A stretch of 64,000 nucleotides of DNA from Gammaproteobacteria bacterium HGW-Gammaproteobacteria-1 (GTDB lineage Bacteria > Pseudomonadota > Gammaproteobacteria > Thiohalomonadales > Thiohalomonadaceae), in NCBI GenBank assembly GCA_002840095.1, contig PGZL01000006.1, positions 77,241 to 141,240 of the forward strand, in the 5' to 3' direction. Below the pieces are notes generated by a model, which was given only the letters and a program-made list of their open reading frames with translations, was not told the DNA's origin and did no database searches. Below, one piece after another: positions 1 to 64,000 of the stretch (the first letter of the stretch is position 1; each line of letters opens with the position of its first letter). The position numbers and the translations under genes are program-made.

Positions 1-31
1 CGGACACCGCTACGCTCAGTCCGGCCTACGC
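1..31. repeat. REP-like palindrome at the left edge
   Basis: The first bases form an imperfect palindrome (CGGAC ... GTCCG with CGCTACGCT inside) followed by CCTACG. The layout matches the REP units at 28549 and around the transposase at 32253, which also carry CGCTnCGCTnA and end in CCTACGG. It may continue to the left of the window. The rest of the stretch up to 281 shows no gene; an AGGGAG ribosome-binding site lies just before the first coding region. Confidence 0.45.
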
Positions 32-281
32 CTTATTCGGGAAACTCTCGTCAGGACACCACTTGGTTCATCTTGCTTTGCGTACTTGGCGTCTTGGCGA
101 GAGTCCGTTGTTTAACAGGGGAATAGCGGAGTTGCGGCAGGCGCAGTCCGCCCCATGACACTGAAATAATCCATTGCCGATGCGTCATGACCGCGAACTG
201 CAATCTGCGTGTCACGTGCTGTTCATGATTTAGATCGAATCTACCCCGGCTTTTCACTTATACCCCAGGGAGATTTCTCGT

Positions 282-2189
282 ATGAACAGCCGCATCTTCA
301 GCAGCAGGAAGTTTTTCGCATTCAGCGCGGTCGCTTTCGCGGTCGCCGCGGCGCTCAGCGCCTGCGATTCCACCACCACCACCGGCAAGACCCTCACCGG
401 CGTCGAGTTTACCGATACCCCGGCCCCGTCCACCAATGCCGACATGGTGAGCGCCACTACCACGTCGTCGGCGATCTACCATTACTCGGACGGCAGTTCC
501 GTGGAGTATCCGCTGTCCTACAACGTGCTGTACAAGAACACCGACACCGTCGGCCTCAGCGCCAACGAAGCGGCACGCCTGTACGACGTCAGCGGCAACG
601 CGCTGCTGGACGCCAACGGCGATCCGGTGGTGGCCGAGACGCCGGACGCGAACACCTTCCTCACCGTGGGCGGCAAGCATTTTCTGGTTACCCACTACGA
701 ATATGACTGGAAGCTCGCCGACAACAGCGGCAGCCCGAGCCGCATGCCCATGAGCATGACCGTCACCGAGCTGTCGCAGAACGCGACCAGCGGTGCCCTC
801 ACCGCCGTCGCCCAGTCCCCGGTGGACTTCTCCGGCGTCGCCGGCCTGTGGATTCCCTGCGCCGGCGGTCCCAGCCCGTGGAACACCCACCTCGGTTCCG
901 AGGAGGACTACGACCTGTACTACGTGAACTCCGACGGTACCCCCGGCACCACCGCCTCCGCCGGCCTGACGGCGATGACGCAGAAGTATTTCAACAGTGC
1001 CACGACCGCCAATCCCTACGACTATGGCTATATCCCCGAAGTCACCGTCGCCGCCGACGGCAGCTCCAGCGTGGTCAAGCACTACAGCATGGGCCGCGGC
1101 ACCTGGGAACTGACCCGCGTGATGCCCGACAACCGCACCGCCTACTTCGGCGACGACGGTACCAACGTCGGCCTGTTCATGTATGTGGCCGACACTGCCG
1201 CCGATCTTTCCGCCGGCACCCTCTACGCCGCCAAGTGGACCCAGACCAGCGCCGACAACGGCGGCGCCGCCACCCTGACCTGGGTGAAGCTGGGCCACGC
1301 CACCGATGCCGAGGTGAAGGCGCTCATCGACGCCGGCACCGTGTTCACCGATATCTTCGACATCACCACCACCGTCCTCACGCCCGACTGGGCAGCCCAG
1401 GGCTACAAGGCGATCCGCGCCGGCCAGTCGTCCACCGAGTACGTGCGCCTGAAGACCGGCATGGAGCAGGCGGCGGCCTTCCTGGAGAGCCGTCGTTATG
1501 CGGCCTATCTCGGTGCCACCACCGAGTTCAACAAGATGGAAGGCGTGGCGGTGAATGCCGAGGACAAGGTCGTCTACCTGGCCATGTCCTACATCGACAA
1601 GGGCATGAAGCTGGACGCGACCGGTCCGGTGGATGACATCCAGCTGGCCAAGATCAACGCCGGCGCCACCTACGCTCTGACCCTGTCCTCCGGCCAGAAC
1701 GACACCGACACCAACCCCATCGACAGCGCCTGGGTCGCCACCGCCATGTCGGTACCCGCCGCGCTGCTCGGCGAGGACATCACGGTCGACGCCCTCGGCA
1801 ATACCTCCAACCCCGCCAAGGTGGCCAATCCCGACAACCTGTTCTTCTCCGACAAGATGCGCACCCTGTTCATCGGCGAAGACTCGGGCACCCACGTCAA
1901 CAACTTCATCTGGGCGTACAACGTGGACACCGGCAAGCTGAGCCGCATCCTGAGCCAGCCGTCGGGGGCCGAGGCGACCGGTCTTGTGGTGCAGGAGAAC
2001 ATGAACGGTCATGCCTACATCGGCGCCAACAACCAGCACCAGGGAGAGTGGCTGAGCAGCATGCCCACCGCGGTCAGGGACGCCCTGATCGCCGAGGTGA
2101 CGGCCCGTGACGGCGTCAACTCTTATGGCACGCTCAACTACTACCTGGAAGCCAACGTCGGCTACATCGGCGGTATGCCCGGCCTGTAA
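282..2189 (+). CDS. PhoX-family (DUF839) exported lipoprotein
   Basis: 635 residues. The N-terminus is a lipoprotein signal with lipobox LSAC (Cys28), so the mature protein should be membrane-anchored outside the cytoplasm. The stretch from Cys193, CAGGPSPWNTHLGSEED, is the signature of PhoX/DUF839 beta-propeller proteins, where the Glu residues bind calcium or iron. Characterised PhoX enzymes are phosphatases exported by the Tat pathway. This one has no twin-arginine motif and is a lipoprotein, so the substrate is unproven. A ribosome-binding site (AGGGAG) lies 8 bases before the ATG. The next gene, on the same strand, is a haem lipoprotein separated by a MITE-like repeat. Phosphatase activity is inference only. 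Confidence 0.75.
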   Translation: MNSRIFSSRKFFAFSAVAFAVAAALSACDSTTTTGKTLTGVEFTDTPAPSTNADMVSATTTSSAIYHYSDGSSVEYPLSYNVLYKNTDTVGLSANEAARLYDVSGNALLDANGDPVVAETPDANTFLTVGGKHFLVTHYEYDWKLADNSGSPSRMPMSMTVTELSQNATSGALTAVAQSPVDFSGVAGLWIPCAGGPSPWNTHLGSEEDYDLYYVNSDGTPGTTASAGLTAMTQKYFNSATTANPYDYGYIPEVTVAADGSSSVVKHYSMGRGTWELTRVMPDNRTAYFGDDGTNVGLFMYVADTAADLSAGTLYAAKWTQTSADNGGAATLTWVKLGHATDAEVKALIDAGTVFTDIFDITTTVLTPDWAAQGYKAIRAGQSSTEYVRLKTGMEQAAAFLESRRYAAYLGATTEFNKMEGVAVNAEDKVVYLAMSYIDKGMKLDATGPVDDIQLAKINAGATYALTLSSGQNDTDTNPIDSAWVATAMSVPAALLGEDITVDALGNTSNPAKVANPDNLFFSDKMRTLFIGEDSGTHVNNFIWAYNVDTGKLSRILSQPSGAEATGLVVQENMNGHAYIGANNQHQGEWLSSMPTAVRDALIAEVTARDGVNSYGTLNYYLEANVGYIGGMPGL

Positions 2190-2236
2190 TGCCATACCGC
2201 AGTTGACCATGCTGCAACCCGTGCCGGAGGACGCAA

Positions 2237-2398
2237 GCAGCCTGTCGGATTTAGGTGCCCGTAGCGAGCAAGGGGGGAGAGCGAGGCCAAATTTTCACGA
2301 TTTCGAGGCGCATAGTTGTTCTACGCAACGAGAAATCGGGGAAATTTGGGCCGCTCTCCCACCGGCGCAGTAGGAGCATCCTAAGTCCGACAGGCTGC
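2237..2398. mobile_element. 162-bp MITE-like element with terminal inverted repeats
   Basis: The left end GCAGCCTGTCGGATTTAGG (2237-2255) and right end (2380-2398) are inverted repeats matching at 18 of 19 positions. Between them lies a second long imperfect palindrome: GGGAGAGCG and a following CCAAATTT-type block near 2275 mirror a block ending near 2360, closing on a loop around 2306-2330. There is no coding capacity for a transposase. No target-site duplication was identified. It sits between the PhoX-like and cytochrome genes and could fold into a strong RNA hairpin there. Confidence 0.7.
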
Positions 2399-2434
2399 CA
2401 GTCCTCCGGCATTTTTGTTATGGAGGAACTGACC

Positions 2435-4468
2435 ATGTCAGTGATACGTCGCGGCATCGCTGCCGTCGCAGTGCTGTTGCCCCTTGCCCTTCTGCTCGCG
2501 TCCTGCGGCGGCGACGGCGATACGCCGGACACTGTCGGCGCCGTGCCTTCCGCTGTCAAAGCGGCGCTGGTGGGCGAGTATCTCGACCGCACCACCTTTC
2601 GCAATCCCTACGGCCACATACCTGCCCAGTGCTACGTGGAAACGTCCGGCGGCACGCAGAATGCCTGCCTGTTCTGCCATACCAACGGCGTGTATTTGCA
2701 GGGACTGGGCAATAACAACCCGCAGGCCGGCTATGAGCCGCTGGTGGGCGATCTGCAGCAAGAGTACGCCTTCGTCGCATTGCGCCATCCGTTCGTGCAG
2801 AACGGCAGCGTGATGCCGTGGGAAAACACGCTCCATCCCGAACGCCTGCAGGCGGCGGTGGCGGCCCTGGGCGTCGATCCGGCCGACTGGGACATGGAAA
2901 GCTATGTCCGCCAGGACAACTGGCGCGACGCCTACGCGCAGCGTCCGGGCAGCCCGCTGGAATGGGACCCGAAGATCAACGTGCCGTTCCGCCTGTTCCC
3001 GGGCCTTGATCCCGCCGATCTGCCCGCCGACGCCGACGGCTTCGTGCGTAGTGAACAAACGGCCAACGGATTCTTTAACGACGCGCAGGGCCGGATCACT
3101 GGCTGGCGTGCCGTGAACTTCATGCCCTACGGCATCTTCACCCCGCATACCGGCAGCGTCTCCGGCATCTACCTCCGGCTGCCGGAGGCGTTCATGCGCA
3201 ACAGCGCCGGCGATTTCGATCTCGCCACCTATCGCGACAACCTCGATCTGCTGGAGCGGGCGATCCAGGATCGCCTGCTGCCCGGCGACCCGGCGCAATA
3301 TCACGGCGTCGCCGCGACCATTGCCGTGCAGCGCGGCCTCTATCCGCTGGGCACCGAATTCGCCCATCCCCTGCATTACGTGGACGTCGCCGCCGACGGC
3401 AGCGACGCTGCCGTGAGTCCCTTCCCCGGCACGCGCGCGCGGCGGGTGAAGGAGATGCGCTACATGTACAAATACAAGGCGTTCAATCCCTGGGCCATTG
3501 CGCCCGGGAACAAGGAGGAAGGCGCACCGCTGCACGCCAGCGCCACTCAGGGCTGGGCCGACAACGGGGCGGGCTGGTATCTGGCGGGCTACATCGAGAA
3601 TGCCGCCGGGACGCTGCGGCCGCAGACGCCGGCGGAACTGGTGCAGTGCGTCGGCTGCCACAGCGGCAACGTGCTGCAGCCGGAGACCGGCTACGCCCAG
3701 TTCAACTCGGGCACCGGCAACACCATCGACAGCACCTGGGCCTTCCCGCGCAAGTTTGCCGGCGATGCCGGCTGGCGTGAGATGGATTACCTGGGCTACG
3801 TTGCCGATGCCGGCGCGGCCGCCGATGCCACGCCGGGGCGCGCCGGCCTGGGCGACCCCATCAATCGCAAGTACGGCGTGGGCGAGTTCCGCTTCTTCCT
3901 CGAACACGTGGTCGGCGCCAGCCTCTACGGCGACATGCCGGCGCCGGTGGAGGCGTTCCTCGCCCAGCGCATCACCACGGCGCGTGGCTACAGCGCGAAC
4001 TGGCCCGCGCTCGACACTGCCGCGCCCGCCACCCTCGCCGCCGCCCAGCGGCAGCGCCAGATCCTGATGCGCGAACTGACCGCCCGCAAGGAACACCTCG
4101 ACGCCGACGGCAGCCTACACGGCGCGCTGCTCTATCCGCCGCGCGACGGCGCCCGCGCCGGGGCCGCGCGCTATCGCCAAGTGGTGGCGACGCAGCGCTA
4201 CGACCTCGGCAAGGACGTGTTCGACGCCACACCGTTCACCTATCGCTACTATCGTGACGCCGGGCAGGCCTTCGCGCACCAGGACGGCAACACCTACCAG
4301 TCCGGTGAGGTGATCAGCGATCGGCCCATCGATACGGAGCCCACGAGTTTCACCTACGGAATCGGCGTCGGCGCGACGCTCATCGATGCCGGGCTGCCGT
4401 TTGCCGGGGGCGGAACCTACGAGCCGGAGTATTCGCCGCTGCTGCTGACGCCGCTGGCGTTCGAATAG
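2435..4468 (+). CDS. Lipoprotein with two c-type haem sites
   Basis: 677 residues from the ATG preceded by GGAGGA; longer in-frame starts would run through the upstream repeat. The signal peptide ends in lipobox LASC (Cys24). Two CXXCH haem-attachment motifs are visible, CLFCH at residues 77-81 and CVGCH at 405-409, so the protein should be a dihaem c-type cytochrome anchored in the periplasm or outer membrane. No other domain was recognised. Pairing with the PhoX-like lipoprotein upstream suggests joint function, but the redox partner is unknown. It converges on spoT; a GC-rich hairpin (near 4467-4485) lies between the stops. Confidence 0.7.
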   Translation: MSVIRRGIAAVAVLLPLALLLASCGGDGDTPDTVGAVPSAVKAALVGEYLDRTTFRNPYGHIPAQCYVETSGGTQNACLFCHTNGVYLQGLGNNNPQAGYEPLVGDLQQEYAFVALRHPFVQNGSVMPWENTLHPERLQAAVAALGVDPADWDMESYVRQDNWRDAYAQRPGSPLEWDPKINVPFRLFPGLDPADLPADADGFVRSEQTANGFFNDAQGRITGWRAVNFMPYGIFTPHTGSVSGIYLRLPEAFMRNSAGDFDLATYRDNLDLLERAIQDRLLPGDPAQYHGVAATIAVQRGLYPLGTEFAHPLHYVDVAADGSDAAVSPFPGTRARRVKEMRYMYKYKAFNPWAIAPGNKEEGAPLHASATQGWADNGAGWYLAGYIENAAGTLRPQTPAELVQCVGCHSGNVLQPETGYAQFNSGTGNTIDSTWAFPRKFAGDAGWREMDYLGYVADAGAAADATPGRAGLGDPINRKYGVGEFRFFLEHVVGASLYGDMPAPVEAFLAQRITTARGYSANWPALDTAAPATLAAAQRQRQILMRELTARKEHLDADGSLHGALLYPPRDGARAGAARYRQVVATQRYDLGKDVFDATPFTYRYYRDAGQAFAHQDGNTYQSGEVISDRPIDTEPTSFTYGIGVGATLIDAGLPFAGGGTYEPEYSPLLLTPLAFE

Positions 4469-4493
4469 CGTTCCCGCCGAGGCGGGGGAGGGA

Positions 4494-6605
4494 TCAGCCG
4501 CGGCCGCGGCCGATCTTCACCACCTTGTCGAGGACGCGGATGCTGCGCATGATGCGGGCGAGATGGATGCGGTCGCGCACGGCGACGGTGAGGTTGATGG
4601 CGGAGTGGATGCCGTCGCGATCTTCCAGGCTGACGTTGTCGATGTTGGCGTCGGCGTCGGCGATGACCGCCGCCACCGTGGCGAGCACGCCGCGCTGGTT
4701 GGTGACTTCCACGCGCAGGTCCACCGGGAAGGTGGTGTCGAGCAGGTCGGCCCACTGCACGGTGATCCATTTCTCCGGCTGCTTGCGGTAATCGGCGATG
4801 TTCTTGCAGTGCTGGGTGTGGATGATGATGCCGCGGCCGGTGGAGAGAAAGCCCATGATGGCGTCGCCGGGGATCGGGCGGCAACACTTGGCGAAGGACA
4901 CCACGGCGCCCTCGGTGCCCTTGATGTAGAGCGGGCGGTTGGCCGCTTCCTGTTCCGGGGTCTGGGTTTCCTGCGGTACCAGCAGGCGCGCGGCGAGCGG
5001 CGCCATGCGGTTGCCCAGGCCGATCTGCTCCAGAAGATCGTCGAAGGTGGCGAGGTTCATTTCCTTGAGCGCGAATTCGACGCGCTCGTGGGACACCATC
5101 AGCAGGGTTTCCTCCAGGTCGGTCAGGGCCTGTTCCAGCAGGCGGCGGCCGAGACCGATGGCCTCGTCGCGCTGCAGGTTCTTGAGGTAGTTGCGGATGT
5201 TGGCGCGCGCCTTGGCGGTGACCACGAAGTTGAGCCAGGTGGGATTGGGACGCGCGCTCGGCGCGGTGATCACTTCCACGGTCTGGCCGTTGCCGAGGCG
5301 CGTGGCCAGCGGCATCAGGCGGCGATCGATTTTCACCGCCACGCAGGAGTTGCCCACGTCGGTGTGCACGTCGTAGGCGAAGTCCACGGCGGTGGCGCCG
5401 CGCGGCAGTTCCATGATCTCGCCCTTGGGCGTGAACACGTAGACCTCGTCGGGGAACAGGTCGACCTTGACGTTTTCCAGGAACTCCAGTGAGTTGCCCG
5501 CGCTCTGCTGCATCTCCAGCAGGTTGCGCAGCCATTCGCGTGCGCGCGCCTGGGCGCTGACGCCGCCGCCTTCGCCGGTCTTGTACAGCCAGTGGGCGGC
5601 GATGCCGGCCTCGGCTACCTTGTCCATCTCCTCGGTGCGGATCTGCACCTCGATGGGCACGCCGTAGGGGCCGAACAGGGCGGTGTGCAGCGACTGGTAG
5701 CCGTTGGCCTTGGGGATGGCGATGTAGTCCTTGAAGCGGCCCGGCACCGGCTTGTACAGGTTGTGCACGGCGCCGAGCACGCGGTAGCAGGTGTCCACCT
5801 TGTCGACGATGACGCGGAAGGCGTAGACGTCCATCACTTCGTTGAAGGGCAGGTGTTTGCTGCGCATCTTCTTGTACAGCGACAGCAGGTGCTTCTCGCG
5901 GCCGATGACGCGGCCTTCCAGCCCTTCCTGGCGCAGGCGTTCCTGCAGGGCGATTTCGATCTTGGTGATGATCTCGCGGCGGTTGCCGCGCGCCTTCTTC
6001 ACCGCCTCGGCCAGCACGCGGGCGCGCATCGGGTGGTAGGCGGCGAAACCCAGATCCTCCAGTTCCAGGCGCAGGCTGTTCATGCCGAGGCGGGAGGCGA
6101 TGGGGGTGTAGATGTCGAGGGTTTCGCGCGCGATGCGGCGGCGCTTGTCCGGGCGCATGGCTTCCAGCGTGCGCATGTTGTGCAGGCGGTCGGCCAGCTT
6201 GATGATGATGACGCGCAGGTCGCGCGCCATGGCCAGCATCATCTTGCGGAAGTTTTCCGCCTGGGCCTCGGCCTTGCTCTCGAACTGGATGTTGGTGAGC
6301 TTGGAGACGCCGTCCACCAGCTCGGCCACTTCGGCGCCGAATTTCTCGGCGATCTGTTCCTTGGCGGTGGGGGTGTCTTCGATGACGTCGTGCAGGATCG
6401 CGGCGACGAGGCTCGGGGCGTCCATGCGCATCTCGGCGAGGATGCGCGCCACGGCCAGGGGATGATAGATGTAGGGTTCGCCGGAGAGGCGCTTCTGTCC
6501 TTCGTGCGCCTCGGCGCCGAACAGGTAGGCCCGGTAGACTTCGGCTACCTGATCGGGTTCAAGATAGCCCTCGAGTATGGCGCACAGGTCGCTGATGAGA
6601 AACAC
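4494..6605 (-). CDS. spoT: Bifunctional (p)ppGpp synthetase/hydrolase
   Basis: 703 residues starting at GTG, with GGGGAG about 7 bases upstream. The N-terminal hydrolase has the HD pair in LHDVIED (His72, Asp73) and a second conserved block ADRLHNMRTL. The synthetase domain follows (RFKDYIAIPKANGYQSLHT), then a TGS domain (VYVFTPKGEI) and a C-terminal ACT domain. The intact HD motif and synthetase fit SpoT rather than hydrolase-dead RelA. It makes and degrades the stringent-response alarmone. It is last in the minus-strand run yicC, higBA, gmk, rpoZ, spoT, the usual gammaproteobacterial order apart from the toxin-antitoxin insertion. Confidence 0.97.
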   Translation of the reverse strand: MFLISDLCAILEGYLEPDQVAEVYRAYLFGAEAHEGQKRLSGEPYIYHPLAVARILAEMRMDAPSLVAAILHDVIEDTPTAKEQIAEKFGAEVAELVDGVSKLTNIQFESKAEAQAENFRKMMLAMARDLRVIIIKLADRLHNMRTLEAMRPDKRRRIARETLDIYTPIASRLGMNSLRLELEDLGFAAYHPMRARVLAEAVKKARGNRREIITKIEIALQERLRQEGLEGRVIGREKHLLSLYKKMRSKHLPFNEVMDVYAFRVIVDKVDTCYRVLGAVHNLYKPVPGRFKDYIAIPKANGYQSLHTALFGPYGVPIEVQIRTEEMDKVAEAGIAAHWLYKTGEGGGVSAQARAREWLRNLLEMQQSAGNSLEFLENVKVDLFPDEVYVFTPKGEIMELPRGATAVDFAYDVHTDVGNSCVAVKIDRRLMPLATRLGNGQTVEVITAPSARPNPTWLNFVVTAKARANIRNYLKNLQRDEAIGLGRRLLEQALTDLEETLLMVSHERVEFALKEMNLATFDDLLEQIGLGNRMAPLAARLLVPQETQTPEQEAANRPLYIKGTEGAVVSFAKCCRPIPGDAIMGFLSTGRGIIIHTQHCKNIADYRKQPEKWITVQWADLLDTTFPVDLRVEVTNQRGVLATVAAVIADADANIDNVSLEDRDGIHSAINLTVAVRDRIHLARIMRSIRVLDKVVKIGRGRG

Positions 6606-6626
6606 TGTGCGTCTCCCCGTTCGCTA

Positions 6627-6896
6627 TCAGTCGTTCTCCATGGAGATCACCACCGGGGCGGCAACCTCTTCCTCGATCTCTTCCTCAACCTCGTGTTCGA
6701 CGGCGTCCAGCACTTCGCGGCCGACCAGGCCGGCGGCGATTTCGCGCAGGGCCAGCACGGTGGGCTTGTCCTGTTCCCAGGGCAGATAGGAGTCCTTGCC
6801 CTTTTCCAGCTGACGGGCGCGCTTGGTGGCAACCAGCACCAGCTGGAAGCGGTTGTCTACGTTGTCCAGGCAGTCTTCGACGGTGACGCGGGCCAT
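6627..6896 (-). CDS. rpoZ: RNA polymerase omega subunit
   Basis: 89 residues beginning [17 protein letters not shown], the hallmark omega start. Residues such as [12 protein letters not shown] and [10 protein letters not shown] match the beta-prime-binding core. The acidic tail is Glu-rich. Omega aids assembly of RNA polymerase and carries a ppGpp site in proteobacteria, which fits its place 21 bases upstream of spoT. GGAGAG precedes the ATG at normal spacing. Confidence 0.97.
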
Positions 6897-6970
6897 GTTT
6901 ACTCTCCGGATCCAGGCCAGCCCCGGCGGGGATGGCGAAAAGGGGATGAATTCTATTAAAAAACCGCCGT

Positions 6971-7615
<645 letters not shown>

Positions 7616-7906
7616 CTAGTGTTCTGCGTGGTTTGCGGCGGGATTATGCCGTGCCTGCCAGAGGTCATAATCCACCTGCTGGCCCAGCCACAATTCGGCG
7701 CGGCCGCCACGTTCCGGTCCCAGCCAGGCCTCGATGCGCAGTGCCATGTCCGTCGATATCGCGGCGTGGCCGTTCAATATGCGGGACAGTGCCGCCCGCG
7801 TCACGCCCAGCTGCCGTGCGGCTTCCGTCACCGACAGGCCGAGGGCGGGCAATACGTCATCACGCAGGGTTTCCCCCGGATGCGGTGGGTTGAACATCGC
7901 GTTCAT
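7616..7906 (-). CDS. higA: HigA-type antitoxin, XRE family
   Basis: 96 residues from the ATG preceded by GAGGA; the in-frame upstream extension overlaps higB and is not used. The N-terminal NPPHPGETLRDDVLPALGLS is typical of HigA, followed by a helix-turn-helix (TEAARQLGVTRAALSRILNG). HigA neutralises HigB and represses the operon by binding an upstream palindrome. It starts 10 bases after the higB stop; toxin-first order is standard for higBA. Confidence 0.92.
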   Translation of the reverse strand: MNAMFNPPHPGETLRDDVLPALGLSVTEAARQLGVTRAALSRILNGHAAISTDMALRIEAWLGPERGGRAELWLGQQVDYDLWQARHNPAANHAEH

Positions 7907-7916
7907 GGCCAGTTCC

Positions 7917-8195
7917 TCAGTGGTAATCCTGATAGTCCACCAATATGGCGTCTTCACCCTCGAACATGAAGGTAAGTCGCCAGTTGCCGCTGACCCACAC
8001 TGACCAATGGCCGGCCAGCTCATGGCTGAGGGGGTGCAGCTTCCAGCCCGGCAGGTTCATATCCTCTGCCGTCCGGGCGTGGTTCAGGCGCTCCAGTTGG
8101 CGAGCCAGTTTCGGCGCGTGGGCGGCCTGAATCCCCGCCTTTGAACCGGTGGTGAAGAACCGCTCAATCCCTTTGTGGCGGAAACTTCTGATCAT
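7917..8195 (-). CDS. higB: HigB-type mRNA interferase toxin
   Basis: 92 residues, the usual HigB length. MIRSFRHKGIERFF at the start and the tail GNWRLTFMFEGEDAILVDYQDYH are family hallmarks. HigB cleaves mRNA on the ribosome during stress. No Shine-Dalgarno sequence is visible. A -10-like TATACA ends about 8 bases before the ATG, so the transcript may be leaderless. The pair is inserted between yicC and gmk, which are normally adjacent. Confidence 0.92.
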   Translation of the reverse strand: MIRSFRHKGIERFFTTGSKAGIQAAHAPKLARQLERLNHARTAEDMNLPGWKLHPLSHELAGHWSVWVSGNWRLTFMFEGEDAILVDYQDYH

Positions 8196-8203
8196 GGGAG
8201 AAG

Positions 8204-8222
8204 TGTATAGTCAGGCTATACA
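8204..8222. promoter_or_regulatory. Palindromic operator/promoter of higBA
   Basis: TGTATAG-TCAGG-CTATACA is a perfect 7-bp inverted repeat with a 5-bp spacer, ending 8 bases upstream of the higB ATG. On the minus strand its downstream arm contains TATACA, a good -10 hexamer, with TTGCCT about 15 bases further upstream as a possible -35. This is where a HigA dimer would bind for autorepression. Binding is inferred. Confidence 0.65.
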
Positions 8223-8234
8223 TCAGGCAAGGGG

Positions 8235-9098
8235 CTATTCGATATTCTGCACCTGCTCGCGCATCTGCTCGATGAGGACCTTGAGGTCCACGGCGTAGCG
8301 GGTGGTGTCCACGTCCTGGGACTTGGAGGAGAGGGTGTTGGCCTCGCGGTTCAGCTCCTGCATCAGGAAGTCCAGGCGGCGGCCCACCGGTTCCTTCTGT
8401 TCCAGCACCCGGCGCACCTCGTCCAGGTGCGCGCCCAGACGGTCCAGTTCCTCTTCCACGTCCAGGCGCTGGGCCAGCAGCACCAGTTCCTGCTCCAGCC
8501 GGGCCTGGTCCAGTTCGCCCTTGAGCTCGGCCAGGCGGGCGTCGAGGCGCTCGCGCGCCCGGGCCAGGACGTCGGGCCGGCGGGCGTTCACTTGGCCGAC
8601 GATCTCCGTCATGGCGGCGCAGCGCTGGCTGATCAGTTCCTTGAGTTTGTCACCTTCGCGGCGGCGGGTTTCGATCAGCTCGCCCAGTGCGGCGTCGAGC
8701 AGGCCCATGGCCGCGGCGTGCACCTGTTCCGGTTCGGGGGTGGGCTGCTGCAGCACACCGGGCCAGCGCAGCACGTCGAAGGAGTTCACCGGGGCGGCGT
8801 TATAGATGATGCCGTCGATCTCGCGGGTGACATGGGCCAGCTGGGTCACCAGCTCGCGATTGATCTCCAGGGTGGCGTATTCCGCCGGCGCCTGGTAGCG
8901 GATGTTGCAGTCCACCTTGCCGCGGCCCAGGCCCTGGTTGAGCTTTTCGCGGATGCGCGGCTCCAGCAGGCGCACCTCTTCCGGCAGGCGCAGCGCCAGT
9001 TCCAGGTAGCGGTGATTGACCGAGCGCAGCTCGATGGTGAAGGTGCCCCAGTCACCCTGGGACTCGCGGCGGGCGAATGCCGTCATGCTGTGAATCAT
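8235..9098 (-). CDS. yicC: YicC-family endoribonuclease
   Basis: 287 residues from the ATG giving MIHSMTAFARRE, the family start, with GAGGAG upstream; a GTG two codons earlier is less likely. The C-terminal DUF1732 block (EANTLSSKSQD, VDLKVLIEQMREQVQNIE) is intact. YicC proteins are RNases; the E. coli member acts on the small RNA RyhB. The gene leads the minus-strand run toward gmk-rpoZ-spoT and diverges from the kinase gene across about 100 bases. Confidence 0.93.
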   Translation of the reverse strand: MIHSMTAFARRESQGDWGTFTIELRSVNHRYLELALRLPEEVRLLEPRIREKLNQGLGRGKVDCNIRYQAPAEYATLEINRELVTQLAHVTREIDGIIYNAAPVNSFDVLRWPGVLQQPTPEPEQVHAAAMGLLDAALGELIETRRREGDKLKELISQRCAAMTEIVGQVNARRPDVLARARERLDARLAELKGELDQARLEQELVLLAQRLDVEEELDRLGAHLDEVRRVLEQKEPVGRRLDFLMQELNREANTLSSKSQDVDTTRYAVDLKVLIEQMREQVQNIE

Positions 9099-9202
9099 GT
9101 ACACTCCTCAGGCTAACGATGCGGCATGGTGGGTCATGGTACCCCGACTGGCCGTGCCACGGAACAGCAGAGGAAAAAGGCTTTCTCTTCATACGGATAC
9201 GG

Positions 9203-10171
9203 ATGAACGACGCACGCGACAACTACTGCCTGCAGGCCGGCTCATCGCTGGACAGCTACGTCATCGACCGCGCCATCGGCGGCGGCGGCTTCAGCATCGT
9301 CTATCTGGCCCATGATGCCGTCGACGGCACCCAGGTGGCGATCAAGGAGTACATGCCGCGCAAGCTGGCCTTCCGCGGCGAGGACGGCGTGTCGGTGCAC
9401 ACCATGCCCGACTCCGAGACCGGCGACAATTTCGCCCACGGCCGCCGCATGTTCTTCCAGGAGGCCAGCACGCTGGCCACCGTCAAGCATCCCAACATCG
9501 TCAACGTGATCAACTTCTTCCGTGCCAACGGCACGGTGTACATGGTCATGGCCTACGAGAAGGGGATCAATCTGCAGGACTACATCCGGCGCCACGGCGG
9601 CAACCTGAGCGAGAAATTCATCCGCACCGTGTTCCCGCCGCTGCTGGACGGCCTCAAGGCCATCCACGGCATGGGCCTGCTGCATCTCGACATCAAGCCC
9701 GGCAACATCTTCCTGCGCCCCGGCGGCAATCCCATCCTGCTGGACTTCGGCGCGGTGCACCAGATGCAGAACAGCCGCAAGTACCAGCCGACCCAGGTGG
9801 TCACCCCCGGCTTCGCCCCCTATGAACAGCTGACGCCCGGTGGCTACGTCGGGCCGTGGAGCGACCTTTACGCCATCGGCGCCTCCATGCGCGCCTGCAT
9901 CGACGGCGCCACCCCGCCGCCGGCGGACGAGCGGCGCATGAAGGACGTCATGAAGCCGGCGGCGGTGGCGTTCAAGAAGCGCTATTCCAATGCCCTGCTC
10001 GGCGCCATCGACTGGGCCATGGAGGTGGATGCGCTGCTGCGGCCGCAGAGCGTGGATCAGCTGCTGGAAGCCATGAACCGCGAGGAGCCGCCGGAGGAAC
10101 CCATGTCGCGCGGCGACGCCTTCCTGGACCTGCTCACCCGCGACATCACCCTGCCCTGGTCCAAGGGGTGA
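9203..10171 (+). CDS. Hanks-type Ser/Thr protein kinase
   Basis: 322 residues consisting almost only of a kinase domain. The glycine loop is GGGGFSIVY (26-34), the ATP lysine Lys48 (VAIKEYMP), the helix-C Glu is likely Glu87, and the catalytic loop HLDIKPGN (161-168) is followed by DFG (181-183) and APYEQ (205-209). The HRD arginine is Leu, as in some bacterial kinases activated without the usual Arg contact. No transmembrane segment or sensor domain is visible, so it is probably cytoplasmic. It is translationally linked to a PP2C phosphatase 6 bases downstream, making a reversible phosphorylation pair. Targets are unknown. Confidence 0.9.
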   Translation: MNDARDNYCLQAGSSLDSYVIDRAIGGGGFSIVYLAHDAVDGTQVAIKEYMPRKLAFRGEDGVSVHTMPDSETGDNFAHGRRMFFQEASTLATVKHPNIVNVINFFRANGTVYMVMAYEKGINLQDYIRRHGGNLSEKFIRTVFPPLLDGLKAIHGMGLLHLDIKPGNIFLRPGGNPILLDFGAVHQMQNSRKYQPTQVVTPGFAPYEQLTPGGYVGPWSDLYAIGASMRACIDGATPPPADERRMKDVMKPAAVAFKKRYSNALLGAIDWAMEVDALLRPQSVDQLLEAMNREEPPEEPMSRGDAFLDLLTRDITLPWSKG

Positions 10172-10177
10172 TTGCGC

Positions 10178-11080
10178 ATGCTGTACGAAACCGGCGTCGC
10201 CAATCATCTGGGTAACCGCAACAGCAACCAGGATCGCTTCGATGTGGTGGAGAGCGACGAAGGCGTGCTGCTGGTGCTGGCCGACGGCATGGGCGGCCAT
10301 GCCGGCGGCGACGTGGCGGCGCAGGCGCTGGTGGACATCGCCCGCGACCGCTATCTCAACGGCACGCGCCCGGTGGCCCAGCCCGGCCGCTTCCTCACCG
10401 AAATCGTCCTCGCCACCCACGACGCCCTGGTGAGCTACGCCGCCGAGCAGAACCTGGGCAACATCCCCGGCACCACCGCCGTGCTGTGCCTGATCCAGCG
10501 CGGCCACATGGACTGGGCCCACGTCGGCGACTCGCGCCTGTACCTGTTCCGCGACGGCCTGCCGGTGTTCCGCACCACCGATCATTCCTATGTGGAGCAG
10601 CTGTACCGTCAGGGCATGATCAGCCGCTCCGAGCAGGACAGCCACCCGCGCCGCAATCACATCACCCAGTGCATCGGCGCCATGCCGCAGGCGCCCGAAG
10701 TGGAACTGGGCAAGGGCAAGGGGCTGCGGGTGGACGACATCGTGCTGCTCTGCTCCGATGGCCTGTGGGGCGCGCTGGACGACGCACAGCTGGGCCTGAT
10801 GCTGCAGCAGGAAGGCAGCCTGGACGAGGTGCTGGAGCGCATGGCCATGCGCGCCGAACAGATCAGCTATCCCCACAGCGACAACATCAGCGTGGTAGCC
10901 CTGCGCCTGACCTCGCTGGCACCGGTGGCTCCCAAGCCGAAGCCCAAGCCGGCGCCCGCGCCAAAGCCGGAACCGGCGCCCGAGCCGGAAACGCCCCATG
11001 TGGATGACGACAAGCTGAAAGACGCCATCGAGCAGATCGAACAGGCCCTGCGCACCTACAAGGACGAGCTGAAGCGCTGA
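10178..11080 (+). CDS. PP2C-type protein phosphatase
   Basis: 300 residues from the ATG with AAGGGG 9 bases upstream; a TTG directly after the kinase stop is the alternative. PP2C motifs are present: NQDR (17-20), DGMGGH (36-41), [12 protein letters not shown] and SDGLWG, supplying the Asp ligands of the two-metal site. After the domain comes a Pro/Ala/Lys/Glu-rich linker ([20 protein letters not shown]) and a short predicted helix ending in KDELKR. The linker could tether the enzyme to a partner. It should reverse the action of the kinase just upstream. Confidence 0.92.
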
Positions 11081-11174
11081 GATTTATAAACGGCAGTGGG
11101 GTTCGCCTCGCCACCGATGCCCGGTACAATGCGCGGGCCTACCAATATCCCATCATCCGAAGAAGGAATTCCTT

Positions 11175-11891
11175 ATGCGCCCGAGTGGACGAGCGCCCGC
11201 TGAACTGCGCGCCATCAAACTTACCCGCAATTACACCAAGCATGCCGAAGGTTCGGTGCTGGTGGAGTTCGGTGACACCAAGGTCATCTGCACCGCCAGC
11301 GTCAACGAGGGCGTGCCGCGCTTTCTCAAGGGCAAGGGCGAGGGCTGGGTGACGGCCGAATACGGCATGCTGCCGCGCTCCACCGGCTCGCGCATGAACC
11401 GCGAGGCGGCGCAGGGCAAGCAGGGCGGCCGCACCATGGAGATCCAGCGCCTCATCGGCCGCTCGCTGCGCGCCGTGGTCGACACCGCCGCCCTGGGCGA
11501 GCGCACCATCACCATCGATTGCGACGTGATCCAGGCCGACGGCGGCACCCGCACCGCCTCCATCACCGGCGGCTATGTGGCCCTGGCCGATGCCATCCGT
11601 CACCTGCGCGAGAAAAAGCTGATCAAGAAGGACCCGCTGCACGGCCAGGTGGCCTCGGTCTCCGTGGGCATCTTCCAGGGCGAGCCCATCGTCGACCTCG
11701 ACTATGCCGAGGACTCCGGCGCCGAGACCGACATGAACGTGGTGATGAACGACGGCGGCGCCTTCATCGAGGTGCAGGGCACCGCCGAAGGCCACGCCTT
11801 CCGCCGCGAAGAGCTGGACGCCATGCTGGCCCTGGCCGACGGCGGCATCCGCCAACTGCTGGAAAAGCAGCGCGAGGCGCTGAAAGACTGA
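11175..11891 (+). CDS. rph: Ribonuclease PH
   Basis: 238 residues, full length. [12 protein letters not shown] at the N-terminus and the catalytic region ([27 protein letters not shown]) are classic. It is a phosphorolytic 3'-5' exonuclease trimming tRNA 3' ends. AAGGAA precedes the ATG and a TACAAT hexamer near 11123 is a plausible -10. It is followed by an inverted-repeat element and rdgB, the usual partner. Confidence 0.97.
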
Positions 11892-11897
11892 ACATCC

Positions 11898-12050
11898 AAC
11901 GCAAAGGCGCAGAGACGCAGAGGTTTATTTCGTTCGTAGAAGCTCAGCTATTGGTGGAAGCACTACAAGCTGATGAATGGCTCCCACGGAACGATGTTGG
12001 CCGTAGCAACAGCTTTCTTTGCGTCCTCTGCGTCTCTGCGTCTCTGCGTT
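11898..12050. repeat. MITE-like inverted repeat (GCAGAGACGCAGAG type)
   Basis: The left arm, AACGCAAAGGCGCAGAGACG plus CAGAGG, and the right arm ending CTCTGCGTCTCTGCGTT are inverted copies bracketing about 100 bases of unrelated sequence. Arms of this kind occur as dispersed repeats in many proteobacterial genomes. It fills the rph-rdgB gap and would form a long stem in a shared transcript. Confidence 0.7.
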
Positions 12051-12069
12051 AGATTTTGAGGTTTCCGAA

Positions 12070-12663
12070 ATGAAAAAGGTCGTATTGGCCAGCGGCAACA
12101 AGGGCAAGGTGCGGGAGTTCGGCGAGATCCTGGCCGGGGCCGACATCGCCATCGTGCCGCAGAACGAGCTGGGCGTGCCCGAGGCCGACGAGACCGGGCT
12201 GACCTTCGTGGAGAATGCCATCCTCAAGGCGCGCAACGCGGCGCACCATACCGGCCTGCCCGCCATCGCCGACGACTCCGGGCTGGAGGTGGACGCGCTC
12301 AAGGGCGCGCCCGGCATCTACTCGGCGCGCTACGCCGGCGTCGGCGCCGGTGACCAGGCCAACCTGCAAAAACTGCTGGCCGACATGCAGGACGTGGCCG
12401 CCGCCGGGCGCACGGCCCGGTTCCAGTGCGTGCTGGTGTACATGGAGCATGAATTCGACCCGACCCCCGTCATCTGCCAGGGCAGCTGGGAGGGCGTCAT
12501 CGCCTTCGAGCCCCACGGCGCCGGCGGCTTCGGCTATGACCCGGTGTTCTTCGTCCCCGCCCACAACGCCACCGTGGCCGAGCTGCCGTCCGGGCTGAAG
12601 CACGACCTGAGCCACCGCGGGCAGGCGCTGCGCAAGCTGCTCGCCGCCTTGCGCCAGGAATAA
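12070..12663 (+). CDS. rdgB: XTP/dITP pyrophosphatase (RdgB/HAM1)
   Basis: 197 residues. The N-terminus [13 protein letters not shown] is the substrate-binding SxNxxK motif; [11 protein letters not shown] carries the catalytic acidic residues; GFGYDPVFF and HRGQALRKL follow as expected. It removes inosine- and xanthosine-type nucleotides from the dNTP pool. The ATG follows the right arm of the repeat by about 20 bases; in-frame upstream codons read through the repeat and are excluded. Confidence 0.97.
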
Positions 12664-12764
12664 CAACGGAAATTTTTCCGCGCCGGCATCTGTCTGTCAC
12701 ATTTGCCGGATACAGTTGTGCAACACATTCCAAGCAGCGGATGTTGTACGCGAAGGAGTCGTAA

Positions 12765-12983
12765 GTGAGCGATTGTGATGTTCTGCACCACTGTCCCGTC
12801 TGGGGTAACTTTCAATCCCATGTCAGGGCTGTCTGGATCAACAATTACTGCAAGGGGCCGCGGCGCGAACGCTGTGCACGCCTGCAGTTGATACGCGCCG
12901 GCCAGCCCGTCGCCGCCGATTTGCTGCCCAACGGCACCCGCATGCCGGTACGGCATACCGACGGCAACTCAGCCGCGGGTTGA
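12765..12983 (+). CDS. Small four-cysteine protein, unknown function
   Basis: 72 residues starting at GTG with AAGGAG 6 bases upstream. Cysteines at 4, 10, 29 and 37 (SDCDVLHHC, NNYCKG, RERCARLQL) look like a metal or redox site. The tail LLPNGTRMPVRH resembles uncharacterised small proteins seen beside signalling genes, as far as I recall; no function is known to me. Its 3' end overlaps the end of the convergent GGDEF-EAL gene by 15 bases, so the two transcripts are antisense at their ends. Confidence 0.6.
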   Translation: MSDCDVLHHCPVWGNFQSHVRAVWINNYCKGPRRERCARLQLIRAGQPVAADLLPNGTRMPVRHTDGNSAAG

Positions 12984-15900
12984 ACGCCGCCGCAGCCAGG
13001 CGGCGAGGTCCGCCGCCGGCAGCGGCCGGCTGAACAGGTAACCCTGCACCTCGTCGCAGCCCAGGCGGCGCAGTATGTCGAACTGGGCTTCGCTTTCGAC
13101 GCCTTCCGCAATTACCACCAGTCCCAGGCTGTGCCCCAGATTGACCACGCCGGAGGCAATGGCGCGATCATCGGCATCCTGCACCAAATCGCGCACGAAG
13201 GACTGATCCAGCTTGAGCTTGTGCAGCGGGAAGCGCTTCAGGTAGGCGAGGCTGGAATAGCCGGTGCCGAAGTCGTCCACCGCAATCTGCACGCCCAGCG
13301 TGCGGATGTGATTGAGCACGGCGAGGGTGTTCTCCATGTCCTGCGCCAGCAGGCTTTCAGTGATTTCCACTTCCAGATAACCCGCCTCCAGGCCGCTGCC
13401 GTCCAGCGCCTGCTGCACCAGCGTGCGGATGTCGCCCAGGGAGAACTGGCGGGCGGAGACGTTGACCGCCACCACCATGGGCGGCAGCCCCTCGTCCTGC
13501 CAGGCCTTGTTCTGGCGGCAGGCCTCGTGCAACACCCAGTCGCCGATCCGCCCGATCAGTCCGCTTTCCTCGGCAACAGGTATGAAGCGGGCGGGTGACA
13601 CCGCGCCGAGTTGCGGATGGGTCCAGCGCAGCAAGGCCTCGACGCCGATGACCTGGCCGCTGGCCAGATCGATCTGCGGCTGGTAGTGCAGGGTGAACTG
13701 ATCGTTGTCCAGCGCCCTGCGCAGGGCGTTTTCCAGCGTCAGCCGTTCCATCGCCGCGTTGTTCAGTTCCGGCGTGAAGAAATGGTAGCGGTTGCGGCCC
13801 AACTCCTTGGCCTTGTACATGGCAATGTCGGCGTTCTTGTGCAGTTCGTCGAAGTCGCGGCCGTCGGTGGGATAGAGCGCGATGCCGATACTGGCGGTGA
13901 CCGTGAGGGTGTGGCCGCCGGTGACGATGGGCTGGCTGATGCGGCTGATCAGGTTGTGCGCGACGAGCGCGGCACTGGCCGCGTTACTGCCGCTTAGCAC
14001 GATGAGAAATTCATCGCCGCCGAGGCGGCCCACGGTATCGGTGTGGCGCAGCGCGGCGTGGATGCGCTGGGTGACTTCCTGCAGCAGGGCATCGCCGCTG
14101 AGATGGCCCAGGGAGTCATTGATGGTCTTGAAATGATCGAGATCGAGAAACAGCAATGCCGCCTCGGCGCGCGCCCGTTCGGCCTGGTTCAGTGCCTGCT
14201 CGGCGCGGTCGCGCAGCAGGGTGCGGTTGGGCAGTTCGGTCAGCGGATCGTAGTAGGCGAGGTAGCGGATGCGATCCTCGGCCTGCTTGTATTCGGTGAT
14301 GTCGGTGGAAACGGATATGTAGCAGGAGACCTTGCCCTGGGCATCGTGCACCGCTGAGATGGAGGCCAGGGCCGGGTACAGCTCGCCGCTCTTGCGTCGG
14401 TTCCACAGCTCCCCCTGCCAGTACCCGGTCTCCGTGACGCTGCGCCACAACTCCTCATAAAACGGCTGTTCCTGGCGCCCGGACTTGATGGCGCGGATGT
14501 GTTGGCCGATCACTTCGTCGGCGCCGTAGCCGGTAACCTTGGTGAAGGCCCGGTTGACGCTGACGATATGCGCGTCGGCGTCGGTGATCACGATCAACTC
14601 GCGGCTGTTGTCGAATACCAGGGCGGCCATGCGCAGCTGCTCGTCGGCCTGTCTGCGCGCATGCACATGCCCGATCTGATCGGCCAGCATGGCAAGCAGG
14701 GTTTGTTCCTCCGGCAGGAAAATATCCGTACGCACGCTGGTCGAGGGCGTGCGGTAGCCGGCCTCGACCGTGCCGATGCGGCGGTCCTGCTGCATGATCG
14801 GCGCGCTGATGGATGTGCCGGACGGATCGCCGACAGATGTGTATTCGCTGCCCTCAAGCTCGATGCGCGCCCACGCCATATCCGGGTATTGCAGCGCCGG
14901 CGGAATGTGTGCAGCGATGTGCCGCAGCATTTCGTCCTCGGTCAGTTCGTGTCGTGCCATCACTTCCGACGCATCCAGCAGGCAACGCAATTCCTTGACC
15001 CGTTCGCGAAGTTCATGACTGCGCCTGGCCAGCGTTTCCTCGGCCTGCCGCCGCTGCTCCTCGCGCAGGAAATTGTCCAGGGCGAAGGAAATGTCGAGCG
15101 CCATTTCGTCGAGCAGCCGGACCAGATCGTCACTGAACAGGTTCTTCTCTCCGGCATACAGGTTCAGGGCGCCGACTACCTGTCCCTGCTGTCGCAGGGG
15201 GAAGGCGGCGGAGGCGAGAAAGCCGGCGGCGCGGGCCCGTTCGTGCCAGGCGACGGTCTGGGGGTTATTGAGAAAATCGTTGCACAGGTAATGATCGCCC
15301 TGTCGTATCGCGGTGGCGGTCGGGCCCTGCCCCTGCGGTACCGATGGATCCAGAGAGATGTGCAGATCGGCGAGGTAGGCCGCCGGCATGCCGTTGTCGG
15401 CCAAAGGCCGGATCAGTTGGGTTGCCGGATCCACAAAGCCTATCCACGCCCCCTTCAGTCCGCTGTTTTCCACGGCGATGGCGCATATGCGCGGCAGCAG
15501 CTCGGCCAGCGTGGCGCTGCGCACGATGGCGGTGTTGGTATGGCTCAGGGTGGCGTAAAAGGCACTGAGACGGCGGCTGCGCAACTCGGCCTGCTGCAGC
15601 TCGCGGTTGCGTTCCGTCAGTGACCGGGTGAGGCGGCTGAAGTGATGGGACAGGCGCGCGATCTCGTCACGACCGCCGATCTGCGGCAACTCGCCTTCGC
15701 CGCTGCGCCAGTGCTCGAGGGCGCCGGTAAGGTGCTCGATCCGCCGCACCAGGAAGAAGTGCAGATACAGCCAGAACATGCCGGCGATCAGGGCCGCGCC
15801 GGCAAAGGTGGCGGCGGCGTGTTGCACTGCCTCATGGCGCGCATCCGCATACAGTGCGCCGTGGTCGTAGCTGAATACCAGGACGCCGATTCGGTTGGCG

Positions 15901-16364
15901 CGCAGTTCGCCCGGCAGCAGCGGCAGGCGCAGCGGATAGACCGCGCGCAGTACCGTGCCGTCGGCGGTATAGGCGCTCTGGCCGGCCAGCGTGGCGCGGG
16001 CGGCATCCAGCATCGCCTTGCCGGGGGCGTCGGGCAGGTCGGCAAGCTGCCGCTGCCGCAGGCGGTAGTCGGTGCTGAGCAGGACGGTGTCGGATTCGTC
16101 CAGCAGCGCCGCCCAGCGCAGATTGGGCTGGGTGACCACGCTTTGCAGGGCGCGTCGTGCCGCTTCCCAGTCGTCGGCACTGAGGGCGTCGCGCAGCAGA
16201 ACGGACATCTGGCTACCGCTGTGTGCCGCCCGCTGGCTGAGCTGGTGGCGGATGTCCTGATCGGCTTGGCGCAGTTCCAGCAGATGGATCACCACCAGCA
16301 AAGGCAGGCTGCTGACCAGCAAGGCGAGAGGCAGGATGCGGCGCAGGGGATAGAGCCAGTTCAT
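12969..16364 (-). CDS. Membrane GGDEF-EAL receptor with HAMP, GAF and PAS domains
   Basis: 1131 residues. Order: transmembrane helix (about 10-28), extracytoplasmic region, second helix (about 187-207), HAMP linker, GAF domain (about 290-435), a weaker GAF-like segment, PAS domain (about 585-700), GGDEF and EAL. The active loop is intact GGDEF (782-786), and EAL is intact (EALLRW from 909; EITES, DDFGTGYSSLAYLKRF and IAEGVE follow). Both c-di-GMP synthesis and breakdown are therefore possible. The start overlaps the stop of the upstream substrate-binding lipoprotein by 4 bases (ATGA). That coupling suggests the lipoprotein supplies ligand information to the extracytoplasmic domain. Confidence 0.93.
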   Translation of the reverse strand: MNWLYPLRRILPLALLVSSLPLLVVIHLLELRQADQDIRHQLSQRAAHSGSQMSVLLRDALSADDWEAARRALQSVVTQPNLRWAALLDESDTVLLSTDYRLRQRQLADLPDAPGKAMLDAARATLAGQSAYTADGTVLRAVYPLRLPLLPGELRANRIGVLVFSYDHGALYADARHEAVQHAAATFAGAALIAGMFWLYLHFFLVRRIEHLTGALEHWRSGEGELPQIGGRDEIARLSHHFSRLTRSLTERNRELQQAELRSRRLSAFYATLSHTNTAIVRSATLAELLPRICAIAVENSGLKGAWIGFVDPATQLIRPLADNGMPAAYLADLHISLDPSVPQGQGPTATAIRQGDHYLCNDFLNNPQTVAWHERARAAGFLASAAFPLRQQGQVVGALNLYAGEKNLFSDDLVRLLDEMALDISFALDNFLREEQRRQAEETLARRSHELRERVKELRCLLDASEVMARHELTEDEMLRHIAAHIPPALQYPDMAWARIELEGSEYTSVGDPSGTSISAPIMQQDRRIGTVEAGYRTPSTSVRTDIFLPEEQTLLAMLADQIGHVHARRQADEQLRMAALVFDNSRELIVITDADAHIVSVNRAFTKVTGYGADEVIGQHIRAIKSGRQEQPFYEELWRSVTETGYWQGELWNRRKSGELYPALASISAVHDAQGKVSCYISVSTDITEYKQAEDRIRYLAYYDPLTELPNRTLLRDRAEQALNQAERARAEAALLFLDLDHFKTINDSLGHLSGDALLQEVTQRIHAALRHTDTVGRLGGDEFLIVLSGSNAASAALVAHNLISRISQPIVTGGHTLTVTASIGIALYPTDGRDFDELHKNADIAMYKAKELGRNRYHFFTPELNNAAMERLTLENALRRALDNDQFTLHYQPQIDLASGQVIGVEALLRWTHPQLGAVSPARFIPVAEESGLIGRIGDWVLHEACRQNKAWQDEGLPPMVVAVNVSARQFSLGDIRTLVQQALDGSGLEAGYLEVEITESLLAQDMENTLAVLNHIRTLGVQIAVDDFGTGYSSLAYLKRFPLHKLKLDQSFVRDLVQDADDRAIASGVVNLGHSLGLVVIAEGVESEAQFDILRRLGCDEVQGYLFSRPLPAADLAAWLRRRSTRG

Positions 16365-17323
16365 GGCTGCACCTCGCCCAGCAGGCCGGCGTCGAGCCGG
16401 AGTTCCGCTGCTGCCGGGCGTGACAGCAGGCCGGCGCCCAGCATGATCTCCTGCAGGCGTTCGAGAGTGGCGCGCAGGCCGGATGCGCCGTTGCCGAGCA
16501 GGGTGCGGTTGGCGCCGGCGTCGGTCAGTTCCAGCAGGCGCCAGGTGTCCAGTAGGTCTGCGGCATCGATATCCATGCGGCGGGCGAGGGCGGGCGCCGC
16601 TGCCGCCGGATCGCGTTGCAGATGTTCCAGGGCGCTGAAGTAGGCTGCGGTCAGGGTCCGGAGCCCGGCGGCGTGGCTGTGCCGCACATCCTCCCGCACC
16701 ACCAGCACATCGACGATTTCGCCCGGGATGTCCCGGCTGGAGAATATTTCGTGCGCGCCTGCGGCGAGCAGGCGGCTGCGTTGCGGATCGAAGGTGATCA
16801 CTGCGTCGATACGCCCGCCGCGATACGCAGCCTCATGTTCCTGCAAGGACAGATGAACCAGGGTGAGATCGTGGGCGGAGAGGCCGCCCCGTTCCAGCAG
16901 GCGGGTCAGCATATAGGCGCCGAGGGCGCCGGTTTCCACGCCCAGGCGGCGCCCGCGCAATTGTTGCGGCGTATCGATGCCGGTGCGGGCCAACACCACG
17001 TCGGCGCCGTTGGAGAGGGAGAAAACCAGTATGATACGCAGCGCCTGGCCGCTATCCGCGAGGTGAAGCGCCTCGTCCAGCGTGATCGCCGCGGCGTCGA
17101 TGGCGCGGTTGCGGAAGGCGCGCAACACGTCCTCGGTATTGTCGAAGTCCACCAGTTGGATGGGCTGCCCTTCGAATAATCCAAGGTCGCGGGCGTGGTA
17201 CAGCCCCAGGTAACCCGGCCAGGGGTTGCTGCCGATGCGCAGCGTCGGTGCCGGCGTACAGGCCGGCAAGGCGGCGAGCCCGATCAGCGCGGTGACGAGC
17301 AGTAGGATTGAGAACGTACGCAT
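16361..17323 (-). CDS. Substrate-binding lipoprotein, SsuA/NMT1-like
   Basis: 320 residues. Signal peptide with lipobox ALPAC (Cys22). The mature start LRIGSNPWPGYLGLYHARDL is typical of ABC-transporter binding proteins of the SsuA/TauA/NMT1 class, and DGVE-type hinge motifs appear (RRLGVETGALGAYMLTRLL). No ABC permease or ATPase is nearby. Instead the next gene, overlapping by ATGA, is a GGDEF-EAL receptor. I infer a periplasmic sensor feeding c-di-GMP signalling rather than an importer. The ligand is unknown; sulfonate, nitrate or pyrimidine-like molecules are typical of the class. Confidence 0.85.
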   Translation of the reverse strand: MRTFSILLLVTALIGLAALPACTPAPTLRIGSNPWPGYLGLYHARDLGLFEGQPIQLVDFDNTEDVLRAFRNRAIDAAAITLDEALHLADSGQALRIILVFSLSNGADVVLARTGIDTPQQLRGRRLGVETGALGAYMLTRLLERGGLSAHDLTLVHLSLQEHEAAYRGGRIDAVITFDPQRSRLLAAGAHEIFSSRDIPGEIVDVLVVREDVRHSHAAGLRTLTAAYFSALEHLQRDPAAAAPALARRMDIDAADLLDTWRLLELTDAGANRTLLGNGASGLRATLERLQEIMLGAGLLSRPAAAELRLDAGLLGEVQP

Positions 17324-17392
17324 GGTCTATTTACGGACATTTCTTACCAGTATACAGATACCGGCCCGCAAGTCAGTCGTGGCAAGGACGGG

Positions 17393-18559
17393 ATGATCAC
17401 CATGTTCCAGTTTTCCGTTCCGCCGCCCCTCGCCCTGTATATCCACGTGCCCTGGTGCGTGCGCAAGTGCCCCTATTGCGACTTCAATTCACACGAGATG
17501 AAAGGGGACATTCCCGAGGCGGCGTATATCGATGCGCTGCTTGCCGATCTGGAGCAGGAGCTGCCGGCGGTGTGGGGCCGGCCGCTGGTCAGCGTATTCA
17601 TCGGCGGCGGCACGCCCAGCCTGTTGTCGCCGGAAGCGGTGGACCGCCTGCTGTCGGGGGTGCGCGCGCGGCTGCGCCTGCCGCCCGATGCCGAGATCAC
17701 GCTGGAGGCCAACCCGGGCACGGTGGAGACGGGCCGCTTCAGCGAGTTTCGTGCCGCCGGCATCAATCGGCTTTCCATCGGCGTGCAGAGTTTTGACGAC
17801 GATTTGCTGCAAGGGCTGGGTCGCATTCATGGCCGGCGCGAGGCGATACGCGCGGCCGAGGCGGCGCACGGTGCTGGCTTCGACAATTTCAATCTCGATC
17901 TTATGTTCGGCCTGCCGGGCCAGTCCCTGGCGCAGGGCCGCGAGGATGTGGCCACGGCCATCGCGCTGGAGCCGGCCCACGTTTCCTATTACCAGCTCAC
18001 GCTGGAGCCCAATACCGCCTTCGGCTATCGCCCGCCCGTGCTGCCGGACGAGGAGCTGATCATCCAGATGCATCAGGCGGGACAGGCACAGCTCGCCGCC
18101 ATCGGCTATGCTCAGTACGAAGTGTCCGCTTATGCGCGTGCGGGACGGCAATGCAGCCACAATCTGAATTACTGGCAGTACGGCGATTATCTCGGCATCG
18201 GTGCCGGTGCCCATGGCAAGGTGACTGACGCCGTTGCCGGACGCATCGAACGTTATGCGAAGATGCGTCATCCGCGCGACTATCTTGCGGGCACGGAGCG
18301 TGTCCACAGCCGCAGCGTCGTGGCGCGGAGCGAAGTCGGTTTCGAGTTCATGATGAATGCGTTGCGCCTGCGTGAGGGTTTTGCCACCGAGCTGTTCACC
18401 CAGCGAACCGGGCTGGCGTTGACGGCGGTGACCCGACCGCTGGAGGACGCGGAACGACGCGGCCTGATTGAGTGGACGCCGCAACGGGTGTGCCCCACTG
18501 AGCGGGGGTACGATTTCCTCAACGACTTATTACAGATGTTCTTGCCCGATCATGAATGA
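17393..18559 (+). CDS. hemW: HemW-like radical SAM protein (haem chaperone)
   Basis: 388 residues. The radical SAM motif is C22xxxC26xxC29 in CVRKCPYCDF, with the extra features of HemW rather than HemN (IGGGTPSLL, DLMFGLPGQ, YEVSAYA). HemW binds haem and is thought to deliver it to respiratory enzymes; it was formerly annotated as coproporphyrinogen oxidase. AAGGACGGG precedes the first ATG; another ATG lies 9 bases on. It is normally next to rdgB, but here 4.7 kb of signalling genes intervene. The stop overlaps the rof-like start. Confidence 0.93.
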   Translation: MITMFQFSVPPPLALYIHVPWCVRKCPYCDFNSHEMKGDIPEAAYIDALLADLEQELPAVWGRPLVSVFIGGGTPSLLSPEAVDRLLSGVRARLRLPPDAEITLEANPGTVETGRFSEFRAAGINRLSIGVQSFDDDLLQGLGRIHGRREAIRAAEAAHGAGFDNFNLDLMFGLPGQSLAQGREDVATAIALEPAHVSYYQLTLEPNTAFGYRPPVLPDEELIIQMHQAGQAQLAAIGYAQYEVSAYARAGRQCSHNLNYWQYGDYLGIGAGAHGKVTDAVAGRIERYAKMRHPRDYLAGTERVHSRSVVARSEVGFEFMMNALRLREGFATELFTQRTGLALTAVTRPLEDAERRGLIEWTPQRVCPTERGYDFLNDLLQMFLPDHE

Positions 18560-18812
18560 ATCCAGCGACTATCAACCGATCGATTGCGGCCTGCATTCCC
18601 GCTACGAAGAGGCGATCCTGCGGCACGGCAAGTTGCGCGTGCATTGGCGTGACGAGCAGGGTGCGGATCACGTGGAAATGCTGCGGCCGAAAGATCTGCA
18701 AACGCGGGCCGGCGCCGAGTATCTCCTTGCCCTGACGGAACACCACGAAGACAGAAGCATCCGCCTCGATCGCATACATCGCGTCGAGCGTATGGATGGA
18801 GAGGCGTTCTGA
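18552..18812 (+). CDS. Rof/YaeO-like Rho-binding antiterminator
   Basis: 86 residues starting inside the last codons of hemW. YQPIDCGLHSRYEEAI at the start, an OB/Sm-like beta pattern and the tail IRLDRIHRVERM fit the Rof family, which binds Rho and blocks transcription termination. The overlap with hemW (8 bases) and the 1-base overlap with the next gene (TGATG) suggest one translationally coupled operon. The assignment rests on pattern similarity; confidence is moderate. Confidence 0.7.
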   Translation: MNESSDYQPIDCGLHSRYEEAILRHGKLRVHWRDEQGADHVEMLRPKDLQTRAGAEYLLALTEHHEDRSIRLDRIHRVERMDGEAF

Positions 18813-19018
18813 TGGACGGAGGCGAAGCGTTGTCGGTGCTGATCAATATCGCGGTCGGCGCCTATTTTGCCTGGTACTTTCCTCGCAGCGTGCGCGGCAA
18901 GCTTGATCGCATGCCGCGCCTCTTCACCTTTCTCAGCCGGGCGTTGCCCGTGGTGGGCTATCTGTTGATGGCCGCATCCATCGTCTACGGCCTGTTGCGC
19001 ATCAGCGGACTGCTGTAG
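18812..19018 (+). CDS. Small membrane protein, unknown function
   Basis: 68 residues with two hydrophobic segments (about 8-24 and 45-64) separated by a basic loop (PRSVRGKLDRMPR). No family recognised. Its ATG shares a base with the stop of the rof-like gene, so it is very likely translated by coupling. Topology by the positive-inside rule places the loop in the cytoplasm. Confidence 0.65.
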   Translation: MDGGEALSVLINIAVGAYFAWYFPRSVRGKLDRMPRLFTFLSRALPVVGYLLMAASIVYGLLRISGLL

Positions 19019-19031
19019 TCCGGTCGATGGT

Positions 19032-19349
19032 TCAATCCATGTAGGTCTTGGCTTCCGCGCCCGGGTCGGGCAGGCCGGCAATGCGCCAGGCTTCGCGGGC
19101 GCCGTTGAACAGCCGCTCCACGCAGTGCGAATCGAGGCTGCTGTGGACGCAGGCCAGATGCATCGGCGGCGCCGCACCGTACTGCACGAAATGCTCCCGC
19201 AGGTAGCGAATCACGCGCCAGTGCTCCTCGCCCAGACGGCCCAGCCCGTCGGCTTCCGCCAGGTTCTCCGCCATTTGCTCGGTCCAACGCCCGCTGTCGC
19301 ACTCCATGCCGGGGCGTACATTGCGCTTCAGTTCATGTTCGGTAGTCAT
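19032..19349 (-). CDS. DsrC/TusE-family protein lacking the C-terminal cysteine
   Basis: 105 residues. WTEQMAENLAEADGLGRL, EEHWRVIRYLREHF and LFNGAREAWRIAGLPDPG are the DsrC/TusE fold. In DsrC and TusE the C-terminal arm ends in a reactive Cys; here it ends KTYMD. The cysteines present are elsewhere (Cys17 and a pair in CVHSSLDSHC). Family members without the arm cysteine have been grouped as RspA, proposed regulators. A sulfur carrier role is therefore unlikely unless the internal cysteines substitute. It converges on the small membrane protein gene. Confidence 0.8.
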   Translation of the reverse strand: MTTEHELKRNVRPGMECDSGRWTEQMAENLAEADGLGRLGEEHWRVIRYLREHFVQYGAAPPMHLACVHSSLDSHCVERLFNGAREAWRIAGLPDPGAEAKTYMD

Positions 19350-19445
19350 CGCAAACCTCCCGTCGTTCCGGGACTCTTTAAACCCAAGTGTTCATATCAA
19401 GTATAGACGGTGCCCGTGCAAATCAAGCGGGTATACGGTTTCGGC

Positions 19446-20771
19446 CTACCATGCCGGTTGCAGACTGAGGCCGAAAGGTTTCGTTGGGCGTGCTTGCTGG
19501 CCGGGGATGGGCAGGCCGATGGAGACGCGGAACAGTACATACTCGCGGTGCGCCGCGTGCTGGGCGTGTATGCGATAGGCGTCGATGCTGTCGAAATTCG
19601 ACAGCAGCACCGCCACCACCTTGCGATCCAGTATGTTGCGGTGCGCCATGTCGGCGAGCTTGCTCCGCACCTCGGCCTTGCCCAGCGCCGCCCGGTAGGG
19701 CCGCGTTTCCAGCAGCGCGGTGAACACGTCGGCGGCGGCGATGATGCGCGCGCCGAGAGGAATGGTGAGTGCCGTGCAGCGGCCGGGGTAGCCGTTGCCG
19801 TCCAGTCGCTCATGGTGCATCGCCGCCCAGGTCCGGATCTCCTCCAGGCCCTGCAACGGTTCGAGTATCCGGTAGGTGTAATAGGCGTGCGATTTGATCA
19901 CGCGAAACTCGGCGCTGTTCAGGCCGGCATTCTTTTCCAGTATCTCGATGGGAATGGCCAGCTTGCCGACGTCGTGCAGATAACCGGCTACCTTCACCTT
20001 CTGGCATTCCGTTTCGGAAAAACCCATGAGGTTCGCCAGTACCGATGCCGCGGTGGCCACGCCGCTGGAGTGGGTGGCGGTGAAGTGGCAGCGAAAGTCG
20101 ATGACGTGAGCCAGCAGCTCGGCGAAATCGAGCAGGTCGTCGTTGTCGAGTTCCACCGAATAATTGCGGCAGTTGGATACCAGTATCTGTTCCAGTGTGG
20201 GCGACATGACGTCGAGCCAGAAGCTCTCACGCCAGGCCAGTTCGGTAAAGGCATCGACCTGGTCGGGATCGAATTTGCTGCCGGAGTTGCGTGCCACGGC
20301 TGCGACGATGCGGTCCACCTGTTCCAGGATCGGCTGATCCTTGTCGATCAGCACGTCGATACGGTCCGCCAGGAACAGCAGCACGGACTCCATGGGGACC
20401 GGGGGTTCCATGCCGCAACGGTGATGATGCTCCGTATGGTGATGGCGGATGATGGTCGATACGTCGGAGAAATAGCGGAACTTGTTCAGCAGCTGGTAGC
20501 TGGCTTCACAGTGGCGGTTGTTGTCGGAGGAGTCATCGAATTCCAGCAGGTGATTGCGCTCGTGCAAAGAGAGCACGCCGATGTCATGCAGCAGGCCGGC
20601 AATGACCAGGTCGTATTGCGTCTTCTGCGGCGCCCCCAGCTCGCGCGCGATTTGATTGGCGATATAGGCGACCCGCTTGTGGTGGTTGGCGATGCGGGCG
20701 TCGATGTGATCGATGGCGCTGGCGATGGAGACCACAAAGTCCAGAAGATTGACGGGCCTGGGTATGAACAT
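19446..20771 (-). CDS. Tandem HD / HD-GYP domain protein
   Basis: 441 residues from the ATG with AGGGAG 7 bases upstream. The first half has an HD domain (NHHKRVAYIANQI, AGLLHDIGVL, HHHTEHHH). The second half is the HD-GYP part: AGYLHDVGKLAIP, then HHERLDGNGYPG and ETRPYRAAL, the motif of c-di-GMP phosphodiesterases. No transmembrane segment. Two HD modules in one protein suggest one catalytic and one sensory or regulatory. The gene diverges from a bacteriohemerythrin gene with an FNR box between them, linking c-di-GMP turnover to oxygen. Confidence 0.88.
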   Translation of the reverse strand: MFIPRPVNLLDFVVSIASAIDHIDARIANHHKRVAYIANQIARELGAPQKTQYDLVIAGLLHDIGVLSLHERNHLLEFDDSSDNNRHCEASYQLLNKFRYFSDVSTIIRHHHTEHHHRCGMEPPVPMESVLLFLADRIDVLIDKDQPILEQVDRIVAAVARNSGSKFDPDQVDAFTELAWRESFWLDVMSPTLEQILVSNCRNYSVELDNDDLLDFAELLAHVIDFRCHFTATHSSGVATAASVLANLMGFSETECQKVKVAGYLHDVGKLAIPIEILEKNAGLNSAEFRVIKSHAYYTYRILEPLQGLEEIRTWAAMHHERLDGNGYPGRCTALTIPLGARIIAAADVFTALLETRPYRAALGKAEVRSKLADMAHRNILDRKVVAVLLSNFDSIDAYRIHAQHAAHREYVLFRVSIGLPIPGQQARPTKPFGLSLQPAW

Positions 20772-20909
20772 GCAACAACTCCCTGTCATAGTGCCGCCAT
20801 GACCTCTTCTTGCCGGGCACGAAATGCGCCCGCGGCGGCCTGCCGACGATACGGATTTGGCTTATGCGGATTTAGCGCGGCATATTGGACTTGGTATAAC
20901 TCCAGCTCC

Positions 20910-20923
20910 TTGATCCGTATCAA
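20910..20923. promoter_or_regulatory. Perfect FNR/ANR box between HD-GYP and hemerythrin genes
   Basis: TTGATCCGTATCAA matches the FNR/ANR consensus TTGAT-N4-ATCAA exactly; the arms extend to CTCCTTGAT / ATCAAGGAG. Its centre (20916.5) lies about 145 bases from both start codons. On the plus strand TAAATC at 20945-20950 falls where a -10 would be for activation from -41.5, favouring the hemerythrin gene as target. Control of the HD-GYP gene is also possible. Confidence 0.7.
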
Positions 20924-21062
20924 GGAGGGGCCGGGGGCGGGCGGTAAATCATCGCTGCAGGCCGAAGGCGCGGCCGAAGGGTGGTCCATGGCGCCGGAAT
21001 TTGCGATATAACGATATTCCCGCCCGCGAGCGGCCGGCCAGAGACTATTCAAGGAGTACGGA

Positions 21063-21515
21063 ATGTCTTACTTCACCTGGGATTCCAGTCTCGAAACCGG
21101 GATCGAGGCCATCGACGTCCAGCACCGCCAAATCGTCGATTACATCAACCGGCTGCACGATGCCATTGCCGAAAACGACCGGGCGTCCGTGCGGGAGGTA
21201 CTCGACCAGGTGGTCGACTATACCCTGACGCATTTCGCCTTCGAGGAGCAGATGATAGCGCGGGCGGGATACCGCCACCTTGCATCCCACACGGAAGTGC
21301 ATCGGGTGTTTGCCGAGCGGGTAAGGCAATACCAGGCACGGATGGAGCAGGGCGAGGACGTGAGCAAGAAGCTGCTGTCCGATCTGCGCATCTGGCTGAC
21401 CAATCACATCAAGAACGAGGACCGCGACTATTCGGCCGTGGTCAAGGCCCATCTCCAGAGCGGCGAGGACCAGGGGTGGCTGTCCAGGACTCTGGGCCGG
21501 ATGTTTCCGCGTTAG
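21063..21515 (+). CDS. Bacteriohemerythrin
   Basis: 150 residues, single domain. Metal-ligand pattern is complete by eye: AIDVQHRQIVDYINRLHDAI (His21), THFAFEEQMI, the HTEVH pair and WLTNHIKNEDRDY. The protein binds O2 at a di-iron site and is used for oxygen storage, delivery or sensing. AAGGAGT precedes the ATG. An upstream FNR box suggests expression under low oxygen. It runs toward the minus-strand RlmN-like gene. Confidence 0.95.
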   Translation: MSYFTWDSSLETGIEAIDVQHRQIVDYINRLHDAIAENDRASVREVLDQVVDYTLTHFAFEEQMIARAGYRHLASHTEVHRVFAERVRQYQARMEQGEDVSKKLLSDLRIWLTNHIKNEDRDYSAVVKAHLQSGEDQGWLSRTLGRMFPR

Positions 21516-21524
21516 AGGATCAAG

Positions 21525-22538
21525 TCACACGCCGTCCCGGGCGATGATTTGCCGCGCCCGCAACTGGCCGCAGCCCCCATCGATCTCCTGGCCGGCCGAA
21601 TTGCGCAGCTTGGCCAGGATGCCGCGCCGGTGCAGGCGCCGGATCAACTCCTCCGCCTGCGCCATCGCCGGTCGGCGGAAACCGAATTCCTCCACCGTGT
21701 TGTAGGGGATCAGATTCATGATCGCGTACTTGCCGGTGAGCAGCCTGACGATGCCCTCCAGCTCCTCGTCGCTGTCATTGACCCCTTCCAGCAGCGTCCA
21801 CTGATACTGGATCGGATAGCCCGTGGCGCGGGCGTACTCCTCGCCCAGGGCCACCAGTTCTTCCGGGTCGATGCGCGGTGCCTGCGGCAGCAGGCGCACG
21901 CGCACATCCGGCAGGGTGGTATGCAGCGACAGGGCCAGCGCCGGTTTCACCCTGCACTGCGGCAGCCGCGCAAAAACGCGCCTGTCGCCCACGGTGGAAA
22001 ACACCAGATTCTTGTGGCCGACCGCGCCCAACGTACCCAGTGTCTCGATGGCGTCGAGCACGTTGTCCAGGTTGTGGGCCGGTTCACCCATGCCCATGAA
22101 CACCACCTTCTTCACCGGCCGCAGCCGCCGCGCCAATGCCACCTGCGCCACGATCTCCGCGCTGCCGAGCTGGCGCAGCAGGCCGTCGCGACCGGTCATG
22201 CAGAACACGCAGCCGACGGCGCAGCCCACCTGGGTGGAGACGCACAGGCCGTCGCGCGGCAGCAGCACGCTTTCCACCGTCTGGCCGTCGGCCAGTTCCA
22301 CCAGCAGGCGGGAGGAGCCATCGTCGGCGGGATGGGTGGAGCGGAGGTGGGCAAGGGCGTGCAGCTCGGCATCAATGGCGGGCAGGGCGTTGCGCACGCT
22401 GAGGGGCAGAAAGTCCTCGGCGGCGCGGCGGCGGGTGTCGATGGCAATGGCCTGCAGCCAGGCGCGCAGAAAGCGCTCCTCATGGCAGGTTCTGGCGCCG
22501 TGGGCGCGCAGGCGTTGGCGGATGTGTTCGATACGCAT
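21525..22538 (-). CDS. RlmN/Cfr-family radical SAM RNA methyltransferase paralogue
   Basis: 337 residues. The radical SAM site is C106xxxC110xxC113 (QVGCAVGCVFC). Cys99 lies 7 residues before it, as RlmN Cys118 lies before Cys125, and a C-terminal Cys323 sits in IDGGCGQLRA, matching the methyl-carrying Cys355. All catalytic cysteines for A2503-type adenosine methylation are thus present. The sequence after the cluster (MTGRDGLLRQ) differs from E. coli RlmN (STAQQG), and the N-terminus is shorter, so I call it a paralogue rather than the housekeeping rlmN. Target RNA is unknown. Confidence 0.85.
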   Translation of the reverse strand: MRIEHIRQRLRAHGARTCHEERFLRAWLQAIAIDTRRRAAEDFLPLSVRNALPAIDAELHALAHLRSTHPADDGSSRLLVELADGQTVESVLLPRDGLCVSTQVGCAVGCVFCMTGRDGLLRQLGSAEIVAQVALARRLRPVKKVVFMGMGEPAHNLDNVLDAIETLGTLGAVGHKNLVFSTVGDRRVFARLPQCRVKPALALSLHTTLPDVRVRLLPQAPRIDPEELVALGEEYARATGYPIQYQWTLLEGVNDSDEELEGIVRLLTGKYAIMNLIPYNTVEEFGFRRPAMAQAEELIRRLHRRGILAKLRNSAGQEIDGGCGQLRARQIIARDGV

Positions 22539-22614
22539 GGGGAGCGCATGATAGCCGATATTCCTTCGCCCTCCGCCACCGTGCGCAGGGGAACGGGAGA
22601 GTTATAGTTAGGCC

Positions 22615-23811
22615 ATGGCAGACGACATCCCCACCGTGCTGTTCGGCGCCTTCGACCGCCACAACTTCGGCGACCTGCTGTTTCCCCACGTCGTCGCCGC
22701 CCTGCTGCCGGGCCGCCAACTGATTCACGCAGGCCTTGCGACACGCGACCTGCGTCCCTACGGCGGTCACCAGGTCCGCGCCATCGCCGAACTGGCCACC
22801 GAACTGCGCGACCAGCCGCTCAACATCGTCCACGTCGGCGGCGAACTCCTCACCTGCGACACCTGGCAGGCGGCGATAATGCTGCAAGCGCCGGAACAGG
22901 CGCGGCACATCGTCGACCAATACGACCAACTGTCCGATGCGCGCATGGCGTGGGCGCAGGCGATGTTGGGCGTACAGGCACAGGCACCCTACTGCGTGGG
23001 ACGCGAACTGTTTCCCCGGGCGAACCGGGTGGTCTACTGTGCGGTGGGCGGTGTAGAACTGGCCGGGCGTTCCCCGGCCATGCGCAGCGAGGTGCTGGCA
23101 AAACTGCGCTCGGCCGACATGGTAAGCGTGCGCGACGAAGTAACGCAGGGACATCTCGCCGCGGCCATCAAGGCCACGCTTCAGCCCGACCCGGCGGTGA
23201 TGGTTGAGGCGTTGTGCGGCGAAGAAATAAAACGTCACGCCCACCGTGGTGAGGTGGCCCGGGTGCGCGCCGCATTTCCGCAGGGTTATCTTGCCGTGCA
23301 ACTGAGTGCCGACTTCGGCGACGACCAAACCCTGGGCATCATCGCCGCACAACTCGATGCCGCAGCCCACGCCGCCGATCTGGCCATCGTCCTGTTCCGC
23401 GCCGGCGCCGCCCCCTGGCACGATGACCTCGACTGCTACCGCCGTCTCGCCAAGAAGATGCACGCCCCGGCGGTATGGTTGTTCACGTCGCTGCATCTGT
23501 GGGATATCTGCGCCCTGATCGCGCACAGTCGCGGCTACTGCGGCAGCAGCCTGCACGGCCGCATCGTGGCCATGGCCTATGGCCTGCCGCGGCTTAACGT
23601 GCATCATCCTTTGCAGGAGGGACACGTCACCAAACAGGACGCCTATTGCGCCACTTGGGAACTTTTCGGCGTGCCGACAGTGGCCGCTGCCACAGAAATT
23701 ACCGAACAGTTCATCCGGGCAATGCAGGTGGATGTATCGTTGTTGCAGGACCACAGGACCGAACTGGTGCACCAGTTCCGCCAGGCCTTCGCTGCGTCGG
23801 TTGCAGCATAA
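22615..23811 (+). CDS. Polysaccharide pyruvyl transferase family protein
   Basis: 398 residues. GAFDRHNFGDLLFPHVV at the N-terminus and GSSLHGRIVAMAYGLPRL near the C-terminus are the two hallmark blocks of the pyruvyl-transferase fold (GT-B-like). Members add ketal pyruvate to sugars of exopolysaccharides or cell-wall polymers. No glycosyltransferase genes surround it, so the acceptor is unclear. It shares an approximately 75-base divergent region with the RlmN-like gene. Confidence 0.85.
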   Translation: MADDIPTVLFGAFDRHNFGDLLFPHVVAALLPGRQLIHAGLATRDLRPYGGHQVRAIAELATELRDQPLNIVHVGGELLTCDTWQAAIMLQAPEQARHIVDQYDQLSDARMAWAQAMLGVQAQAPYCVGRELFPRANRVVYCAVGGVELAGRSPAMRSEVLAKLRSADMVSVRDEVTQGHLAAAIKATLQPDPAVMVEALCGEEIKRHAHRGEVARVRAAFPQGYLAVQLSADFGDDQTLGIIAAQLDAAAHAADLAIVLFRAGAAPWHDDLDCYRRLAKKMHAPAVWLFTSLHLWDICALIAHSRGYCGSSLHGRIVAMAYGLPRLNVHHPLQEGHVTKQDAYCATWELFGVPTVAAATEITEQFIRAMQVDVSLLQDHRTELVHQFRQAFAASVAA

Positions 23812-23829
23812 GTCTGCGGCCCGGTGTGC

Positions 23830-25035
23830 TTATGGGCTCGTCGCACCCAACAAGCGGCGTGATTCAAATATGCCGTTACTGAGCCGGCGCCCCTGATAGT
23901 TGATGTGGCGCTTCAGTGCAAAATCAAACAGCAGCGGGTTGTGGCGCCGCAGCATGTTGAGCAGCGGAATATCCCCTTCATTCAACAATCCGTCCGCCGC
24001 CAGTTTGTGCAGGGAGAACAGCGGCATCACGCCAGGCAAGGGATAGTCGGTGCCGTTGAGCAGGCGTGGGTGCCAGTCGTCCCGTTCCAGCACGGTGCGC
24101 AGCGGCGTGCCGGCACGATTCATTTGGGTGATGGCGGAAATGTCGGCGTGCAGCTGTCGGGCGTACCCCGGTTCGTCCATCAGACGGGTGAACAGTTCGA
24201 AGGAGCTGCGCGTCGGTCCCTTGATGCCTCGATCGATATCGGTGTAGCTGCCCAGCGAGGCGCAGTGGGCTACGATGACGCGCACGCCGCGGTCGAGGGC
24301 GCGGCGCAGGCGCAGCGGGTTGCCGTAGTCGGGACGGTTGGCCCCGTGCACGGCGCGTTCGCCGCCCGCATGGCTGAGCAGCGGCAGGCCGTGGCGGGCG
24401 AGGGCGTCGTAAAAGCGATCGCAACGTGGCGAGGCCGGGTCCATGCCCTGGGCAGGCGGCAGCCATTTGATGGCGCGGGCGCCGTGGAGCACGGCCTTGT
24501 CCAGTTCCTCGACGCAGTCCTCGCGGTAGGGATGGATGGAGGCGGCCCATTCCAGGCGCTGCGGGTAGTCGGCGGCGAGGCGGCCGGCGTAGCGGTTCGG
24601 CGTGACGAAGGCGCTGAGGTGATGGTTGCAGCGGCCGTGTTCGTCGTAGCAGTCATCGAAGGCGAGCAGCAGGGTCTTGTAGCCGCGCGGCATGGGATCG
24701 TGCAGCGCCAGCAGGCGTTCCACGAAGCGTTCGTCCACGCACCCCTTCCCGTTGCTGCAACTGGCATTGAGAAAGAACTTCTGTTGCAGGTAACTCAAGG
24801 GTTTGAGGGGATTGGTCAGGTCGCGGTGGACGCGGATGCCGCTGTTGCCGTCGCCGACGCCGACCAGGTGGGCGTGGCTGTCCCACACGTATTCCGGATC
24901 AAGCCCCTCCCAGATCGCCTGCATGCGTTCGTCGCGCAGAACCTCAAACGGCAGTTCGCCAAGGCAGGGATTGGTGAGCCCGGCCTCGGGCCAGAGGCCG
25001 CGGCGGCGCAAGGCGTTGCGAAGTGGGCGGAGCAT
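23830..25035 (-). CDS. Amidohydrolase-2-type metal-dependent hydrolase
   Basis: 401 residues. TIM-barrel metal motifs in order: WDSHAHLVG, IKWLPPAQGMDP, LLSHAGGE, VIVAHCASLG and NGTDYPLPG. This fits PF04909, hydrolases and decarboxylases acting on C-N or C-C bonds. Several Cys residues (CSNGKGC, CYDEHGRCNHH) form an insert not typical of the family. No pathway context is visible; the substrate is unknown. Confidence 0.8.
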   Translation of the reverse strand: MLRPLRNALRRRGLWPEAGLTNPCLGELPFEVLRDERMQAIWEGLDPEYVWDSHAHLVGVGDGNSGIRVHRDLTNPLKPLSYLQQKFFLNASCSNGKGCVDERFVERLLALHDPMPRGYKTLLLAFDDCYDEHGRCNHHLSAFVTPNRYAGRLAADYPQRLEWAASIHPYREDCVEELDKAVLHGARAIKWLPPAQGMDPASPRCDRFYDALARHGLPLLSHAGGERAVHGANRPDYGNPLRLRRALDRGVRVIVAHCASLGSYTDIDRGIKGPTRSSFELFTRLMDEPGYARQLHADISAITQMNRAGTPLRTVLERDDWHPRLLNGTDYPLPGVMPLFSLHKLAADGLLNEGDIPLLNMLRRHNPLLFDFALKRHINYQGRRLSNGIFESRRLLGATSP

Positions 25036-25081
25036 GTGAAGTCCTTGCCGGTAGAGTTTGTTGAGGTGCGTGGCACGTACC

Positions 25082-26269
25082 CTACGCCTGTTCCGTCAGC
25101 GCGGGCGGCAGCGGCTCCGGTTCCTTGGGCAGGTGCCAGGCAACTATCGTCGTGGCGATCACCACCAGTACGCCGAGGCTGAGCACGGCAGCTACCGGGT
25201 CGATGTGCCCCGTCAGGGCCAGGGTGTAGAGGCCGGTGCCGGCCAGCATCGCCAGGTTCTCGAAGAAGTTCTGGATCGCCACGGCGCCGCCGGCGCCGAT
25301 GGTGCGGTGGCCGATGTCCTGCAATGCGGCATTGATGGGCACCACGAAGATGCCGCCGGTCACGCCGATCAACAGCAGTACGACCTTGGCCCACAGCGGG
25401 TCGGAGGTGACGCCGAGGATGAGGATGCAGAAGCCCATCAGGTAGGCGGCGAGGCGGGCGCGGCGCAGCCGTTCGATGGGCACCAGCCAGGGCACCACCA
25501 CCGCACCCAGCGCGATGCCGATGGCGATGAAGACGGTGAGGTTGGCGATGTCGGAGGTGTTGTGCGTCATCAGCACGGCCGGCGCCCAGGCCGTCATCAT
25601 CACGCGCAGCACGACGGCGGCGGCCCAGAAGATCGCGGCACCAAGCATGGAGAAGCGCGCGCGCGAGGTGGTGAAGAAGCCGCCCATCATGGCGAAGAAG
25701 TGGCGCACCGCCGGCCGTTCGTCACGCGGCTTCACTGCGGTCTTGGGGATGAACAGGGTGGCGAGCAGCGACACAACGTAGGAGCCGATGACCAGCGCCA
25801 GCGCCCAGCCGATGCTGTGATCCGCCACGCCGGCACCGATCACCGCGCCGAACACGATGGCGACGATGGTGGAACCTTCCACCCAGCCGTTGGCCTTGAC
25901 CAGCTTATCGTGACCGACCAGGTCGGGCAGGATGCCGTACTTGGCCGGGCCGTACACGGCGGCGCCGATGCCCACCACCGCGTAGGCGAGCAGCGGGTCG
26001 ATGCCGGCCAGCAACAACAGCGCGCCGGCCGCCTTGAGCGCGTTGCCCCAGGTGAGCACGCGGCCCTTGGCGTGCTGATCGGCGAAGCGGCCCACCCACG
26101 GTGCCAGCACCACGAAGGCGACGAGGAACGAGGCCTGCAGGGCGGGCCGGTACCAGTCGCCGTAGCCGCCGCCCTGCATGATCATCGCGAAGGCGGCGAA
26201 CAGGATGGCGTTGTCGGCGAAGGCGGTGAGGAATTGCGCAAACAGCAGGGTATAGATGGCGCGGTTCAT
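25082..26269 (-). CDS. lplT: LplT-like lysophospholipid transporter (MFS)
   Basis: 395 residues with about 12 hydrophobic segments. FAQFLTAFADNAILFAAF, APWVGRFADQHAKGRVL and AVYGPAKYGILPDL are diagnostic of LplT, the inner-membrane flippase that brings lysophospholipids back for re-acylation. The start overlaps the stop of the acyltransferase/ligase gene by 4 bases (ATGA), matching the aas-lplT arrangement of enterobacteria. Confidence 0.92.
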   Translation of the reverse strand: MNRAIYTLLFAQFLTAFADNAILFAAFAMIMQGGGYGDWYRPALQASFLVAFVVLAPWVGRFADQHAKGRVLTWGNALKAAGALLLLAGIDPLLAYAVVGIGAAVYGPAKYGILPDLVGHDKLVKANGWVEGSTIVAIVFGAVIGAGVADHSIGWALALVIGSYVVSLLATLFIPKTAVKPRDERPAVRHFFAMMGGFFTTSRARFSMLGAAIFWAAAVVLRVMMTAWAPAVLMTHNTSDIANLTVFIAIGIALGAVVVPWLVPIERLRRARLAAYLMGFCILILGVTSDPLWAKVVLLLIGVTGGIFVVPINAALQDIGHRTIGAGGAVAIQNFFENLAMLAGTGLYTLALTGHIDPVAAVLSLGVLVVIATTIVAWHLPKEPEPLPPALTEQA

Positions 26270-28446
26270 GCCACGTCCTCCTGCTCGGTGTAGGCCTCCT
26301 CGGCCATGGTCTTCACCGCCGGGTAGTCGATCTTGCCGGTGCCGAGCAGCGGCAGCTGGCGCACGCCCATGATCTTCTTCGGCACGTTGATCTCGGCGAT
26401 GCCCGCGGCCTTGGCGGCGGCGAGCAAGGCGCCGCGCTCGGCGTCCGGTCGTTCGGTGAGCAGGATCAGTTGTTCGCCCTTGCTCTTGTCCGGCAGCGCG
26501 ACCACCGCATGGGCGTGATCCGGCCAGGTCCTGGCCACCAGCTCTTCCACTGCGGTGAGCGACACCATTTCGCCGCCGATCTTGGCAAAGCGCTTGGCGC
26601 GTCCCTGGATGCGGATGAAGCCGTCGCCGTCGATGGTGACGATGTCACCGGTGTCGTACCAGCCCTGGCCCAGTTCGCATTCCGCCGGTACCAGCACGCC
26701 GGGGTTGGCGTGCAGCAGGTAGCCGAGCATCACATTGGGACCGTGCACGAACAGGCGGCCGCCCTCGGCGACGCCGGGCACCGGCTGCAACTGATACCGG
26801 ATGCCGGGCATCAGGCGGCCGACGCTGCCGACGGCGTGATCCATCGGCGTGTTGGCGGAAAGTACCGGTGCGGTCTCGGTGGCACCGTAGCCTTCGAAGA
26901 TGCGCACGCCGAACTTCTCCGCCCACACGCGGCGCGTCTCCTCCTGCAGCTTTTCGGCGCCGGCGAACACGTAGCGCACCGAGTAGAAATCGTAGGGATG
27001 GGCGAAGCGCGCGTAACCGCCGAGGAAGGTGTTGGTGCCGAACAGCACGGTGGCGTTCACGTCGTAGGCGATCTCCGGCACGATGCGGTAGTGCAGCGGC
27101 GAGGGATAGAAGAAGGTCTTCATGCCGGAGAACAGCGGCAGCAGCGTGCCGGCGGTGAGGCCGAAGGAGTGGAACAGCGGCAGGGCGTTGAGAATGATGT
27201 CCTGTGCCGAGAAGTCGACACGCGCGGCAAGCTGTTCGCGGTTGGCGAGCAGGTTGGCGTGGGACAGCACCACGCCCTTGGGCGCGCCTTCCGAACCGGA
27301 GGTGAACAGCACCACCGCCGGTGTGTCCGGATCGGTGGCGCCGCCGTTGCGGCGATAGGCCCAGGAGGCCAGGTGGGCCAGCGCGAAACCGTTGAGCTTG
27401 TCCAGCGGCGTGATGTGTTTGGCCTGGTCTTCCAGGTAGACCAGGTTGACCTGTTCCTCCAGCTGGCGTGCCGCTTCGGTGAGCTTGGCCGCCTCGATGA
27501 AGCGGCGCGAGGTGATCACGGTCTTGATCTGCGCCGTCTCACAGGCGGAGAGCATGCCGTTGGCACCGATGGTGTAGTTGAGCATGGCCGGGACGCGGCC
27601 ATGGGCGTGCAGGCCGAGGAAGGCGACGACGGTGCTGGTCATGCTGGGCAGCAGCAGGCCGACGTATTCGCCGTGCCTGGTTTTCTGCGCCATGACGTCG
27701 CCCAGCACGAAGGCGGCGGCGATGAGCTTGGTGTAACTCAGCGGCCGGCGCTGGATGTCCTCGACGATGACGTGGCTGCCGCCGTGCATCCGGCGCGCAT
27801 CGAGCAGTGCCTGGAACAGGGTGCGGCGGTAGTTGCTGGTGGCGAACATCATCTCGGTCATGATCTCGGCCAGGGCGCGGCCGGCTGCCTTGCGGCGGGC
27901 GCGGCCGCGAACCTCGGCGGGCGGCGCAATGCGGCGCGGTTCCAGCACGGTGAGGGTAATCCTGGGGAGCCAGCGCAGGCGCACGCGGCCGCGCAGGCGC
28001 GAGAACGGCGTGTACTGGGCGCCGTCGATGCGCACCGGCACCACCATGGCCTCCGACTTGTCGGCGACCAGGCCGGTGCCGTCGTAGATCTTCATCAGCG
28101 AACCGGTGACGGTGATGCGGCCCTCGGGGAAGATCACCGCGCGGTTGTCCTGTTGCAGGTAGCGGATCAGCGATTTGGCCGACAGCGGGTTGGTCGGGTC
28201 CATGGGGAAGATCTTTGCCAGCGCCAGGAAGGGCTTGAGCAGTCTGTTCTGCGCGACAAAGGTGTTCACGGCGAAGGTGAGCGGGCCGGGGAGAAAGGCC
28301 ACCAGCAACACCGCATCGAGGAAGGAGGTGTGGTTGGCGACGATGAGCACGCGCTTGCCCGCCGTATCGAGATTCTCCAGTCCTTTGACTTCCACCTGGT
28401 ACAGCGCCTTGAGCAGCCAGCGCAACGCGCGTTTGAACAGTTCCAT
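26266..28446 (-). CDS. aas: Aas-like acyltransferase / acyl-ACP (acyl-CoA) synthetase fusion
   Basis: 726 residues from the ATG preceded by AAGGAG; a longer upstream frame is not used. N-terminal PlsC-type acyltransferase: NHTSFLD (the HX4D motif) and FPEGRITVTGS. C-terminal AMP-forming ligase: FTSGSEGAPKGVVLSH, YGATETAPV, WYDTGDIVTIDGDGF and a GTGKIDYPAVK lysine motif. In E. coli Aas re-acylates lysophosphatidylethanolamine imported by LplT. Same order and coupling here. The upstream TetR gene on the same strand may control it. Confidence 0.92.
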   Translation of the reverse strand: MELFKRALRWLLKALYQVEVKGLENLDTAGKRVLIVANHTSFLDAVLLVAFLPGPLTFAVNTFVAQNRLLKPFLALAKIFPMDPTNPLSAKSLIRYLQQDNRAVIFPEGRITVTGSLMKIYDGTGLVADKSEAMVVPVRIDGAQYTPFSRLRGRVRLRWLPRITLTVLEPRRIAPPAEVRGRARRKAAGRALAEIMTEMMFATSNYRRTLFQALLDARRMHGGSHVIVEDIQRRPLSYTKLIAAAFVLGDVMAQKTRHGEYVGLLLPSMTSTVVAFLGLHAHGRVPAMLNYTIGANGMLSACETAQIKTVITSRRFIEAAKLTEAARQLEEQVNLVYLEDQAKHITPLDKLNGFALAHLASWAYRRNGGATDPDTPAVVLFTSGSEGAPKGVVLSHANLLANREQLAARVDFSAQDIILNALPLFHSFGLTAGTLLPLFSGMKTFFYPSPLHYRIVPEIAYDVNATVLFGTNTFLGGYARFAHPYDFYSVRYVFAGAEKLQEETRRVWAEKFGVRIFEGYGATETAPVLSANTPMDHAVGSVGRLMPGIRYQLQPVPGVAEGGRLFVHGPNVMLGYLLHANPGVLVPAECELGQGWYDTGDIVTIDGDGFIRIQGRAKRFAKIGGEMVSLTAVEELVARTWPDHAHAVVALPDKSKGEQLILLTERPDAERGALLAAAKAAGIAEINVPKKIMGVRQLPLLGTGKIDYPAVKTMAEEAYTEQEDVA

Positions 28447-28482
28447 CGTTTTCTCCTTTTTGTTTCCTGTTGTCCTGATTCT

Positions 28483-28502
28483 CCTCCCCGTTTCGGGGGA
28501 GG
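28483..28502. repeat. GC-rich hairpin between tetR and aas
   Basis: CCTCCCCG-TTT-CGGGGGAGG forms a tight stem-loop in the tetR-aas spacer. It has no clear T-tract on the minus strand. A similar CCTCCCC(GCGACG)GGGGGAGG hairpin occurs near 31500, so this is probably a dispersed element. Confidence 0.45.
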
Positions 28503-28548
28503 CCGGGAGGGGGCGGCTTCGCTTAGTGGTTCCGATGTGCTTCGGTTT

Positions 28549-28579
28549 GGTGGATGCGCTGCGCTTATCCACCCTACGG
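28549..28579. repeat. REP element
   Basis: GGTGGATGCGCTGCGCTTAT followed by CCACCCTACGG is a palindromic unit. It shares ATGCGCTnCGCTTAT and CCCTACGG with the inverted repeats flanking the REP-associated transposase at 32253. The outer arm changes from GGCGCA/TGCGCC there to GGTGGAT/ATCCACC here, so pairing is kept. Confidence 0.65.
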
Positions 28580-28599
28580 TTGTTTGTCGCCCGTGGGGC

Positions 28600-29199
28600 T
28601 TATGCCTCGAAGCCCTGTAAAAAATTGTCGACCAGCATGTGCGCCATCTCGCCGGTGCTCTGGCCGCCGGCCAGATCCATGCGGTGGCGGATCCTCAGGG
28701 TGCAGATGCCGTGCACGCTGGCCCACAGCACGCGTGCCGCCTGCTGGATTTCCTGCTCGCTGCGGTGATCCGCCAGCGGCTTCAACGCCACCTCGGCCAG
28801 GCCGAACACCTTGCTCAGTTTCATCTGATACCAGTCGGGCAGGGCATTGCCCTTGTCGGTGATGTATTCGAACAGCATGTTCCAGCGCGGCGTCTCGGTC
28901 TCGGCGTAGGCGATGTAGGCATCGGCCAGGGCCAGCAGGCTGGCGCGGGCGTCGGCATCGGGGGCGCGGCGGGCGCGGAGCCACTCGTACAGTGCGTCGA
29001 GAGTGCGGCCGTTCACCTGCAGCACCAAGTCGTCCAGGTTATCGAACACCAGATAGAGAGTGCCCACGGTGTAGTCGATGGCACCGGCCACCTTGCGGGC
29101 GGACAGGCCTTTATAGCCTTCGGCCACGACGATGGTTTCGGCGGCGTTAAGGGCCATCTGGCGGATCTCCTCCCGGCTGTGGTCGCTGCGTCGTGCCAT
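28600..29199 (-). CDS. TetR-family transcriptional regulator
   Basis: 199 residues from the ATG giving MARRSDHSREEIRQMAL; the longer frame runs through operators and is not used. The helix-turn-helix is visible (GYKGLSARKVAGAIDYTVGT) followed by LYLVFDNLDDL, the TetR signature. The C-terminal half is a helical ligand/dimer domain. Two 17-bp palindromes of the form ATTGAACGnnGTTCAAT lie just upstream and a third before the divergent gene, so it likely represses itself and the VIT-vWA gene. The inducer is unknown; a lipid signal is possible given aas-lplT next door. Confidence 0.9.
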   Translation of the reverse strand: MARRSDHSREEIRQMALNAAETIVVAEGYKGLSARKVAGAIDYTVGTLYLVFDNLDDLVLQVNGRTLDALYEWLRARRAPDADARASLLALADAYIAYAETETPRWNMLFEYITDKGNALPDWYQMKLSKVFGLAEVALKPLADHRSEQEIQQAARVLWASVHGICTLRIRHRMDLAGGQSTGEMAHMLVDNFLQGFEA

Positions 29200-29246
29200 G
29201 TCGGTGCTGCCTGGTCGCTGAATGTTGGAGGCCAGTGTAGCGAAGT

Positions 29247-29376
29247 ATTGAACGCTGTTCAATTGTGTGCTACAAAATAATTGAACGACGTTCAGTTTGT
29301 TGCAGTCAGTCACTGGACAGCGTCAGCCACCCGCCCCGGCGGGTCTTTTTGGATGATTAATTGAACGATGTTTATT
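29247..29376. promoter_or_regulatory. Three TetR-type operators in the divergent intergenic region
   Basis: Site 1 ATTGAACGCTGTTCAAT (29247-29263), site 2 ATTGAACGACGTTCAGT (29280-29296) and site 3 ATTGAACGATGTTTATT (29360-29376). Consensus ATTGAACGnnGTTCAAT. Sites 1 and 2 are 33 bases apart, about three helical turns. Site 3 is degenerate in its right half and lies directly before the AAGGAG of the VIT-vWA gene. Their placement points to joint control of both divergent genes by the TetR protein. Confidence 0.8.
29329..29350 (+). terminator. Intrinsic-terminator-like hairpin in the VIT-vWA leader
   Basis: ACCCGCC-CC-GGCGGGT is followed by CTTTTT on the plus strand. It lies between operator 2 and operator 3, upstream of the start codon. 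If the promoter lies near operators 1-2, this would act as an attenuator in the 5' leader; otherwise it stops read-through from tetR-side transcription. Confidence 0.55.
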
Positions 29377-29390
29377 TAAGGAGAACGGAC

Positions 29391-31478
29391 ATGGACAAAA
29401 ACTTCATCAACCTGGCGGGGCGAGCGCTTACTCTGTGCGCCGGCCTCTTGATGGGCAGTGCCCAGGCCGCTGGCCTGCTCACCCCGGCGGACGGCAGCCT
29501 GCCGTCCCTGGACCTGAAGGAGCACCACGTCAACGTCGTCGTGGAGGACGGCTATGCCGTCACCACCGTGGAGCAGGTGTTCCACAATCCCCACGGTCGC
29601 GACCTGGAGGCCATCTATTCCTTCCCGGTGCCGGAGCATGGCGCGGTGGGCGAGTTCACCCTGTGGATCGACGGCAAGCCGGTGACCGGCGAGGTGCTGG
29701 AAAAGCAGGAGGCGCGCCGCGTCTATGAGGAGGAGAAGGCGGCCGGGCGCGACGCCGGCCTGACCGAGAAGGACAGCTACAAGACCTTCGACATCAGCGT
29801 CTCTCCGGTGCGCGCCGGCCAGGATACCCGCACCCGCCTGGTGTACGTGCAGGCGGCCCACGTCGACACCGGCATCGGCCGCTATGTCTATCCGCTGGAA
29901 GAGGGCGGCGTGGATGAGGAGAAGCTGTCGTTCTGGACCGCCAACACGAAAGTGAGCGCTGACTTCAGTTTTGACCTGCACCTCAAGTCCGGCTATCCGG
30001 TGGACGCCCTGCGCCTGCCCAACCAGCCCGGTGCCCAGGTGAGCCAGGTTGGCCCCGGCGAGTGGAAGGTGCATCTCGGCAACCAGAATGCCGCCGCTCC
30101 GGTACAGGAGGAAGGCGGCGCGCAGGCGCCGGCCTTCAATCCGCAGCAGCAACAGGCGGGTGCGGCGTTCAGCCTGGACCAGGACCTGGTCGTCTACTGG
30201 CGCCACCAGACCGGCCTGCCCGGCAGCGTGGATCTGGTCACCTACAAGCCCGATGCAGCCAAGCGCGGCACCTTCATGCTCACCGTGACGCCGGGCGAGG
30301 ACCTCAAGCCCATCACCGAAGGCAGCGACTGGATCTTCGTGCTCGACATCTCCGGCTCCATGCAGGGCAAGTACGCCACCCTGGCCGACGGCGTGCAACG
30401 CGCCCTGGGCAAGATGCGTCCCAACGATCGCTTCCGCATCGTGCTGTTCAACGATCGTGCGCAGGAGCTGACGCAGGGTTACGTCAATGCCACCTCCGAG
30501 ATGGTCAAGCGCTACAGCGACGAAGTGGCGCGCATCCAGCCCACCAACGGCACCAACCTGTATGCCGGCGTGCAGCTCGGGCTCGACTCCCTGGAGGCCG
30601 ACCGTACCAGCGCCATCGTGCTGGTCACCGACGGCGTCGCCAATGTCGGCGAGACTGCGCAGCGCAAGTTCATCGAAATGATCAAGCGCAAGGACACGCG
30701 CCTGTTCACCTTCATCATGGGCAACAGCGCCAACCGTCCCATGCTGGAGGCGATGACCAAGGCCTCCGGTGGCTTCGCCGTCAGCATCTCCAACAGCGAC
30801 GACATCGTCGGCCAGCTGCTCACCGCCGTGAGCAAGGTCAGCCACGAAGCGCTGCACGGCGTCGAGGTGAAGATCGGCGGCGTGAAGGTGGCCGACCTGA
30901 CGCCGAAGGAGATCGGCAGCCTCTACCGTGGCCAGCAGCTGATCGTGATGGGCCACTACTTCGACGGCGGCAACGCCAGGGTGAAACTGACCGGGCGCAT
31001 CTCGGGCCAGCCCAAGACCTACAAGACCGAGTTCGCCTTCCCCCAGCAGAGCAAGGACAACCCGGAACTGGAACGCCTGTGGGCCTACGCCGCCATCGAG
31101 GACATCCAGAGCGAGATGGAAGACTTCGGCGAGAAGGACGACCTCAAGCGAGCTGCCACCGACATCGCCCTGGAGTACAGCCTGGTCACCGACCACACCT
31201 CGATGATCGTTCTGCGCGAGGAACAGTTCGCCGCACGCAACATCCAGCGCAACAACAAGCAGCGCGTCGCCGTTGAACAGGCCGCACAGCAGCAGCGTGC
31301 GCAGAGTGCCCCGGTGTCGCGCCGCGTCGATACCCAGCAACCCATGTACACCACGTCGCGCCCGAGCCACTCCAGCGGCGGTGGCGGCGGTGCGCTGGAC
31401 GGCTTCATGCTGATTCTGTTGACCCTTCTCGTGTTGCCGCACCTGCTGCCGTTGTTGCGCAAGGGCGAGGAGAAGTAA
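29391..31478 (+). CDS. VIT and vWA domain exported membrane protein
   Basis: 695 residues from the ATG after AAGGAG. Signal peptide (to about residue 26, GSAQAAG). VIT domain with VVEDGYAVTTVEQVFHNP and YSFPVPEHGAVGEFTLWIDG. vWA domain with an intact MIDAS motif DISGS (319-323). The C-terminus is a Ser/Gly-rich linker (SSGGGGG), a hydrophobic helix (FMLILLTLLVLPHLLPLL) and a basic end RKGEEK, so it is anchored in the membrane. Related bacterial VIT-vWA proteins include sortase-target proteins; no sortase is seen here. The Gly-rich tail loosely resembles GlyGly-CTERM signals. Function unknown, possibly adhesion or envelope stress. Confidence 0.88.
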   Translation: MDKNFINLAGRALTLCAGLLMGSAQAAGLLTPADGSLPSLDLKEHHVNVVVEDGYAVTTVEQVFHNPHGRDLEAIYSFPVPEHGAVGEFTLWIDGKPVTGEVLEKQEARRVYEEEKAAGRDAGLTEKDSYKTFDISVSPVRAGQDTRTRLVYVQAAHVDTGIGRYVYPLEEGGVDEEKLSFWTANTKVSADFSFDLHLKSGYPVDALRLPNQPGAQVSQVGPGEWKVHLGNQNAAAPVQEEGGAQAPAFNPQQQQAGAAFSLDQDLVVYWRHQTGLPGSVDLVTYKPDAAKRGTFMLTVTPGEDLKPITEGSDWIFVLDISGSMQGKYATLADGVQRALGKMRPNDRFRIVLFNDRAQELTQGYVNATSEMVKRYSDEVARIQPTNGTNLYAGVQLGLDSLEADRTSAIVLVTDGVANVGETAQRKFIEMIKRKDTRLFTFIMGNSANRPMLEAMTKASGGFAVSISNSDDIVGQLLTAVSKVSHEALHGVEVKIGGVKVADLTPKEIGSLYRGQQLIVMGHYFDGGNARVKLTGRISGQPKTYKTEFAFPQQSKDNPELERLWAYAAIEDIQSEMEDFGEKDDLKRAATDIALEYSLVTDHTSMIVLREEQFAARNIQRNNKQRVAVEQAAQQQRAQSAPVSRRVDTQQPMYTTSRPSHSSGGGGGALDGFMLILLTLLVLPHLLPLLRKGEEK

Positions 31479-31497
31479 TGCAGTGACACGGTCCATT

Positions 31498-31588
31498 CCC
31501 TCCCCGCGACGCGGGGGAGGGCGTGGGGAGGGGCGGGAGGGGGAGCATCACGGCCATATCGGTGATATCAGTCAATCGACCGATATGG
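31498..31588. repeat. Hairpin cluster downstream of the VIT-vWA gene
   Basis: A CCTCCCC(GCGACG)GGGGGAGG stem is followed by CCATATCGG (31554-31562) and its inverted copy CCGATATGG (31580-31588). The 13-mer GTGATATCAGTCA between them recurs as a direct repeat near 31697. No gene lies between 31479 and 31740. These may be regulatory or remnants of a mobile element end. Confidence 0.45.
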
Positions 31589-31740
31589 TTGATGGGACGT
31601 CGATTTGCGGTATATTCGCCCATGGGCTCCCGCCAAAGCAGGATGCAACCGCCCGGAATGACAGGGGTTTCTATGAAGGAAACAATTCACAGGCCGTGAT
31701 ATCAGTCATATGGCCGACTAATCATCGTTAGGTGACATGG

Positions 31741-32118
31741 ATGCCGCAGCTTCCTTACTCAATCGAACTGCACGATTCCGATGTCTCAGCTATTGAGAGT
31801 CCGGAGGGTAAGGGCATTGTGCGGTTCTCTCATGCCTACATCCACAACGAAGGTAAAGGCTGGAGTCAGGCCGCCGAACTTCGGGTTGGAAGCGCGGTCA
31901 TTGAGTCGAATCAAGCCACCTATCCCGCCCGCGTGTGGGACGGTAACCTCAATACAAAGGGAGGGGCTTACCATAATCTACTGACGCTACCCATCGATGC
32001 AGATGGAGATGTGGAACTCGTGATCGAGTTCAGTTCTGGTGCGGTGGCCAGAATCAAGGGCTCGGGAGTCAGCCTTGTGTTCACTGGTGAGCGAGCGTTC
32101 ATCGAGGATGTCACCTAA
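31741..32118 (+). CDS. Hypothetical protein in a cassette-like unit
   Basis: 125 residues from the ATG; a GTG three codons earlier is the alternative start. No recognised family; it is beta-rich by eye (VRFSHAYIHN, VELVIEFSSGAVARIKG). Codon use is less GC-biased than the neighbours. The ORF is bracketed by a perfect 12-bp inverted repeat, GTTAGGTGACAT just upstream and ATGTCACCTAAC containing its stop codon. These contain GTTRRRY and RYYYAAC, the core-site forms of integron gene cassettes. Confidence 0.55.
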   Translation: MPQLPYSIELHDSDVSAIESPEGKGIVRFSHAYIHNEGKGWSQAAELRVGSAVIESNQATYPARVWDGNLNTKGGAYHNLLTLPIDADGDVELVIEFSSGAVARIKGSGVSLVFTGERAFIEDVT

Positions 32119-32174
32119 CCATTTCTTTCATCCGACGCCCGTGACGTTGCGGCGTTCTTCCAGACTTCAGCCCG

Positions 32175-32211
32175 CGTAGGGCGCAATAAGCGAAGCGCAT
32201 TGCGCCGCATG
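32175..32211. repeat. REP inverted repeat, left copy
   Basis: A 37-bp unit starting CGTAGGGCGCAATAAGCGAA. Its exact inverted copy lies at 32784-32820. The pair flanks the REP-associated transposase gene and is the likely substrate of that enzyme. Confidence 0.85.
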
Positions 32212-32252
32212 CAAGCCAGGGAGATGGCAATAACGCCGAGAGGGATTTCGCG

Positions 32253-32780
32253 ATGCCGGATTATCGCCGGGCGTGGCGGCAGGGTGGTACGTATTTTTTC
32301 ACGGTCAACCTGCTCGAACGGCACAGGACGCTGTTTACGGATCACATCGATCTGCTGAGGAATGTGGTCGGCGACGTACGTCGACGTTTCCCGTTCACTA
32401 TACACGGTTGGGTGGTGTTGCCGGAGCACCTGCATTGTGTCATCGAATTGCCGGCTGGAGATAGCGATTTTCCGCTACGCTGGCGACTTATGAAATCCGG
32501 CTTCTCGAAGCAACTTCCTCGTGTCGAGCGACGGAGTGATGTGCGGGTGCGGCGCGGCGAGCGGGGGATATGGCAGCGTCGATATTGGGAACACCTAATC
32601 CGCGACGAGGCTGATTTTACCGCCCATATGGACTATGTCCATTACAATCCCGTAAAGCACGGATTGGTTCGTTGTGTGAGCGAATGGCCGTATTCGACAT
32701 TTCATCGCCTGGTGTCGCAGGGCGTCTACCCTTCGGATTGGGCCGGTGGATTACATGCTTCGGTGGCGTGTGGTGAGTGA
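32253..32780 (+). CDS. REP-associated tyrosine transposase (RAYT, Y1/HUH)
   Basis: 175 residues. The HUH motif is H59-L60-H61 (LPEHLHCVI) and the catalytic tyrosine lies in [12 protein letters not shown] (Tyr128 or Tyr131). [12 protein letters not shown] and the tail are typical of the family. Such enzymes nick and join REP sequences as single strands. It sits inside a perfect 37-bp inverted REP pair, and matching REP units occur at 28549 and, more loosely, at position 1. Confidence 0.92.
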
Positions 32781-32783
32781 GTC

Positions 32784-32820
32784 CATGCGGCGCAATGCGC
32801 TTCGCTTATTGCGCCCTACG
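32784..32820. repeat. REP inverted repeat, right copy
   Basis: Exact inverted copy of the 37-bp left unit, beginning 3 bases after the transposase stop codon. With the left copy it defines a REP-RAYT-REP unit of about 650 bases. Confidence 0.85.
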
Positions 32821-32874
32821 GTACTGGCCGGACAGGAGCGTTATGCAGGGACTTCCGGCGATTTTCCGGCAATG

Positions 32875-32907
32875 AAAAAGCCGGTCAGCAGCGCTGACCG
32901 GCTTTTT
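32875..32907. terminator. Bidirectional intrinsic terminator
   Basis: AAAAAGCCGGTCAGC-AGC-GCTGACCGGCTTTTT: a 10-bp-plus GC stem flanked by A and T runs on both sides. It serves the HiPIP gene ending at 32941 on the minus strand and any plus-strand transcript from the transposase unit. Confidence 0.9.
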
Positions 32908-32940
32908 GTCAGGATAACGCTATCCTGAACGGGTGGTGTG

Positions 32941-33234
32941 TCAGCCCTTGGTGACCCAGGACTTGCACCAGCCGGCGGCAGCGACTTCCTTGCCGGGAAA
33001 CAGCGGGCAGGGACCGCTGGCGGCAGTGCCGCCCTGGTACAGCTTGCAGTTGGCGCAGGACTGACCGGCGGTAGCGCTCTTGTCGGTGTAGGCCAGGGCT
33101 TTGGCGACGGCGTCGTCGGCCGTTACCATTGGCGCGGCGCTGGCGCTGGCGTGGTAACCCGCGACGGCGATGACCGGCAGGGCAGCCAGGCTCTTGAGAA
33201 CGTTGCGACGGCTGATTTTGTTCTTCATCCTCAT
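32941..33234 (-). CDS. High-potential iron-sulfur protein (HiPIP), Tat-exported
   Basis: 97 residues from the ATG that has GGAGA 7 bases upstream; an ATG four codons earlier contains that site. Twin-arginine signal SRRNVLKSLAALPVIAVAG. The mature part has four cysteine ligands of the 4Fe-4S cluster in CANC, GPCPLFPG and GWCKSW. HiPIP carries electrons in the periplasm, in phototrophs and sulfur oxidisers. It is a single-gene unit with its own terminator. A Fur-like palindrome lies upstream. Confidence 0.93.
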   Translation of the reverse strand: MRMKNKISRRNVLKSLAALPVIAVAGYHASASAAPMVTADDAVAKALAYTDKSATAGQSCANCKLYQGGTAASGPCPLFPGKEVAAAGWCKSWVTKG

Positions 33235-33349
33235 TGCATTCTCCATGCGTCATTTTTAGTAATTTACTCCAGCCCTTTCCTTGGTTATTGGGTGGAGCAT
33301 CGCACGGTCCGTGCGGACCGGTTTTGACGTTAAGATAATGCCTTTAAAA

Positions 33350-33370
33350 AAACAATGATAATTATCAAAA
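33350..33370. promoter_or_regulatory. Possible Fur-like box upstream of HiPIP
   Basis: TGATAATTATCA (33356-33367) is a perfect 12-bp palindrome within AACAATGATAATTATCAAAA. It resembles half of the 19-bp Fur consensus, and GATAAT also occurs at 33333. It lies about 120 bases upstream of the HiPIP start. The match to the full consensus is partial. Confidence 0.35.
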
Positions 33371-33483
33371 AACGGCTAGTTGGGTAGAACGGCACGGTTT
33401 ATTGCTCCGCCTGCCGGCGTGGAGTTCGGGAAGTTCGGTCAGAGTAAAACTCTTGCAGCTGAACTACAGATCGAATCTGCCTA

Positions 33484-33765
33484 TCAAGCCGCATCCACTT
33501 CCACATGAACACGCCGCCCCAAGGCCGTTGCGATATTCACCAGGGCATCCAGAGAGAAACGGGACACACGGCCGCGCAGGAGGTCATTGATTCGGGGTTG
33601 GGTTACGCCGCAGCGGGTCGCCGCTTCGGCTTGAGTCCAGTTGGCTTCTGCGATGATGGCGGCGATCTGCTGCATCAGCTCGGCGCGGGCGCGAAGGTTG
33701 GCCGCCTGTTCCGGTGTGTCTGCAATGGCGTCCCACACGCTATCGAAAGTCTTTGTCTTGCTCAT
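33484..33765 (-). CDS. XRE-family antitoxin of a Gp49/RelE-type pair
   Basis: 93 residues. FDSVWDAIADTPEQAANLRAR is the typical N-terminus of antitoxins paired with Gp49-like toxins. The helix-turn-helix is in WTQAEAATRCGVTQPRINDL. Its ATG overlaps the toxin stop by 4 bases. The toxin is frameshifted, so this antitoxin appears orphaned. Confidence 0.85.
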   Translation of the reverse strand: MSKTKTFDSVWDAIADTPEQAANLRARAELMQQIAAIIAEANWTQAEAATRCGVTQPRINDLLRGRVSRFSLDALVNIATALGRRVHVEVDAA

Positions 33766-34096
33766 TGCATGTTCCTCATCAGTTCGGCGTAACGCTTCTT
33801 GGCAAGCTCGAGGTCGCGTTTCGGTGTGGCTTGAGACTTCTTCTCGAAGGCATGCAGTACGTAAACCGCGTCTGCCAACCTGGCCGTATAGATCACCCGG
33901 TACGTGCCTGTGTCGTCCCACAGGCGAATTTCCTCGGCGCCTTTGCCGATGGACGGCATGGGCTTGAAGTCATCCGGTTGCATGCCGCGCTGAATTGATA
34001 GCCGGCATCCTGCTTTACATCCTCAGGAAATTCCCGCAGACGCTCCAGCGAGTCACCGAGGAAGCGAAGCGGCTTCGTAATTCTGATTATATCCAT
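33762..34096 (-). pseudogene. Frameshifted Gp49/RelE-like toxin
   Basis: The N-terminal part MDIIRITKPLRFLGDSLERL...QDAGYQ reads in one frame from 34096. The C-terminal part QPDDFKPMPSIGKGAEEIRL...KKRYAELMRNMQ reads in another from 33983. Family members carry about LDRVQRG between GYQ and MQPDD; here a deletion of about 10 bases near 33984-33994 shifts the frame. Re-initiation at the internal ATG would give a 73-residue piece lacking the first strand and helix. The toxin is therefore probably inactive. Confidence 0.8.
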
Positions 34097-34142
34097 TCTG
34101 ATATAAAGTTCCACCCACAAGAAAGTGTTGCCGGACAACAAC

Positions 34143-34559
34143 CTATTTGCAGTAGGTCCTGATCTTCCGGCGCAGGGATTCTTCCTGCTCCATCAGCTTG
34201 TTGTACTGGCTGGCCTTGTATCCGGCGCGCATCCGCGAACGCAGGTGTTCGAATTTCTCCTGGTAGTCGGCGCACTTCTCTTTGCGTTCATTACGTTCCT
34301 TCGTTTCACGCCGGGCGGCCGCCTCATCGCGGGCGGAGCGCTTTTCCGGCTTGGCCGGGGTGAAGTGTGGTGTAGGTGGGGCCTGATGGACGTTGTGGTT
34401 GGGGTCTACCTCCACTTCGACCGTATCTGCCTCGGTGGGCGCGACGTCACCGTAGTGGACGCGGCCCTGCGCGTCGGTCCAGCGCTTGAAGGTGTCGGCC
34501 TGGGCCGGGGAGAGGAGTATCAGTGCGAGCAACGCGGAAAGACGGATAGGCGCAGGCAT
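34143..34559 (-). CDS. DUF4124 periplasmic protein
   Basis: 138 residues; the second in-frame ATG is chosen because AAGGAGG sits 6 bases before it and abuts the first. Signal peptide ends PAQADT. RWTDAQGRVHYGD is the DUF4124 motif, a short beta-rich module common in gammaproteobacterial exported proteins. The rest is a Lys/Glu/Arg-rich helical region (KEKCADYQEKFEHLRSRM) ending in YCK, with one pair of cysteines. Function unknown. Confidence 0.8.
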   Translation of the reverse strand: MPAPIRLSALLALILLSPAQADTFKRWTDAQGRVHYGDVAPTEADTVEVEVDPNHNVHQAPPTPHFTPAKPEKRSARDEAAARRETKERNERKEKCADYQEKFEHLRSRMRAGYKASQYNKLMEQEESLRRKIRTYCK

Positions 34560-34644
34560 GGGCATCCTCCTTGATAGCCATGAACGGGACGGTCCTGTCC
34601 CTGCCCGAGTATAGCTTCCCCCCGCCGGGGAAGCGCAAGCGGTG

Positions 34645-35334
34645 TCAGTCGATGCGCTCGAAGATCAGGTCCCACACGCTATGGCCCAGGCGCTGGCCGC
34701 GTTGCTCGAACTTGGTGAGGGGGCGGTAGTCGGGGCGGGGGACGTAATCGCCGGTGGGCGAGGTGTTGCGGAAACCTGCCGCAGCGTTCATCACTTCCAG
34801 CATGTGCCGGGCGTAGTTTTCCCAGTCGGTGGCCATGTGGAAGCGGCCGCCCGGTTGCAGTTTGCGGCGCAGCAGCTGGGCGAATTCTTCCTGCACGATG
34901 CGGCGCTTGTGGTGGCGCTTCTTGGGCCAGGGGTCGGCGAAGAACAGGTACACCCCGTCCAGCGAGGCGTCGGCAATACGGTGGGTAAGCACTTCCACCG
35001 CGTCGTCACGCATCACGCGCAGGTTGGTGAGGCCCAGCTCCTCGATCTTGAGCAGCAGGTGACCGACGCCCGGGGTGTGTACCTCGATGCCGAGATAATC
35101 GTTGTCTGGATGGGCCTGGGCGATGGCGGCGAGGGAGTCGCCGTTGCCGAAGCCGATTTCCAGGATGCGGGGTGCGCGGCGGCCGAAGAACGTATCGAAG
35201 TCCAGCGGCGTCTCGCCGCTCGGGATGCCGAAGCGCGGGAACAGATCATCCATGGCGCGCTGCTGTGCCGGCGTCAGGCGGCCCTGGCGCAGGGTGTAGG
35301 AGCGGATGGCGCGGTGCGGGCGTTCGGTGTCGGT
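34645..35334 (-). CDS. trmB: tRNA (guanine-N7-)-methyltransferase
   Basis: 229 residues from GTG, preceded by AAGAGGA at 7-8 bases; an ATG ten codons upstream lacks a good site. SAM-binding [13 protein letters not shown] and [15 protein letters not shown], with its substrate motif, are intact. It methylates G46 in tRNA variable loops. It diverges from mscS. Confidence 0.95.
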
Positions 35335-35457
35335 CACTATGCGGTCCTCTTGCGGGGCCGCCATTGTAGGCAGTCCGCGGTCCGGGAAAAACCCCCCGTA
35401 CTTGGTGTCCGCACGGTCCTGGGTTAGATTGAAGTTATCGCACTGCCGGATACCGCC

Positions 35458-36756
35458 ATGGACGCCATCGAATCGTCATTCCTTAATGCGCTCACCGCCT
35501 GGGTGGGGGAACTGAGCCACATGGCGGCGTGGTACCAGATGCTGGTGTTGCTGCTCGCCGCCGGCGGCGCCTGGGTGCTGCACCGCTACCTGGGTCAGCG
35601 CATGGCAGTGGAGGCCGTGGGGCTGCGTCGCTTCACCCTGCGCACGGCACAGCGGGTGATGTTTCCCTTCACCATGCTGCTCGGGGTGCTGGTGGGGCGC
35701 GCCATCCTGAGGGAGGCGGAGGTTCCGGTGGTGGTGCTGAACGTCGCCGTGCCGTTGCTGCTTTCGCTGGCGGCGATCCGTTTCCTGGTGTACGTCTTGC
35801 GGCGGGCCTTTCCCATCACGCCCGCGCTCAAGGCGTGGGAGAACATCACCAGTTTCACCATCTGGGGTGTGGTGGCACTGCACCTGTTGGGTTGGTTGCC
35901 TGCGGTATTGACGGCCATGGACGAACTGGCAATCCAGGTGGGGACGACACGCATTTCCCTGTTATCGTCCCTCAAGCTGGTGCTGCTGGTGGGCCTGCTG
36001 ATGACGCTGGCGTTCTGGATATCCGCATTGCTTGAGCGGCGGATGCGGGCGTCGTCCCACGTCACCCCCGCGCTACAGGTGGCCTTTGCCAAGTTCAGCA
36101 AATTCTTCCTGCTGACCCTGGCCTTTCTGCTGGCACTCAATGCGGTCGGCATCGATCTCACCACCCTCACCGTATTCGGCGGCGCACTGGGCGTCGGCAT
36201 CGGTTTTGGTTTGCAGCGTATCGCCAGCAATTTCATCAGCGGCTTTATCCTGGTGCTGGATCGCTCCATCAAGCCGGGCGACGTGATTACCGTGGGCGAC
36301 AAGTTCGGCTGGGTGCAGGAGTTGCGCGCGCGCTACATCGTGGTGCGCAACCGTGACGGCGTCGAGACGCTGATCCCCAACGAGAACCTGGTCACCTCGG
36401 AAGTCATCAACTGGAGTTACACCGATCGCAATGTGCGGATACGCATTCCGGTGCAGATCAGTTACAGGGACGATCCGGAACAGGCCATGGCGCTGATGGA
36501 GGAGGCGGCGCGCGCCTCGGAGCGCGTGCTGAAGGATCCGGCGCCGGTGGCGCGGCTGATGGAGTTTGCCGATAACGGCATTCTGCTGGAGCTGCGGGTG
36601 TGGATCGCGGATCCCGAGGAGGGGGTGGGCACGGTGCGCTCGGCGGTCAATCTGGCCGTATGGCGGGCGTTCAAGCTGGCGGGGGTTACCATTCCCTATC
36701 CGCAGCGCGATCTGTACATCAAGGAAATGCCGCGCGACGACTCAGAAAATCGTTAG
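35458..36756 (+). CDS. MscS-family mechanosensitive channel
   Basis: 432 residues with about five transmembrane helices; MscS of E. coli has 286 and three. The pore helix and beta domain are clear: [49 protein letters not shown]. It releases solutes under hypo-osmotic shock. The longer N-terminus resembles the MscK/YbdG-type branch without the large periplasmic part. Its stop overlaps the convergent corA stop by 3 bases. Confidence 0.92.
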
Positions 36757-37715
36757 AACCACTTCTTGATGCGGAACAGCAGCAGCAGGGCGCTGGCCAG
36801 CAGGGCCATGCCGCCGATGACGAAGAAATAGCCGTAGCGCGCGTGCAGTTCGGGCATGTGATCGAAGTTCATGCCGTAGATGCTGGCGATCAGCATCAGG
36901 GGCATGAAGATGGCGGAGATCACCGTCAGGGTGCGCATGATTTGGTTGGTGCGGTGCGCCACGGCGGAGAAGTGCAGCTGCACCAGGGCCTCCACTTCAT
37001 GTTGCTGCGTCAGGGCGAACTTGGTGACGCGGCGGATGTGTTCCAGCAGGTCGGTGTAACGTACGTTGAGATGTTCGCTGATTTCCACGCGGGTGCTGTC
37101 GCGCCAGGAGAGGATCGCATCCTCCTGTTCCTCGCACAGAATCTCCAGCCGCCGCAGCTGGCTGCGATGGCCCATCACCACGTACCAGTCGCTGAAAGGG
37201 TGGCGTGGATCGAGCAGTTTGTCGGCCCAGTCCTCCATTTGCAGGGTGAGCGGCTCGCGCAGGGCGAGAAAGCGATCCACCATGGCGCTGAGGATGACGT
37301 GCATCAAGCCCGCCGGGTCGGCCGGTACGCGGCCGGTGTGGCTGAGCAGGCGATCCCGGATCCATTTCACCGAACGGCTGCCGCCGGACTGTATGGTTAC
37401 CAGCAGGCCATCGAACAGGAAGAACGCTACCGGCCGGGTGGCGAATTCGCCTTCCTCCAGTTCCGGCGCGAGACTGCGGAAGATCACCATGTCGTAGTCG
37501 GAAGTGGAGTCGAAGAACGACGGGTGGGCGCTGTTGAAGCTGTCGTTGATGTGGCGTTCGTGAATCTTGCGCTCGGTGAGCTGTTCCACCGTGGCGTACC
37601 AGTCCGGCTCCAGCTCACGGGTGAAATCCAGCCAGAGAAATCCTTCCTGCGGCAGATCGGGCAGGTGATCGAGCCGTTGGGTGGAGGTGCCGTTGGCGAG
37701 CTGGAGGATTTCCAT
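36753..37715 (-). CDS. corA: CorA-family Mg2+/Co2+ transporter
   Basis: 320 residues. The long cytoplasmic domain is followed by two C-terminal helices with the signature YGMNF between (GMN motif) and a basic end RIKKWF. It imports magnesium or related divalents. A GTG three codons upstream is an alternative start. It converges on mscS. Confidence 0.92.
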   Translation of the reverse strand: MEILQLANGTSTQRLDHLPDLPQEGFLWLDFTRELEPDWYATVEQLTERKIHERHINDSFNSAHPSFFDSTSDYDMVIFRSLAPELEEGEFATRPVAFFLFDGLLVTIQSGGSRSVKWIRDRLLSHTGRVPADPAGLMHVILSAMVDRFLALREPLTLQMEDWADKLLDPRHPFSDWYVVMGHRSQLRRLEILCEEQEDAILSWRDSTRVEISEHLNVRYTDLLEHIRRVTKFALTQQHEVEALVQLHFSAVAHRTNQIMRTLTVISAIFMPLMLIASIYGMNFDHMPELHARYGYFFVIGGMALLASALLLLFRIKKWF

Positions 37716-37725
37716 CAATAACACC

Positions 37726-37785
37726 AGTTTCGGGTTTCGAGTTCCGGGTTTCGAAACTTCAAACCCGAAACTCGAAACTGTTTTT
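37726..37785. repeat. Stem-loop repeat between thiG and corA
   Basis: TTTCGAGTTCCGGGTTT pairs with AAACCCGAAACTCGAAA with one mismatch, inside a tandem of GTTTCGGGTTTCGAG-type units, followed on the plus strand by CTGTTTTT. Both flanking genes are on the minus strand, where no T-tract follows. It looks like an intergenic dispersed repeat rather than a terminator for thiG. Confidence 0.6.
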
Positions 37786-37787
37786 CA

Positions 37788-38576
37788 TCAGAAAAACGTG
37801 CCGTCGATGGGCGAGGAGGCGCTGGCGTAGCGCTTGCGCGGCATGCGCCCGGCGCGGAAGGCCTCGCGGCCGGCCTCGATGGCCTTCTTCATGGCGCCGG
37901 CCATCAGCACCGGGTCCCTGGCCGCGGCGATGGCGGTATTCATCAGCACGCCGTCGCAGCCCAGCTCCATGGCGATGGTGGCATCCGAGGCGGTGCCGAC
38001 GCCGGCGTCCACCAGGATGGGCACGGTGGCGTTCTGCACGATCTCAAGAATGTTGTAGCGATTCTGGATGCCGAGGCCGGAGCCGATGGGGCCGGCCAGG
38101 GGCATGACCGCCACGCAGCCCATCTCTTCCAGGCGCTTGGCGATGATCGGGTCGTCGGAGGTATAGACCATCACCTTGAAGCCGTCCTTGATCAGGATCT
38201 CGGCGGCCTTGAGGGTGGCGACCACGTCGGGGTAGAGGGTCTTCTCGTCGCCCAGCACTTCCAGTTTCACCAGGTCGTGGCCGTCGAGCAGTTCGCGCGC
38301 CAGGCGGCAGGTGCGCACGGCGTCGTCGACGTTGTAGCAGCCGGCGGTGTTGGGCAGGTAGGTGTAGCGATCGGGCGGCAGCACGTCGAGCAGGTTGGGT
38401 TCGCCGGGATTCTGGCCGATGTTGGTGCGGCGGATCGCCACGGTGACGATCTCGGCGCCGGCCGCCTCGGTGGCGAGGCGGGTCTGTTCCATGTCCTTGT
38501 ACTTGCCGGTGCCGGTGAGCAGGCGGGAGCGGTATTCAACGCCGGCGATTACCAGCGGATCTTCGATGTTGGGCAT
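37788..38576 (-). CDS. thiG: Thiazole synthase
   Basis: 262 residues. [46 protein letters not shown] (Schiff-base lysine region), [14 protein letters not shown] and [11 protein letters not shown] are all family blocks. It forms the thiazole phosphate of thiamine with ThiS-thiocarboxylate as sulfur donor. AGGA lies 8 bases before the ATG. It follows thiS with about a 60-base gap. Confidence 0.97.
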
Positions 38577-38635
38577 GGGGTGTTCCTGCGGCAGTGTGAA
38601 TGCGTGAATGAATGATGGAGTATACGGGACAAGGC

Positions 38636-38836
38636 TCAGCCGCCGCCGATGGCCTGCACGACCTCTATTCGGTCTCCGGGCTGGAAGCAGTGCGCGGCAT
38701 AGCTGCTGCGCGGCACGATCTCCAGGTTCACTTCCATGGCGATGCGCTTGCCGGCGAGGTCCATGGCCTCGACCAGCTCCGCGGCGGTGTAGTTGTCGGG
38801 CACCTCGCGTGCCGAGCCGTTGACTAGGATTTGCAT
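38636..38836 (-). CDS. thiS: Sulfur carrier protein ThiS
   Basis: 66 residues, ending in QAIGGG, the Gly-Gly tail that is adenylated and thiocarboxylated. [12 protein letters not shown] and the ubiquitin-like beta-grasp pattern fit. The longer in-frame upstream extension is not used. It is upstream of thiG, its acceptor. Confidence 0.95.
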
Positions 38837-38958
38837 GGGGCGGAAGCCTAGCGGTTGCTGGCCGTGGTCGTCAAACACGGGCTACCATTCGGTGGATGCC
38901 CGCGGGCGACGGCAAGCTTGCTGCCGGCCCTTGGGGAACCACCCGGGGAAAAGGGGAT

Positions 38959-40755
38959 ATGGCACAGAAACCGACCGATTACATTTCGCCGCAGCAGGCA
39001 GGCACCCTGGACGGGCTGTTGCGGGAGCGCGCGCGGCGCACGCCGCAGGGCCTGGCCTACCGCAGCTTCGAGCGCGAGACCGCGCACTGGACCGACTGGT
39101 GCTGGCAGGACGTGGCGCGGGAGGTGGCGCGCTGGCAGCAGGCGCTGGCGGCGGAAGGTCTGCTGCCGGGCGAGCGGGTGGGGTTGCTGCTGCGCAACTG
39201 TCCGCAGTGGGTGCTGTTCGAGCAGGCGGCGCTGGGACTGGGGCTGGTGGTGGTGCCGCTGTACCTGGAGGACCGCCCGGACAACACCGCCTATATACTG
39301 CAGGACGCCGGGGCGCGGGTGCTGTTGCTGCCGGAAGAGCGTTTCGGACGGCTGCGCGAGGCCCTGGCCGATGTGGCCACGTTGCAGCGTATCGTGGTGG
39401 TGGGCGACGAAGACGACGGGGACGATCCCCGCGTCCGCACCCTTGCCGCCTGGCTGCCGCCGCCGGGCGAATACGCCCCGCCGGTGCGCGCGGGCAGCCC
39501 CGACGACCTGGCCACCATCGTCTATACCTCGGGCACCACCGGGCGGCCCAAGGGCGTGATGCTCAGTCACCGCAATATCCTGAGCAACACCGACGCCGCG
39601 CTCAGCCTGGAGCGTTTTCGCACCGACGACCTGTTTCTCTCCTTTCTGCCCCTGTCACACATGCTGGAGCGCATGGCCGGCTGCTACCTGCCCATGATGG
39701 CCGGTTGCGGCGTGGCTTTCGCCCGTTCGGTGCAGCAACTGGCCGAGGACCTGCTGCACCAGCGGCCCACCATATTGATCGCGGTGCCGCGGGTATTCGA
39801 GCGGGTCTACGGCCGTATCCAGTCGCAACTGGAGCGGCGCCCGTTGCCGGCGCGCCTGCTGTTTCGCGCCACCCTCGCCGTCGGCTGGCAACGCTTTCTC
39901 CGGCAGCAGGGCCGGCGCAGCTGGTCGCCGGCCCTGCTGGCATGGCCCTTGTTGCAGCGGCTGGTGGCGGGCAAGGTGGCGGAGCGCCTGGGCGGCCGCC
40001 TGCGCCTGGCGGTGAGCGGCGGCGCGGCGCTGTCGCCGGCGGTGGCGCGCTTCTTCCTCTCCCTGGGGCTGGTGTTGGTGCAGGGCTACGGCCTGACCGA
40101 GGCCAGTCCCGTGGTCAGCGTCAATCTGCCCGCGGACAACGAGCCGTCCGGCGTCGGCCTGCCGCTGCCGGGTGTCGAGGTGTGCGTCGGTGCCGACGAC
40201 GAACTGCTGGTGCGCGGCCCCAACGTCATGCTGGGCTACTGGAATCACCCCGATGCCACCCGGGCGGCCGTCGATAGCGGCGGCTGGCTGCACACCGGCG
40301 ATCAGGTACACATCGAAGGGGGCCACATCCGCATCACCGGGCGCCTGAAGGACGTGCTGGTGCTGTCCAACGGCGAAAAAGTGCCGCCGTCGGAGATGGA
40401 GGGGGCGATCATGCTCGACCCCCTGTTCGAGCATGCCCTGCTGCTGGGCGAGGGCGAGTCCCACCTGGCGGCGCTGGTGGCGTTGAACGAAGAGCAGTGG
40501 CCGGGGCTGGCGCGACGGCTGGGACTGGACCCGCAGGCGGCGGACAGTCTGCAATCGCCCGCCCTGCAACGTTTCCTGGTGCAGCACATCGGCGGCCTGC
40601 TCAGGGAGTTTCCCGGCTACGCCAAGGTGCGCCGCGTGGCGGCGACGCTGGAGCCGTGGAGCGTCGACAACGGCCTGCTCACCCCGACCATGAAACTGCG
40701 CCGGCGCGAGGTTTCGACGCGTTACGCGGAGCAGATAGCGGACCTGTTTCGCTGA
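38959..40755 (+). CDS. Long-chain acyl-CoA synthetase (AMP-forming)
   Basis: 598 residues from the ATG after AAAAGGGG. The AMP-binding motif TIVYTSGTTGRPKGVMLSH, QGYGLTEASPVVSVN, LHTGDQVHIEGGHIRITGR and LVLSNGEKVPPSEME are intact. It activates fatty acids for degradation or lipid synthesis. It precedes two PilZ-like genes on the same strand. Confidence 0.92.
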   Translation: MAQKPTDYISPQQAGTLDGLLRERARRTPQGLAYRSFERETAHWTDWCWQDVAREVARWQQALAAEGLLPGERVGLLLRNCPQWVLFEQAALGLGLVVVPLYLEDRPDNTAYILQDAGARVLLLPEERFGRLREALADVATLQRIVVVGDEDDGDDPRVRTLAAWLPPPGEYAPPVRAGSPDDLATIVYTSGTTGRPKGVMLSHRNILSNTDAALSLERFRTDDLFLSFLPLSHMLERMAGCYLPMMAGCGVAFARSVQQLAEDLLHQRPTILIAVPRVFERVYGRIQSQLERRPLPARLLFRATLAVGWQRFLRQQGRRSWSPALLAWPLLQRLVAGKVAERLGGRLRLAVSGGAALSPAVARFFLSLGLVLVQGYGLTEASPVVSVNLPADNEPSGVGLPLPGVEVCVGADDELLVRGPNVMLGYWNHPDATRAAVDSGGWLHTGDQVHIEGGHIRITGRLKDVLVLSNGEKVPPSEMEGAIMLDPLFEHALLLGEGESHLAALVALNEEQWPGLARRLGLDPQAADSLQSPALQRFLVQHIGGLLREFPGYAKVRRVAATLEPWSVDNGLLTPTMKLRRREVSTRYAEQIADLFR

Positions 40756-40843
40756 GCCGCAGCGGCATGTTTCGTGGTACATGGCGCGCGCGGCTCCGCC
40801 GCGTTATCGTATGTTCATGCCCCCCGGATGAGCCTGCATACGC

Positions 40844-42547
40844 ATGAAGCCCCGCCTCCTGTTCGATCTCCCCGTTTTACGTCCGGCCACGACACGCTCG
40901 TTCGATACCGGTGCTGCGGCACTGGACCGGTGGCTGGCGCAACTGCCGGTGGCCAGCCTGGGCGAAACCTGCCGCCAGGTGTTTCTGGCGGTGTACGAGG
41001 TGAATCGTACCCAGGTGCCGCTGGCGCAGCGCCTGGAGTTTCTCGAGCGTCTGGCGCAGCCGCTGGCATTGGTGATGCCGGCGCTGCAACGCCATTACAT
41101 CGGCCAGTCGTTTCCCCTGGGCGAAAAGGCACAGCGTGTGGCGCGCCTGGCAGTCGATTTGCAGGTGGAACTGGTGATCGGCTACCGCCTGGTGCTGGAG
41201 GGCGTGCGCCGTCAGTCCTGGCTGCTGCATTGGGGCCGGGCGCAGCGCAAGGCGCTGGCGGCCCATCGCATGCTGCACTACCTGGGCGGCATCCTCAGTG
41301 ACTATCAATGGCTGCACCTGCCCTATCCGCGCGGCGTGTGGCGCACCGTGCACCGTATCTTCCGCCATGAGGGTCGCGCCGGGCGCGTGCGCCGTGTGCT
41401 GACCCGGCTGGAGGGGACGGACACCACCACCACCGTGATGGACGAATACAAGCGCCTGCTGTTGCGCTCGCTGGTGCCGCCGGCGCGCATCACGGTGGAA
41501 CAGTGGCAGTGCCTCGGCAACGCCATGGACGACTGGCTGGGGCTGATCGATCTGGATCCCACGTCGGTGGAATACGGCTTCTGGGTGCGCCTCGACAGCG
41601 ACAGCCCGCCGACGGAGCTGCCGGTGGATTTCGCCGCGGCCATGGGGAAGCGTGGCAAGTACACCGTGCTCAACACCCGCCGCCTGGTGCGCCATATGGA
41701 GCAGCTGCTGGCGGTGGACGGCGAGCCCCTGCCGCCGGGGCTGAGTCGCGACAGCGTGGAAACCCTGCGCAACGTCTGGAGCGGTGCGCGTGGTCGTCAT
41801 GCCGAACGCCGCCAGGGACACGGGCAGGAGATGAAGTTGCTGGTGGGGGTCAGCACCCTCTATCACACGCTGGCGGACTCCTCGCCGCAACAGGTGCCGC
41901 AGGTGCTGGAGCTGGAGCATCACGGCGGCAAGACCAGCCTGCGGCCCCTGGGTCAGGCCTGGACCAGCACCATCGCCGTGGAGTCGCTGCCGCAACCGGT
42001 CGGCGCGCGGATCATCGACCACAGTGAAAGCGGTTATGGGCTGGAGCTGCCGGCGGACACCGGCCAGCCGTTGAAGGAAGGCGACATCATCGGCCTGCGC
42101 CGCGGCACGGCGCTGCGCTGGGAGATCGGTTACGTGTGTTGGCTGCGCGCCGTGGAAGGCGAGCCGCTGGGACTGGGCGTGCAGCACCTGGCGGTGGAGG
42201 CCGTGCCGGTGGAGGTCACGGTCAGCCTGGAGGAGGGGCACAGCGCGCCCCTGGGTTGCCTGCTCGGCAGCACCGGCACCGGCGAGACGGCGCTGTTCAT
42301 GCCCAACCTGCCCGGTATCGAGCACAAGGCCCTGCAACTGGGCTACTGCGGACACCAAACCCCCATCACCCTGCTGGAGCGGCTGGACGGCTCCACCGGC
42401 TTCAGCGCCTTTCTGTTCGATACGCCCTTGCAGCAGGAGCCCGGGACCGGACTGGCCGCGCAGGAGGCATGGCACCTCCGGGCCGAGGCGCCGGCGGCCG
42501 CCGCCACCGAGGCCGAGCGCTACCTCGATGTGTGGAGCGCCCTGTAG
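40844..42547 (+). CDS. PilZ-like protein, paralogue 1
   Basis: 567 residues. The N-terminal half is helical (LDRWLAQLPVASLGET, VYEVNRTQVPLAQRLEFLE) and is shared with the next gene. Near residue 390 comes ARIIDHSESGYGLELP, with DxSxxG as in PilZ domains, then EGDIIGLRRG and RWEIGYVCWLRA with LGLGVQHL, the PilZ beta-barrel pattern. The canonical RxxxR is incomplete, so c-di-GMP binding is uncertain. No transmembrane region. Function unknown; a c-di-GMP effector is a reasonable guess. Confidence 0.65.
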   Translation: MKPRLLFDLPVLRPATTRSFDTGAAALDRWLAQLPVASLGETCRQVFLAVYEVNRTQVPLAQRLEFLERLAQPLALVMPALQRHYIGQSFPLGEKAQRVARLAVDLQVELVIGYRLVLEGVRRQSWLLHWGRAQRKALAAHRMLHYLGGILSDYQWLHLPYPRGVWRTVHRIFRHEGRAGRVRRVLTRLEGTDTTTTVMDEYKRLLLRSLVPPARITVEQWQCLGNAMDDWLGLIDLDPTSVEYGFWVRLDSDSPPTELPVDFAAAMGKRGKYTVLNTRRLVRHMEQLLAVDGEPLPPGLSRDSVETLRNVWSGARGRHAERRQGHGQEMKLLVGVSTLYHTLADSSPQQVPQVLELEHHGGKTSLRPLGQAWTSTIAVESLPQPVGARIIDHSESGYGLELPADTGQPLKEGDIIGLRRGTALRWEIGYVCWLRAVEGEPLGLGVQHLAVEAVPVEVTVSLEEGHSAPLGCLLGSTGTGETALFMPNLPGIEHKALQLGYCGHQTPITLLERLDGSTGFSAFLFDTPLQQEPGTGLAAQEAWHLRAEAPAAAATEAERYLDVWSAL

Positions 42548-42663
42548 CGCACCCTGCGATAAAGTCGCACGGAACCATTTGTACGGTGGGTACTCGAATG
42601 TCCACTGGTAAGGAGTACAACAGGCTATGACGGGATGTCAGACCAACATCACCGTACAGGCCG

Positions 42664-44463
42664 ATGATACCGACGCTCAATTTATCCATTCCCCCGCAAC
42701 GCAAGCCCGAACCTGGCGCCTTTGATACCCGTCCCGATGCCGTACGGGCGTGGCTGGAGCATCTGCCCCTCGGCCACGCCGGCGAGACTGCGCGCCGGCT
42801 TTATCTTGTGCTGCACGAGGTCAATCGCCTCGACGTCAACATTCATCACCGTCTCGATTTTCTCGAGCAGGTGGCGCCGCCCCTGCAAGGCGTGCTCGTC
42901 GCGCTCAAGCCGCACTACAGCGGCAAACCCTTTCCACTGGACCCCAAGTCCGCCCGCGTGGCGCAGCTGGCTGCGGAACTGAAGGCAGCGATGGTCGTCG
43001 GCTGCCAGATCGTGATGCAGCAGAGCGACTCCCTGAACTGGTTCCGCCAGCGCAAATGGGAACGGATCTGGACCACGGCGCTGCACCGTATGCTGCATTA
43101 CTTCGGCGGCATATTCTCCGTCCATGCCCAACTGCATATGGCGCCGCCGCCCGGCGCCTGGCTGATGATCCACAGTGCTTACCGCCTGTTGGAGGAAAAC
43201 CGGCTGCTGGAAACGGTGGTGCCCGGCATCGGCGGCGCGGCACCCACCAGCCTGGGGCATGAATACAAGCAGCTGTTGCTGCTCGCCCTGCTGCCGCCGC
43301 AGCGCATGCAGCCGGCGCAGCTGGATGAGGTGCACAACCACATGGCGCAATGGACCGCGGCCCTGGAACTCTCGCGCCCGGCCAGTCACCTCGCCTGCGT
43401 CGAGGCGTACTGCATCGATCTGGATCAGGATGCGGCGCCGGGGCCCTTGTGGCGGCTGCATCCGGCGCGGGAACCCAACGTCCACAGCCTGCGCCAGTTG
43501 CGCATGGCGCCGCTGCTGGAACAGATCGCGCAGCAGGTGGCTCGGCAGCGTGCCGCGGCGGCGCGCATCACCCTGCCGTCCGGCGCCGAGGTGCAGCGTG
43601 ATACCGCAGCCCAACTGCTGGCCTGCTGGCTGCGGCCACCGGAGCGGGCAGCCGCGCGCGAGCAGGCGGGAGACGAGGTACACGCGGTTTTCGGTCTGCG
43701 CGGGATCCACGCGCTGTTGTCCGGTGCCGATGCGGCGGTGGCCGCGCCGGACACGGCGGACGAGCCCGTTCCGGGCGGCCTGGCGGTGGTCGATGGGGGG
43801 ACAGACAGGAAGGAGTCCTTCGCCCGCAGCCTGGGTTTTGTCGGCGAACGTGACGAAGAGGCCGACATCTGGGACATGGTGTACCGCAGCAAGCCGCCGG
43901 AGCCATCCAGGTCATGGCGCGAGGTGGAGGTGGCACGGAGCTACCGGCTGCTGGCGGCGGAGCGGGTGAACCGCAGTAGCGGCGGCGTCGGCCTGCGCTT
44001 TGCCGCCGCGACGCTGGGGGCGGTCAGAAACGGCGATCTGGTGGCGCTCCTTGCCGTCGGTGAAGGCACCGGCTGGACGCTGGGCGCGGTACGCTGGCTG
44101 CGCAGCGGCGCGGCGGGCAGCATCGAGATGGGAGTGAAGCGCCTGCACGAGCAGGTGGTGCCGGCGGCGATCTGCGTCGAACAGGACGGGCGGCGCAGCG
44201 CGCCCATCGACTGCCTGCTGGGCCATGAACAGGAGCAATTGCGTGTGGTACTGCCGCAGATGGCCGGGCTGGCCAGCAAGCGCCTGCTGTTGCAGTCCGG
44301 TGGACGTGAAGTACACATCAACCTGCTGGAGCAGCTGGAGTCCTCGGCCCTGTTCCAGATGTACCGCTGCGCCGAGCATCAGGCGAAACGCGAGCCGGCT
44401 CCCGCCAAGGCGACCCAGGACGATCCGTTCGACAAGTTCAAATCGGTGTGGGATCTGCTTTAG
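42664..44463 (+). CDS. PilZ-like protein, paralogue 2
   Basis: 599 residues, a diverged paralogue of the previous gene: VRAWLEHLPLGHAGETARRL, VLHEVNRLDVNIHHRLDFLE and LHRMLHYFGGIFSVHAQLH line up with it. The C-terminal RVNRSSGGVGLRF has NxSxxG, then RNGDLVALLAV, WTLGAVRWLR and IEMGVKRL. Both copies lie in tandem, so duplication was followed by divergence. No function assigned. Confidence 0.65.
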   Translation: MIPTLNLSIPPQRKPEPGAFDTRPDAVRAWLEHLPLGHAGETARRLYLVLHEVNRLDVNIHHRLDFLEQVAPPLQGVLVALKPHYSGKPFPLDPKSARVAQLAAELKAAMVVGCQIVMQQSDSLNWFRQRKWERIWTTALHRMLHYFGGIFSVHAQLHMAPPPGAWLMIHSAYRLLEENRLLETVVPGIGGAAPTSLGHEYKQLLLLALLPPQRMQPAQLDEVHNHMAQWTAALELSRPASHLACVEAYCIDLDQDAAPGPLWRLHPAREPNVHSLRQLRMAPLLEQIAQQVARQRAAAARITLPSGAEVQRDTAAQLLACWLRPPERAAAREQAGDEVHAVFGLRGIHALLSGADAAVAAPDTADEPVPGGLAVVDGGTDRKESFARSLGFVGERDEEADIWDMVYRSKPPEPSRSWREVEVARSYRLLAAERVNRSSGGVGLRFAAATLGAVRNGDLVALLAVGEGTGWTLGAVRWLRSGAAGSIEMGVKRLHEQVVPAAICVEQDGRRSAPIDCLLGHEQEQLRVVLPQMAGLASKRLLLQSGGREVHINLLEQLESSALFQMYRCAEHQAKREPAPAKATQDDPFDKFKSVWDLL

Positions 44464-44570
44464 GGGCTAGGGGCTAGGGGCTAGGGGCTAGGGAATGTGC
44501 GCGCTTCGCTCGTGTTTTTATTGGATTTGGCGTGCGCGTAGCGCACTCCTTCCCTAGCCCCTAGCCCCTT
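44462..44570. repeat. Palindromic repeat with tandem GGGGCTA heptamers
   Basis: About four and a half copies of GGGGCTA (44463-44494) are followed by a spacer of about 55 bases with GTGCGCGC/GTGCGCG half-repeats, then TCCCTAGCCCCTAGCCCC (44551-44568), an exact inverted copy of 44477-44494. It lies between the PilZ-like gene and tRNA-Gly. Confidence 0.7.
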
Positions 44571-44601
44571 TACTGTGCCGGTAGTATCATGGCCGCCCGT
44601 T

Positions 44602-44675
44602 GCGGGTGTAGTTCAATGGTAGAACAGGAGCTTCCCAAGCTTCTAACGTGGGTTCGATTCCCATCACCCGCTCCA
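44602..44675 (+). tRNA. tRNA-Gly (CCC anticodon)
   Basis: 74 bases. Acceptor GCGGGTG pairs with CACCCGC, D-arm AGTTCAATGGTAGAAC, anticodon loop TTCCCAA (anticodon CCC), T-arm GTGGGTTCGATTCCCAT, and encoded CCA. It closely matches E. coli glyU. Its 3' end is repeated 201 bases downstream. Confidence 0.97.
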
Positions 44676-45006
44676 AACTCCCCAGTAGTCGATGCCCTGT
44701 AACGTGGGTTGATGAAGTCCATCCGTGGACTTCACCCGATGGGCAGCCTGCGGCTGTCCCATTGTGTTCCCGACACAATGGTGATGAAGTCCATCCCTGG
44801 ACTTCACCCTGCGGGCGCACTGGCGTGCGTCCCTCCGCGCGTCCTGCGCTCCGGTCGATTCCCATCACCCGCTCCAAATTTCCGTGCAGTCGATTCCCTC
44901 TTCCCGCCGCCTTTCCCTGCTGTTTCGGTGGTTTTACCCACCGGCAGCCCCGCGTCAACCGGTGTAAGATTGCCCTTATCACGCCCACGGTTCAGGACGC
45001 CGCATC
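44676..45006. other. Non-coding stretch with duplicated tRNA-Gly 3' end
   Basis: No gene. A 24-base copy of the tRNA 3' end and flank (44654-44677) recurs at 44855-44878. Between them two near-identical units, GATGAAGTCCATCCnTGGACTT plus CACCC, each a hairpin (GAAGTCCA/TGGACTTC), lie near 44711 and 44782. This resembles attL/attR of a lost integrative element, or a local duplication. Confidence 0.6.
44855..44878. repeat. Direct repeat of the tRNA-Gly 3' end
   Basis: TCGATTCCCATCACCCGCTC plus CAAA, identical to 44654-44677 inside tRNA-Gly. No tRNA structure surrounds it. A putative attachment-site remnant. Confidence 0.65.
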
Positions 45007-47388
45007 ATGAAAAAAACCATCAAGATCATCGCCTGGGTGCTGGCCGCTTTGATGGCCACCGTGGTTGCCGCGGCAATCATCATTCCCCTGGTCATCGATC
45101 CCAACGACTATTGCGACGAAATCAGCGCCGCCGTGAAGAAGCAGACCGGCCGCGACCTTCTTATCGAGGGCGAAATCGAGCTGTCGTTGTTCCCCTGGCT
45201 GGGTGTGCGCCTGGGGGCGATGCAGCTGAGCAATGCCGCAGGCTTCGGCCCGGCACCCTTCGCGCGCATCGGCACCGTCGATGTGCGGGTGAAGCTGCTG
45301 CCGCTGCTGCGCCGCGAGGTGGAGATGGAGACCATCGTGCTGCACGGGCTGGAGGCCAATCTGGGGCGTCGTGCCGACGGCAGCAGCAACTGGGACGATC
45401 TGGTCGCCGCATCGGCGCAGAAGGCCGCGCCGGCCCAAAAGAAGGAGTCCGCCGGCCGGCCGGCGGAACCGGCGGCCCTGGGCGCGCTGGCGGTGGGTGG
45501 CCTCGAACTGCGCGATGCCAAGGTGGTTTGGGACGATCGCATGAGCGGCGCCCGTTATGCCGTCGATCACCTCAACCTGGTGTCCGGCGCGGTGCGCCTC
45601 AACCAGCCCTTCGACATCTCCCTGGAGTTCGACGTGGACAGCAGCAAGCCGGCGCTGCGCGGTCATGTCAGTTTCGCCAGCCGCGTCACGCTGGATGTGC
45701 AGGGCCAGAAATACCGTCTCGACGGCACCACCCTGGCGGCCGACATGCAGGGTGCCGTCATCCCCGGCGGCAAGGCCAGTGCCCGCCTCAAGGCCGATGT
45801 GCAGGCCGATCTCAAGGCACAGACCGCGTCCGTCGCCGGCCTTAGGTTGGAGGCTCAGGGCGTGACCGTGCAGGGCAAGATCGATGCCTCGTCCATCCTG
45901 GCGCAGCCCGATGCCAGGGGCAGCATCCAAATTGAGCTGAGCGATGCCGCCACCCTGCTGGCGCCGTTCCAGGCGCAGCTGCCGCCGGGCATGAAGGCTG
46001 CCGCCCTGCAGGGCAGCCGGGTGGATACCGCCTTCGAGCTGTCGCTGGGACAGCAGACCGTCACCGTCAGCACGCTGAACGTGCAGGCGCTGGACATGGC
46101 CATCAAGGGGACGGTGCGCGGCAGCAAGATCATCGATGCGCCACAATTTTCCGGCCGTATCGATCTGGGCGAGTTCGTGCCGCGCGACCTGCTCGCCACG
46201 CTCGGTATTGCCCTGCCGGAGATGGCCGACCCGTCGACGCTTACCAAGGCCTCGCTCGGTTTCGACTTCAGCGCCGGCCTCGATCACGCCGCACTCGGCA
46301 AGCTGCAGGTCCGCTTCGACGACTCCACCCTGAACGGCACGGCCTCGGTGCGCAATTTCAAGCAGCCGGCGCTGCGCTACGACCTCGCCCTCGACAGCGT
46401 GGATGCCGATCGCTACCTGCCGCCGCCCAAGGACAAGCCGGTGCCCGCTACGCCGGCCGCCGCCGCGGCGGCCGGCGCCACGCAACTGCCGCCGGAGACG
46501 GTGAAGCAGCTGCGCACCCTAGACGTGGAAGGCACGGCGCGCATCGGCAAGCTCAAGGCGATGAACCTGCGCTCCAGCGACATCCACGCCACGGTCAAGG
46601 CACGTGACGGCCTGCTGCGCGTCTACCCCGTGGGCGCCAAACTGTACGGCGGCGGCTATGACGGCAACCTGAGCTTCGACGTGCGCGGCACCGTGCCGTT
46701 GCTCGGCATGGACGAAAAGCTGGCGGGCGTGCAGGCCGGGCCGCTGCTCAAGGATTTCATGGGCAAGGACTACGTCACCGGCACCGCCAATGTCAGCGCG
46801 AAACTCACCGCGCGCGGCATCGATCCCATGGAGGTGCGCAAGAGCCTCACCGGCAATGCCGCCTTCAGCTTCACCGACGGCGCGGTCAACGGCATCAACA
46901 TCGCCCAGCTGATCCGCAACGCCTATGCCGCCTACCAGAAACAGCCGGCGCCCAAGGATGAGGTGCGCAGCACCGACTTCGCCGCCATCAGCGGCACCGC
47001 CACCCTCAAGAACGGCCTGGTCACCAACACCGACCTCAAGGCCGACTCGCCGCTGTTCCGCGTCGAGGGCCGCGGCACCGCGCACCTGGCCACCGAGAAG
47101 CTGGACTATCTGGTGCGCGCCGCCATCGTCGGCACGCTGGAAGGGCAGGGCGGCAAGGGCCTGAACGAGCTCAAGGGACTCACCGTGCCGCTGCGCATCA
47201 GCGGCAGTTTCACCGAGCCCAAATTCAACGTGGAGCTGGGCACACTGCTCGATGAAAAGGCCAAGCAGGCCATCGAGGCGGAAAAGAAAAAGGCGCAGCA
47301 GGAAATGCAGAAGAAGCTCGATGTGGAAAAGAAAAAGCTGCAACAGGACCTGGAGCGGAAACTGAAAGACGCCTTCAAGCTGCGATGA
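45007..47388 (+). CDS. AsmA-family envelope protein
   Basis: 793 residues. One N-terminal transmembrane helix ([20 protein letters not shown]), then a DUF3971/AsmA N-domain ([23 protein letters not shown]) and a C-terminal AsmA block ([34 protein letters not shown]). It ends in a Lys/Gln-rich coiled coil. AsmA-like proteins bridge phospholipid transport or outer-membrane assembly. The next gene, mutY, overlaps its stop by 4 bases. Confidence 0.93.
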
Positions 47389-48425
47389 GTTTCGCGGAAC
47401 GCCTGCTCGCCTGGCACGACGTCCACGGCCGCAAGGACCTGCCTTGGCAGCGCGACCCCACGCCCTACCGGGTGTGGGTGTCCGAGGTCATGTTGCAGCA
47501 GACCCAGGTGGCCACGGTCATTCCCTACTTCGAACGCTTCATGGCGCGTTTTCCCGCCGTCGCCGATCTGGCCGCCGCGCCCCAGGACGAGGTGCTCGCC
47601 CTGTGGAGCGGCCTCGGCTACTACAGTCGCGCCCGCAACCTGCACCGCGCCGCCGGCCTCATCGCCGCGCAGCACGGCGGCGTGTTTCCCGCCACGCTGG
47701 AGCAGGTGATGGAGCTGCCCGGCGTGGGCCGCTCCACCGCCGGCGCCATCCTGGCCTTGTCCGGCGGCCAGCGCCATCCCATCCTCGACGGCAACGTGCG
47801 CCGCGTCCTGGCCCGCTTCCATGCCGTCGACGGCTGGCCGGGGCAGGGCGAGGTGGAGCGCCTGCTGTGGCAGAAGGCGGAGGAGCATACGCCCGGCGCA
47901 CGCGTCGCCCAGTACACCCAGGCCGTCATGGATCTGGGCGCGACCCTGTGCACCCGCAGCCGCCCCCGTTGCGGCGATTGCCCCCAGGCCGTGGAATGTG
48001 CCGCCCGCGCCTCGGGCGATCCGGCGCGCTATCCGGCGCCGCGCCCGCGCAAGACCCTGCCCGAGCGCCAGGCCGTGTTCCTGCTGGTGACCAACGGTCG
48101 CGGTGAGGTGCTGCTGGAGCGCCGTCCGCCCAGCGGCATCTGGGGCGGGCTGTGGACCCTGCCCGAGGCGGGGGATCAATCGGCGGCCCAGTGGTGCGGC
48201 CGCCGCGGCCTCACGGTGCTCGAGGAAACCGACTGGCCGGCGTTGCGCCATACCTTCAGCCACTTCCATCTTGATATTTCCCCGCGCCACGTGCGTGTTT
48301 CCGACGCGGCCACGGCAGTCATGGAAGCGCCGGGCGCAGTCTGGTATAAAACCCAGCTTTGCGATCAACTGGGGCTGCCCGCACCGATCAAACGGTTATT
48401 GGTGCAGCTGGCCCGCGACCAATGA
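47385..48425 (+). CDS. mutY: A/G-specific adenine glycosylase
   Basis: 346 residues. Catalytic Glu in [10 protein letters not shown], helix-hairpin-helix [13 protein letters not shown] with the conserved Asp in [10 protein letters not shown], and the 4Fe-4S cluster [17 protein letters not shown]. The C-terminal NUDIX-like domain recognises 8-oxoG ([18 protein letters not shown]). It removes A opposite 8-oxoguanine. ATGA overlap with asmA and a 10-base gap to yggX suggest one operon. Confidence 0.97.
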
Positions 48426-48435
48426 GGAATGAGCG

Positions 48436-48708
48436 ATGACCCGTATGGTGCAGTGCGTCAAGCTGGGCAAAGAGGCTGAGGGGCTGGAGCGCCAGCCGTA
48501 TCCGGGCGAACTGGGCAAGCGCGTGTTCGAGAACGTGTCGAAGGAAGCCTGGCAGCTGTGGCTGCGCCAGCAGACCATGCTGATCAACGAATACCGTCTG
48601 TCGCCGGTCAACCCCAAGCACCGCGAGATGCTGGAGCAGGAAATGGAGAAATTCTTCTTCAGCGGCGGCTCCAGCAAGCCGGAAGGCTACGTGCCGCCGT
48701 CCGCCTGA
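48436..48708 (+). CDS. yggX: Fe2+-trafficking/oxidative protection protein YggX
   Basis: 90 residues. [39 protein letters not shown] and LINEYRLSP are the YggX pattern, including the conserved Cys. It protects iron-sulfur enzymes such as MutY from oxidation, fitting the operon. A weak hairpin terminator follows. Confidence 0.96.
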
Positions 48709-48717
48709 ATCCCCTCC

Positions 48718-48738
48718 GGGCCGGACGGCATCCGGCCC
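48718..48738 (+). terminator. Hairpin after yggX
   Basis: GGGCCGGA-CGGCA-TCCGGCCC is a perfect 8-bp stem, followed by GCAATTTAAG with only a short T-run. It probably ends the asmA-mutY-yggX transcript, weakly. Confidence 0.5.
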
Positions 48739-48800
48739 GCAATTTAAGCGCATTATTCCTTGACTTGCCGGGCGCCTGCCGTTTAAATAGGCGGCCTTTC

Positions 48801-48876
48801 GGCCAGGTAGCTCAGTTGGTAGAGCAGCGGATTGAAAATCCGCGTGTCGACGGTTCGATTCCGCCCCTGGCCACCA
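48801..48876 (+). tRNA. tRNA-Phe (GAA anticodon)
   Basis: 76 bases. Acceptor GGCCAGG with CCTGGCC, D-arm GCTCAGTTGGTAGAGC, anticodon loop TTGAAAA (anticodon GAA), T-loop TTCGATT, encoded CCA. A mobile element with its recombinase gene lies immediately downstream, so the tRNA 3' end is the likely attachment site. Confidence 0.97.
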
Positions 48877-48929
48877 TTTTCAACAGCAGACCAGAAACCA
48901 GAGGCATACACCCTCTATACGTCAAATTA

Positions 48930-48968
48930 CCGTGGGTTGGACGCACATCCAACCCACGGCATTTTTTT
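48930..48968 (+). terminator. Strong intrinsic terminator downstream of tRNA-Phe
   Basis: CCGTGGGTTGGA and TCCAACCCACGG form a perfect 12-bp stem with loop CGCACA, followed by a run of seven T. It ends tRNA-Phe transcription before the recombinase gene. Confidence 0.9.
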
Positions 48969-49069
48969 AGGGTGTCCTGCCGTCTCGAACGGTTCAGACC
49001 TTCATTTCCACCGGAAACACCGCTCCCGGTAATACGTCAGCCGAGACATTTACCACAGCCAACAAGTGG

Positions 49070-49993
49070 TTACAAGTCCGGCAAGCGTGTAACCAGTGAC
49101 CGCATTCGCTCTACATCCGGGTGGACATATCCCATCGTTGTGCTCAGGTTTGTGTGTCCGAGTATTTCCTGAAGCGTGCGTATATCCCCGTGAACCGCGA
49201 GTAGCGTGGCCATGGTGTGGCGTAAGCGATGGGAGCTGAAGGGTTCCTCAAGGGCCTCAGTGAGGCGGTGGAAGAATCCCCCGAGCTGGTCTTCCTTCAT
49301 TTCCGGTCCTTTGTAGCGGCGATAGAATTTCGTCACATTGAAAACCTGATGGTGTTTAGCCGGTTTTCCTTTCAGCAGCTCGCAGGTTCGCCGATAGAGA
49401 TCTGTGATATCCGCCAGCACCTGGGGCGCCAGCGGCAGTAACCACTCCCGATGTGTTTTGCTGGTTTCGGCGCGTATTCGCCAGGTTCCCGTATCCAGAT
49501 TCACGTCACCCCAGCGCAATTCGATGATCTGCCGTCGGCGGACGCCCGTGAAATAGATTGCGCGCACGACCATTGCCCAGAACCAACCTGGTCGCAGGTT
49601 CTTATCGTCAGCTTCGAGATAGGCAAGCGCCTTACGGACAAGCTCAATATCGACAGTTTTTTTGAGTCGCAAGCCGGTACGTGCAGGCGGTACCGAAGAA
49701 AAGACGTTGGTGGCAACCCAGCCGCGCGTAATGGCGTAGTTGAACAGAGCGCGCATGTGGCGCCTGTATTTGTTCCATGTTTCGGGGCGGGCGCGGGCTA
49801 GAATGCCGTTGCGCCAATTGAGCACATCATCCCGGGTGACGGCCTCGACGCAAGATATCTCCGTTTCTTCAATCCAGCGCTTGACGACCTGCTCATAGGT
49901 TCTTGAGGTCGCGGGTCTGACCAAATTCTCCAACAGGTACGATTGGAGCAAATGCTCCACAGCCGTAAATTGCAGTTTTTCTGCAGCATGCAT
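49070..49993 (-). CDS. Tyrosine recombinase/integrase
   Basis: 307 residues from the ATG with GGAG 7 bases upstream; longer in-frame starts overlap the DUF4400 gene. The N-terminal core-binding domain (LLQSYLLENLVRPATSRTY) and the catalytic residues are present: Arg in TGVRRRQIIELRW, HRLRH, and LGHTNLSTTMGYVH with the Tyr. It faces tRNA-Phe and should mediate integration and excision. It resembles chromosome-type XerC/D-like recombinases more than P4 integrases. Confidence 0.92.
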   Translation of the reverse strand: MHAAEKLQFTAVEHLLQSYLLENLVRPATSRTYEQVVKRWIEETEISCVEAVTRDDVLNWRNGILARARPETWNKYRRHMRALFNYAITRGWVATNVFSSVPPARTGLRLKKTVDIELVRKALAYLEADDKNLRPGWFWAMVVRAIYFTGVRRRQIIELRWGDVNLDTGTWRIRAETSKTHREWLLPLAPQVLADITDLYRRTCELLKGKPAKHHQVFNVTKFYRRYKGPEMKEDQLGGFFHRLTEALEEPFSSHRLRHTMATLLAVHGDIRTLQEILGHTNLSTTMGYVHPDVERMRSLVTRLPDL

Positions 49994-50082
49994 GTCGTTC
50001 TCCTTTTTTGCTTTTGTTTCTGCCTCTGTCGTCTCTCTATAAGACGGGGGCGATTTTAGTGGGGGAGAGGTTGGCTGCATGC

Positions 50083-50751
50083 TTAGATGTACTTCTTGAA
50101 CCAGCTCACTGCGATGCGCACTGTAAGCCCGCATAGCGCAACGAAGGGAGGAATAATGGCTAGAGGGTCGAGCGCGACCGGCGGCAGCAGATAGACGGCC
50201 CATAGAGCGAACAGCGCCGTCCACAAGGCCAGTTTCGCCCGGTGATAGATGAAGCCCGACTCGCGCCCGACGCCGACACGCCGCAGATACCAGGCCGCGG
50301 CGCCATCGGCGGCACCGCCGATGGCGGCCACTAGAAAGAGGGGGAGCGACGCGAAGAGGACGCCAAGGCGGAGCCCTATAAGTTGTACGCTCCAGTAGAG
50401 GGGCTCAAGGAACGCCCACGCGCCCGATGCCACCCGCCTGCCGATTTCATCGGTTCCATCCTGCGGCGTTTTCTCCATTGCCGAGCGCATGAGGTAATCC
50501 ATACCGGTCCACTCGAAGCCGACTCGGTAGGTCCACTCAATCACCGCGCTGATCATGCCGATGGAAGATGCGGCCGCCAGCTCCTCGACACGCGCCCGCT
50601 CCGTCACAACCGCCTCACGCAGCGGCCCTGCTCCGCGGGGTGCATCGGGCCACGGCCAAATGGCGTAGACGAAATGCAGAAACAGCGTCAACAGGATGAG
50701 CAGTCCTGTCCAGAGAACCAGTGCCAACAGCCCTGTGCGGCGCTCTCTCAT
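50083..50751 (-). CDS. DUF4400 (ICE PFL_4697-type) membrane protein
   Basis: 222 residues from the ATG after GGAGGT. Transmembrane segments at about 6-26, 90-110 and near the C-terminus. Long polar loop with DYLMRSAMEKTPQDGTDEIGRRVASGAW. This protein accompanies TraD/TraI in PFGI-1/ICE-like elements. Its stop region is only 90 bases from the integrase start. Confidence 0.8.
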   Translation of the reverse strand: MRERRTGLLALVLWTGLLILLTLFLHFVYAIWPWPDAPRGAGPLREAVVTERARVEELAAASSIGMISAVIEWTYRVGFEWTGMDYLMRSAMEKTPQDGTDEIGRRVASGAWAFLEPLYWSVQLIGLRLGVLFASLPLFLVAAIGGAADGAAAWYLRRVGVGRESGFIYHRAKLALWTALFALWAVYLLPPVALDPLAIIPPFVALCGLTVRIAVSWFKKYI

Positions 50752-50864
50752 GGCAAACCTCCGCAAGGACGGGGTGAGGTTCGCACCCGCGGAAGGTCTC
50801 GGTACACTAGGCGTGCCGGGTTATCCGGCTTATGGCCTGGGGTTTGGGAAAAAGGAGGGGGGAA

Positions 50865-51776
50865 ATGTCCGAGTATGCGAGGCGTATCGGAAATGGTGGA
50901 CGCGGTGGCGTAGTGTCGATAAGTGAGCTTATTCGTAATGGAGTTGACCCCCGAAGCTACAACTATCGGTGTATTGATGAAAAATGCGACGCGCCCGTAT
51001 TCCCCGCGGTACCAGATAAGGTCAAGCCGGGGCGACTGCGCTCTCCGTCGCCCTATTTTCGGGCGGGGCCAAGTGAGCGGCATAAAGACGGATGTATGCG
51101 GGGCGCAATCGAGGAGCGAATCATTAACGCGCAACAACAGGGGCATGGTTCCGGGGCCTTGGTCGATGGTGAGCATGCAATATCCGGAGGCGCACCGGTA
51201 CGATTCGTGGAAAAGTCGCCAGTGAAGACAGTCGGTGGAGGCGGCAAACAGTCTTCTGGCGACGATGGCGCTGACGAGCAGCGTGCACGGACGCGTGGGC
51301 GTGGTGATGGCGGTGGCGCCAGTGAGGCTTCTTCGAAGTCTATCGAAAAATTTGTTGATGTATATGAAAACCCACCGATACCCCATGACCAGTTGCCGAT
51401 TTCCATTAAGGGCTGTCCGGCTAAAACGTTTGCCGAGACGTTCATTTCGCCAATTGAAGGAGCGTCTTTGCTTTTGAATTCCGACATTCGTCATATCTAT
51501 CGGGGTCAGTACGATCGGCATGAGCATTGGAAAACGGGTATTTCGCTTTACTTTAAAGAGACAGTTAACGGCCTTCCTCTCTCGGTTTGGATTCCAAACA
51601 CACTGGAGCCTGCGTCGGTTCTCAATCGACTCATCGACCGCATACAGGTTGCCGAGAGTGTTCGAGATGCGACCTTGTACGTGTTGGGCAGATTCGTTCC
51701 AAAATTCAATCATGGAAAATACGCAATTGAACTGATATCCCCTTATCAGTGCTGGATTCATATACCCAACCCATAG
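50865..51776 (+). CDS. Cargo protein with a CoiA-like zinc-binding N-terminus
   Basis: 303 residues from the ATG after AAAGGAGGGGGG. Early residues YRCIDEKCDAPVFPA and SERHKDGC form a CX4C...HX3C pattern, like the zinc-ribbon of CoiA-type proteins. A Gly/Arg/Ser-rich linker (TRGRGDGGGASEASSK) follows, then a C-terminal region with no recognised domain. The gene is AT-richer than the transfer genes. It could be cargo with defence or anti-restriction function; unproven. Confidence 0.55.
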   Translation: MSEYARRIGNGGRGGVVSISELIRNGVDPRSYNYRCIDEKCDAPVFPAVPDKVKPGRLRSPSPYFRAGPSERHKDGCMRGAIEERIINAQQQGHGSGALVDGEHAISGGAPVRFVEKSPVKTVGGGGKQSSGDDGADEQRARTRGRGDGGGASEASSKSIEKFVDVYENPPIPHDQLPISIKGCPAKTFAETFISPIEGASLLLNSDIRHIYRGQYDRHEHWKTGISLYFKETVNGLPLSVWIPNTLEPASVLNRLIDRIQVAESVRDATLYVLGRFVPKFNHGKYAIELISPYQCWIHIPNP

Positions 51777-52201
51777 CCAATCTCAATCCGGCGAATTTTT
51801 AATTCTGACGCGAGCAGAACAATAATTCGCCAAGCTTCGTCAAAATTGTATGCCGCAAGGCCTGTCGCCCATGGATTGAAGGGGTCTGAGAGCCAGCCGT
51901 CTGCATCGAAAGGCTGTCGTATGGTTCTCCCGGCATCATCTTTGGCGCCAAACATGATGCCCATGGTGTGCTCGATTCCTGGCGCCATCAGTGAAATTTC
52001 GATATGGCCATCCGGCGCTTGTGTCTGGATAGCGTATGGCGGTGTAGCAGCGCTTATGCGCAATGTGCCGCCAGAGAGAAAATCCAATGCGTTGGTGATT
52101 GATTTCACTACTTGTCGCGCAAATAGATCATTTGAGGCTGGGCAGCATGTGGCATTGCAGTCATAAAATGCCAATGTTTGGGCAGGGCGTTCGGCAGGCA
52201 T
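51758..52201 (-). CDS. Hypothetical protein downstream of traD
   Basis: 147 residues with GGAGA before the ATG. A cysteine cluster DCNATCC sits near the start. No family recognised. It is last after traI-traD on the strand and overlaps the convergent cargo gene by 19 bases. Likely part of the transfer operon. Confidence 0.55.
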   Translation of the reverse strand: MPAERPAQTLAFYDCNATCCPASNDLFARQVVKSITNALDFLSGGTLRISAATPPYAIQTQAPDGHIEISLMAPGIEHTMGIMFGAKDDAGRTIRQPFDADGWLSDPFNPWATGLAAYNFDEAWRIIVLLASELKIRRIEIGYGLGI

Positions 52202-52219
52202 CGTTGTTCTCCACAGTAT

Positions 52220-54250
52220 TCACGCAGCCAATCCGTATCTCTCATGGGTCCAGCACGCGATTTCATCCATATCCTTGGGTAACAGCGGATCGTCACCGGC
52301 GAGGGGCAGGCGGAGCTTGTAGAGTCGTCCGCCTTCGATGAGCGCAAAGGCCTGCCCCTTGGGTAGGCTCACCAGGTCGGCCGGGGTGAGCATCTCCACT
52401 TCCGTTTCGGTGAGGCGATCGGCGTTCTGTGAGGTGAAATCGACCGGACTGTTGGGATCGTTGTTGTCGGTCGTGCGGCTCTCGGCGACTTTGGTGTAGA
52501 CGCGTACCTTTGGTAGTTGATCCGTGAGCAGACAGGCGGTCTCTTCATTACGCACGCGCAGCATGACCAGGTTGTTGAAGTTGCCAAATATCTGGCCCGC
52601 CTTGGCGCGGTCACCGATGCCAGCTTCCACATCGGACGCTGTCTGGGTGTAGGCGGTCACCTGGATGCCAGCGCCGCCCGCCTTGTTAACCATCGGGATG
52701 AATTCCTCGCCGACGATTTCGTTGAACTCATCCAGGTGCATGTTGACGATCGGGCGCTTGCCCGCGTCGCCCGGCAAGCCGTGGGCGTGGCCGTGCTTGT
52801 AGAGCCGGCCGGCGACGGAGGTAAGATCGGCCAACATCGCGTTGCCGACGGCGTGCGCTACTTCCGGATCGGACAGCGCATCGAGCCCCACATAGACGAT
52901 TCCCCCTTCGCGGATCACCTTGTTCCAGTCGAGGATCGGGCGCGGGTCGTCGGTGTCGTCGTAATCGGGGGCGATGAGCTCGCCTACCCGGCCGGAGGTG
53001 AGTTTCTCGATAAGCGGCAGCAGGCTTGCAGTCAGCTTGTCGAAGTAGGTCTTGTCGTATTCAAAGGTACTCTTCAGGCCGTCGCACACCGGATCGTAGA
53101 GGTTGCGCTCCTTGTAGAAGGTCACCAGTGCCGCGGCATAGCGGTCGCGGCTCTTGAGCGCTGGCGGTAGGCGCTTCGGGAAATCCTCGTCCACAACCAT
53201 GCGGTCCACCGTCTGGCGCCAATCTTCGGGACCGTTGGCATCCAGCCACAGCTTGAAATAGCCGACCAACAGCGGCTCGATGTGCGTGACGTAGCGGCCA
53301 AGCGACTTGAGGTCGGGCTTGCGCCCCAGCCCCACCAGTGCCTGCGCAACGACGTTGGTGAAGCGCCAGGCGAATTCCTTGAAAGCGGCCGAGTTGCCTT
53401 CGTCGGGAAGCGGAGAGGTGGTGCGGGTTGCGACTTCGGTGATGCGCGCGAACTCGCCTACCGGGTTGTACCGCTCGCTGATCTCCGGGAAGCCCAGATG
53501 GAAGATATGGAGCTTGTCGAGTTTGCCGGCCCGTGTCGCCTCCGCGAACATTCGCCGCAGCAGATCCAGGTCGCCCTTGGGATCGACGACAATGACTACC
53601 TCGCCGCGACGGATGTCCTGGGCCACCAGCAGCTCCGCAAGGCGGGTCTTGCCCACGCGGGTGGTACCCAGCACCAGGGTGTGGCCCGGCCGCTCGGTCA
53701 GCGGCAACCAGGCGTCTTCTTCATCCTCCAGGCCTACCCCATGAAGGGCCGCATCACCGCCGACGGGCGGGAGAGGGCGGACCGGATTCCACCAGGCATC
53801 GGCGCATGTGAACTTCGACAGGCGGCGCAGGAGTCTTTGTTTCTCCCATTTCAGCTCAAGGGCGCGCACCAGCCGGTAGATGTGGCCCGGTTCCAGGTAT
53901 TTGCGTGCCTCGGGGTTGCGTGCTTCCACTAGGCGCTGACTGTGGCGCTGATCCCACCGAAAGCCTCGACCCAGGAACAGCCTAGTGGTGGACCAGGGGA
54001 TTTGGTCGCCGTGAAGTACATAGCGAGGGAGGCGCCGCAGGCGCGATCGGTAGGCGAGCACGCGCGCGCCCTGTACGGTGCGCCACGCTGCGGCAGTCGC
54101 GAACAGTCCGGCCGTCGCCGTGGCCACGCCAGGCATCAACGGAGCGATGCTGTCCGGTTGGGTAACCAGGACGCCAGCCAAGCCCGTCAGGACCGTTGCG
54201 GGCAGAAACTCGACGGCTGGCCGCAGTCGGCTATCAAACAGCTTGGCCAT
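52220..54250 (-). CDS. traD: Conjugative coupling protein TraD (PFGI-1 class)
   Basis: 676 residues. Two N-terminal hydrophobic segments, then an AAA-like ATPase: Walker A GTTRVGKTRLAELL, VVDPKGDLDLLRRMF, Walker B IVNMHLDEFNE and AYTQTASDVEAGIGDRAKAGQI. It links relaxosome DNA to a type IV secretion channel. The 17-base overlap with traI indicates coupling. The channel itself is not encoded here. Confidence 0.9.
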   Translation of the reverse strand: MAKLFDSRLRPAVEFLPATVLTGLAGVLVTQPDSIAPLMPGVATATAGLFATAAAWRTVQGARVLAYRSRLRRLPRYVLHGDQIPWSTTRLFLGRGFRWDQRHSQRLVEARNPEARKYLEPGHIYRLVRALELKWEKQRLLRRLSKFTCADAWWNPVRPLPPVGGDAALHGVGLEDEEDAWLPLTERPGHTLVLGTTRVGKTRLAELLVAQDIRRGEVVIVVDPKGDLDLLRRMFAEATRAGKLDKLHIFHLGFPEISERYNPVGEFARITEVATRTTSPLPDEGNSAAFKEFAWRFTNVVAQALVGLGRKPDLKSLGRYVTHIEPLLVGYFKLWLDANGPEDWRQTVDRMVVDEDFPKRLPPALKSRDRYAAALVTFYKERNLYDPVCDGLKSTFEYDKTYFDKLTASLLPLIEKLTSGRVGELIAPDYDDTDDPRPILDWNKVIREGGIVYVGLDALSDPEVAHAVGNAMLADLTSVAGRLYKHGHAHGLPGDAGKRPIVNMHLDEFNEIVGEEFIPMVNKAGGAGIQVTAYTQTASDVEAGIGDRAKAGQIFGNFNNLVMLRVRNEETACLLTDQLPKVRVYTKVAESRTTDNNDPNSPVDFTSQNADRLTETEVEMLTPADLVSLPKGQAFALIEGGRLYKLRLPLAGDDPLLPKDMDEIACWTHERYGLAA

Positions 54251-56072
54251 TGCCCACCTGCTTCTTTGACTCGTTTGGGGCCTCGGTGCCGTCTTCCGTC
54301 AGCAGGCTTACCGCGGGGTTGGGTGAAGGCAGCTTTACGCCGAGCGCGCTTTCGGGTTCGGGGATCAGCATGACCTTGATGCGTGACTGCTTGCGGTCCT
54401 TGGCCACGCGGCAGGTCCAGATGTTGGTGCCGTCGGGGCGCTTGAGGTGCAGCTTCATCTTCTGGAAGCGCTTCTGTGCCTTGTCCCAGCGCACAGAGTC
54501 GAAGTCCCGGAAGATGCCCGGCGAGATCAGGGCCAGGCCCTGGGGCAGGACATGGAGGCGCGCATTGACCGTGTTGATCTCCACCCGGCCGCTGGCGATG
54601 TTGTCCTTGAGCCAGGCAACGAAGCGCCTGCCTGCATCCTCGTCTTCGTCGTCTTGCGGCGTGTTCCTGGCCGAGGCCTCGCCGGCGTGGGGTAGGTCGG
54701 CGGTGGAGGGAGCCGGCGCGGGTGTTTTCGTCCCTGCCTCCGGCGCCTCGATGTCGTAGGGAAGCGGGAGATCGGTGTAGTCCTGGGCGCCAATGGGCTC
54801 CGCATGCTCTGCGTGTTCATGGCGCGAATCCAGAGTGACCCGGTTCGCGTCAGTCGAAACTGGCGGGCAGCCCCCCCCGGCGGCCTCTACGGTGGTGTCG
54901 GTATCCATGACATCCCCGGGAGCCACGTCCACTGGGATTACTGCACCATCAAGGGGTGCTGGCCGCCGCTCCGGATTTGACCATATGGCCGAGGCCTCCA
55001 TGCGTAGCAGGGTGAGGCGTTGCGTCCAGTCGCCGATGCGCACCTCACAGGTCCATATCGCATGGTCTTGGTTGGGGATGAGCAGGCCGTGTTGTTGCAG
55101 TTCGTCCATCAGGCGGTCATTACGTGAGGGAACGCCCGTCTGGCCTTCGCGGGCCAGGTGTTCCTTCAGGGCATCCAGCACGCGCTTGGATACCAGCCAC
55201 AGATCCTCATTCACCAGAAAGCCGGCTGCGCCGCGGCGGTTGAGCGGAAGCTCGTCCTGAGCAAGCAAATACCGTAGGGCGGTGATCAGGCGTTCGGACA
55301 GCGGTCTTGTCCGCGCGGTGGGCAGCTGCACCTTGCCGCCGCCGGACAGGTCTCGGGCAACCGACAGACCGTCCGCCTTGGCCACAATGGCGCCGAGCGG
55401 GCCGGCCGCCTCATATTCGCCCTGCAGGGCTGCCAGCCAGGTGTCCATAACTTCGGGCTCGCTAGCGAGCCAGTGCAGGCCCTGGGCGGGGACAATGTGG
55501 CCGGCCAATAAGGGCGAGAGCCGCTCGTGTCGCCGGTAGCGGCGCTTGGCCACGAACTCGACCCGGTAGTACCGGGCCTGGAGCGGCATTGGGCCATCGA
55601 TGGGGCTCCAAAGCCCGATCGATGCTTGCTCAGGGCCGAACAACGTTATGCGCTGGTCAGCGAGTGGCTTGCCGATGTCATGCAGCAGTGCCGCCGTGAT
55701 GCAGGCATAGGACCAGACGTCCTGGAGCCGGGCGAGTTCCTCGGCGGATGCGCCGGGGGGGAGTAGGGCGCCGCGGCGGAGCTTCATGGCCTCCAGCGCG
55801 ACCTCCAGTGCATGGCGCAGGAGGCCTCCGGGGGCGGCATGGTGATGTGCCTCGGAGGCCGGCAGCTGCTGTACAAAGCGGGCAAGCCCATCGATAAGGG
55901 GATGGTAAAGGGTGTTCCAATGGGAGTCCGGTACGCCCGCCATACCGCGGATGGCGGCGATTATGTGAGCGTGGGAGGCCAGTAGGGCCTCCGGTGTGTT
56001 GATCAAAAAACATCCATCCGGAGACGGAACGTCGACACGGGGACTGTCACGACGGAATAGGCGGCCTAACAT
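54234..56072 (-). CDS. traI: MobH-type relaxase TraI
   Basis: 612 residues. N-terminal TraI_2 domain with HHHAAPGGLLRHALEVALEA and LLHDIGKPLAD, an HD-like metal site, and a C-terminal TraI_2_C region (WLKDNIASGRVEINTVNARLH). MobH relaxases nick the transfer origin of ICEs. The origin should lie nearby; none was identified by eye. Divergent from the ParB-like gene. Confidence 0.88.
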   Translation of the reverse strand: MLGRLFRRDSPRVDVPSPDGCFLINTPEALLASHAHIIAAIRGMAGVPDSHWNTLYHPLIDGLARFVQQLPASEAHHHAAPGGLLRHALEVALEAMKLRRGALLPPGASAEELARLQDVWSYACITAALLHDIGKPLADQRITLFGPEQASIGLWSPIDGPMPLQARYYRVEFVAKRRYRRHERLSPLLAGHIVPAQGLHWLASEPEVMDTWLAALQGEYEAAGPLGAIVAKADGLSVARDLSGGGKVQLPTARTRPLSERLITALRYLLAQDELPLNRRGAAGFLVNEDLWLVSKRVLDALKEHLAREGQTGVPSRNDRLMDELQQHGLLIPNQDHAIWTCEVRIGDWTQRLTLLRMEASAIWSNPERRPAPLDGAVIPVDVAPGDVMDTDTTVEAAGGGCPPVSTDANRVTLDSRHEHAEHAEPIGAQDYTDLPLPYDIEAPEAGTKTPAPAPSTADLPHAGEASARNTPQDDEDEDAGRRFVAWLKDNIASGRVEINTVNARLHVLPQGLALISPGIFRDFDSVRWDKAQKRFQKMKLHLKRPDGTNIWTCRVAKDRKQSRIKVMLIPEPESALGVKLPSPNPAVSLLTEDGTEAPNESKKQVGNGQAV

Positions 56073-56197
56073 ACGCCGAATGGTTCCTTGGCAACCGGGG
56101 CCGGTCTAGGGATAATTCGGACAAGTTGGCGGCGGAATTTATATGCCCAGTCAGTTCCGCAGACCCAGAACGGAGAACAACACACGGAAAGGGACTC

Positions 56198-57535
56198 ATG
56201 ATGCCTTATGAACGATTGAACATTCCGCTAGCCCGTCTCCGGTTGAACAAGGAAAACGACCGGCACGGTCCCTTGCCTTCCGAGCCCGACTGTATTGCGT
56301 GGATGCTTGAGCATCTCGGCGATGAGATTCGGAATCTCGCCACGGATATCGCCGAGCGCGGTCTGAGCCCCTTGGATGGCATGCTTGCGTTGCCTGATCC
56401 CAACACCAAAGGCGATTACATCGTGTGGGAGGGGAATCGGCGGATCACCGCCCTCAAATTGCTCGACAACCCGGATCGCTGCTCCGATCCCAAGTTGCGT
56501 CGCAAGTTTGCGGCGATTCGCGGTCAGGCTAAAGTGAATATCCCTCGCAAGATAGAGTTCGTCGTCGCGGATTCTGTCGAAGAAGCAGACCAGTGGATCG
56601 AACTGCGCCATCAGGGGCCTCAAGATGGCGTCGGAACCCTTCCCTGGGACGCCATGCAGAAAAGCAGACATCTGCAGCGTCTCGGAAAGAAAGGGCGTTA
56701 CGCTTTCAGCCACGCAGTCGTCGATTCCATCCTGGACAAGCTGGATGATGATCTGAAGGCCAAGGTCACTGGGAAGGGGTTCAAGATATCGACGCTTGAT
56801 CGCCTTCTCAAGAATCCCGAGGTCCGCGATTTCCTTGGAATTGCCAGTGCCGACGGTGTTCCCCGGCGATTTCTTCACGAATCCGAAGTGCTTAAGGGGT
56901 TGACCAAGGTATTGCGGGACATTGCGGACGGGATGGCGGTCGGTAAGGTTTACGATGCCGCGAAACAAAGGGAATACATCAATGGCTTCCCGCCGGAGCA
57001 TACGCCAAATCAACAACGGGAGGTGAAAGACTCCCGGCCGATGGTACCCCCTGCGCAGCCCCCCCAGGTGCAATCGAAACCGCGCGGTCCCCGTCCTTCG
57101 CACCAACGCAAGTATTTGGTGCCGGTTGGCGTTCAGTATTCGATCAAGGACACGCGGCTACGGGCAATCTTTCACGAGTTGCGGGATCTCGAACTTAATG
57201 ATTACCGCAATGCGGTGTCCGTACTTTTCCGCGTATTCGTCGAGCTGAGTATCGAGCTCTATCTGGACCACAATTCGGTTGCATATAACGACGGAGACAA
57301 CCTGTCCAAGAAGGCCGAAAAAGCAGCGGCGCACATGGACCAGCAGAAATGGGCCAGCAAACATGAGTTGAAAGGGATCAAGGCGGCGATCGCCAGCCCG
57401 CACAATCCGCTTTCGTTCAATACCTTCAATGCCTACGTGCACAACCGCCATTTTCACCCGACCGGTCCCGATCTGGCGACGGCCTGGGACAACGTCCAGT
57501 CGTTCCTGGATATCCTCTATGCCCATCTGAAATGA
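56198..57535 (+). CDS. ParB/Srx-fold protein with helical C-terminal domain
   Basis: 445 residues from the first of two tandem ATGs (second 3 bases on, with AAAGGGA at better spacing). YIVWEGNRRITALKLL is the ParB box (here GNRRxxA). After a Pro-rich linker (MVPPAQPPQVQSKPRGPR) comes a helical domain with VSVLFRVFVELSIELYLDH and ends NAYVHNRHFHPTG. I read this as possibly HEPN-like, but that is inference. It is 54 bases upstream of an adenine methylase gene. Role unknown; DNA-binding or nuclease component of a defence pair is possible. Confidence 0.65.
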   Translation: MMPYERLNIPLARLRLNKENDRHGPLPSEPDCIAWMLEHLGDEIRNLATDIAERGLSPLDGMLALPDPNTKGDYIVWEGNRRITALKLLDNPDRCSDPKLRRKFAAIRGQAKVNIPRKIEFVVADSVEEADQWIELRHQGPQDGVGTLPWDAMQKSRHLQRLGKKGRYAFSHAVVDSILDKLDDDLKAKVTGKGFKISTLDRLLKNPEVRDFLGIASADGVPRRFLHESEVLKGLTKVLRDIADGMAVGKVYDAAKQREYINGFPPEHTPNQQREVKDSRPMVPPAQPPQVQSKPRGPRPSHQRKYLVPVGVQYSIKDTRLRAIFHELRDLELNDYRNAVSVLFRVFVELSIELYLDHNSVAYNDGDNLSKKAEKAAAHMDQQKWASKHELKGIKAAIASPHNPLSFNTFNAYVHNRHFHPTGPDLATAWDNVQSFLDILYAHLK

Positions 57536-57589
57536 AGTGGTGGCCGTCAAAATGGATTTGCATTATCCTCGTGGGAAAGGAGGATATCG

Positions 57590-58450
57590 ATGCGCTATTA
57601 CACCCCACTGAGGTACCCAGGCGGAAAGGGCAAACTAGCCCCATTTATTCGTCAAGTATTTGTTGATAATGACCTATGCGACGGAATCTACGTGGAACCA
57701 TATGCAGGGGGGGCTGGTATCGCCCTGGAACTGGTGATGATGGGCTATGCCAAGGAAGTGTGGCTTAATGACGTAGACCCGGCTATCCATGCGTTCTGGC
57801 ACTCTGCACTCAACGATACTCAGTCGCTGATAGAGATGGTTCAGAACGTGCCGCTGACCATTGATGAATGGCAAAAGCAACGAGAAATCTATATGAGTCC
57901 CGGTAGGAAAAAGCGTCTCACCCTCGCTTTTGCCACTCTATTCCTCAACCGGACAAACCGTTCGGGAATACTTGGCGGTGGCGTAATCGGAGGCCTCGAC
58001 CAAACAGGAAAATGGCTAATCGACGCCCGATTCAACCGGGACGGATTATGCGAGCGGTTGCAGCGGATCGAAGACCACAAACATCACATCCAGTTAACAA
58101 ATCTCGACGCCGAGGATTTTATAAAAGCCACAAAATTTCCGAAACGGTCGCTGGTGTACCTTGACCCGCCCTATTTCAAGAAGGCACAACGGCTGTATCG
58201 AAACCATTATGCAGAGGCGGACCACGCCAGGATTGCACAGCTGGTGCAGCAGAAGTTAAAGACACACTGGGTTGTGTCTTACGATGATGCGCCAGAAATC
58301 GCGAAACTGTACAAGGAGCGGCGAAAGATACGGTATGCCCTCAGCTACAGCGCACAGACGAAACGGAGTGGTGGCGAATTAATGTTTTTTAGCGATGGGC
58401 TCGACTATCCGAAAACTAACAACCCGGCGCTATTTAACCGGCGAGTTTAG
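57590..58450 (+). CDS. D12-class N6-adenine DNA methyltransferase
   Basis: 286 residues. YPGGKGKLAPFI and EPYAGGAGIALEL bind SAM, and LVYLDPPYF is the DPPY catalytic motif. Such Dam-like enzymes often belong to restriction or phage modification systems. It follows the ParB-like gene on the strand, and the two have lower GC than the transfer genes. No cognate restriction endonuclease was recognised. Confidence 0.88.
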   Translation: MRYYTPLRYPGGKGKLAPFIRQVFVDNDLCDGIYVEPYAGGAGIALELVMMGYAKEVWLNDVDPAIHAFWHSALNDTQSLIEMVQNVPLTIDEWQKQREIYMSPGRKKRLTLAFATLFLNRTNRSGILGGGVIGGLDQTGKWLIDARFNRDGLCERLQRIEDHKHHIQLTNLDAEDFIKATKFPKRSLVYLDPPYFKKAQRLYRNHYAEADHARIAQLVQQKLKTHWVVSYDDAPEIAKLYKERRKIRYALSYSAQTKRSGGELMFFSDGLDYPKTNNPALFNRRV

Positions 58451-58601
58451 GGCCGGAGGTTGCCCGTCCTTTTCACCCGTCACCCTTTGAAGTAGCGCCC
58501 GATGAGGCGCTGCGCCAGCCCTTTCGGGCAAGCCCCTTCCCGTTACCACCCATTCCCTTGGAGCAGCCATTTGGGCTTTTTCAGTGCCATCCATTTGGGC
58601 G

Positions 58602-58733
58602 CTACCGGCGGCGACTTTTGCTGCGGCCGGCTGGTGCGTGGAGGGCGCGCATCAACCCGGTGAGCGCGGTGGCAAGGCTTGTGAGCGCGCCCAGCAGGGT
58701 CACCACCTGCTCAAACGTAACTGGCAGTAACAC
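58602..58733 (-). CDS. 43-residue amphipathic protein, unknown
   Basis: Starts GTG with GAGGAGG about 9 bases upstream, a very strong ribosome-binding site. Contains one hydrophobic or amphipathic helix (FEQVVTLLGALTSLATAL) and ends in a basic tail AGRSKSRRR. Such tiny single-helix proteins occur in phages, including filamentous phages. Too short to appear in usual gene calls. It overlaps the end of the ORF at 58711. Confidence 0.4.
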   Translation of the reverse strand: MLLPVTFEQVVTLLGALTSLATALTGLMRALHAPAGRSKSRRR

Positions 58734-58860
58734 GCGTATTTTCCTCCTCTGTAACAAGCTTCAGTATCCGGGCGGCGGTGTTGTCCCAGACAGGGTAAGG
58801 GGCAACCCGACAATCCGGTAAGCCCCACTTTTGTATGCCGCTGGGTAATTCCCGCATCAT
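58711..58860 (-). CDS. Small ORF upstream of the 43-residue gene
   Basis: 49 residues from the first ATG (MMRELPSGIQKWGLPDCRV) ending EEENTRVTASYV. The frame stays open upstream without an ATG for another 79 codons, including a hydrophobic run TGFCGIIGVFAAAYAWA, so the true start may be a non-ATG codon further up. Its stop lies inside the next ORF. No family recognised. Confidence 0.3.
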   Translation of the reverse strand: MMRELPSGIQKWGLPDCRVAPYPVWDNTAARILKLVTEEENTRVTASYV

Positions 58861-59280
58861 TGCCCACGCATATGCCGCCGCGAACACACCAATGATTCCG
58901 CAGAATCCGGTTGGTGCGAACCTCGGGTTCCCGACAGTCTTGCTGCGGGAATTACCGATAACTGTCGGACTGGCACGGCAAGTGGGAAGCCGGTCGCCGT
59001 ATCCATGACTGACTTGCTGATCCGGAGCGTGTTTAGAAAAAAGGAGAACTATCGAGTGCGTATACGATGTATTACTGCCACGTGAGCATACGAAACGTTA
59101 CTGGGGTTTTCGCCAAGCGTCTGGCACTTTGTACCTGCCCCATGGGGCTCACCCCTGGCTGGGCCAGCCTGCGGCAGTCACGGTTCGCTCCCGGCGAATC
59201 GTTCGCCGGCTGCGACGGCGGATTATCGTTTGGTGTCGACACGGAGGACACATCCGATTGCTGCTGTTGAGTCTTGCCGC

Positions 59281-60048
59281 CTATCTCTGGCCGCACAAGC
59301 TGACAACCAGCCCGTCATGGGCCACATTGATTCCGGTCGGTAAATCGTTTGCGCTCTCCAGCAACCACGCATCCAGATCGTGGCTGGCATGGGTCAGCCA
59401 CGTCTCCGCCTGTTCCAGTTTGCCTGCGATCGCCAGGGCACGGGTCAGGTCGTTGTGATTGCGCGGTGGAACCGGACGCGGCGGTTCGGTGCAATCCAGC
59501 GCGACCACTTCCGGCCGCCAGTCGCTGAGGAAGGCCTCAGTCCGTGGGGGAAGGCCGATGGTATCGGTCAAATAGGCAAGGCGCCGGCCCGCCAAGTCCT
59601 CCATGGCGTAACCGAACGTCACCTTGGAGTGAATCAGCGGCAACGGGGTCAGTGTCAAATTGCCGATCGCCACGGGTTCGTATTTTTTGAGCCGGCGAAA
59701 CTCCAGGAGCCCATGATTCTTGTGCAGGTCGGCGCAGCCTTCCGAGTCGGGCGGGCCGAGAACGGGGATCCGTTCGCCGACGCCCCAGCGCAGATGAAAC
59801 AGGCCCTGGACATGATCGGGGTGGAAGTGCGTCAGCACGATGGCCGTCAGGCTGCCGGGCGGAAATCGCTCGGTGAGGTCGCTCAAACCGGCATCGAGCA
59901 GGATGCGTGTGTTGCCCGCTTCCACCAATGCCGTGCAGGGGCGGCGACGGAATTCGCTCACCGCCCTTGCCCGCGCGCAGGCCGGGCAGTCACAGCCGTA
60001 GAGGGGCACGCCGCCCGCATCGCCGGTACCGAGAAAGGTGATGCGCAT
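59281..60048 (-). CDS. phnP: Phosphoribosyl cyclic phosphodiesterase PhnP
   Basis: 255 residues. Metallo-beta-lactamase fold: MRITFLGTGDAGGVPLYGCDC, then LTHFHPDHVQGL. The Cys residues CDCPAC form the extra zinc site of PhnP. It opens 5-phosphoribosyl-1,2-cyclic phosphate from the C-P lyase reaction. The start is 2 bases after the phnN stop. Confidence 0.95.
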   Translation of the reverse strand: MRITFLGTGDAGGVPLYGCDCPACARARAVSEFRRRPCTALVEAGNTRILLDAGLSDLTERFPPGSLTAIVLTHFHPDHVQGLFHLRWGVGERIPVLGPPDSEGCADLHKNHGLLEFRRLKKYEPVAIGNLTLTPLPLIHSKVTFGYAMEDLAGRRLAYLTDTIGLPPRTEAFLSDWRPEVVALDCTEPPRPVPPRNHNDLTRALAIAGKLEQAETWLTHASHDLDAWLLESANDLPTGINVAHDGLVVSLCGQR

Positions 60049-60049
60049 T

Positions 60050-60622
60050 TCAGGCGAATGCCCGCGGGGAAGCGGCGAGGGCGGACAGCAATTGCACCAG
60101 GCGCTCGCCCGCAACTCCCAGTTCGGCGTCGTTCTGGATGATCTCCACCGGCCCGTCCGGGCGCATGAATTGCCTGGCGCGCGCAATGCGCCGGGATATC
60201 TGATCCTCCGTTTCCCGGCCCCGGGCGCGCAGTCGCGCGGCAAGGACATCGGGCGAGACGGTGATCAGAAGCGCGGTCAGCTCCGGGTAACGGCGTCTTG
60301 CCTCCGGCAGGTACTCGCGCGAACCGTTCATCACCACGTTGCAGCCCTTGGCCAGCCAGAAGTTGATCTCCCGGCCGACACCGTAGTGCAATCCGTGACT
60401 TGCCCAATACATCGCGAAGAGGCCGGCGGCCAAGCGGGCGTCGAATTCCGCCTTGGTCAGGGCGACGTGATTCTCGCCGTGGAGTTCCACCGGCCGGGTG
60501 ATGTAGCGATGCGCGAAGACTACGCCGGGGTCTGATGCGAGACGTTCCCGTGCGTAACGCAGAAGACTGTCCTTGCCGCTGCCGGACGCGCCAATGACAT
60601 AGAACAGCTTTCCTTCAACCAT
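60050..60622 (-). CDS. phnN: Ribose 1,5-bisphosphate phosphokinase PhnN
   Basis: 190 residues from the ATG overlapping the phnM stop by 8 bases. P-loop VIGASGSGKDSLLRYARERL and RYITRPVELHGENH are as in PhnN. It converts ribose 1,5-bisphosphate to PRPP, completing phosphonate salvage. Confidence 0.95.
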   Translation of the reverse strand: MVEGKLFYVIGASGSGKDSLLRYARERLASDPGVVFAHRYITRPVELHGENHVALTKAEFDARLAAGLFAMYWASHGLHYGVGREINFWLAKGCNVVMNGSREYLPEARRRYPELTALLITVSPDVLAARLRARGRETEDQISRRIARARQFMRPDGPVEIIQNDAELGVAGERLVQLLSALAASPRAFA

Positions 60623-61769
60623 GATCGAAGCGTGCCTCGAATACCGGCTTGCCGGCCGAAAAAACGTTGCTGGCCTGCGCCAGTCCATTGATGTGGGCAA
60701 CGGCGACCAGGTCGGCGCGTTTACCTAGGGTAATCTCGCCTCGATCCGTCAGACCTGCGGCCTTGGCCGGGTTGGCGCTGACCAGACGCACGGCATCGGC
60801 CAAACTGATGCTGGCCAACTCCGGCAGGCGGAAGACCGCCACGATCAGCGTCGCCGGGTGATAATCGGCGCAGAGGCAGTCGGCGGCGCCCGCGAGTACC
60901 GCATCCAGCGCCCGAACGGCGCCCGACTGGCTTTTGCCGCGCAGGATGTTGGGCGCGCCGAAGACGGTGCTCATGCCCAGTTTCCGGGCGGCATGCGCGG
61001 ACTCCAGGTTGATGGGGAATTCCGAGATACCGACACCGAGACCGTGCAGTGTCTCGACTTTCTCCAGGCTATCGTCGTCGTGAGAAGCGATGTGGATGCC
61101 CTTTTCCTTCGCGGCATCGATCAGCAGCCGAATGCGGGCCATGGCGCCTTCGGCCTGGGCCAGTTTGTTTTCCACCAGGCTGTCCAGTTCGGCTTCCGAC
61201 TTCTTGTAGGTGCGCGCCAGATACTCACGAAAGGCGGCGATGTCCTTGAACTGCCCTTGGCCCGGCGAATGGTCCATCACCGAGAACAGGTGCATTTCGC
61301 CGGCGGCCATCAGTTCGAGCAGAATCTCCGGGGCCGTCGGATCGGTGACCTCATAGCGGCAGTGCACGCGGTTATCGACCAGGCCGTGCGGGTTCCAGGC
61401 ATGGACCGCGCGGGCGACAGATGCCGCGAAGGCGTTGTTGCGGACGCCGAGTTCTTCGTTGGCGAAGGACAGCGCGTGGAACACCGTGGTGACACCGGCG
61501 GCGGCGTTGCGCTTGTCGGCCTGGGCGCAGGCGAAATCGAGCGGGAAGTGCACATTGGGACGCGGTTCGACTTCCTTCTCCAGGGCGTCGCAGTGCAGGT
61601 CGATCATGCCAGGGATCAGCGTTTTGCCGCGCAGGTCGACGGTTTGCGCGTTGTTGCCCGCTTCGGGGTTGATGGCCGCGATGAAACCGTCCTCGATCAG
61701 CACAGTGGCGTCATCGAGTACGTCGTTCGGGAGCACCACACGGGCGCCGGTGAGATAAAGTTTGCTCAT
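60615..61769 (-). CDS. phnM: RPnTP hydrolase PhnM
   Basis: 384 residues. MIDLHCDALEKEVEPRPNVHFP, SVMDHSPGQGQF and ASHDDDSLEKV hold the amidohydrolase metal residues. It releases pyrophosphate from the phosphonate nucleotide. Start overlaps the phnL stop (ATGA). Confidence 0.96.
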   Translation of the reverse strand: MSKLYLTGARVVLPNDVLDDATVLIEDGFIAAINPEAGNNAQTVDLRGKTLIPGMIDLHCDALEKEVEPRPNVHFPLDFACAQADKRNAAAGVTTVFHALSFANEELGVRNNAFAASVARAVHAWNPHGLVDNRVHCRYEVTDPTAPEILLELMAAGEMHLFSVMDHSPGQGQFKDIAAFREYLARTYKKSEAELDSLVENKLAQAEGAMARIRLLIDAAKEKGIHIASHDDDSLEKVETLHGLGVGISEFPINLESAHAARKLGMSTVFGAPNILRGKSQSGAVRALDAVLAGAADCLCADYHPATLIVAVFRLPELASISLADAVRLVSANPAKAAGLTDRGEITLGKRADLVAVAHINGLAQASNVFSAGKPVFEARFDHG

Positions 61770-62488
61770 GCGATCTCCTTGAGGAGTTCCTCGACGGCGG
61801 GCGGTGGCGCCAGTTCGACGACCTGATCGGCCAGCCGGCGGGTGGTTTCGGGATGGTGGAATATGGCGAGCATGGCCGTGCCCTCGGATTTGAGCCCTTC
61901 GACGAGGCCGATCACCCGCTCGGCGGTGGCCGGATCGAGGCTGGCAGTGGGTTCGTCGAGCAAAAGCAGACGGGGTTTGGCGATGAAGCCCCGTGCAAGA
62001 TTGACCCGCTGACGCTCGCCACCGGAGAAGGTGGCCGGCGAAACGCTCCACAAGCGTTCCGGCAGGTTCATGGCCGATAGCAATTCCGCTGCACGCTGCC
62101 GCGCTTCGTCGCGTGACACACCGAGCACCAGGAGCGGCTGGGCGACCACATCGAGCGTCGCTTGGCGCGGCAGGCAGTGCAGGAACTGGGTGACGAAGCC
62201 GATTTCGCGGCGCCGCAGCTCCAGGATCTGGTGTTCGCTGGCCAGGATCAGATCGAGTTCGTGACCCATTGCATCGCGATAGAGAATGCGGCCAGCGCTG
62301 GGCAGGTAGGTGCGGTAGATGCCCTTCAACACCGAGGATTTGCCGGCGCCGGTGGGGCCGACCAGGGCGGTAAGACAACCGGCGCTGACGCTGAAATTGA
62401 CATTGTGCGAGGACGGGATCAGCTTATTCTGCTCGTGAAGCTGGAAATGCTTGCCGTAGGCCTCGACCTGAAGAATGGGTTGGAGCAT
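61766..62488 (-). CDS. phnL: C-P lyase ABC-type ATPase PhnL
   Basis: 240 residues from ATG; a GTG overlapping the phnK stop (GTGA) is the alternative. Walker A VGPTGAGKSSVLKG, signature FSGGERQRVNLAR, Walker B LLLLDEPTASLD. It is a non-transport ATPase bound to the C-P lyase core. Confidence 0.95.
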   Translation of the reverse strand: MLQPILQVEAYGKHFQLHEQNKLIPSSHNVNFSVSAGCLTALVGPTGAGKSSVLKGIYRTYLPSAGRILYRDAMGHELDLILASEHQILELRRREIGFVTQFLHCLPRQATLDVVAQPLLVLGVSRDEARQRAAELLSAMNLPERLWSVSPATFSGGERQRVNLARGFIAKPRLLLLDEPTASLDPATAERVIGLVEGLKSEGTAMLAIFHHPETTRRLADQVVELAPPPAVEELLKEIA

Positions 62489-62499
62489 ATATTTTTGCC

Positions 62500-63330
62500 T
62501 CACAGAGCGGACGCCACCAGACGCTGGGTATAGGCGTGCTGGGGGTCTTCCAGGATTTGATCGGTCAACCCCGCCTCGATGACGCGGCCGTATTTCATGA
62601 CGATGGCGCGACCGGTCAGCAGCCGGATCACGCCCAGGTCGTGGGTCACGACAACCATGGCGGTCTTGAGTTCCTGCTGGATTTCTAGGATCAGGTCGAG
62701 AATGCGCGCCTGTACCGACAGGTCGAGGCCGGTGGTCACCTCGTCGAGGAACAGCAGCGGCGGCTGGGTCGCCAGCGCCTTGGCGATCTGCACCCGCTGT
62801 TGCATGCCGCCGGAAAAGTTCTTCGGCAGGTCGTCGACCCGGGAGAGCAGTACCTCGGTGCGGGCCAGCAAGGCCTTGGCGCGTTCACGAATCGCGCCAT
62901 AGTCCATCAGGTCGCTCATCAACAGGCGTTCGGCGATGTTGCCGCCGGCACTGATGTTGAAGTTCAGCCCGAGATGGGGGTTTTGATAGACCATGCCGAA
63001 GCGGTGATTGCGCAACCAGCGCTGTTGCGCGGCGTTGAGGGCGAACAGGTCATGCTGTTTGTCGCGGTCGTAGAAAATCGCCTCGCCGCTGGAGGGTGCC
63101 TGGTCGAAATAGAGGTTCTTGACCACGGTCGACTTGCCACTGCCCGATTCGCCCATGACGCCCAGAATCTCTCCTTCGAACAGATCGAAGGAAACATCAT
63201 GGATGGCGACCACGCTGCCGCAATGCGGACAGAGGTTGGTATCAGCCTCCGGGCCCGTGGATTCGAGGCACAGGGGACAGCCCGGGCCGTAAATTTTGCT
63301 GAGGTTGCGAACCTCGAGAATCTTGTTCAT
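62500..63330 (-). CDS. phnK: C-P lyase ABC-type ATPase PhnK
   Basis: 276 residues. Walker A GESGSGKSTVVKN, signature NFSGGMQQRVQIAK, Walker B LLFLDEVTTGLD. An N-terminal insert with two Cys pairs (CPLC, CPHC) could bind a metal; I recall this in some PhnK subfamilies. Start overlaps the phnJ stop (ATGA). Confidence 0.95.
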   Translation of the reverse strand: MNKILEVRNLSKIYGPGCPLCLESTGPEADTNLCPHCGSVVAIHDVSFDLFEGEILGVMGESGSGKSTVVKNLYFDQAPSSGEAIFYDRDKQHDLFALNAAQQRWLRNHRFGMVYQNPHLGLNFNISAGGNIAERLLMSDLMDYGAIRERAKALLARTEVLLSRVDDLPKNFSGGMQQRVQIAKALATQPPLLFLDEVTTGLDLSVQARILDLILEIQQELKTAMVVVTHDLGVIRLLTGRAIVMKYGRVIEAGLTDQILEDPQHAYTQRLVASAL

Positions 63331-64000
63331 GCCGGTTCTCCCTCGGTCTGTCGGGCAAGAAGCATTTGTTCATCGCACCAGTCGCTGTCGGAGCATTGAT
63401 AGGTCTTGCTGCCCGAATCGGCCGCGAATTCATCGAGGAACGAATCGGTGCAGCCACAGCGGGTGCAGGCGCGGCGGTGTCCATGTTCGTCACGGAAGTC
63501 CTCGACGCGGAACGGCACGTCGCTGAAGGCCAGCGGCTCCGCCTTTGTATGGGGCGGCACGGCGTAGATCTTCTTTTCGCGGCCGGCGCCGAACAGGATC
63601 AGGGCCGCTGAGGCATTGAGCTTGGGTACATCCCAGCGCGGGATCGGCGAAGGATCGATGACGTAATGGCCGTTGATGCGCGTCGGATAGCGGTGCGAGA
63701 TCGTGATCTCGTCGAACTTGACGATGTCCTCATACAGCTTGACCAGGAGGCGCGAGTAGTCCGCCTCACCGTGCATGGTCTTGCGCTTGTCCTCCGAAGG
63801 TTCCACTACAACCAGCGGATCGGGGTAGGGCACCTGCAGCACGACGATCTGATTGGACGTCAGTGGCAGCTCCGGGATGCGGTGGCGCGACTGAATCAGG
63901 GTGCACTCCGTCGTTTTCGTTGTCGTCGAAACGCCGGGGCAAGTCATCTCGATGAAGTGACGCAGGTTGACCGCGTTGACCGAATCGTCCGATCCCTGGT
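63327..64000 (-). CDS. phnJ: C-P lyase catalytic subunit PhnJ (partial)
   Basis: The N-terminus lies beyond the right edge; at least 224 residues are present. The frame is open to the edge (QGSDDSVNAVNLRHFIE). TLIQSRHRIPELPLT and FGAGREKKIYAVPPHT match PhnJ. The iron-sulfur cysteines are in CTRCGCTDSFLDEF and YQCSDSDWCDEQ. It cleaves the C-P bond using a radical SAM mechanism. Genes phnG, phnH and phnI are expected outside the window. Confidence 0.95.
   Translation of the reverse strand, partial: QGSDDSVNAVNLRHFIEMTCPGVSTTTKTTECTLIQSRHRIPELPLTSNQIVVLQVPYPDPLVVVEPSEDKRKTMHGEADYSRLLVKLYEDIVKFDEITISHRYPTRINGHYVIDPSPIPRWDVPKLNASAALILFGAGREKKIYAVPPHTKAEPLAFSDVPFRVEDFRDEHGHRRACTRCGCTDSFLDEFAADSGSKTYQCSDSDWCDEQMLLARQTEGEPA

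Follow-up and report, generated by a model that had tools for sequence, protein, structure and literature searches.

The window, the whole 64,000-nucleotide stretch of DNA that we analyzed, carries on its minus strand two overlapping genes, the first for a solute-binding lipoprotein of 320 amino acids (positions 16361..17323) and the second for a membrane receptor of 1131 amino acids (12969..16364). The stop codon of the lipoprotein gene shares bases with the receptor start codon in the sequence ATGA (16361..16364), and an SD-like GAGGTG lies inside the lipoprotein gene, a few nucleotides 5' of the receptor ATG. By inspection of the sequence, the pair is flanked by a divergent hemW upstream and by rdgB/HAM1-like and rph-like genes past the receptor, and no transporter gene was seen in this neighborhood. 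An HD-GYP-like gene (20789..19446, minus strand) and a bacteriohemerythrin-like gene (21063-21515) were recognized in the same way near the receptor, and the stretch from 19446 to 21515 could possibly form a c-di-GMP neighborhood with it. Elsewhere in the window, again by inspection of the sequence, we noted a HigB/HigA-like toxin-antitoxin pair (7616-8195, minus strand) and a gene for a Ser/Thr protein kinase with a PP2C-like phosphatase gene after it (9077-11080).

The lipoprotein has an L-P-A-C lipobox at residues 19-22 and exceeds the Pfam gathering scores for both NMT1_2 (E = 1.9e-17; 64.4 bits, cut-off 24.7) and NMT1 (E = 2.7e-11; 44.2 bits, cut-off 20.5), which places it in the NMT1/SsuA-like superfamily of solute-binding proteins (SBPs). 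It falls below the curated NCBIfam cut-offs for SsuA_fam (92.2 versus 163.5 bits) and TIGR03427 (95.8 versus 333.9 bits), and its match to ABC_peri_uca is also subthreshold. At the thresholds used, all of its Pfam and NCBIfam matches were of NMT1/SsuA types, and the spermidine/putrescine SBP family was absent from them. The importer SBPs of TIGR03427 and SsuA_fam belong to the same superfamily and have the W-P-G and S-x-G-x-D motifs in common with the lipoprotein, but they are soluble, encoded beside permease and ATPase genes, and lie outside the tree group of receptor-linked SBPs. Positions conserved in both the window SBP and importer SBPs include the S-x-G-x-D motif (S104, D108), W35, and G37, as would be expected if solute binding had been retained. 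The predicted structure of the lipoprotein was poor (pLDDT, 48.5). A ligand guess drawn from importer cousins, which appeared by sequence inspection to be linked to urea carboxylase or creatininase genes, was dropped as too weak.

The receptor consists of a first transmembrane (TM) helix, a periplasmic domain, a second TM helix, and a HAMP-like region, followed by GAF_2/GAF (residues 284-430), PAS (583-692), GGDEF (703-859; positions 13788..14258, minus strand), and EAL (879-1114; 13023..13730, minus strand) domains. The GGDEF motif, at residue 773, and the RxxD I-site are intact, and the EAL-family catalytic motifs EALLR, N, E(ITES), DDF, K(LDQ), and E(GVE) are all present. Based on the I-site and both sets of catalytic motifs, a bifunctional cyclase/phosphodiesterase is plausible. 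The initial annotation had described the locus as an SsuA/NMT1-like binding lipoprotein whose stop overlaps the start of a membrane c-di-GMP enzyme with GAF and PAS domains and intact cyclase and phosphodiesterase motifs; the lipobox and Pfam scores, the ATGA overlap, the two TM helices and four Pfam domains, and the motifs themselves bear out this description.

The periplasmic sensor domain comprises ∼155 residues between the two TM helices (residues ∼30 to 188; positions 15800..16275, minus strand). Scanned alone, it matched no Pfam family at an E value of ≤0.01, and a set of 43 sensors had no Pfam family in common apart from HAMP, which was matched in 37 of the 43. An AlphaFold2 model built from the window, L004, and L005 sequences (pLDDT, 71.5; pTM, 0.54) has a single-Cache-like fold, in which a PAS-like alpha/beta fold follows a long N-terminal helix, and we conclude from this model that the sensor is a Cache-like domain. 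Matches to solved Cache structures had Z scores of 10 to 14. Among the nearest was the extracellular Cache domain of WalK (Z = 13.6; rmsd, 3.3; 133 aligned residues), although identity is 8% and WalK is a Gram-positive kinase. WalK also works with accessory proteins; we know of no SBP partner for it. Membership of the CHASE8 family was rejected, given a score for the window receptor of 16.8 bits that is below the 27-bit cut-off, and only 1 of the 43 sensors matched CHASE8 at an E value of ≤0.01.

We searched for the SBP in 20 genomes of the order, 369 of the class, and 398 of the phylum and read the surroundings of the order and class matches plus 20 new phylum matches. In the class, 54 of the 369 genomes contained matches at an E value of ≤1e-25, and some of these matches belong to importers. 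The close-relative set (E ≤ 1e-38, own genome excluded) contained 66 loci, in 61 of which a two-TM receptor lies directly downstream of the SBP, spanning 56 genomes, 35 families, and more than one class. Thus, the two-gene order, whose lack of conservation would have counted against the initial reading, is widely conserved. The receptor start falls between -20 and +30 nucleotides from the SBP stop in 59 of the 61 pairs; the genes overlap in 38, with the exact 4-nucleotide ATGA offset in 32. The window's own 4.2-Mb genome encodes ∼69 GGDEF and ∼45 HATPase proteins, roughly 3% of its genes if ∼1 gene per kb is assumed, and pairing in 61 of 66 loci is therefore far beyond chance. The five loci lacking an intact downstream receptor had an ABC-2 exporter (L027), apparent remnants (L038 and L060), or nothing recognized (L063 and L111) in its place.

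We consider it very improbable that the two genes are adjacent only through hitch-hiking, with no functional consequence. In a genome of the same genus (G016), one partner has indeed been lost: the SBP gene is missing and the receptor is kept beside hemW (L024; G016:C147, ∼6468-6599), so the partner is not indispensable there, and that receptor may act alone or with another partner. However, such loss is rare, and the pair is kept in 35 families with varied flanking genes and despite exchanges of the output domains. Proximity of an SBP gene to a kinase gene does not guarantee that their products cooperate, as illustrated by two Pseudomonas aeruginosa kinases that were not activated by SBPs encoded nearby (PMC11113362).

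SsuA/NMT1 proteins are classically importer SBPs, and the window's genome holds a related importer (G000:C24), so the lipoprotein might serve an ABC importer encoded elsewhere and merely be cotranscribed with an unrelated receptor, giving joint regulation of uptake and lifestyle. We rejected the identification of the window protein as an ABC-importer SBP because no importer adjoins its gene or that of any of the 66 close relatives. The importer in the window's genome is served by a separate soluble SBP, which is only 25% identical to the lipoprotein, and the dedicated transporter that would have counted against the initial reading was thus not found at these loci. Among the 22 weaker SBP matches (E values from 1e-38 to 1e-25), 11 were encoded with receptors and 8 with importers. 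In a tree of 83 SBPs, the receptor-linked proteins form one group (SH-aLRT, 99) and the importer-linked proteins lie outside it. A lone sequence not linked to a receptor, L080, stands beside the receptor-linked clade at a position that is not settled in the tree; it and a second relative, L083, adjoin a fatty-acid desaturase gene rather than a permease gene. A strict lipobox is present in at least 63 of 72 receptor-linked SBPs, with an uncleaved N-terminal helix in several others, whereas 11 of 12 importer- or desaturase-linked SBPs lack a lipobox, indicating that tethering goes with receptor linkage. Taken together, the tree and the separation of lipoproteins from soluble importer SBPs leave a role in uptake improbable.

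The residue at position +2 after the lipidated cysteine is Asp in only 3 of the 63 lipobox SBPs, which by the Escherichia coli Lol rule favors outer-membrane sorting, and these residues suggest that the proteins are outer-membrane lipoproteins. The TM-anchored versions suggest an inner-membrane location. If the lipoprotein is indeed in the outer membrane, docking would have to reach across the periplasm. This placement is one of several resemblances to YfiBNR and the CHASE8 cyclases, in which a two-TM c-di-GMP enzyme has a Cache-clan periplasmic domain and a periplasmic controlling protein, and YfiB is an outer-membrane lipoprotein. By analogy with the action of YfiR on YfiN, and given the weak CHASE8 match, the lipoprotein could repress the receptor from the periplasm independently of any ligand and be released by an envelope signal rather than by a solute. 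We regard this as an unlikely explanation, since the window protein is a full-length SBP that keeps the same motif residues as importer SBPs. YfiR, by comparison, is not an SBP, and the window sensor scores below the CHASE8 cut-off.

Pfam scans of 54 receptors identified GGDEF domains in 33, EAL in 23, HisKA/HATPase in 19, and HAMP in 39; ten more, taken from the wider draw, were all kinases. The SBP-receptor module feeds histidine kinases and c-di-GMP enzymes with about equal frequency, a wider role than initially pictured. The SBP tree implies at least 14 switches of output between c-di-GMP enzyme and histidine kinase, 7 of which are forced by well-supported branches; some of the output labels used come from motif patterns and not from Pfam scans. 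Most receptors carry a short Cache-like sensor, and a PhnD-like (PF12974) periplasmic domain occurs in 8 of the 54 and in at least 2 more from the wider draw. In L056, L065, L075, L110, and L112, a lipoprotein of the same group is paired with a receptor containing the PhnD-like domain, giving two SBP folds per sensor. At four loci (L049, L051, L071, and L072), an EAL-domain gene lies shortly 3' of a kinase-type receptor, on the same strand in all four, and kinase versions may thus feed into c-di-GMP as well. The window's own genome also encodes a natural SBP-cyclase fusion, a single protein with NMT1, SBP_bac_3, and GGDEF domains (L033; G000:C8, 2224-4620).

The SBP and sensor stay together as outputs are exchanged. 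Where sister SBPs are paired with receptors of different output, the sensors are homologous, as in L043 (GGDEF) and L105 (kinase), whose sensors are 40% identical (E = 4e-45), and likewise in L026 and L102 (28%; E = 8e-32) and L040 and L098 (24%; E = 8e-15). SBP and sensor distances were correlated over 57 pairs (r = 0.70; P ≤ 0.0005) and in the nonredundant set (r = 0.56; P ≤ 0.0005), and the correlation held when only kinases were compared against c-di-GMP receptors (r = 0.53; P ≤ 0.0005). Given the GGDEF domain, the partial correlation was 0.30 (P = 0.0015). When c-di-GMP receptors were ranked by sensor similarity to each of 30 kinase receptors, the one whose SBP was nearest had a median rank of 2.5 of 27. 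Such coevolution regardless of output supports docking, which predicts correlated distances; shared ancestry contributes to these values, and because linked genes share a history, they are no proof of contact.

Several SBPs are co-receptors of membrane kinases, including LuxP with LuxQ and TorT with TorS, and these systems use SBP families and sensor domains other than those of the window pair. The closest known parallel is NspS-MbaA of Vibrio cholerae and Sinorhizobium meliloti, where an SBP gene also overlaps the gene for a membrane GGDEF-EAL receptor (PMC9993111), as we found for the genes in the window. In that system, docking of the SBP on the receptor sets the balance between cyclase and phosphodiesterase activities, with norspermidine-bound NspS favoring the cyclase (PMC8967002, PMC9993111). 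This is a tested precedent for the mechanism, and we propose that the window pair acts alike. NspS is PotD-like and binds polyamines, whereas the window SBP is an NMT1/SsuA-like lipoprotein, and we rejected membership of the NspS-MbaA system because the SBP comes from another family. Also unlike NspS-MbaA, the output of window-type receptors includes histidine kinases. NspS-MbaA has been reported in <1.4% of proteobacterial genomes (PMC9993111); for comparison, matches to the window SBP at an E value of ≤1e-25, importers included, were present in 54 of 369 class genomes. In our best reading, the window pair would be an NspS-MbaA-like two-part sensor that uses an SBP of another family and is more widespread.

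Based on these comparisons, the locus is real and probably encodes a functional sensor pair, and we think it very likely that this is a two-part envelope sensor in which the lipoprotein docks on the receptor and steers c-di-GMP. The two-part interpretation of the initial annotation is thus strongly supported, and "nutrient" as the ligand is a guess. In the proposed mechanism, an SBP that quit transport and became membrane tethered would capture a periplasmic small molecule and dock on the receptor encoded immediately downstream, at its Cache-like periplasmic domain. Formation or loss of this contact would be passed via the second TM helix and HAMP to the GAF-PAS-GGDEF-EAL region and alter the balance of c-di-GMP synthesis versus breakdown, and translational coupling would hold the SBP and receptor in proportion. 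Here, we infer the docking, the control by ligand, and the direction of the switch.

According to a 2022 review, work on c-di-GMP networks had addressed only one, SBP_bac_3, of the 27 periplasmic-binding clan families (PMC8846402). We found no published account of an NMT1-like SBP paired with a receptor in a literature search that covered few subscription papers. The principle of an SBP acting on a receptor is already known from NspS-MbaA, and the new points are the wider distribution and the output swapping. More broadly, the pair is likely one instance of a widespread, so far unnamed proteobacterial co-receptor module, in which a dedicated group of NMT1-like lipoproteins that left transport is combined with a Cache-like sensor family lacking prior description, or with PhnD-like domains, and with interchangeable c-di-GMP enzyme or histidine kinase outputs. 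Such a module, recurring with exchanged outputs, would provide many natural pairs for testing how SBPs control c-di-GMP enzymes and kinases, and its easily purified SBPs would offer a route to the ligands of many orphan receptors. The module would also be a supply of interchangeable sensor parts.
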